Virus record (IMG/VR): IMGVR_UViG_3300027759_000422
Coordinates: 1 to 23,955 of that record
DNA: 23,955 bases
Strand: one strand, 5' to 3'
From: a virus
The notes beneath the pieces are model-generated. The model was not told the origin of the DNA and searched no databases. It worked only from the letters and a program-made list of their open reading frames with translations. Below, piece by piece: positions 1 through 23,955 of this stretch. The position numbers and the translations under genes were made by a program. Every line of letters begins with the position of its first letter. Positions within the stretch are counted from its first letter, which is position 1.

Positions 1-1
1 A

Positions 2-166
2 AAACCAACAATGATTCCAGGTATAGTAAAACTTGTTGGTAAAGAGTACGAAGTTCCCAAAGGAAGTATGAAAACTGCTAAAGCAGAACGCAGTAAAACT
101 GAATCTCGTATTAAAAATACTGAGAAAAGGGCAGAGAAAAAACGTCAGCCTAAAAAGTTGTACTAA
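2..166 (+). CDS. small basic protein, possibly the 3' end of a longer gene
   Basis: The frame is open from the window edge and reads KPT followed by MIPGIVKLVGKEYEVPKG and then a Lys/Arg/Glu-rich tail ending QPKKLY. An ATG at position 11 would give a 51-aa protein, but no ribosome binding site is visible before it, so this may be the end of a gene that begins upstream. The stop overlaps the next start as TAATG, which implies translational coupling in the late operon. The tail is highly charged and probably helical. No family is recognised. Confidence 0.55.
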   Translation, partial: KPTMIPGIVKLVGKEYEVPKGSMKTAKAERSKTESRIKNTEKRAEKKRQPKKLY

Positions 167-546
167 TGATTAACAAAATTGTTAAGGGTTTCCAAAACAA
201 TTCTGGTGTGCGTATCCCTATCACTCTTCCTAAACCGCAAGGTGCAGATAGTGGTGGTGGGGGTCCACGTCCTACCCTTCCAGGTATGGAACAACTTAGA
301 GGTAAATCACAGGCTCAAAATGAACGTACCGATTTAGCAAAAGGTCGTGTTGAAAACTTTAGAAAGAACCTTGATAAGGCTAATGTCAGAGTTAATGATA
401 TTAAAAAATCTGGTGGTTCTAAAAGTGAATTGGCTAAAGCACAAAATGATGCTGCCAAAATAAGACAGCAATGGAAAGAATCAAAAAGAAGTCTTGATGC
501 AGTTCAAAAAAATAAAATGTCTTGGGGTAAAAAGGAATACAAATGA
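166..546 (+). CDS. hypothetical basic protein with coiled-coil-like helix
   Basis: A 126-aa protein. Residues 1-40 are Gly/Pro-rich, including a GGGG stretch and the PRPTLPGM segment. Residues 45-115 are Lys/Gln/Asn/Ala-rich, consistent with a long helix or coiled coil. It starts at a TAATG junction with the preceding frame and overlaps the next gene by 4 bp (ATGA). It lies just upstream of the adaptor and fibre genes, so a minor virion or assembly role is plausible. I do not recognise a family and assign no function. Confidence 0.75.
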   Translation: MINKIVKGFQNNSGVRIPITLPKPQGADSGGGGPRPTLPGMEQLRGKSQAQNERTDLAKGRVENFRKNLDKANVRVNDIKKSGGSKSELAKAQNDAAKIRQQWKESKRSLDAVQKNKMSWGKKEYK

Positions 547-800
547 AAGATTCTAGATTAAAACGTGCAGGCGTTTCAGGTTTCAATAAACCTAAACGCA
601 CACCAAGTCATCCAACTAAATCACACGTTGTTGTGGCTAAGTCTGGTTCGCAAGTTAAAACTATTCGCTTTGGTCAACAAGGTGTTACAGGTGACAAGCA
701 ACCAACTGCACGTCAAAAATCTTTCAAAGCACGTCACGCAAAGAATATTGCTAAGGGCAAAATGAGTGCCGCTTATTGGGCAGACAAGGTGAAGTGGTGA
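543..800 (+). CDS. small basic conserved phage protein (KRTPxHPTKSH type)
   Basis: An 85-aa very basic protein. The segments KPKRTPSHPTKSHVVVAK, IRFGQQGVTG and the C-terminal MSAAYWADKVKW match, from memory, a conserved small protein in many marine and freshwater tailed phages, often near connector and tail genes. Its role is unknown; binding nucleic acid is possible given its charge. It overlaps the preceding gene by ATGA, and its stop overlaps the GTG start of the next gene. A second frame is open across the same bases but gives a low-complexity translation without these motifs. Confidence 0.85.
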   Translation: MKDSRLKRAGVSGFNKPKRTPSHPTKSHVVVAKSGSQVKTIRFGQQGVTGDKQPTARQKSFKARHAKNIAKGKMSAAYWADKVKW

Positions 801-958
801 AGAAGAAAGCGTTTTGGGATAAGAAGAACCCTAATAAAACTTCTAAGAAATTATCTCCAACACAAATTAAAAGTGCTAAGGCTCGTGCTAAGGCTGCTGG
901 TAGACCGTACCCTAATTTGGTTGACAATGCCGCAGTGGCGAGAAAGAAATCTAAATGA
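797..958 (+). CDS. small Lys/Ala-rich hypothetical protein
   Basis: A GTG start is chosen because it overlaps the previous stop (GTGA) and has AAGGTG about 5 nt upstream. An in-frame ATG at 776 would add seven residues lying inside the previous gene and is less likely. The 53-aa product begins with KKKAFWDKKNP, has a KSAKARAKAAGRPYPNLVDNA core and a basic C-terminus. Similar AKAAGRPYPNLVDN proteins occur, as I recall, next to the KRTPxHPTKSH protein in other phages. Function is unknown. The stop overlaps the next ATG. Confidence 0.7.
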   Translation: MKKKAFWDKKNPNKTSKKLSPTQIKSAKARAKAAGRPYPNLVDNAAVARKKSK

Positions 959-1845
959 CAACATTCAGTGAGTTAGCAGAAGAAGTCCTTATCAATCTTG
1001 AGGGTTTCACTATGCGTCAAGACCGTACCACATATTTAACTGCTGCTATTGATGATAATGATTTAACTCTTGCTCTTGCATCAGGTGACAATATTGGTAA
1101 AGGTATTCTTGAAATTGATGATGAACTTTTACATATTGACTCTGTTGACCGTTCTGACCGTTCTGCTGTCATCTCACCTTTTGGTAGAGGTTATCGTGGT
1201 ACTACTGCTGCAGCACACACTATAAATACTAAAGTTACTTTTGCACCAACTTTTCCACGCATCTCTATTAAGAGAGCAATCAATGATACTCTTCGTGCTA
1301 TTTACCCTAATGTTTACGGTGTAGCAAGTACTACTTTTACTTTTAACGCTTCACAAAATACTTATCAATTACCTGCTGCTGCTGAAACAATACTAGCAGT
1401 TTCTTGGGATTCTATTGGTCCTTCAGGTGAATGGCTTCCAATCAAACGTTGGAGACACGACCCTATGGCTGCAACAGCAGACTTTGCTAATGGTAACACT
1501 ATTACTTTAAATGAACCAATTCTTCCTGGTCGTACTGTTCAGGTTGTTTATACTAAAACTCCTACAGCGTTGTCAGCCGATGCTGATGTTTTTACAACTG
1601 TTACTGGTCTTGAGGAATCCAGTCGTGATTTAGTTGTTTATGGTGCTTCGTATCGTATGGCATCTTTCCTTGACCCTGGTCGTTTAACGTTTACTTCTCC
1701 TGAAGCAGATGCTAATGACCAGACACGTCCGTTTGGTTCTGGTACTTCTACTGCAAAGTATTTGCAGAATTTGTATCAGCAACGTTTATTAGAAGAATCT
1801 AACCGTCTAAATGGTAAATATCCAGTAAGGGTGCATTATGTCTAG
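955..1845 (+). CDS. putative head-tail adaptor or tail-associated structural protein
   Basis: A 296-aa protein. The N-terminal part (MTTFSELAEEVLINLEGF) is followed near residues 78-90 by GRGYRGTTAAAH, a pattern I associate with proteins encoded just before phage tail genes. The C-terminal part has YGASYRMASFLDPGR and YQQRLLEESNRL, which recall the helical ends of T7 gp11-like adaptor proteins. The assignment is inference from position (before fibres, after small structural genes) and weak motif resemblance. The start overlaps the previous stop (ATGA) and the end overlaps the fibre gene by 8 bp. Confidence 0.5.
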   Translation: MTTFSELAEEVLINLEGFTMRQDRTTYLTAAIDDNDLTLALASGDNIGKGILEIDDELLHIDSVDRSDRSAVISPFGRGYRGTTAAAHTINTKVTFAPTFPRISIKRAINDTLRAIYPNVYGVASTTFTFNASQNTYQLPAAAETILAVSWDSIGPSGEWLPIKRWRHDPMAATADFANGNTITLNEPILPGRTVQVVYTKTPTALSADADVFTTVTGLEESSRDLVVYGASYRMASFLDPGRLTFTSPEADANDQTRPFGSGTSTAKYLQNLYQQRLLEESNRLNGKYPVRVHYV

Positions 1846-3604
1846 AAAGTATTCCAGCGTCTCTCTCGAGACAGAAGTTGTTGGTTCTTTAACCACCGTT
1901 GCCACAACTATCACTGTTACTAACGCAACAAATCTACTTGGTGGTGTTAACCCCGCATCTATCAACGCAACCGATAATTTTATTGTTGTGCTTGACCCTG
2001 AAACATCTTCTGAGGAAATTGTTAAAGTAACAGGTGTTTCTTCTAACACTTTGACTGTTACTCGCGGTCACGATGGTTCTACTGCTAAGACACATACGTC
2101 TGGTGCTAAGGCACGCCATATGGGTATTGCTGAGGATTTGCGTGATGCTGCTTCTCACGTTGAGGCTACTGCTGCTCACGGTGCTACTGGTGCTGTGGTT
2201 GGTACTACTAACACACAAACTTTAACTAACAAAACTATTAGTGCTGCAAGTAATACTATTAGTGAGATTGCTAATGCTAACATTGCTGCTGCTGCAGCGA
2301 TTGCTGATACTAAGTTAGCAACTATTTCTACAGCAAGTAAGGTTCAAAATTCTGCTACTACTGCTACTGCTTCTAACTCTGGTTCAGCGATTGTTTCTCG
2401 TGATGCTTCAGGTAACTTTGCTGCAACAACTATTACTGCTGCTTTAACAGGTAACGTTACTGGTAATGCTTCTACTGCAACAACTCTTGCTACTGCTAGA
2501 GATTTTCAAATCCTTGGTGATGTTGAGGCTTCTGCTGTTTCTTTTAACGGTTCAGGCAATGTTAACTTAACAACTTCTATTGCTGCTGGTGTGATTGTTA
2601 ACGCTGATGTTAACGCATCTGCTGCTATTGCTGCAAGCAAGATTGCTGGTACAGCGATTACTGCTGCAGATACTGGCACTGTTACTAACACAATGTTGGC
2701 TGGTTCTATTGCCAACACCAAGTTAGCAACTGACCCTTTGGCTCGTGCTAACCACACTGGTACACAACTAGCATCAACTGTTTCTAACTTTGACACACAG
2801 GTTCGTACTTCTAAAGTAACCGATTTGGCTGTGCCAACTGGTTCGTTCTCAATGAACTCACAAAAGATTACCGACCTTGCCACACCAACATTATCTACTG
2901 ATGCTTCTACTAAAGCATATGTTGATACTTCTATCACTAACCTTATTGCTGGTGCACCTGGTACTTTGGATACTTTGGATGAGATTGCTGCAGCACTTGC
3001 TGATACAGCAAACTTCTCTGACACTGTTGTTCTGAAGTCTGGTTCCACAATGTCTGGTGCTTTGGCTATGGGTACTAATAAGATTACTGGTCTTGGTACA
3101 CCAACTGTTTCAACTGATGCTGCAACCAAGAACTATGTTGATACTGTTGTTATTGCACCAACTAACTTAACTGGTGTTATTACTTCTAGTGGTGCTGCAA
3201 CTTCTATTGCTTCACAGACTGGTACTGGTTCAACATTTGTTGTACAAAACACACCAACTTTAACCACACCTGTTTTGGGTGTTGCTACAGCAACATCTAT
3301 TAACGGTACAACTATTCCAAGTTCTGCGACCTTGGTTAAAACTGCTGACACTACTTTGTTGGTTCCAACCCAGACAGGTCAGTCAGGAAAGTATTTGACC
3401 ACTAACGGTACAGCGTCTTCTTGGGCTGTTGTGTCTTCTGGTTCAGCAACTTATTATCAAACTTCAGCCCCAACTGCTACTGCTGTTGGTGAGTTGTGGG
3501 TTGATTCTGATGCAACAGCATCAGTTTTAAATACTAACGATTTTGTTCAAAAGACAGAAATATATTCGGAATCGATTCATCCGTTCGTGATGATGGGAGC
3601 ATAA
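1838..3604 (+). CDS. tail fibre protein with repeated DATxKxYVDT motifs
   Basis: A 588-aa Ala/Thr/Ser-rich, low-Cys protein typical of trimeric tail fibres. Residues 1-90 form an N-terminal domain including VTRGHDGSTAKTH. The Asn/Thr/Ala-rich middle resembles phage tail repeat proteins (TLTNKTIS, GNVTGNASTA, ANHTGTQ). Two copies of the fibre repeat I-T-D/G-L-x-TPTxSTDAxTKxYVDT lie near residues 340-366 and 410-436. The C-terminal YYQTSAPTATAVGELWVDSD motif recurs in the N-terminal part of the later 327-aa protein, suggesting shared module ancestry. It probably mediates host-surface adsorption. Confidence 0.85.
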   Translation: MSRKYSSVSLETEVVGSLTTVATTITVTNATNLLGGVNPASINATDNFIVVLDPETSSEEIVKVTGVSSNTLTVTRGHDGSTAKTHTSGAKARHMGIAEDLRDAASHVEATAAHGATGAVVGTTNTQTLTNKTISAASNTISEIANANIAAAAAIADTKLATISTASKVQNSATTATASNSGSAIVSRDASGNFAATTITAALTGNVTGNASTATTLATARDFQILGDVEASAVSFNGSGNVNLTTSIAAGVIVNADVNASAAIAASKIAGTAITAADTGTVTNTMLAGSIANTKLATDPLARANHTGTQLASTVSNFDTQVRTSKVTDLAVPTGSFSMNSQKITDLATPTLSTDASTKAYVDTSITNLIAGAPGTLDTLDEIAAALADTANFSDTVVLKSGSTMSGALAMGTNKITGLGTPTVSTDAATKNYVDTVVIAPTNLTGVITSSGAATSIASQTGTGSTFVVQNTPTLTTPVLGVATATSINGTTIPSSATLVKTADTTLLVPTQTGQSGKYLTTNGTASSWAVVSSGSATYYQTSAPTATAVGELWVDSDATASVLNTNDFVQKTEIYSESIHPFVMMGA

Positions 3605-3613
3605 GGAAAAACA

Positions 3614-3943
3614 ATGGCAATCACATATAAGGTGTTAGCACAGTCTGCACCATCAGCAACAACCAACACTGATGTTTATACTGTTGGGTCAGGTAAGCAA
3701 ACAACTATTTCTACTATCACAGTGTGTAACCGTTCGACAACTGCAGCAACGTACCGTATTGCTGTTCGTCCTAACGCTGCAACTTTGGCTAATGAGCATT
3801 ACATTGCATATGATGCACCTATTGGTCCTAACGATTCTGTTACTTGGACTATTGGTATGACTGTTGATGCAGCAGATGTTGTAACAGTTTATGCTTCTAC
3901 AGCAAACTTGTCTGTTAATATCTTCGGAGCGGAGATTGCATAA
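3614..3943 (+). CDS. small beta-rich structural protein
   Basis: A 109-aa protein with alternating Thr/Val/Ala strands (TVGSGKQTTISTITVCNRS, TYRIAVRPN, ANEHYIAYDAPI, ADVVTVYASTANLSVNIFG). It looks like a single beta-sandwich domain of the kind often encoded among phage tail and baseplate genes. A purine-rich AAGGAAAAA site precedes the ATG. The stop overlaps the next start (TAATG), so it is probably made in a fixed ratio with the neighbouring fibre modules. The precise role is unknown; decoration or fibre accessory protein is a guess. Confidence 0.7.
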   Translation: MAITYKVLAQSAPSATTNTDVYTVGSGKQTTISTITVCNRSTTAATYRIAVRPNAATLANEHYIAYDAPIGPNDSVTWTIGMTVDAADVVTVYASTANLSVNIFGAEIA

Positions 3944-4473
3944 TGGGAGTTAAATCAGCATCGGCTTGTGGTTTGTCTAGTGGTTTAAAACCTGGTTTGG
4001 TTTTATTGTACAGTGCTGACCTGTCAGGAACAACATCTTTAAATATTGATTCAATTTTTAGTGCAATATACAGAACATATAAGTTAATTTTGGTAGGAAA
4101 AATAAGTACTTCTGATGCTGATGTTAGTATTAAATTTAGAAAAGCAGGAGTAACTACTACTGATACAAATTATAATAGACAATATCTTCACGCATCAGGT
4201 GGAACCCCTACTTCTGGTTTATTAACTGGTCAATCTTTTGCAAGGTTAGGTAATCTTGGAACAACTCAATCTGGTTTAGAAGCAATGATTTATTCACCAT
4301 TTTTGTCAGAATCAACTGCAACATATGGTCAGGCTGCAACTTCAACTACTACAGCAAATGTTAGAATTGAAGCATTTACTCACACAACAGCAGAATCATA
4401 TGATGGTATACAAATTGCACCAACATCAAATTCTATTACTGGTCGTCTAACAATTTACGGAGTGAATCAATAA
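3943..4473 (+). CDS. receptor-binding or fibre module A (SYDG...YGVN family)
   Basis: A 176-aa beta-rich protein ending ESYDGIQI...TGRLTIYGVNQ. The same C-terminal signature, and the core Y-x-x-Y-R/K-(I/L)-I/V strand, occurs in two later proteins of this cluster (the end of the 327-aa protein and the 190-aa protein). That makes it one of three paralogous modules, probably the tip or head domain of a tail fibre. It lies between TAATG-type junctions on both sides. Binding to a host surface glycan is inferred from context; no catalytic motif is visible. Confidence 0.65.
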   Translation: MGVKSASACGLSSGLKPGLVLLYSADLSGTTSLNIDSIFSAIYRTYKLILVGKISTSDADVSIKFRKAGVTTTDTNYNRQYLHASGGTPTSGLLTGQSFARLGNLGTTQSGLEAMIYSPFLSESTATYGQAATSTTTANVRIEAFTHTTAESYDGIQIAPTSNSITGRLTIYGVNQ

Positions 4474-5612
4474 TGGCTAAACAAGCGTACGTGTATTCTG
4501 GAACCAACTGGGTTCCGTTGGCTTCTGAGGTTACTAACCTTACTGGTTATCAGACTAAGGCATTGAACCAGTTTGCTCACAGGAATTTTATTATTAATGG
4601 TGATATGAGTATTGCCCAACGTGGTACTTCAACTGCTTCTATTACCACTGCTGGTTATTACACAGCAGACAGATGGGGTCTTGATATAACTACTTTAGGC
4701 ACTTGGACTATGAGTGTTGAAAATGATGCACCTACAGGTTCAGGTTTTAGAAACTCTGCAAAAGTTAATTGTACAACTGCTGACGCTTCACCTGCTGCTG
4801 GAGATTCTTTTCTATTTCAACAAATAATAGAAGGTCAAAATCTTCAACACATTAAAAAAGGAACTGCTAATGCTGAGCAACTAACAGTATCTTTTTGGGT
4901 TAAAGCAAATGTTACTGGTACTTATATTGCATTTTTACAAGATACTGATAATACTCGTTCAGTATCTAAAACTTATACTATTAATGCTTCAGCAACTTGG
5001 GAATATAAAACTATTACTTTCCCTGCTGATACTACTGGTGCTTTTGATAACGATAATGGTGGAAGTTTATATTTAAGATTTGTTTTAGGTGCTGGTAGTA
5101 ACTGGACAAGTGGAACAAGAAATGAAACTTGGGCTTCTTTAACTCTTGCTAATTTGGCTGCTGGTCAAACTGTTAACCTTGCTTCAGCAACCAGCAACTA
5201 CTGGCAGATTACTGGTGTTCAACTTGAGGTTGGTGATACTGCTACACCTTTTGAGTTTAAACCTTTTGCCAAAGATTTAGAAGAATGCCGCAGATATTAT
5301 GAAAACTCTTGGTACCCAGGTGCAACTCAAGTTAATTCAGCAACTGCTATCACAGTAAGTACTACTGGTTATTTAACAATAGAACCAAAAGTTTCTAAAA
5401 GAACTGATATTACTAATTCAAATACAACTATCTATAATGGTACTACTGCAAATCAGATAAGAAATATGGCTAACAATGCAACAGTAAATATATCACCAGA
5501 TGGTACCGCTATCAATGGTTCAAGTACAAACATTGTTTCTTTTTATGACTTGAGTCCTTTTGCTGCTAATACTCATTACGATTTTAACTGGATTATGAAT
5601 ACGGAGTTATGA
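4473..5612 (+). CDS. tail fibre with carbohydrate-binding-like domain
   Basis: A 379-aa protein. The N-terminus, YVYSGTNWVPLASEVTN, resembles that of the later 327-aa protein (YVWNGSAWQETGP). Residues about 35-90 carry the widespread phage signature NFIINGDMSIAQRGTS followed by ADRWGLD. Residues 90-265 look like a galactose-binding-type beta sandwich, closing with the typical QLEVGDTATPFEFKPFAKDLEECRRYYE segment. The C-terminal about 100 residues form a separate beta-rich domain. It probably binds host-surface polysaccharide. The stop overlaps the start of the mini-gene that follows. Confidence 0.8.
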   Translation: MAKQAYVYSGTNWVPLASEVTNLTGYQTKALNQFAHRNFIINGDMSIAQRGTSTASITTAGYYTADRWGLDITTLGTWTMSVENDAPTGSGFRNSAKVNCTTADASPAAGDSFLFQQIIEGQNLQHIKKGTANAEQLTVSFWVKANVTGTYIAFLQDTDNTRSVSKTYTINASATWEYKTITFPADTTGAFDNDNGGSLYLRFVLGAGSNWTSGTRNETWASLTLANLAAGQTVNLASATSNYWQITGVQLEVGDTATPFEFKPFAKDLEECRRYYENSWYPGATQVNSATAITVSTTGYLTIEPKVSKRTDITNSNTTIYNGTTANQIRNMANNATVNISPDGTAINGSSTNIVSFYDLSPFAANTHYDFNWIMNTEL

Positions 5613-5782
5613 TGAATTATAGTAAAATAATTATAGAAGACCAAGAACATATTTTATGTCACAGAGATAATGGTACAACGTTTGCTTTTATAAATGTTGA
5701 ATCTAATGATATTTCTGAAAGAGAAACATACCTTGCTTGGGTTGCTGAAGGCAACGAAGCACCAGTTAGAGGAGCACAATAA
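5612..5782 (+). CDS. 56-aa fibre-associated mini-protein (YLAWVAEGN motif)
   Basis: A small gene fitted exactly between two fibre genes. Its ATG overlaps the TGA of the upstream gene, and its TAA overlaps the next ATG. GGAG precedes that downstream start. The product runs MNYSKIIIEDQEHILCHRDN and ends YLAWVAEGNEAPVRGAQ. The YLAWxAEGN motif is common in small phage proteins near tail-fibre genes, some annotated as tail or fibre assembly proteins. Here it may act as a fibre-assembly chaperone; that is inference from motif and location. Confidence 0.75.
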   Translation: MNYSKIIIEDQEHILCHRDNGTTFAFINVESNDISERETYLAWVAEGNEAPVRGAQ

Positions 5783-6765
5783 TGGCTGCAGTACCAATAT
5801 ACGTATGGAACGGTTCCGCCTGGCAAGAAACAGGACCAACCATCCCAGCAAACCCAATCAAATACCAAACCACAGCCCCATCCAGCCCCTCCACAGGGGA
5901 CATTTGGGTTGACTCTGATGGTGATGTGACCACAGGTTCACAACAGTTCCAACGTTTCCGTTTTGTGGCTTCTGGTGGTGAAACAACTATTTCTGGTGCT
6001 GATGCTAATGGTGCTGTTTTGGCTTACACAGCAGGTTTGGAGCAGGTTGTTTTGAATGGTGCTGTGCTTGTTCGTGGTTACGATTATTTGGCTACTACTG
6101 GTACCACTATTACAGGTTTAAGTCCTGCACTTGTTGCTTCTGATGTGTTGGAAGTGTTTTCTTTTATTGCTTTTACTGTTGCTAATACTTATACACAGGC
6201 ACAGGTTGATGGGTTGTTAACTTCTTATATTGGTTTAAGATTGATTACTCCAACTTCTGCTGACAATGGTACTGTTGGTGCAACTGGTGCTGTTACTTTT
6301 TCTGGTGTATCTTCTGTTTCTTTAAATGGTTGCTTTAGTTCTGCTTATGATAATTATAGAATTGTAAGTACTATAACAAGTAGTTCAGCAAATGATACTG
6401 TTTATTTAAGATTAAGAGCATCTGGAACTGATGATACTTCTGGTAACTATAATAGAACTTTAGTTGAATCAAACAGTGGTGGTGTTACTAACAGGTATGA
6501 TTCTGGTGCAACAAGTTTAGATGCAACAGTAACACATAGCGCATCTGCTAATGGTGGTGGATTTTCTCTTGATTTAGAAAGACCTTTTTTGACACAATGG
6601 ACTATTGGTTTATTGAATTCAGCAGGTAGAAATTCTCTTGGTGGTTGGGTTGGTCGTGCTGGTGGGTTTACACATAGTGTTGCTACTTCTTATGATGGAT
6701 TAACTATTTTTACTGGCTCAGGAACATTAACAGGCACTGTCCGTGTCTACGGTTACAAGAATTAA
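5782..6765 (+). CDS. tail fibre / receptor-binding protein with module B
   Basis: A 327-aa two-part protein. Residues 1-50 carry YVWNGSAWQE and YQTTAPSSPSTGDIWVDSDG, both echoed in other fibre genes of this cluster. Residues 50-145 form a beta-rich shaft-like region. Residues about 155-327 are paralogous to the 176-aa and 190-aa neighbours, with SSVSLNGCFSSAYDNYRIV and the terminal SYDGLTI...TGTVRVYGYKN. The architecture is an attachment region followed by a binding tip. It is preceded by GGAG and overlaps the mini-gene stop. Confidence 0.75.
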   Translation: MAAVPIYVWNGSAWQETGPTIPANPIKYQTTAPSSPSTGDIWVDSDGDVTTGSQQFQRFRFVASGGETTISGADANGAVLAYTAGLEQVVLNGAVLVRGYDYLATTGTTITGLSPALVASDVLEVFSFIAFTVANTYTQAQVDGLLTSYIGLRLITPTSADNGTVGATGAVTFSGVSSVSLNGCFSSAYDNYRIVSTITSSSANDTVYLRLRASGTDDTSGNYNRTLVESNSGGVTNRYDSGATSLDATVTHSASANGGGFSLDLERPFLTQWTIGLLNSAGRNSLGGWVGRAGGFTHSVATSYDGLTIFTGSGTLTGTVRVYGYKN

Positions 6766-6778
6766 AGGAGAACAATAA

Positions 6779-7351
6779 ATGACTAAGGCTCGTGATTTAG
6801 CAAACGGTGGTTTCGGTTTAGTTCTAATTAAACCTTCTACTGTTACAAATGGTACGGATAATGGTAAGGGTACTGTAAGTTTCAGTGCTCAAACAAGTGT
6901 GTCATTGAATGGTGTGTTTAATTCTACTTATGAATCTTATAGAATTATTGTAACTTTAACTGCTTCATCAGGTAATCCAACAATAACTTTTAGAGTTAGA
7001 AGTGGTGCATCAGATAAAACTGCTGCTGATTATTATTTTGCTGGATTTAATTCTTCACTTGGTGGTGGCACAATTGGTTCATACAGAGGAAATGGTACAA
7101 CTTCTCTTACAATTGGCGATATTTTATCCAGTGCTGCAAATAGATATTTAACAGTAATAGATATTGCAAATCCATTTACTACAACGGCTACCAAAGCAAG
7201 TTATTCAGGTACTTACAGTAATGCTAGTGATACTTTTGGGTATGGTGTAGGAGCATTTATTAATGATTCACTTTCTTATGATGGATTTACCATAATCTCT
7301 TCAACAGGAACTTTTACAGGAAAAATTTCAGTTTACGGTTATAATAATTAA
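6779..7351 (+). CDS. receptor-binding or fibre module C
   Basis: A 190-aa protein consisting of little more than the paralogous module: TSVSLNGVFNSTYESYRII near residue 42 and the terminal LSYDGFTI...TGKISVYGYNN. It lacks the attachment region of its 327-aa neighbour, so it may form a separate tip or hetero-oligomerise. An AGGAG site lies about 8 nt upstream of the ATG. Sequence between the conserved ends is strongly diverged from the other two copies, as expected of variable host-recognition loops. Confidence 0.7.
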   Translation: MTKARDLANGGFGLVLIKPSTVTNGTDNGKGTVSFSAQTSVSLNGVFNSTYESYRIIVTLTASSGNPTITFRVRSGASDKTAADYYFAGFNSSLGGGTIGSYRGNGTTSLTIGDILSSAANRYLTVIDIANPFTTTATKASYSGTYSNASDTFGYGVGAFINDSLSYDGFTIISSTGTFTGKISVYGYNN

Positions 7352-7366
7352 GATAAGGAACACCTA

Positions 7367-9301
7367 GTGGCTTTATCAAGCACAATCAGAACACTCCGTT
7401 CAAGAGACATCACAGACGCAATCCCATTCAACGTGGGACAACCATCTTATGTTTCTGACATTTGGACAAACACAACTGTTGCATACGATGTTGCAATCGG
7501 TGGTCTACCATTCTTCTACGGCATCTCAAATGAGAGACCTTATGAACGTCAGACTGCACCGTACAAGAAACAACAGTTTGATAACAGTAAAGAACCTGGT
7601 GAGCAAACACTTGAGGGTTGGTGGATTCGTTCCCAATCATCTTTTCATCGTGGTGCAGGAATAACTTTCTTTGACCCTTCTGCTGGTGAAGAAGTAGAAT
7701 ACCGTTTCAACACTTCACAAGGTGTTGATGTGTGGACCAAAGGACAAACAACTTTATTAAAGGACACAGTACAGGGTTTAAGTTCTGCTAATAACACAAT
7801 CATAGTTGGTGCCAATGATGGCACGAACGATTGTCTTGTTGTTGCCGATGGTTCTGCTTTAAAGAAAATTACAATGGCAACTGATACTCCAACAGTTTCC
7901 ACTTACACTCAAACAGGTACTGCTTCAGCGATACAGTCTTTGGCAACTAACGGTTCCAGATACTTTTTTGCAAACGGTACACACATTCATTACGGTAACA
8001 TTGGTAGCACAACTTCTGACATTGAAACATACAACTGTTCAGTACCAGCAACAATTGGTTATGTTAAACAAAGACTTTTTGCTGGTGTGGCAAACGCTTT
8101 ACACGAACTTGATGCAACTAAAACAACTGGTGGTCATACTTTACCAACAGCAATCTTTACACATTCAAACACTTCTTGGGTTTGGTCAGCAATATCCGAA
8201 TCAGGTTCAGCAGTTTATGCTGCAGGATACGCACGTAACTCCTCAGCCATATACAAAATAACTGTTAAAGATGATGCAACACTTAACACCCCAACAGTGA
8301 CAGCAGAACTACCTGTTGGTGAAAAAGTTTTATCCCTATTCTCATACTTGGGTTTCATTCTTATTGGCACCAACAAAGGTGCACGCATAGCACAACAGTC
8401 AGACACAGCAGGTAACCTTGTTTATGGTCCACTAATATTTGAAACCTCACAAGGTGTTAACGGTTTCACAGCCAAGGGCACATATGTTTGGTGTGCTTCC
8501 GCATCTAACGGTAACGCAGGTCTTGTTCGCATAGATTTGTCAACAGAGATTTCACCTTTAAGATATGCTTACGCCTCAGATTTGGAACAGTCATCTTCAA
8601 CTGGCACAACTTTAAGTGTTGCTTTGATTGGTTCACGTTTGGCTTTCACTTCTAATGCTAGTGGTGTGTGGGTTGAGAAGAATGCAACCTATGTTACTTC
8701 AGGGTTTTTGCAAACAGGTTTCATTCGTTATGGAACATTGGAACCTAAGAACTTTAAACGTGTTCGTGCAAGAGGTATTTACACTAACGGTGGTTTGTTA
8801 ATTTCACCTGTTGGTTCAGATGGAACAGTGTACGAAACAGCAATCTACAACTCTATCATTGGCACACCAGAGGTTAACATCATTAACCCACCTGGTTCAC
8901 AAGAGTTTATTGCAATGAAATTTACTTTAAGTTTATACAAAGACCCAACAGATTTAACATCAACATTAGACACTACTGGTCCAACGTTTAAGGGTTACCA
9001 GATTCGTGCTCTACCTGCAACACCAAGACAGCACCTAATCCAACTACCTTTATATTGTTACGATGTTGAAACAGACAGATACAATGTGCAAGTTGGTTAC
9101 GATGGTCGTTCTTGGGAACGTATACAGGCGTTAGAAGATTTGGAATCTACAGGTGATGAGGTTATCTTCCAGGATTTTACTACTGGTGAACAGATAACTG
9201 TTGTTATTGATTCTGTTGGTTTTCAAAGGGCAACACCACCTTCTGGGGGCTTCTCAGGTTTTGGTGGAAATCTTACAGTTATAGTTAGGGAAGTTGGATA
9301 A
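7367..9301 (+). CDS. large tail protein with propeller-like repeats
   Basis: A 644-aa protein that starts at GTG behind AAGGAA. The N-terminal 110 residues (SDIWTNTTVAYDVAIGGLPFFYG, then PYKKQQFD and GWWIRSQSSFHRGAG) match, as I remember, a tail protein of uncultured aquatic phages. Residues 130-420 consist of repeated short beta units (VGANDGTNDCLVVADG, SLATNGSRYFFANGTHIHYG, GFILIGTNKGARIA), suggesting a beta-propeller. The C-terminal region is a beta sandwich. A nozzle, hub or needle-like tail role, by analogy with propeller-containing T7 gp12, is inference only. It is the last virion gene before lysis. Confidence 0.7.
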   Translation: MALSSTIRTLRSRDITDAIPFNVGQPSYVSDIWTNTTVAYDVAIGGLPFFYGISNERPYERQTAPYKKQQFDNSKEPGEQTLEGWWIRSQSSFHRGAGITFFDPSAGEEVEYRFNTSQGVDVWTKGQTTLLKDTVQGLSSANNTIIVGANDGTNDCLVVADGSALKKITMATDTPTVSTYTQTGTASAIQSLATNGSRYFFANGTHIHYGNIGSTTSDIETYNCSVPATIGYVKQRLFAGVANALHELDATKTTGGHTLPTAIFTHSNTSWVWSAISESGSAVYAAGYARNSSAIYKITVKDDATLNTPTVTAELPVGEKVLSLFSYLGFILIGTNKGARIAQQSDTAGNLVYGPLIFETSQGVNGFTAKGTYVWCASASNGNAGLVRIDLSTEISPLRYAYASDLEQSSSTGTTLSVALIGSRLAFTSNASGVWVEKNATYVTSGFLQTGFIRYGTLEPKNFKRVRARGIYTNGGLLISPVGSDGTVYETAIYNSIIGTPEVNIINPPGSQEFIAMKFTLSLYKDPTDLTSTLDTTGPTFKGYQIRALPATPRQHLIQLPLYCYDVETDRYNVQVGYDGRSWERIQALEDLESTGDEVIFQDFTTGEQITVVIDSVGFQRATPPSGGFSGFGGNLTVIVREVG

Positions 9302-9556
9302 ATGAAATTAAGTATTATTAAAGATGTAGTGTTTCGTTCTGCCGCATTGTTTTTAACAATGGCATTACCTGCTATCGGTGCTGGTGCTTTCGCTGGTGTT
9401 GAACCAGTTAACTCCGCAATCATTGCTGGTGCACTTGGTGTGTCAAAGGTTCTAACAGATTTAGCCAAAGCATTTTTGGAAGACGGCAAACTTACACAAG
9501 AAGAAGTAGATGGCGTGTTCAAACGTGCTACCAAGAAATCTGAAGGCGGCAAATAA
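9302..9556 (+). CDS. small membrane protein, holin-like
   Basis: An 84-aa protein that begins directly after the upstream stop. Residues 9-26 (VFRSAALFLTMALPAIGA) and 36-48 are hydrophobic, giving one clear and one weak membrane segment. A charged tail follows (AKAFLEDGKLTQEEVDGVFKRATKK). Size, topology and position immediately before the endolysin suggest a holin, but a second small membrane protein at 11090 is an equally good candidate. The family could not be named from sequence alone. Confidence 0.65.
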   Translation: MKLSIIKDVVFRSAALFLTMALPAIGAGAFAGVEPVNSAIIAGALGVSKVLTDLAKAFLEDGKLTQEEVDGVFKRATKKSEGGK

Positions 9557-9558
9557 GA

Positions 9559-9960
9559 ATGGGTTTACCAATTAAAAACGGTAAAATTACCACACCTTAT
9601 AACAAAAAAGGCAATATGTGGAAATCAGGTTTTCATACTGGTGTCGACTTTGCTGTCCCTGAAGGAACAGAAATCATTGCTGCTGTTGATGGAAAAATTT
9701 TAGCCAGTAACTGGGGCAAAGCCTACGGCACCCAACTGATTGTTGAATCTAAAGTTGATGGTAAAAAAGTGTGGATGATTTACGCTCACTTATCTAAACT
9801 ATTAGTTAAGGTAGGAACAGATATTATTAAAGGACAAGCAATTGCTAAGTCTGGTAATACAGGTAATTCATCTGGTCCACATTTGCATTTTGAAGTTAGA
9901 GACAATGTTAGATGGTCTGCAGGTAAACCTGTTGACCCTAAGGATGTTTTAGCAGTTTAA
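9559..9960 (+). CDS. M23-family peptidoglycan endopeptidase (endolysin)
   Basis: A 133-aa LytM/M23 metallopeptidase domain with nothing else attached. Zinc ligands are visible as H26 and D30 in FHTGVDF and H110 in GPHLHFEV, with catalytic-site H77 in YAHLS and H108. Members cleave peptide cross-bridges of the host cell wall. There is no signal peptide, so access to the wall would require a holin; small holin-like membrane proteins flank it. A virion-associated lysin is possible, but position after the tail genes favours host lysis. Confidence 0.93.
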   Translation: MGLPIKNGKITTPYNKKGNMWKSGFHTGVDFAVPEGTEIIAAVDGKILASNWGKAYGTQLIVESKVDGKKVWMIYAHLSKLLVKVGTDIIKGQAIAKSGNTGNSSGPHLHFEVRDNVRWSAGKPVDPKDVLAV

Positions 9961-9980
9961 TTAAACTCAATGGAGGATAA

Positions 9981-11093
9981 TTGAGAAGGTTTGTTTTAGT
10001 ATTATTGATTGCAATTTTAACAACTTTAGTTGCTAACCCATCATATTCAGATGATGTGACAATCAATCTTGATTCTACAACACCTTATGTTGATATACCT
10101 GTAACTGTGGTTGAACCTGTTGACGCTGTCATCTCAACCACTACAGGTATTCGCAGTCCAGGGTACATTGATTCTTGGATTGAAGTTTGGCAAGGCTTAA
10201 ATAAACTTCGTGCTGATGATGATGGTAATCATAGTTCTACTAACTGGTTAGCATCTATTATTCGTATGCCTTTAACTGCTGGTGAATACTTTATTCGTGC
10301 TACTTCTTTTAATTGGATGGCAAGTAACTACACACAGTTCCCTGTAGGTACTTACTTGCTATCTACTAATTTAACTGTAGCAATACCTTCACCAACACCA
10401 TCAGGGTTAACCCCAACACCGACAGTGTCGCCAGAGCCAACGCCATCAGAAAGTGTGACTCCTTCACCTAGTCCAACCCCAACTCAGATTTCATCTTCGC
10501 CAACTCCTGAGCCAACACCTGAGCCTTCTTCTCCTTCTCCGTCACCGTCTGATATTCCGCAGCCATCAGAATCTCCAGAGGTTCCAGTTGGTCCAGTTCA
10601 AGAGCCAGACGAGCCAGACCTTGAACCTTTTGTAGAGTTAGTAGAGCCCTTTGAACTTCCGATTCCAGATGTTCCAGATACTTTAGAAGAAGTTGTTGAT
10701 TCGTCATTTAACGATTTCCCTTCTTCTTATGAGAACGACTTGCCTTCTTTAGATGAGGAAGTTCTCGAGCCTCTCGACTTATCCTCCGAAGATGTTTTTT
10801 CCATTGACGAAATTCTATCTCTGCTTTCATTTCTTCCAGAATTTTCATTAGAGAACCTGCAAGAAACGTTCCAACAAATATCTGAAACCATAACTGTTGC
10901 ATTTGAATCCGTTCCTGGCGGCGAACAAGTTCTTGCTGCTGCCGAGTTTGTAGGTGAGCAATTCACTGCTGCTGCAGAATTTGCTACCAATCTTGGTACC
11001 GAGTTTACACCTGAAGAAAGACAAGAAGCACAACAGGTGGTACTCGGTGCTGTAATCGTAACACAACTATCAACTGCTAGGAGAATAAAATGA
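9981..11093 (+). CDS. exported protein with Pro/Ser/Thr-rich wall-spanning region
   Basis: A 370-aa protein. The start is TTG, chosen because GGAGG lies 4-5 nt upstream and it gives an intact signal peptide (RR then a hydrophobic run to about residue 20, then NPSYSDD). Residues 25-130 form a beta-rich extracellular domain. Residues about 134-205 are almost entirely P, S, T and E, like cell-wall-spanning linkers of Gram-positive surface proteins. Residues 205-300 are strongly acidic, and the C-terminus has an Ala-rich helix and a short hydrophobic stretch. Located in the lysis cassette, it could act in late lysis or remain on the host surface. Function is unknown. Confidence 0.75.
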   Translation: MRRFVLVLLIAILTTLVANPSYSDDVTINLDSTTPYVDIPVTVVEPVDAVISTTTGIRSPGYIDSWIEVWQGLNKLRADDDGNHSSTNWLASIIRMPLTAGEYFIRATSFNWMASNYTQFPVGTYLLSTNLTVAIPSPTPSGLTPTPTVSPEPTPSESVTPSPSPTPTQISSSPTPEPTPEPSSPSPSPSDIPQPSESPEVPVGPVQEPDEPDLEPFVELVEPFELPIPDVPDTLEEVVDSSFNDFPSSYENDLPSLDEEVLEPLDLSSEDVFSIDEILSLLSFLPEFSLENLQETFQQISETITVAFESVPGGEQVLAAAEFVGEQFTAAAEFATNLGTEFTPEERQEAQQVVLGAVIVTQLSTARRIK

Positions 11094-11290
11094 AGAGTGT
11101 CTTAAAGTTTATCTTGAAACATCTTGATGCTTGGGCTGGTGAAGCATTCACCCTTGTTGGTTTAACTATTGCTTGGATAGTTTTACCACCAGGAGATACA
11201 CGTAACGTTGTAGGTATCATTTGTCTTGGTGCTTTCGCTGTTTGGACCTTGTTTAAGGTAACCCTGAACACCGAATCAGAGGACAAATAA
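11090..11290 (+). CDS. small two-TM membrane protein, candidate holin
   Basis: A 66-aa protein with two hydrophobic segments, AFTLVGLTIAWIVLPP (about 19-34) and VVGIICLGAFAVWTLFKV (about 40-57), a basic amphipathic N-terminus and a polar tail. This is a typical small class II holin layout. The ATG overlaps the upstream stop (ATGA). It is the last gene of the rightward operon, 21 bp before a strong terminator. Either this or the 84-aa protein before the endolysin may be the holin; one may be an antiholin. Confidence 0.75.
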   Translation: MKSVLKFILKHLDAWAGEAFTLVGLTIAWIVLPPGDTRNVVGIICLGAFAVWTLFKVTLNTESEDK

Positions 11291-11311
11291 GGGCAAAATT
11301 AGACAGTTTAA

Positions 11312-11349
11312 GGCAGGATAGGTAGAGATACCTATACCTGCCTTTTTTT
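11312..11349 (+). terminator. rho-independent terminator of the late operon
   Basis: The left arm GGCAGGATAGG (11312-11322) pairs with CCTATACCTGCC (11331-11342) with one bulged base and an 8-nt loop. It is followed by seven T (11343-11349). It ends rightward transcription after the lysis genes. The opposite strand lacks a T tract, so it looks one-directional. The right arm also encodes the last codons and stop of the leftward 74-aa gene. Confidence 0.88.
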
Positions 11350-11556
11350 CCATTTCATTTTCAATTGATATTGACCGATAGGTGGAAGGTCATTGGTCAT
11401 AACTATGACTTCGTGTCTGGTTTTATTAGCCCAAGTTGACCACGCTTTAGCCCAACTATCTGCACGTTTTTCCATAGGAAATTTGATAGCCCAGTCATCT
11501 CGCATAGCAATGTTGCTGGATTGATTATCATAAATGTAATCATTACTCCACCACAT
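11332..11556 (-). CDS. hypothetical protein, last gene of the leftward operon
   Basis: A 74-aa Trp-rich protein (WWSNDYIYD, DDWAIKFP, SWAKAWSTWANKTRHEV) with a basic C-terminus. AAGGAG lies 7 nt before the ATG. The start overlaps the sigma-like gene by 14 bp. Its stop lies inside the late-operon terminator, so the two convergent operons share bases. No family is recognised. No leftward terminator is evident after it. Confidence 0.7.
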   Translation of the reverse strand: MWWSNDYIYDNQSSNIAMRDDWAIKFPMEKRADSWAKAWSTWANKTRHEVIVMTNDLPPIGQYQLKMKWKKRQV

Positions 11557-12202
11557 CTGTTATCTCCTTTTTAATAATAGGATAATCCCTATCATAGTAT
11601 GGATGATGACCACCTAATCTGTTAATGATGGCATCAATAGCACGTGTTACACGCATACGTGCAGCCTTCTCGTTAGGTAGATTCAAAGCGTTAGATAAAT
11701 CTTTAGAGTTACGATTACACATATGCCACACAATTAAAACATTCTGTTGTGTTGCTGGTATTCTATCAAAAGCGTAAGAAATATCTGCTTGCATTGCAAA
11801 CAAATTATTACCCTCACTTGGTGCTCTTGATGTTCTATCGTAGTTAACATCGTGCATATTATCTGGTCTTGACCAGTCACCATTTATAATAGATGGTAAT
11901 AGTTCTTCAACCATTTCACGACGATAATAAAACACATCATTAATCTCATACCCTGATGTTTTAGCCTTCTCGTACTGACAAAACTTTAACGCAGCATTAT
12001 GTAAAGACTTAGCAAACAGTTTGTTTGCATACTTTTTATCGTCCATATAATACCATTCAATTATTTTGTTCGGATGTTCAGCAAACCATAACCAAAGTTC
12101 TTGAACAATATCATCTTTAGCAATCATAGGATATTGTCTGTGCTTTGATTCTGATATTTGTTTAACCATTGAACCATATTCTTTTATGTAATCTATTACC
12201 AC
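11543..12202 (-). CDS. sigma-70-like transcription factor (putative)
   Basis: A 219-aa protein. Residues 28-50 (AKDDIVQELWLWFAEHPNKI) resemble sigma region 2.1-2.2, where DDLVQE is typical. Residues 145-195 (FDRIPATQQNVLIVW, then SKDLSNALNLPNEKAARMRVTRAIDAI) resemble a sigma region 4 helix-turn-helix. The order and spacing fit a small sigma factor or sigma-like activator, possibly directing late transcription. The GTG start overlaps the end of the metallophosphoesterase gene by 7 bp. It is near the distal end of the operon, so it would be made late in early expression. A plain HTH protein is the alternative. Confidence 0.6.
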   Translation of the reverse strand: MVIDYIKEYGSMVKQISESKHRQYPMIAKDDIVQELWLWFAEHPNKIIEWYYMDDKKYANKLFAKSLHNAALKFCQYEKAKTSGYEINDVFYYRREMVEELLPSIINGDWSRPDNMHDVNYDRTSRAPSEGNNLFAMQADISYAFDRIPATQQNVLIVWHMCNRNSKDLSNALNLPNEKAARMRVTRAIDAIINRLGGHHPYYDRDYPIIKKEITDVVE

Positions 12203-12951
12203 TTATATTCTTTACCTTCCACAACAAATGAATTATTTGTCATTGGTACAGGTATCGGTGTTACTTTACCTTTATTTATATAGAGGATTCCGAAAGCACT
12301 TTGCCAGTTAGCACTTCCACCTTTAAGGTAAGTTGCTTGCTTTAAGTCCATCATATTTCCAACTTCAAAACCATAAAGACTTGAAGTTACTTTCCCATTA
12401 AACGAAGTATTAAAATGGAGGAGTCCGAGTTTATGTGTGTGTCCACAAAGTACACTCATACCAATCTTCTTTGCTAATGTCATTGCTGTACCACCAGCGT
12501 ATGTACTGGTTGAACCTTCATCACCGTGACCCATTACCCAACCAGGTGCAAAGTTCCATAGTTTATTATGATAAGTAATATCTAAATCACGGTAGCCTAA
12601 TAGTTTTTCATATTTCAAATCACGTAAAGATGAGAAGGCTGGCGCATACTTTTCAGTATAACGTTGTATCCTATCACCGTGATTACTTCTCATAAGATGA
12701 AAAGGTTTATCACCTACTGACTTACGAAACTTACTCATAATAGAAGTTGTTTCATCAAGGTCTCGTTGCAGATTAGAATGTTCTGCTGCATAACTTTTAG
12801 ACCAACGTGCTGGGGCTAAACAATCAGCCTCATCACCAACACAAAAAAGTTCATCTGGTTGATAGTCTTTAACGAATTTGATTACAGCATTTATTGCAGA
12901 TTTATTATGCAAAGGTATTTGCATATCCGATAAGACTACTATGCGTTTCAT
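12196..12951 (-). CDS. calcineurin-like metallophosphoesterase
   Basis: A 251-aa protein with the full metallophosphoesterase motif series: D9-M-Q11, GDEAD (D40, D43), N90-H91, GH (H142) and GHTH (H171, H173). The first motif is D-x-Q rather than the usual D-x-H; Gln at that place is seen in some phage members. Such enzymes hydrolyse phosphodiesters or phosphomonoesters with two metal ions, and phage versions are often placed with replication genes as Mre11/SbcD-like nucleases. Substrate cannot be read from the sequence. ATGA overlap with the upstream gene. Confidence 0.88.
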   Translation of the reverse strand: MKRIVVLSDMQIPLHNKSAINAVIKFVKDYQPDELFCVGDEADCLAPARWSKSYAAEHSNLQRDLDETTSIMSKFRKSVGDKPFHLMRSNHGDRIQRYTEKYAPAFSSLRDLKYEKLLGYRDLDITYHNKLWNFAPGWVMGHGDEGSTSTYAGGTAMTLAKKIGMSVLCGHTHKLGLLHFNTSFNGKVTSSLYGFEVGNMMDLKQATYLKGGSANWQSAFGILYINKGKVTPIPVPMTNNSFVVEGKEYKW

Positions 12952-13241
12952 TCAACGCCTTCCCATTGTTTATCTAGCACCATCATTGCGATGATAGCAT
13001 AGTTTGCTATATCCATAAACGAATCACGTAAAGATTCATTCTCTGGCGTGGCTCCAGTCTCAACAAGGTTGTTGATGCGAGCAAGTTTGTCAAACATTCT
13101 TACTCTTAATCCGTTTAATGGACCACCAGGTGAGTCAGATATATTCTTTGGACCGTAGTCTTTTTGTTTTTTAATCAACAGTTCTGCTAAACCATCTGTG
13201 TATACATAGGTTATTTCAGCAAATCTTACTTCGTTATACAC
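12948..13241 (-). CDS. DUF1599/Nmad1-like (MazG-type helical) protein
   Basis: The core LLIKKQKDYGPKNIS, GLRVRMFDKLARINNLV and ESLRDSFMDIANYAIIAMMVL matches the all-helical nucleotide-modification-associated domain 1 (DUF1599) family. Members are related to MazG/dUTPase-type NTP pyrophosphatases and may act in nucleotide metabolism. The GTG at 13241 is preferred: it overlaps the primase stop (TAGTG), has AGGAAAGG 10 nt upstream and gives 97 aa. A TTG at 13268 would give 106 aa but overlaps primase by 28 bp. Biochemical activity is inferred, not visible. Confidence 0.75.
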   Translation of the reverse strand: MYNEVRFAEITYVYTDGLAELLIKKQKDYGPKNISDSPGGPLNGLRVRMFDKLARINNLVETGATPENESLRDSFMDIANYAIIAMMVLDKQWEGVE

Positions 13242-13864
13242 TACGCTGCTACCTTTCCTCTGAACCAATCTGAACCTTGCTTAGTGAATAGACTATTAAC
13301 ATCTTCACCTTCTGGTATTGCAATAGGTATAACACCAGAAACTTTACGTGCGAGTTCTTTAGTGAACTCTTTACCTGCAGGGTCACCGTCAGCAAACACA
13401 TAGATACGTTGGAAGTCAGCCAAGATTCTGTAATGATGTGACTTAATGTTCTTAACACCTGGCACACCTACTGCTGGGATACCAAGTTTAGTTAAAGTAA
13501 TTGTGTCCACTTCACCTTCGCATACAGCAATCCAATCGGTTGCTTTGAACAATGCGTTAACGTTATACAGTCTTGTTTCAGAGCCAGGTAAACTTAAATA
13601 CTTTGGTTCCTCGTGATTGATTGCACGAAAACGTAAATCAACAACACCTGCTGGTGTTATGTAAGGAATAGCAAGACGACCTTCATAAGCCTCGTGACCT
13701 ACGAGTGGTTGGTGTACTACCCCCAGACGGAAATACTCTGCGTCTTGCAGAGATAGTCCCCTGTTGACTAGGTACCCTTCTGCCAAGTTTACTGCTTGTT
13801 GGTAATGTGATGTCGCTTGTTCCAGTAATCTCTTCTGCTCTTGATTTTGCTTCACGGAAATCAA
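13241..13864 (-). CDS. DNA primase, TOPRIM (catalytic) part
   Basis: A 207-aa frame holding the primase core: LLEQATSHYQQAVNLAEGYLVNRGL (residues 13-37), GRLAIPYIT (62-70), the TOPRIM glutamate in CEGEVD (E116) and the DGD motif in FADGDPAG (D159, D161). These bind metal for primer synthesis. The frame lies +1 relative to the zinc-finger part and overlaps it by 182 bp. Possible separate starts are TTG at 13864 or GTG at 13855, with AAGAAGG upstream. It could instead be reached by a frameshift. With the adjacent RecA/DnaB-like ATPase it forms the priming and unwinding unit. Confidence 0.88.
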   Translation of the reverse strand: MISVKQNQEQKRLLEQATSHYQQAVNLAEGYLVNRGLSLQDAEYFRLGVVHQPLVGHEAYEGRLAIPYITPAGVVDLRFRAINHEEPKYLSLPGSETRLYNVNALFKATDWIAVCEGEVDTITLTKLGIPAVGVPGVKNIKSHHYRILADFQRIYVFADGDPAGKEFTKELARKVSGVIPIAIPEGEDVNSLFTKQGSDWFRGKVAA

Positions 13865-14066
13865 TCCCTTCTTGTATCATTATTATTTTGTATAAGTCAC
13901 CAGATACTTCGCAAGCGAAACAGTTAAAAGCATTTACATCATTGTTAACTGTTGCTGATGCGTGTCTATCTGGGTGGAATGGGCAATTAATTTTTCTCCA
14001 ACCACTTCCTGTTGGTACTTTTTTAGCACCGTAGTACGACAGGAGTCTAGAGATTGGAGAGACCAT
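13683..14066 (-). CDS. DNA primase, CHC2 zinc-finger part
   Basis: A 127-aa frame with a DnaG-type zinc-binding domain: C28-x2-H31-x17-C49-x2-C52 within CPFHPDRHASATVNNDVNAF and FNCFACEVSGD, preceded by ISRLLSYYG. This domain recognises template DNA. Residues 66-85 (EGIDFREAKSRAEEITGTSD) still look like primase. After that the translation becomes Arg/Ser/Gly-rich (GRRVPSQQ...TTRRSRGL), as expected where the other frame is the selected one. The ATG overlaps the resolvase stop (TAATG). It lacks the catalytic domain, which is in the +1 frame. Confidence 0.85.
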   Translation of the reverse strand: MVSPISRLLSYYGAKKVPTGSGWRKINCPFHPDRHASATVNNDVNAFNCFACEVSGDLYKIIMIQEGIDFREAKSRAEEITGTSDITLPTSSKLGRRVPSQQGTISARRRVFPSGGSTPTTRRSRGL

Positions 14067-14404
14067 TAGTATCCTGCTTTCTTCAGTAACTCTATCAGAG
14101 TTTCAACTGGCATTGTTGCATACCAGTTACCAACATCACCTGTGCCACGACGTTTATGTATCACAGCACCTGTGTCTGCTTTAGCGTTCTTGATTTCAAC
14201 TTCTAACTCTTTGGTCCAGCCTGCCAAGTCGAACGTTTTGTGGTTCTTGATTTCAAAACAAACCCCAGGTACGCCAGCAATGTCGCCCCTATCGTTTTTA
14301 TCCCCTGCCAACCTGCGTTCTGCATACTTCCACCCTTTTTTCTGTAGGTATTTAACAACATCTCGTTCAGCCCCTGAGCCTTTGCGCTTACTTGGAGTAC
14401 TCAT
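14066..14404 (-). CDS. Holliday-junction resolvase-like endonuclease
   Basis: A 112-aa protein from ATG 14404 (AGGTG 3 nt upstream); GTG at 14410 would add two residues. KRKGSGAERDVVKYLQKKGW, AERR, NDRGDIAGVPGVCFEIKNHK and HKRRGT match the resolvase family common in actinophages: an N-terminal Glu helix, then D-x(n)-E-x-K in GDIAGVPGVCFEIKN. Such enzymes cut branched replication or packaging intermediates. It overlaps the upstream mini-gene and is coupled to primase by TAATG. Confidence 0.85.
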   Translation of the reverse strand: MSTPSKRKGSGAERDVVKYLQKKGWKYAERRLAGDKNDRGDIAGVPGVCFEIKNHKTFDLAGWTKELEVEIKNAKADTGAVIHKRRGTGDVGNWYATMPVETLIELLKKAGY

Positions 14405-14486
14405 ACTCACCTATATTCGATTCGTTGTTACAAGTGCAATACCAAATAGATGAACAGATATAACATCTGCCATCTTCATTTCTCAT
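14388..14486 (-). CDS. 32-aa Cys-rich mini-protein
   Basis: A tiny frame starting at an ATGA overlap with the 36-aa membrane mini-gene and ending 17 bp inside the resolvase gene. The product begins MRNEDGRCYICSSIWYCTC, with C8-x2-C11 and C17-x-C19, which could bind one zinc ion. It ends in an acidic/Tyr tail. It is too short for statistical gene-finding, but the exact stop-start coupling on both sides supports it. Function is unknown. Confidence 0.5.
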   Translation of the reverse strand: MRNEDGRCYICSSIWYCTCNNESNIGEYEYSK

Positions 14487-14593
14487 AAACTTAAAAACAA
14501 TCCAATAAATAATGTTGCAACAAAAAAGATTACACTTAACTTAAACAAGACAGGTTCAATCCAGTCTTGCCAAGGGTTAATAGTCTTATTCAT
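14483..14593 (-). CDS. 36-aa single-pass membrane mini-protein
   Basis: The product begins MNKTINPWQDWIEPVLFKL and continues as one hydrophobic stretch (VIFFVATLFIGLFLSL), ending in the membrane segment. The ATG overlaps the end of the zinc-finger mini-gene by 8 bp, and its TGA overlaps the next ATG (ATGA). Phages often encode such single-TM peptides, for example as modulators of host membrane proteins; no specific role can be assigned here. Confidence 0.55.
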   Translation of the reverse strand: MNKTINPWQDWIEPVLFKLSVIFFVATLFIGLFLSL

Positions 14594-14729
14594 TTTCTTG
14601 ATTTTCCCAATCAACATAACATTTTTCACAGAGTAATATCCAGCCCTTGTACACAACACCAGCGTGCCGTTCTTTACAATTCATACAAGGACTGAATACA
14701 AATCCTTGGTCAGTATCAGTATCTATTAT
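14586..14729 (-). CDS. 47-aa zinc-finger-like mini-protein, apparent ATA start
   Basis: The frame begins right at the stop of the ATPase gene, where ATAA replaces the usual ATGA overlap, and ends 8 bp inside the membrane mini-gene. The product contains PC15MNC18KERH and C34EKC37YVDW, two CxxC knuckles 15 residues apart, a good zinc-finger pattern. No ATG, GTG or TTG precedes the first Cys, so translation would need ATA (or there is a G-to-A change or sequence error). Starting at ATG codon 16 would lose a metal ligand. Confidence 0.45.
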   Translation of the reverse strand: MIDTDTDQGFVFSPCMNCKERHAGVVYKGWILLCEKCYVDWENQENE

Positions 14730-15511
14730 AACCCCTCTTTAGGGTCAGCCAAATACATATACTCTGGCGAGAAGGACAAGAATACTGCTTCGGTACCAGA
14801 AGCGTTTGCTTTACCATAACGATTCTTTACAGGTGCAACAGCCATAAAACCATTATCTGTTTGTGACATCGTACAAATAAGAGCAGGTAGTTGTGATACT
14901 TTACCTTGGATAGATGAACGAGGTGGGCAAGGCTTACCTTCAAATGCTTCACTTGTGTGATGCAATAGAAGTATCGCAGCGTTAGTATCTCGTGCAAGAT
15001 ATTTTATTTCTTTCATAACTGCACGCATACCTGACCATTCCTCACCACCACCATCAGTAATATCAATCAAGTTATCTAGCACTATCAAGTGTGGGTTCTC
15101 ACCGTGCACTTCTTCAAACGCTAGAACTTCTTCATCAATATCATTGAGTGTTGGCGCAGCATCAAAAGCCCACTTGATATGGCTTGTCTTTGAGAGTTCT
15201 CTCTTAGCAAGTTCCATATCTTCTGTGATTATTCTTTCTGCTTCTTCTTGACTCTTACCTGTAATCATTGAGAACAGGCGCATACTCATTGTGTGTGCGC
15301 CTGTATCTGCTGAGATGTACAAAGTTGGAACTTTGGTTCTTAATGCAATGGCTAATGCAAGTGTTGACTTACCTGCACCAGGTGCACCAGCAAACATTGA
15401 TACTTCGCTGCGTCTCAAAATAATTTTTGACACATCAAAAGTATTGAACACAGATGGTAATGGTTCCCCACCTGATTCTGTTTTACCAATTGTTCTAACT
15501 AATGTTCTCAT
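14726..15511 (-). CDS. RecA/DnaB-like ATPase (replicative helicase or recombinase)
   Basis: A 261-aa RecA-fold ATPase. Walker A is GAPGAGKST (42-50) and Walker B is LIVLDN (142-147). A DnaB/RepA-like segment, LYISADTGAHTMSMRLFSM, follows Walker A, and ILLLHHTSE (181-187) is the motif 3 region. Length and motifs fit the helicase domain of DnaB or RepA without an N-terminal primase-binding domain. Located one block upstream of primase, it is most likely the replicative helicase; a RecA-like strand-exchange role is the alternative. Confidence 0.82.
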   Translation of the reverse strand: MRTLVRTIGKTESGGEPLPSVFNTFDVSKIILRRSEVSMFAGAPGAGKSTLALAIALRTKVPTLYISADTGAHTMSMRLFSMITGKSQEEAERIITEDMELAKRELSKTSHIKWAFDAAPTLNDIDEEVLAFEEVHGENPHLIVLDNLIDITDGGGEEWSGMRAVMKEIKYLARDTNAAILLLHHTSEAFEGKPCPPRSSIQGKVSQLPALICTMSQTDNGFMAVAPVKNRYGKANASGTEAVFLSFSPEYMYLADPKEGL

Positions 15512-15519
15512 CTAGTTCC

Positions 15520-15906
15520 TTAGATATTAACTGTCTTGCATTTTTCTGGTGAACCCATTGGTGCTGTACAAGCCCAGAAGTCTTTGCCTGTACGTGGTCC
15601 TTGTTTTGCTGTGCGTCGAACCATTGGTCCGTGTGCACAAGCAGGTGCAGGTGCGTAGCCAGCCACTGGTGGTGGCACTGGTGCAAATGGTACTGGTGTT
15701 GGATTCAATGCGCTCAATGCTTGAGCAATTGATTCATTAGTTTGACCTAAGAAGGCTTCCTCTAATGCACCAACAACGTTACCTATTTCCCCTGCTACTG
15801 CGTCGTTAACGTTTTGAGAGAACGAAGTCCAATCATCACCACGTACAGTAACGATTGTTCCAAGTTTACTTTTAACGTTGGCAACATATGCTGATTCAGT
15901 TGACAT
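15520..15906 (-). CDS. zinc-ribbon protein of the replication cluster
   Basis: A 128-aa protein in three parts: a helical N-terminus (1-66), a Pro/Ala linker (69-89, PTPVPFAPVPPPVAGYAPAP) and a C-terminal zinc ribbon with C90-x-H92, C113 and C123 (CAHGPMVRRTAKQGPRTGKD, FWACTAP). The GPRTGKxFWAC form recalls topoisomerase-type C4 ribbons that bind single-stranded DNA. Between a nuclease and a helicase, a ssDNA-binding or recombination-accessory role is plausible but unproven. It starts 11 bp inside the nuclease gene. Confidence 0.72.
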   Translation of the reverse strand: MSTESAYVANVKSKLGTIVTVRGDDWTSFSQNVNDAVAGEIGNVVGALEEAFLGQTNESIAQALSALNPTPVPFAPVPPPVAGYAPAPACAHGPMVRRTAKQGPRTGKDFWACTAPMGSPEKCKTVNI

Positions 15907-16555
15907 TTATTTCTCCAATCGGAAGTGCTTGACTTCCATTCTTCCAATAACAATGTTCCTGATAAGAACACATTTTACAAGTGTCAAAGTTAGGAAGGTA
16001 GATATTGTTTTCTCTAGCCTTCTGAAACATTGCCACAAGTTCATCTAGTTTTTGTAGGCTCAACGCCTCTAGTGATATTGGTGGTGTTGTTGTTCCTTGC
16101 CTTGCCATCCAGTATGCACCATATGAAGGGCGCACACCTATAGCGCGTTCCATCATTGATGCGTATATGGATAATTGCAAGTCTGATTGTGGTGTTCTCA
16201 TTCCTGTTTTCAAATCCAGGATTACAAGTTCACCATCTGGTGTAACAAATACTCTGTCAACAGCACCTAACATATAGACACCACCGACTACAATTTCAAG
16301 TTTCAATTCAATAGCAGGTTTACCTTGAGGTGTTGTCCAGATTTTCCAACCTGAACCTTCACGCCATTGAACCCAAGACTCAACAAACTTTAAACCATTC
16401 TCGTACCACCACTTAGCGTTCTCACCATCAGGGTTAGCCTTAGTTGTGCGTACTGATTGACGTAAAGTTTCCAGTTGAAAATCTTCACCGTGTACTTGTC
16501 TGATGTTGCTGACTTCTTCAGCCCAAGCATCATCCCAAAGTTTATTTATTTCCAA
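15896..16555 (-). CDS. Cas4/RecB-like nuclease, C-terminal fragment of split gene
   Basis: A 219-aa fragment carrying the catalytic acids: D100 in LGAVDRVFV, D114-x-K116 in VILDLKTG, and the QxxxY motif QLSIYA (Q127). Three C-terminal cysteines (C193, C196, C202 in CKMCSYQEHC) match those of Cas4-type Fe-S nucleases. The N-terminal Cys and the GxxxHxxxE motif are missing here but present in the fragment at 16932-17132. Translation starts at TTG 16555, or possibly ATT 16558, behind AGAAGG; no in-frame ATG exists upstream before a stop. Probable role: 5'-3' exonuclease in replication or recombination. Confidence 0.85.
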   Translation of the reverse strand: MEINKLWDDAWAEEVSNIRQVHGEDFQLETLRQSVRTTKANPDGENAKWWYENGLKFVESWVQWREGSGWKIWTTPQGKPAIELKLEIVVGGVYMLGAVDRVFVTPDGELVILDLKTGMRTPQSDLQLSIYASMMERAIGVRPSYGAYWMARQGTTTPPISLEALSLQKLDELVAMFQKARENNIYLPNFDTCKMCSYQEHCYWKNGSQALPIGEINVN

Positions 16556-16935
16556 AATAGTTGGTCGCCTTCTTTAATTGGAAGAAAACCTATTACCTTA
16601 GTTGTCTTATCAACATTCTCAAACTCTGTTGTAACAGGCAGGTTATCTTTCTCTGACCAAACTATATCAAACTTGTCCAAATTGAATGACCAAACACCTT
16701 CAGGTGTTGAGTTAATGTATAAAGGAATCATTCCTTTTAATCTTGCTTCACCAACAAGGCGAGCATACTTTGATTTCTCAATCAACAAAGTATTGTAATG
16801 TGTGTGCCTACATTTTAATTCAATAAAGGCATTAAGTATTACTGATGTGCAATCAAAAGTTGAATACTCGTTCTCTGCTTTCTTTAAGTCAGGTATTAAC
16901 TCTGATAACCCATCAAATAGTTCTTGTTCGTTCAT
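16546..16935 (-). CDS. PD-(D/E)XK-like protein inserted inside the split nuclease gene
   Basis: A 129-aa protein with FD28CTSVILNAFIE39LK41CR, a D-x10-E-x-K pattern typical of restriction-endonuclease-fold enzymes. It is followed by HYNTLLIEKSKYARLV and IPLYINSTPEGVWSFNLDK, which I recall from stand-alone phage genes of this fold. ATG 16935 is preferred over ATG 16950: it has GGGAG 8 nt upstream and makes an ATGA overlap with the N-terminal nuclease fragment. Its end overlaps the C-terminal fragment by 10 bp. It could be a homing-type or junction-cutting nuclease that invaded the gene; activity is inferred. Confidence 0.72.
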   Translation of the reverse strand: MNEQELFDGLSELIPDLKKAENEYSTFDCTSVILNAFIELKCRHTHYNTLLIEKSKYARLVGEARLKGMIPLYINSTPEGVWSFNLDKFDIVWSEKDNLPVTTEFENVDKTTKVIGFLPIKEGDQLFWK

Positions 16936-17132
16936 TGTTCTGACTCCCATTTCTGTAAATCATAGTTCTCTGTTGCAAGGTGAACAGCACTACCACCAAG
17001 CGACCACACAGCAGGTTGTTCCTCAACCTTTTGAATACGAGAGAGGTAGTACTGATATCCACACGCTAACCAAGTAGTTAAACTTGAATAAGAAACGTGG
17101 TCTGGGACTTCGTAGCCGTTAACCTTTAACAT
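16932..17132 (-). CDS. Cas4/RecB-like nuclease, N-terminal fragment of split gene
   Basis: A 66-aa fragment with SYSSLTTWLACGYQYYLSRI (C24) and SLGGSAVHLATE (H51, E55). These are the first Fe-S cysteine and motif I of Cas4/AddB-type nucleases. The frame stops shortly after, and the rest of the enzyme resumes at 16555 beyond an inserted gene. 66 plus 219 aa gives 285, close to the intact size I expect in actinophages. A strong GGAGGAA site precedes the ATG, so the fragment is likely translated and may form a two-chain enzyme. Confidence 0.8.
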   Translation of the reverse strand: MLKVNGYEVPDHVSYSSLTTWLACGYQYYLSRIQKVEEQPAVWSLGGSAVHLATENYDLQKWESEQ

Positions 17133-17411
17133 AATTCCTCCAAGAATTAGATGAGGTAACAGGCGAGAACGGAGGAGAAACCCAACCTGTTACCTCTTTG
17201 AAGTACGCTGGGTGAAAGAGGTCAGCAAACCCCAGCGACTTATTCATAGTAGCATAGACACCGACGACACCATCATAAGACACAGGGTGTGTCGTTACAG
17301 ACAAGAAAACAAATAGGTTGTTATACTTGAAAAAGATAACAACAACTAACGCAGACTCATCAAAGAGTCTGCTTATATGTAATAACAAATAACAAATAAT
17401 CTGGAGGTCAG
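17133..17411 (-). promoter_or_regulatory. intergenic leader between divergent genes, with inverted repeats
   Basis: This 279-bp gap separates the leftward nuclease operon from the rightward transglycosylase. It holds an 11-bp perfect inverted repeat, GAGGTAACAGG (17153-17163) and CCTGTTACCTC (17186-17196), just upstream of the nuclease start; an 8-bp repeat, GTTGTTAT (17317-17324) and ATAACAAC (17336-17343); and the GCAGACTC hairpin at 17351. A leftward frame from ATG 17247 to 17119 could encode 42 aa (MNKSLGFADLFHPAYF...) and would overlap the nuclease start by 14 bp, but it lacks a ribosome binding site. No convincing promoter was found. Confidence 0.5.
17351..17372. repeat. GCAGACTC hairpin, copy 1
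   Basis: Perfect 8-bp arms GCAGACTC and GAGTCTGC with a 6-nt loop, 40 bp upstream of the transglycosylase start. The same arms recur at 23711-23734 upstream of the terminase-like gene. Read leftward, this copy (AGCAGACTCTTTGATGAGTC) matches that copy read rightward. It could be an operator or a terminator-like hairpin. Confidence 0.65.
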
Positions 17412-17744
17412 ATGTTAGAGTTATTGTTTGCTTCACCAGTTCAACCTGAGGTTCCTCGTTGGTCAGATGATGTATCTCGTTCATATGTGCGTAGTGCAGC
17501 AAGGAATGAAGGTTGGTCTGAGCGTCAATGGAATTGTTTAGATGAACTAATTTTTCGTGAGTCAAGTTGGAACCCTCGTGCAGATAATCCAAGGTCATCA
17601 GCATATGGTTTGTTCCAAGTCTTGAAAACTGAACACGGAACAAAAGTTCCTGAACAGGTTGATGCAGGGTTTGATTACATTAAACACAGGTACGATAACC
17701 CTTGTTCAGCGTTATCGTTTCATAACCGTAAAGGTTGGTATTAG
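17412..17744 (+). CDS. lytic transglycosylase (SLT-like), lone plus-strand gene
   Basis: A 110-aa protein with a compact SLT-type domain: QWNCLDELIFRESSWNPRAD places the catalytic Glu in FRESSWNP, followed by NPRSSAYGLFQV and the C-terminal DAGFDYIKHRYDNPCSALSF and HNRKGWY. This is the arrangement of small actinobacterial transglycosylases, which cleave the glycan strands of peptidoglycan. GGAGG lies 6 nt before the ATG. No convincing signal peptide is present. It is the only rightward gene in an 11.8-kb leftward region and overlaps the next leftward gene tail-to-tail by 4 bp, so it must have its own promoter. It could act in entry, lysis or wall remodelling. Confidence 0.87.
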   Translation: MLELLFASPVQPEVPRWSDDVSRSYVRSAARNEGWSERQWNCLDELIFRESSWNPRADNPRSSAYGLFQVLKTEHGTKVPEQVDAGFDYIKHRYDNPCSALSFHNRKGWY

Positions 17745-17941
17745 TAAGTCTCTGATTGTTCGTTATCAGGGTGGTCAGTTGGGCAAGGTGCTGTAAGTTG
17801 AGCACCACACGCATAACATTCAGCGTCGTCAAGACCCCATACTTCAATCTCATAAGTGTTGGGGTCAAAGACGGCAGATATGCGTAGCCAATAGCAACCA
17901 CATTCAGGGCAGGCAGCCGTTGGTATGCCACGCCAATCCAA
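17741..17941 (-). CDS. zinc-ribbon protein, actinophage type
   Basis: A 66-aa protein from a TTG start with AAGGAA 5 nt upstream. WRGIPTAACPECGCYWLRI supplies CPEC (11-14), and YEIEVWGLDDAECYACGAQLTAPCPTDHP supplies CYAC (42-45). This resembles a small zinc-ribbon family I recall from many actinophages. Function is unknown; such proteins may be transcriptional adaptors. It lies 3 bp after the stop of the upstream gene and is convergent with the transglycosylase gene. Confidence 0.8.
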   Translation of the reverse strand: MDWRGIPTAACPECGCYWLRISAVFDPNTYEIEVWGLDDAECYACGAQLTAPCPTDHPDNEQSETY

Positions 17942-17944
17942 TTA

Positions 17945-18211
17945 TTATTCCTTGTCATCATCAAAGATTATATCTACTACAGGTTCAAGCATCTGTGCCA
18001 TAGCGATAGCGATGCTACCTATCATAGCAACAAACATAACTCTGTCGTGTTTAGACCCTATCATTTCTTCCCATAATCCATCATCTTCTATGAGAACAGA
18101 TACCTTAGTTGTTAGGTTATCTATTAGGTCTGACATTTGAAATGCTTTCTCGTGGTCATTACTAAAGACTTCATTGACCATCTTTGCGATATCATCTTTA
18201 TCTTTACTCAT
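17945..18211 (-). CDS. hypothetical acidic protein with one hydrophobic helix
   Basis: An 88-aa protein, rich in Asp/Glu/Lys at the N-terminus (MSKDKDDIAKMVNEVF) with a hydrophobic helix VMFVAMIGSIAIAMAQML near residues 58-75 and an acidic C-terminus (DIIFDDDKE). It may be membrane-attached or a helical bundle. AAGGAG lies 10 nt upstream. It overlaps the WhiB gene by 8 bp and shares its transcript. No family is recognised. Confidence 0.75.
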   Translation of the reverse strand: MSKDKDDIAKMVNEVFSNDHEKAFQMSDLIDNLTTKVSVLIEDDGLWEEMIGSKHDRVMFVAMIGSIAIAMAQMLEPVVDIIFDDDKE

Positions 18212-18500
18212 TGTGTATCATCTCCTTATGTGTGTAGAAATCAGCAGAGGTAAGTAATTGTTCTCTTACAATACCCCTGCTACTTGCTATCCTTGCTCGT
18301 TCTGCTGTGCTTTTACCACCCCATATGCCTTTGACTTCAACGCGTAAACCATACTCCAAACAAGGGGCTATGTGTTCACACTTTTTACATATTGACTTGG
18401 CATATATTGCTTCCTGTTGTTGATTCTTTTCAGGGAAGAATAGGTCTTGACCTATCTCCCTGCATAAAGGGTTTTCAAAATCAGGAACGGATGTGTTCAC
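18204..18500 (-). CDS. WhiB-family Fe-S transcription factor
   Basis: A 98-aa protein with the four Fe-S cysteines C13, C38, C41 and C47 (PLCREIGQDLFFPE; SICKKCEHIAPC) and the turn motif GIWGG (58-62), followed by KSTAERAR. WhiB proteins are actinobacterial [4Fe-4S] regulators that bind the host primary sigma factor. Phage members such as TM4 WhiB are known to interfere with host WhiB regulation. It starts at a GTGA overlap with the previous gene. It probably reprograms host transcription during early infection, and it is the best host marker in the window. Confidence 0.95.
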   Translation of the reverse strand: MNTSVPDFENPLCREIGQDLFFPEKNQQQEAIYAKSICKKCEHIAPCLEYGLRVEVKGIWGGKSTAERARIASSRGIVREQLLTSADFYTHKEMIHNE

Positions 18501-18748
18501 TTAGTTAGTTGCCTCTCACATTCAATAACAACTTCTTTTACCTCGTCGTTAAGAGTGTTTAGTATTTTCCAGACACTCCATATATCAAAGCCTGCACCTA
18601 GTGCATCAAAGATTTGATTGTATGTTTCATTCTCTATCATATCGTTGACCTCATTTACCAAGTATCTTAACTTGATATTAAGTCTCAAGTATTCAGAGTA
18701 ATGTTCTGTGTTTATCTTTGGGTAATCATTAGTTGCTTCGTCTATCAT
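18497..18748 (-). CDS. hypothetical helical protein
   Basis: An 83-aa largely helical protein (LRLNIKLRYLVNEVNDMIENE; NTLNDEVKEVVIECERQL). It begins MIDEATND, and its first 12 bases, ATGATAGACGAA, are identical to those of the gene just upstream, suggesting a duplicated translation start region. It is coupled on both sides by ATGA and GTGA overlaps, immediately before WhiB. No family is recognised. Confidence 0.75.
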   Translation of the reverse strand: MIDEATNDYPKINTEHYSEYLRLNIKLRYLVNEVNDMIENETYNQIFDALGAGFDIWSVWKILNTLNDEVKEVVIECERQLTK

Positions 18749-18912
18749 CTGCTCACCTCCATCATTGTATTCATACAGATATTGTATGCGTCAACATTGC
18801 TTTCAGCAGAGTATATCTTTGTCATAAAGGCATCAACATCTCCATTGTTTCTCTTTAGTTCACGTATGACTTGTGCTATTGCCATTCGTGGGTCAATGTT
18901 TTCGTCTATCAT
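18745..18912 (-). CDS. 55-aa hypothetical protein
   Basis: Product MIDENIDPRMAIAQVIRELK followed by RNNGDVDAFMTKIYSAESNV and ending NTMMEVSR. AAGGAGG lies 7 nt before the ATG, and the TGA overlaps the next start (ATGA). The helical, mixed-charge composition is similar to its downstream neighbour, and they share the same first 12 coding bases. It is the first gene after palindrome copy 1, so that element may control this segment. Function is unknown. Confidence 0.72.
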   Translation of the reverse strand: MIDENIDPRMAIAQVIRELKRNNGDVDAFMTKIYSAESNVDAYNICMNTMMEVSR

Positions 18913-18934
18913 TTGTTTCCTCCTTGTTAGTTCT

Positions 18935-18958
18935 ACTGTCTAGTACGTCCTAGACAGT
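18935..18958. promoter_or_regulatory. TGTCTAG palindrome, copy 1
   Basis: Arms ACTGTCTAG and CTAGACAGT are perfect over 9 bp with a TACGTC centre. It lies directly after the amidotransferase stop and 23 bp before the next leftward start. It is the most spread-out member of a seven-copy family (consensus TGTCTAGKNNGTACTAGACA) in the early region. Probably a protein-binding operator; an RNA hairpin is the alternative. Confidence 0.75.
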
Positions 18959-19791
18959 TAGAATGTTGACTCTTCCCATATATCTTTTCTGCTTGCTGCA
19001 CTACCTTGATAGCACAAGCAAGAGTCTGTGTGTACGTAACATTCAATACAGAAATCACAGGTCTCACACACACCTGTAATCATTGCCATCTCTGTGAATG
19101 TATCGCCACACTCATAACACAAAGTCAAGTCAAGTGCTGAGTCTAAGTCATCCTCATCATAGACGGATGCTACTGATGTCCCATCACCATCTGACTTTGT
19201 TTTCCTACTTGGTAACCAAGACCACCGAGTATAGTCATACCTGTAGGAACCATTAGACCACCACAGTCCCTTCTCCCAGTCACCTAGTTGTTCGTTCACC
19301 ATATACAATTCATAATCTAACTTGGGACTAGCGTTCAGGATAGCAATCTTGCTCCCACCTGCCCACTTTTCCAACTCGTCAAAGAATGTCTCATCATCTA
19401 GCGATTCGATACCAGACTTAGGTAGTAACTCATCGGCAAAGATTTTAGTATCGGAACGATTGTCACCCTTTGGTATATCAACAGGGAGTATGCCGTTGTG
19501 ACCAAGAATAATCTTGTCACTACCACCTACCCTGAACGGATGACAGTTGTTCTTGTTGATACCTCCGTGAGTTGCAAGTCTTGCGTGAAACATTGCATAC
19601 CCATCTGGATATCTATCTCTTACATTAAGAAATCTTCTGATTACATTGTCATAATCTAGACCTCTACCTGTAAGTATTGAGTCACCTGTGTGAACAGCGT
19701 AACCAAAACCATCTGGGTTATTGGAACACGCACACCTCAGTTGCTCATATGTTGGTGCTTGATTTGGTTCTGCTATGTGCAATAAACACAT
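18958..19791 (-). CDS. class II glutamine amidotransferase with C-terminal zinc knuckles
   Basis: A 277-aa Ntn-hydrolase. Removal of Met1 would expose Cys2 (MCLLHIAEP), the nucleophile. Other family signatures follow in order: DGFGYAV (27-33), FHARLATHGG (68-77; R71, H75), HPFRV, LGHNGIL (96-102; N99, G100) and RSDT (112-115; D114). It hydrolyses glutamine and delivers ammonia. Residues 220-265 add CYEC, CETCDFCIEC and CLC knuckles. The gene begins 2 nt after the amidoligase stop, so the two probably form one amide-forming system. What is amidated is unknown. Confidence 0.9.
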   Translation of the reverse strand: MCLLHIAEPNQAPTYEQLRCACSNNPDGFGYAVHTGDSILTGRGLDYDNVIRRFLNVRDRYPDGYAMFHARLATHGGINKNNCHPFRVGGSDKIILGHNGILPVDIPKGDNRSDTKIFADELLPKSGIESLDDETFFDELEKWAGGSKIAILNASPKLDYELYMVNEQLGDWEKGLWWSNGSYRYDYTRWSWLPSRKTKSDGDGTSVASVYDEDDLDSALDLTLCYECGDTFTEMAMITGVCETCDFCIECYVHTDSCLCYQGSAASRKDIWEESTF

Positions 19792-19793
19792 AT

Positions 19794-20975
19794 CTATACC
19801 TCTTTCTCAACCATTAGGTTGTGTATGTGTTTATATTTATCTTGATTCTCCTCAACAAAGATACGATAAGTATCCCAAGTCAGGGCACCAACAGTAATAT
19901 CAGGGATAGTTACATCCCTTGTATACTCCACGATGGATGCCACGAATTGTATGTCAGCAAGGACACGCTCAGGTTTGAGTGAACCCTTGAACATACGGAT
20001 TTCTACTGTCTCACTATTGCAAAGATTGACAGCAGTATATCGGTCAGGATTGTAGTCCTTACCTAATATAACTTTGCCTGCCTTCTCCTTCTGACCATCA
20101 AATGTAGACCATTGGAGAGACGAGCGACCAGCAATAGCAACACATTGTCTTTCACTTGTGTTGATTAGATAGGCAAACCTCCACAGGTGAGACCTATCTT
20201 TGAAACCCTTACGAGATAGATGGATATGAATACCACAAGTCTTAGTATCCCAAGACCTGAAACCCATACCTGCTAACTTGCTAAGGATTGTCCAGTCAAT
20301 TGAGACAGCAAACTCATATGACATTGGATGTGTGACTATCTCGAATCCTTCTTCGAGTGAGCCATCTGATTTGAAGTATGCAACAGGGCCAAAGTGCTCG
20401 CTCAATTTGCTGAGAGCGCTGCGTATGCTGTTGCCTCGACTTTCTACTTCTATCTCAAGACCATAAAACATTTCGTTAGAAAGTTTTAAGGACCTGAGGT
20501 CGTATCGTGAGTATGCTTCTTGTGAATTAGGTTGCATAAAGAAATCAGGTTCAGGTTTCCAACTGTAATTATCTAGAAACTCTGAGCCATTACACCTACG
20601 GCAAGGGTCCTCATAGTACTCATCACAACTCTCGCAGTAATGTGCATCCGATACACAATTACCACACCAAACATTGCCACTAACACCATTGCTATCATTA
20701 TTATGTGTTAAGTCACCACATCTATCGCAATGGAAATAGTTATCTAAGCAACTGTCACAGTAAGAATTGTTAGCCCTCCACCCACCATCAGGTAGGTAAG
20801 ATTCATTACAATCATCACAGAACGCTGCGCAACTATCACAGTAGTAATCGCCATCAATTTCTACTGCATCAGAACTATCTATATCCTCCATACAATCGGA
20901 TACAATTTCTGTGCAACGATTACCATTACAAATAACTGGTGTGCTTGGTGCTTCTGGTTCATCCACTAAGTTCAT
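19794..20975 (-). CDS. amidoligase (COOH-NH2 ligase) with N-terminal zinc-knuckle array
   Basis: A 393-aa protein. Residues 16-128 contain about seven CxxC knuckles (46/49, 53/56, 73/76, 83/86, 104/107, 114/117, 125/128), LIM- or treble-clef-like. Residues 165-393 match the amidoligase family of the glutamine synthetase/GCS fold: FYGLEIEVE (170-178), GFEIVTHP (210-217), CGIHIHLS (248-255) and TVEIRMFKGSLKPERVLADI. Such enzymes use ATP to join a carboxyl to an amine. Iyer, Aravind and colleagues described pairs with class II amidotransferases, as here. AAAGGAGGTGA precedes the ATG, and a promoter lies 80 bp upstream. Confidence 0.9.
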   Translation of the reverse strand: MNLVDEPEAPSTPVICNGNRCTEIVSDCMEDIDSSDAVEIDGDYYCDSCAAFCDDCNESYLPDGGWRANNSYCDSCLDNYFHCDRCGDLTHNNDSNGVSGNVWCGNCVSDAHYCESCDEYYEDPCRRCNGSEFLDNYSWKPEPDFFMQPNSQEAYSRYDLRSLKLSNEMFYGLEIEVESRGNSIRSALSKLSEHFGPVAYFKSDGSLEEGFEIVTHPMSYEFAVSIDWTILSKLAGMGFRSWDTKTCGIHIHLSRKGFKDRSHLWRFAYLINTSERQCVAIAGRSSLQWSTFDGQKEKAGKVILGKDYNPDRYTAVNLCNSETVEIRMFKGSLKPERVLADIQFVASIVEYTRDVTIPDITVGALTWDTYRIFVEENQDKYKHIHNLMVEKEV

Positions 20976-21000
20976 ACTTCACCTCCTTTATATTGCTAAT

Positions 21001-21020
21001 TGTCTAGTAAGTACTAGACA
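21001..21020. promoter_or_regulatory. TGTCTAG palindrome, copy 2
   Basis: TGTCTAGTA-AG-TACTAGACA, a perfect 9-2-9 palindrome. It lies 25 bp before the amidoligase start and about 30-50 bp downstream of the predicted transcription start from the promoter at 21055-21083, so it is within the 5' leader. A bound protein could block elongation here. Confidence 0.82.
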
Positions 21021-21054
21021 CCAACTACTGACCTAGTAATTGGCACATACCATT

Positions 21055-21083
21055 ATTATCCCACACCTCAGGTGTTGAGTCAA
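21055..21083 (-). promoter_or_regulatory. sigma70-type promoter for the amidoligase operon
   Basis: On the minus strand, TTGACT (21083-21078), a 17-bp spacer and GATAAT (21060-21055). The spacer contains a 13-bp palindrome, ACACCTCAGGTGT, a likely operator between -35 and -10. It sits just after the end of the upstream gene, so it could give an independent transcript. Confidence 0.72.
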
Positions 21084-21113
21084 TAATGATATGGGTCATC
21101 CACTATGATTTAG

Positions 21114-21359
21114 TTACACCATATCTTTATTGGATATAGTTACACCATATCTTTTCTTGATTTGTGCATCGAGAAAAGCATAGGCTTCATCATCCATCTG
21201 ACGACATATCTTTATTGCCTCCATTATCAAAGCGCAAGCGTCAGCCTTCATCCAACCCTTGCGAGACTTAACATTGTCAAGGACATTCACAATGAATAAA
21301 CCTGCAATGCTACGATAACCATCATCAGTTATCTCTATTCCCACTATCTCCTTGTTCAT
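21114..21359 (-). CDS. hypothetical protein
   Basis: An 81-aa protein beginning MNKEIVGIEITDDGYRSIAG with a mixed alpha/beta pattern and KADACALIMEAIKICRQMDD helix. GGGAGG lies 7 nt before the ATG, and the start lies 35 bp inside the upstream gene. It is the last gene of the 22374-21114 transcript. No terminator is visible before the next promoter. No family is recognised. Confidence 0.7.
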   Translation of the reverse strand: MNKEIVGIEITDDGYRSIAGLFIVNVLDNVKSRKGWMKADACALIMEAIKICRQMDDEAYAFLDAQIKKRYGVTISNKDMV

Positions 21360-21588
21360 CTTCCACCTCCCTATTATCCTCAGTAGTTACCCAAGCAGCC
21401 ATATCCCAAGTAGGTGAGTACATAGGGTCAAGCATCAAATCAACAGTTTCAATATCTATATCTAACTTTCTATTAGACACGACACTTTCCTGCATTAGTG
21501 CACCGAGATGCTCGCGTGACATCAAACGCTCAGCGATTAACTTGTTCATCTCATCCTCGTACTGGTCATAATGTTTATTGCTACACAT
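21325..21588 (-). CDS. hypothetical acidic protein
   Basis: An 87-aa protein starting MCSNKHYDQYEDEMNKLIAE with two predicted helices and an Asp/Glu-rich C-terminus (EVEDEQGDSGNRDN). It overlaps its upstream Cys-rich neighbour by 8 bp and its downstream neighbour by 35 bp. It has no recognisable domain. Coupling and codon use like its neighbours support it as real. Confidence 0.68.
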   Translation of the reverse strand: MCSNKHYDQYEDEMNKLIAERLMSREHLGALMQESVVSNRKLDIDIETVDLMLDPMYSPTWDMAAWVTTEDNREVEDEQGDSGNRDN

Positions 21589-21763
21589 ACTGCACCTCCT
21601 CTTTTAGTATCGCAATACCCAAACAATAATCCTCATTACACATACGCAACAAGCAAGGATTATCACAAGCATCATCACAATCTTTATCATCTAGGTGGTC
21701 GTAGCGTATAAAGGTTGAGCCACAATCACCACAGATATAATCTTTATGCTCATACAATTCCAT
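21581..21763 (-). CDS. Cys-rich zinc-binding mini-protein
   Basis: A 60-aa protein with CGDC (11-14) and further cysteines in CDDACDNPCLLRMCNEDYC; with nearby His/Asp this could hold one or two zinc ions. AAGGG lies about 6 nt before the ATG, and palindrome copy 3 ends 13 bp upstream of the start. It is one of a series of small Cys-rich genes in this operon. Function is unknown. Confidence 0.7.
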   Translation of the reverse strand: MELYEHKDYICGDCGSTFIRYDHLDDKDCDDACDNPCLLRMCNEDYCLGIAILKEEVQYV

Positions 21764-21765
21764 AC

Positions 21766-21894
21766 TTATCCCTTCTGTCTAGTAGGTACTAGACGACAGG
21801 CATATATCCAACCTGCCATCCAATAGTTGTTATCCAGCATATGCCAAGGATGACGCACATCACACCTTTCACATAGAAAAGTTTCCTCACCCAT
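21766..21894 (-). CDS. 42-aa CxxC mini-protein whose end encodes a palindrome
   Basis: Product MGEETFLCERCDVRHPWHML followed by DNNYWMAGWIYACRLVPTRQ and KG. It has a CxxC pair (8-11), HPWH and C33. It starts at a TGATG junction with the 29-aa membrane gene and ends 2 nt before the next ATG. Its last codons (for RLVPTRQ) are formed by palindrome copy 3, so coding and control sequence overlap. Function is unknown. Confidence 0.55.
   Translation of the reverse strand: MGEETFLCERCDVRHPWHMLDNNYWMAGWIYACRLVPTRQKG
21776..21795. promoter_or_regulatory. TGTCTAG palindrome, copy 3
   Basis: GTCTAGTA-GG-TACTAGAC (21777-21794) is a perfect 8-2-8 palindrome within the 3' end of the 42-aa mini-gene. It ends immediately before the ribosome binding site of the 60-aa gene. 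It is so close to that site (1-2 bp) that a promoter inside it would leave no leader, which argues for an operator or RNA element within a transcript. Confidence 0.8.
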
Positions 21895-21983
21895 CAGTAC
21901 ATCCTGCTAACCTCATCAGCAATGGTCACTAATGCAACAAACAACAGCGACCACGCAAACCAACGCCAATTATTTCTAATCAC
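21894..21983 (-). CDS. 29-aa single-pass membrane mini-protein
   Basis: The GTG start overlaps the upstream stop (GTGA) and has GGAGGAGG 5 nt before it, an unusually strong site for such a short frame. The product, MIRNNWRWFAWSLLFVALVT then IADEVSRMY, is one Trp-rich transmembrane segment with a basic N-terminus. It is coupled to the next mini-gene by TGATG. Function is unknown; peptides of this type often target host membrane complexes. Confidence 0.58.
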   Translation of the reverse strand: MIRNNWRWFAWSLLFVALVTIADEVSRMY

Positions 21984-22189
21984 AGAGCCTCCTCCAGTAT
22001 CATCATCTGTTTGGCATAGCACTTAGCACACCAAGTGTTGTCATCCCTATCTAACTTGGCGTTCTCAGGGTACATATACTTACTGCACCCATTACATTGC
22101 ACATCACACTCGAAGCAATCATTGTCATAGAGTCTTGACCCACAACTATTACAATGACCACGAGAGAACGCGTCACCCTCAGGATACAT
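21980..22189 (-). CDS. two-knuckle zinc-ribbon protein
   Basis: A 69-aa protein with CNSC (13-16), CFECDVQCNGC and WCAKCYA: eight cysteines arranged as two zinc sites, similar to the knuckles at the amidoligase N-terminus. The ATG overlaps the previous stop (TGATG). The end carries GGAGGAGG, which serves the next mini-gene. Role is unknown; protein-protein or nucleic-acid contacts are possible. Confidence 0.75.
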   Translation of the reverse strand: MYPEGDAFSRGHCNSCGSRLYDNDCFECDVQCNGCSKYMYPENAKLDRDDNTWCAKCYAKQMMILEEAL

Positions 22190-22374
22190 CAGGCACCATC
22201 CTGTCTAGGTGTACTAGACAACAACAGGTAATACTCATACCAATTAGTCGGCATAACATTACGAGTTGTCACAGGAAAGAACCTGCGTTCCTTGCGTTGT
22301 CTGAACTTGCTACCATTACTAACTATCACGAAGCGACCTGCCCCACGATAGACCTTGCTTGTTGGTATCGGCAT
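22189..22374 (-). CDS. hypothetical basic protein, first gene of its transcript
   Basis: A 61-aa basic protein (MPIPTSKVYRGAGRFVIVSN, then KFRQRKERRFFPVTTRNVMP). AAGGAGGAG lies 9 nt before the ATG, and a sigma70-type promoter lies 35 bp upstream. Its C-terminal residues LSSTPRQDGA are encoded by palindrome copy 4, as happens with copy 3. No family is recognised. Confidence 0.68.
   Translation of the reverse strand: MPIPTSKVYRGAGRFVIVSNGSKFRQRKERRFFPVTTRNVMPTNWYEYYLLLSSTPRQDGA
22202..22220. promoter_or_regulatory. TGTCTAG palindrome, copy 4
   Basis: TGTCTAGGTGTACTAGACA (19 bp), with wider pairing CCTGT and ACAGG around it. It lies inside the 3' coding end of the 61-aa gene and just before the next start, the same placement as copy 3. 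Confidence 0.8.
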
Positions 22375-22408
22375 TGCTATCTCCTCCTTGAACTAACTTG
22401 CTAACACA

Positions 22409-22437
22409 AGTTTACTACACAACAGACCTTGAGTCAA
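22409..22437 (-). promoter_or_regulatory. sigma70-type promoter with overlapping operator-like palindrome
   Basis: On the minus strand, TTGACT (22437-22432), 17-bp spacer, TAAACT (22414-22409). The palindrome AACTTG-CTAACA-CAAGTT (22395-22412) covers the -10 and the expected start site, a classic repressor position. The preceding bases, TATTTGAC, match those of the promoter at 23364-23392. Confidence 0.65.
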
Positions 22438-22452
22438 ATATCTCAGAGCGTA

Positions 22453-22476
22453 CATCAGAACCAACATCAGAACCAA
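22453..22476 (+). repeat. tandem 12-bp direct repeat
   Basis: CATCAGAACCAA occurs twice back to back, followed by CAT, upstream of the -35 of the leftward promoter. It could be an activator site or a short replication slippage product. It is the only tandem repeat I see in the control regions. Confidence 0.6.
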
Positions 22477-22505
22477 CATAGACCAGAGACAACATACTGA
22501 CCGAT

Positions 22506-22524
22506 TGTCTAGGCGTACTAGACA
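22506..22524. promoter_or_regulatory. TGTCTAG palindrome, copy 5
   Basis: TGTCTAGGCGTACTAGACA, extended by T and A to 21 bp. It lies between the terminator of the 192-aa gene and the promoter at 22409-22437, about 70 bp upstream of that -35. Confidence 0.8.
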
Positions 22525-22545
22525 AATAAAATAAAATAGAACTAG

Positions 22546-22565
22546 CCCTCACCTTTCGGTGAGGG
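22546..22565 (-). terminator. leftward terminator with GAAA tetraloop
   Basis: Read leftward: CCCTCACC-GAAA-GGTGAGGG, a perfect 8-bp GC-rich stem capped by a GNRA loop. It is followed by CTAGTTCTATTTTATTTTA, which is T-rich though not an unbroken T tract. It lies 19 bp after the stop of the 192-aa gene and would make that gene a single-gene transcript. Confidence 0.75.
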
Positions 22566-22573
22566 TAGTCCTT

Positions 22574-22590
22574 GCGTGATTACTTACTTG
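22574..22590. repeat. 17-bp inverted repeat, left copy
   Basis: GCGTGATTACTTACTTG is the exact reverse complement of 23255-23271. It spans the stop codon of the 192-aa gene. The pair brackets that gene at a distance of about 700 bp. In the leftward mRNA, the two copies would sit in the 3' and 5' untranslated ends and could pair. Confidence 0.85.
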
Positions 22591-23162
22591 CTCAACTTGT
22601 CATACGCAATCTTGAGGGATAGCGCAATCTTGTCGAGTTCTGCCTTTGTGAACTTGCCTGTCTCGATTGCGTTTGCAATCTTGTCGGCTTTTGAGTCTTT
22701 TGGCAATGTATTAGCCTTGCGTCTGTTTTTCTTGGCTAATACTGCTGGGTGAGACTTGGTGCTTACTGCCTTGAGTTGTGAAACTTTGTTCACTTTGTTT
22801 AACTCGGTAATTCCCATCCCATTATCAAGATTGAACTTGATATCGGCAATGCTAATACCCTCGGCATCCACCTTGTCAGACCCCACTCGTTCGAGCATCT
22901 TGCCTATTGCAAGATATCGATTGATTGTGTCCTTGTTCACGATTGCCTTGCCCTCGCTTTGGTTCGCTGGGTGTTCGACAATCTCGCGAATAGTCATCCC
23001 TTGCTTAGTTGCTTGCATAATTGCTAAGCAAGCATCGGCAATAGGTGTCTTAGATGCGTTTACGGCATCTACGATTGCGCGTTCTGAATAGTGCGCTTTG
23101 ACTACTAAGGTCACAACTTGTTCGAGTGTGACTTGTTCTACTTGTTCGATAGTGCTTGTCAT
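22584..23162 (-). CDS. first early gene: putative DNA-binding protein
   Basis: A 192-aa Lys/Ala-rich protein. Residues 44-92 (CLAIMQATKQGMTIREIVEH, then NKDTINRYLAIGKMLERVG) have the helix pattern of a helix-turn-helix, and 100-130 (GISIADIKFNLDNGMGITEL) could be another. The C-terminus is basic and helical. It has its own leader, promoter and terminator and is bracketed by 17-bp inverted repeats. Being first in the early region and close to palindromes 5-7, it is my leading candidate for their binding protein; that is inference. No family is recognised. Confidence 0.75.
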   Translation of the reverse strand: MTSTIEQVEQVTLEQVVTLVVKAHYSERAIVDAVNASKTPIADACLAIMQATKQGMTIREIVEHPANQSEGKAIVNKDTINRYLAIGKMLERVGSDKVDAEGISIADIKFNLDNGMGITELNKVNKVSQLKAVSTKSHPAVLAKKNRRKANTLPKDSKADKIANAIETGKFTKAELDKIALSLKIAYDKLSK

Positions 23163-23220
23163 ATTGACCTAGTTTCTAGTTCTATATTGCAAGCATCTCG
23201 CCTTGAGATGCCCCTCAAAT

Positions 23221-23239
23221 CGTCTAGGAGTACTAGACA
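23221..23239. promoter_or_regulatory. TGTCTAG palindrome, copy 6
   Basis: CGTCTAGGAGTACTAGACA, one mismatch from the family consensus at its first base. It lies in the predicted leader of the 192-aa gene, 59 bp before its start and directly adjacent to another palindrome (23240-23259). Confidence 0.78.
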
Positions 23240-23259
23240 ACTTGAGGCACACCTCAAGT
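23240..23259. promoter_or_regulatory. ACTTGAGG palindrome in the early leader
   Basis: ACTTGAGG-CACA-CCTCAAGT, perfect 8-bp arms. It abuts palindrome copy 6 and shares 23255-23259 with the right 17-bp inverted repeat, so hairpin formation here and long-range pairing would compete. Confidence 0.65.
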
Positions 23260-23271
23260 AAGTAATCACGC
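23255..23271. repeat. 17-bp inverted repeat, right copy
   Basis: CAAGTAAGTAATCACGC, the exact reverse complement of 22574-22590. It lies in the predicted 5' leader of the 192-aa gene, and identity ends sharply at both sides. Confidence 0.85.
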
Positions 23272-23363
23272 TATGGAGTTATCTTTCATTTTGTCTTGGT
23301 TCTCGGAGAGAGAGTGCGAGGCCTGTCGGCCCTTGCTTAACCTCTAACGGAGTGACACTAACA

Positions 23364-23392
23364 ACATTACACGATGCCCCCCCATAGGTCAA
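23364..23392 (-). promoter_or_regulatory. leading early promoter (leftward)
   Basis: On the minus strand, TTGACC (23392-23387), a 17-bp spacer containing seven G, and TAATGT (23369-23364). TATTTGAC is shared with the promoter at 22409-22437. It would transcribe the 192-aa gene with a leader of about 195 nt. Palindrome copy 7 lies 31 bp upstream of the -35. Confidence 0.6.
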
Positions 23393-23422
23393 ATACCCCC
23401 TCAATTCCCTCACAAAACCTCG

Positions 23423-23442
23423 TGTCTAGGCCGTACTAGACA
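23423..23442. promoter_or_regulatory. TGTCTAG palindrome, copy 7
   Basis: TGTCTAGGCCGTACTAGACA, matching the 20-bp consensus. It is the only copy upstream of the leading early promoter and thus not inside the early transcripts predicted here. Confidence 0.8.
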
Positions 23443-23625
23443 ACCTCAGGAGATAGTTGACCCACAAACAACCTATGAGGCCAAAAACCCCAACCGAGGG
23501 TATTAAATCCCCAAAACCCTAGGACGCAACAGTCCCTTTTTTAACTTTTTTGGGTTATTTGCCTGCAACTGTGTAACCTTCTGACCTGCGGTTTTGTGGT
23601 TTGTAAAAGTTTTTTTGTTTTGTTG

Positions 23626-23648
23626 CGTTACCAAATGGTATGGTAACG
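23626..23648. repeat. 8-bp inverted repeat in the late leader region
   Basis: CGTTACCA-AATGGTA-TGGTAACG, perfect arms with a nested TACCA-AA-TGGTA. It sits after T-rich tracts and before an AT-rich TATATATG segment. It could be an operator for late transcription. Confidence 0.55.
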
Positions 23649-23710
23649 GATTAGTATATATGTAAGGGTTTTTTTTTCAGCCTGGTATTGAAGGCTGTAG
23701 GGTAGTTTAT

Positions 23711-23734
23711 AGCAGACTCTTTGGAGAGTCTGCT
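23711..23734. repeat. GCAGACTC hairpin, copy 2
   Basis: AGCAGACTC-TTTGGA-GAGTCTGCT, perfect 9-bp arms, 31 bp upstream of the terminase-like start. Its right half overlaps the predicted -35 of the rightward promoter. It shares its arms with copy 1 at 17351-17372. Confidence 0.68.
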
Positions 23735-23750
23735 TTATTATATATATAAT
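23721..23750 (+). promoter_or_regulatory. rightward promoter of the late genes
   Basis: TTGGAG (23721-23726), 18-bp spacer, TATAAT (23745-23750). The -35 lies inside the GCAGACTC palindrome, which would suit control by a dimeric binder. The leader to the ATG would be only about 10 nt, holding a weak GGGA ribosome site. Alternatively the hairpin is just a 5' structure. Confidence 0.5.
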
Positions 23751-23765
23751 TATGATGGGATTTTT

Positions 23766-23955
23766 ATGGCTGCTAAGGCTGGAGATTTTCATCACGGTAA
23801 GGCTGCGTCGATGCAGAAGAGACAGGATTATCTTGTTTCTATTGGTCAGGGTATGACTAATGCTGATGCGTCTAAGGTGGCTGGGGTTTCTCCTGATACT
23901 GTGAAGTATTGGGTTAAGTCTGATAAGCAGTTTAGGGAAGATTTGGATAACGCTC
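23766..23955 (+). CDS. terminase small subunit-like protein (partial, runs off the window)
   Basis: The first 63 codons are visible. MAAKAGDFHHGKAASMQKRQ is followed by DYLVSIGQGMTNADASKVAG and VSPDTVKYWVKSDKQFRED, a helix-turn-helix typical of small terminase subunits, which bind the packaging site and recruit the large subunit. It is the first rightward gene after the control region, the usual place for terminase at the head of a late operon. GGGA lies 7 nt before the ATG. Another HTH regulator is possible; the missing remainder and the next gene would decide. Confidence 0.7.
   Translation, partial: MAAKAGDFHHGKAASMQKRQDYLVSIGQGMTNADASKVAGVSPDTVKYWVKSDKQFREDLDNA

Follow-up and report, generated by a model that had tools for sequence, protein, structure and literature searches.

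The window examined here is the whole stretch of 23,955 nucleotides at positions 1 to 23,955 of IMG/VR virus record IMGVR_UViG_3300027759_000422, and the features described below belong mainly to its first early unit. Read along the minus strand, this unit comprises a likely promoter, a boxA-like element, a leader arm, a long hairpin, the 192-aa gene, a trailer arm, and a terminator-like hairpin, in that order (Table 1). The two arms were first noticed as exact 17-bp inverted repeats flanking the 192-aa gene, and they are indeed present, with GCGTGATTACTTACTTG at 22574–22590 and its exact reverse complement at 23255–23271. The proposed arrangement, with one arm in the 5′ leader and the other over the stop codon (22584–22586) just ahead of a terminator, also agrees with the layout found, with the qualification that the probable terminator is imperfect in the window, where a perfect hairpin (22546–22565) is followed by a broken U-tract; related phages include versions with a strong U-tract. 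Neither the likely promoter nor the probable terminator appeared in the output of a consensus scan. No further copy of the arms, allowing up to three mismatches, was found elsewhere in the window (shuffle expectation 0.08). One feature that the first-pass annotation did not include is the boxA-like element adjoining the leader arm, the 3′ end of which (GCGTG) is the start of that arm, and this adjacency suggests a mechanism.

Table 1. Features of the first early unit and its surroundings in the window
Feature	Position	Strand	Basis or remark
Operator-like palindrome GTCTAG-N6-CTAGAC, upstream of the promoter	23424..23441		One of seven in the window
Likely promoter of the unit (TTGACC, 17 nt, TAATGT)	23364..23392	-	Read from the sequence, inferred
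boxA-like element GAAAGATAACTCCATAGCGTG	23267..23287	-	Match to actinobacterial rrn boxA
Leader arm GCGTGATTACTTACTTG	23255..23271	-	Exact match; register kept in relatives
Long leader hairpin, operator palindrome (23222-23238) at its tip	23202..23258	-	Begins within the final bases of the leader arm
192-aa first early gene, probable helix-turn-helix DNA-binding protein	22584..23162	-	By eye and resemblance to the L042 family
Trailer arm CAAGTAAGTAATCACGC, stop codon TAA inside	22574..22590	-	Exact match; kept in relatives
Hairpin CCCTCACCGAAAGGTGAGGG with U-rich tail, probable terminator	22524..22565	-	8 nt past the trailer arm
Operator-like palindrome directly past the terminator	22507..22523		Sequence

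The first-gene proteins gave no significant match in Pfam or PHROGs, and phage searches with the 192-aa protein or the DNA of the region returned no matches. A mini-ORF in the leader (ATG AAA GAT AAC TCC ATA GCG TGA, 23266–23289) was considered as a leader peptide and rejected, being broken in relatives (ATGAATTAA in L035); what is conserved is therefore an RNA motif. The leader also contains an alternative hairpin, GCATCTC/GAGATGC.

In order-2 Markov simulations of the window, 2 of 300 cases contained an exact 17-bp inverted pair within 1 kb and 13 of 300 contained one at any spacing, and a second pair of this length in the window itself (2946/15377, 12 kb apart) looks like the product of chance. 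With two simulated windows containing a close pair, the single window alone is thus not decisive. The original judgment that the repeat is very unlikely by chance was therefore too strong for the window by itself, in which the pair is only moderately rare; conservation and covariation of the arms in relatives, the absence of which had been named beforehand as evidence against the idea, were both found, and they remove the doubt.

Relatives were collected from viral contigs by protein and DNA-pattern searches. In close relatives, the first-gene protein is 78–87% identical to that of the window, and all differences of their arms from those of the window preserve pairing in the RNA: G-U at arm position 13 in L008, U-G at position 14 in L004, and G-C at position 13 together with U-G at position 15 in L003. 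More distant relatives were found through the neighboring terminase (53–80% identity). In distant phages with the motif AACTC(A/C)ATAGCG, the gene that comes first on the leftward side is remotely homologous to the window gene, with 22–24% identity and a profile–profile match of 93% probability (E 2.9e-7), and this gene beside the terminase is orthologous across the units. Distant lineages have other arm sequences that are yet complementary, namely GCGTTTATTGTGC with GCACAATAA(A/G)CGC and, in a further lineage, GTGCAACTTATG with CATAAGTTGCAC. Defining a unit by the presence of the motif and of the 3′ region of the gene yielded 16 units on 16 contigs, all 16 with AACTC(A/C)ATAGCG. In 15 of them, the leader arm lies directly 3′ of the motif and pairs with the 3′ end of the gene across the stop codon. 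The remaining unit, L096, has kept boxA and the leader arm and has lost the 3′ end of the gene with the trailer, indicating that the helix is not essential there. The leader arm begins in the last bases of boxA in the units with arms, and two bases later in L054.

Because MAFFT gapped the short concatenated arms, covariation was counted by script in a fixed register over 11 distinct rows from the 15 units, with four identical rows dropped and L096, which has no trailer, excluded. In this register, 140 of 143 cells form standard pairs, and 8 of the 13 pairs are doubly changed across three lineages. None of 2000 whole-trailer shuffles reached 140 (mean 98.8), and sliding the register by 1–3 left only 32–59 of the 143 cells paired. 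Swapping arms and trailers between lineages gave 4–6 Watson–Crick pairs, versus 9–17 when matched. The departures from complementarity within the helix are G-U pairs in the sense RNA (the window clade and the L038/L044 type); the second pair is replaced by a C-A mismatch in L035, L046, and L109, and the first two pairs are missing from L054. Helix length ranges from 11 to 18 bp, with only a small overlap with the boxA core (3 nt) in the window clade. Folding of whole transcripts predicted arm pairing of 0.83–1.00 in 14 of the 16; L054 has 12-bp complementary arms, yet its predicted ensemble pairing was 0.00. With the arms conserved, replaced together in three lineages, and predicted to pair, the suggestion that the ends of the mRNA pair is strongly supported, as is the reading of the arms as a leader–trailer RNA helix joining the start and the end of the message.

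Two other explanations bear on the repeat itself. A chance match without function, for which the two simulated windows with a close pair might be adduced, has a negligible probability, being already refuted by the fixed-register covariation count, and the arms keep their position in relatives. An element acting at the DNA level, either as inverted binding sites of the encoded protein or as recombination ends of an invertible or mobile cassette, would account for exact inverted repeats around a single gene, the more so as that gene probably encodes a DNA-binding regulator and other palindromes lie in the region. However, all units show one orientation with orthologous neighbors, the arms are wholly different between lineages and still complementary, most mismatches inside the helix become G-U pairs when read as sense RNA, and the repeated operator-like palindromes differ in sequence from the arms. 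An element of this kind is thus very improbable, and the cassette put forward in the first-pass annotation is not supported, since in none of the 15 units with arms is the segment inverted or missing relative to its neighbors.

The string AACTC(A/C)ATAGCG, which we take to be the actinobacterial boxA, is so identified here by its place in rrn leaders. The phage form GARAACTCAATAGCGT was searched in one genome per species over 84,980 species, giving at least 119 stretches; among the 80 of these that were examined, a 16S start lies within 900 nt downstream in 15, and 17 are too near the end of their locus to judge. The remaining matches, mostly in unrelated genomes, look like chance. In the freshwater Actinobacteria IMCC19121 and LanE43, of the acI group, the rrn leader contains TTGAGAACTCAACAGCGTG, and GAAAACTCAATAGCGT is found just before 5S. 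The phage motif thus matches the rrn leaders and pre-5S spacer of actinobacteria and is an rRNA-operon-type boxA sequence in the sense orientation. The window boxA differs from most rrn copies in carrying C at a position where they carry A (AACTCCATAG), and binding of Nus factors to it therefore cannot be taken for granted. The terminase of a phage that was assembled together with LanE43 is 54% identical, making acI Actinobacteria a plausible host group for the window phage. Some 200 nt before their main boxA, and ahead of the early promoter, L036 and L038 have a second string resembling AAAACTCAATAG.

A similar geometry was found in the rRNA operons of actinobacteria. From 23 rrn loci with a 16S start, 10 were dropped for having no 16S end or a short trailer, and in 13 of the 13 testable units (two of which, L122 and L124, are contigs of one strain) base-pairing joins ACTCAA(T/C)AGCG and the sequence 3′ of it to the conserved trailer motif G(T/C)TGTTGGGT or to sequence close by. 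The paired runs between boxA and the 16S trailer are 12–27 including G-U, with a shuffle p of at most 0.02 in 11 of 13 and duplex z values of −2.6 to −7.0; this pairing leans on many G-U, Watson–Crick runs being only 5–11. As boxA and its flank pair with the 16S trailer, the layout of the phage unit is that of the host 16S unit, and in actinobacterial rrn, to judge from these sequences, occupancy of boxA and leader–trailer pairing would be mutually exclusive. When G-U pairs are counted, the leader boxA can pair with the conserved spacer motif G(T/C)TGTTGGGT in L238, L239, and other rrn units.

The bacterial precedent is the leader–trailer (boxA/boxC) helix of rRNA operons, which, in excerpts of PMC10250234, likewise consists of a leader boxA, an adjoining downstream arm, and a trailer past the wrapped RNA; in Escherichia coli, the Nus complex was proposed there to keep boxC, near boxA, tethered until the trailer has been made. 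According to the same excerpts, the helix exceeds 30 bp in Enterobacteriaceae, compared with the 11–18 bp of the phages (20 bp in L351, described below). In actinobacterial rRNA operons, boxA itself takes part in the pairing. Unlike the rRNA operons, the phage wraps a protein-coding mRNA, its trailer overlaps the stop codon, and what follows is a terminator rather than another rRNA. Two hallmarks of leader–trailer helices, covarying strands and a leader strand adjoining boxA, are present in the phage units, and another, a wrapped rRNA, is absent. Since what the helix encloses is a protein gene, of 192 aa in the window, the element works like an rRNA leader–trailer helix without being one. By analogy, the phage seems to wrap a protein gene as bacteria wrap ribosomal RNA.

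A scan of viral contigs with AAAACTCAATAGCGT gave 107 stretches, which comprised the known units and one new kind, L351, an independent example of such a helix. This is a GC-rich contig with a terminase nearest to those of Arthrobacter and Gordonia phages (33–35% identity), and it has a 20-bp perfect helix between boxA with its 3′ flank and a region about 15 nt past the stop codon of a 110-aa gene. The helix takes in CTCAATAGCG of boxA and covers most of that element. In L378, a boxA leader was found and a trailer was not.

We therefore propose, with a probability of about 0.72, that the two arms in the message of the first early gene form a boxA-anchored leader–trailer RNA helix, for which the following mechanism is suggested. 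Judging from its motif, boxA in the nascent RNA would recruit host NusB–S10 and other Nus factors to the polymerase, and the arm beside it would thereby stay near the RNA exit during transcription of the gene, which would form a loop. The trailer arm, emerging at the end of the gene, would then pair with the leader arm, as has been proposed for boxC and the trailer of rRNA. As the 3′ end of boxA lies within the helix, this pairing would be expected to remove or remodel the antitermination complex shortly ahead of the terminator and to leave a message with both ends base-paired, possibly as a substrate of RNase III or in a protected state. The pairing, the covariation, the match to boxA, and the like geometry in rRNA operons are supported by the data, and from them we infer the function of the helix, which may be the resetting of antitermination or the processing or protection of the message. 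Release of the complex is favored over mere end protection because the helix starts in or next to the last bases of boxA, because the L351 helix covers most of boxA, and because in acI-type phages the helix is followed by a terminator-like hairpin, which was found in all of them where the contig reaches (that of L031 ends earlier).

Alternatively, the helix might mainly process or stabilize the message, as a site of RNase III cleavage or a shield against exonucleases, with boxA serving only antitermination. The leader arm abuts the long hairpin and could stack on it, in keeping with such a role. Helices of 11–18 bp are, however, short for RNase III, and both the placement of the arm directly on boxA and the inclusion of boxA in the L351 helix would be left unexplained. 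We consider this alternative rather unlikely overall; RNase III processing is graded a serious rival in light of excerpts of PMC3848588.

The position of the stop codon, inside the trailer arm in all 15 units with arms, raises the further idea of translation control, in which trailer–leader pairing couples termination at the stop to initiation, or to repression, at the start. In a boxA-less sister group (L039, L043, L093, and L069), the stop codon of this gene is enclosed by a local hairpin, and boxA is described in excerpts of PMC5725501 as repressing suhB translation in E. coli, both counting in its favor. However, the leader arm ends about 70–90 nt upstream of the probable start codons and leaves them uncovered, the register of the arm relative to the stop ranges from 4 to 10 nt, and in L351 the stop codon is upstream of the arm. 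Translation control is thus improbable as the main function, less probable than processing or stabilization.

Returning to the boxA-anchored helix with release of the Nus complex, a wider version of the proposal would be that actinophages copied the host rRNA-operon architecture for a protein gene, with boxA loading the Nus complex and trailer pairing unloading it at a set point, which would make the unit a self-timed switch restricting antitermination to one cistron, and that the same reset may act in host rRNA operons between 16S and 23S, each of which has its own boxA. This extension is offered tentatively, as a possibility about which we are more doubtful than hopeful.

In BLAST searches with the rrn boxA of Sinomonas or acI, 63 and 101 of 50,697 phage records, respectively, were matched; by the first word of the name, 54 of the 63 and 98 of the 101 are actinophages, and most of the places listed are unannotated stretches. 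The named actinophages (FlowerPower, Lika, Bantam, Adzzy, and others) have the same boxA on the sense strand, mostly in early-gene leaders. From 17 that were fetched, 15 were testable, with L415, which has 45 nt of sequence downstream, and L423, which lacks a strict boxA, being excluded, and in 0 of these 15 did arms or a complementary trailer exceed shuffled arms. As all 15 are without arms, boxA does not require the helix; an rrn-type boxA in early leaders is common, and the leader–trailer helix is a special elaboration. Such leaders were seen in many Mycobacterium, Streptomyces, Arthrobacter, Gordonia, Rhodococcus, and Nocardia phages (for example L408–L417 and L419–L425), and SirSheldon has an rrn-type boxA among its tRNA genes. 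Like the window unit, lambdoid nut sites (boxA–boxB with phage N protein) have a boxA within the leader of an early phage transcript, where it recruits host Nus factors, as is proposed for the window. They differ from the window unit in that its boxA resembles that of host rrn and its leader pairs with a distal trailer. The suhB-like mRNAs also have boxA in a protein-coding leader, and no leader–trailer helix is described for them in excerpts of PMC5725501.

In searches of the open PubMed Central literature, neither boxA in actinophages nor a leader–trailer helix on a phage mRNA was found; rrn leader–trailer helices and boxA-regulated mRNAs are already described in excerpts from that literature. 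The phage unit is of interest as a small natural protein-coding version of a boxA-anchored leader–trailer helix. The helix of rRNA operons is inseparable from ribosome assembly, and the phage mRNA would let tethering by Nus factors and the end of antitermination be asked about directly. The present data also suggest that the early leaders of actinophages commonly carry an rrn-type boxA.

Several further observations were made around this unit. Seven palindromes of the form GTCTAG-N5/6-CTAGAC occur in the window (18938, 21002, 21777, 22203, 22507, 23222, and 23424), all in its last 5 kb, and relatives carry other palindromes (TGTTTCTAATAGAAACA, TTTCTAATAGAAAG, and GTCTTAAGAC) at similar places. 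These palindromes probably serve as operators for the protein encoded by the first early gene and change as that protein changes. In the units, the leader arm is immediately followed by a long hairpin (23202–23258 in the window) whose tip carries the operator palindrome. This hairpin may act as an RNA element, as an extended operator, or in both ways. In the boxA-less group mentioned above, the stem of the stop-codon hairpin changes, another way of structuring this stop. Finally, an 18-bp direct repeat, TAGTTACACCATATCTTT, is present at 21111 and 21137 in the window, 26 bp apart, at the 3′ end of an 81-aa gene.
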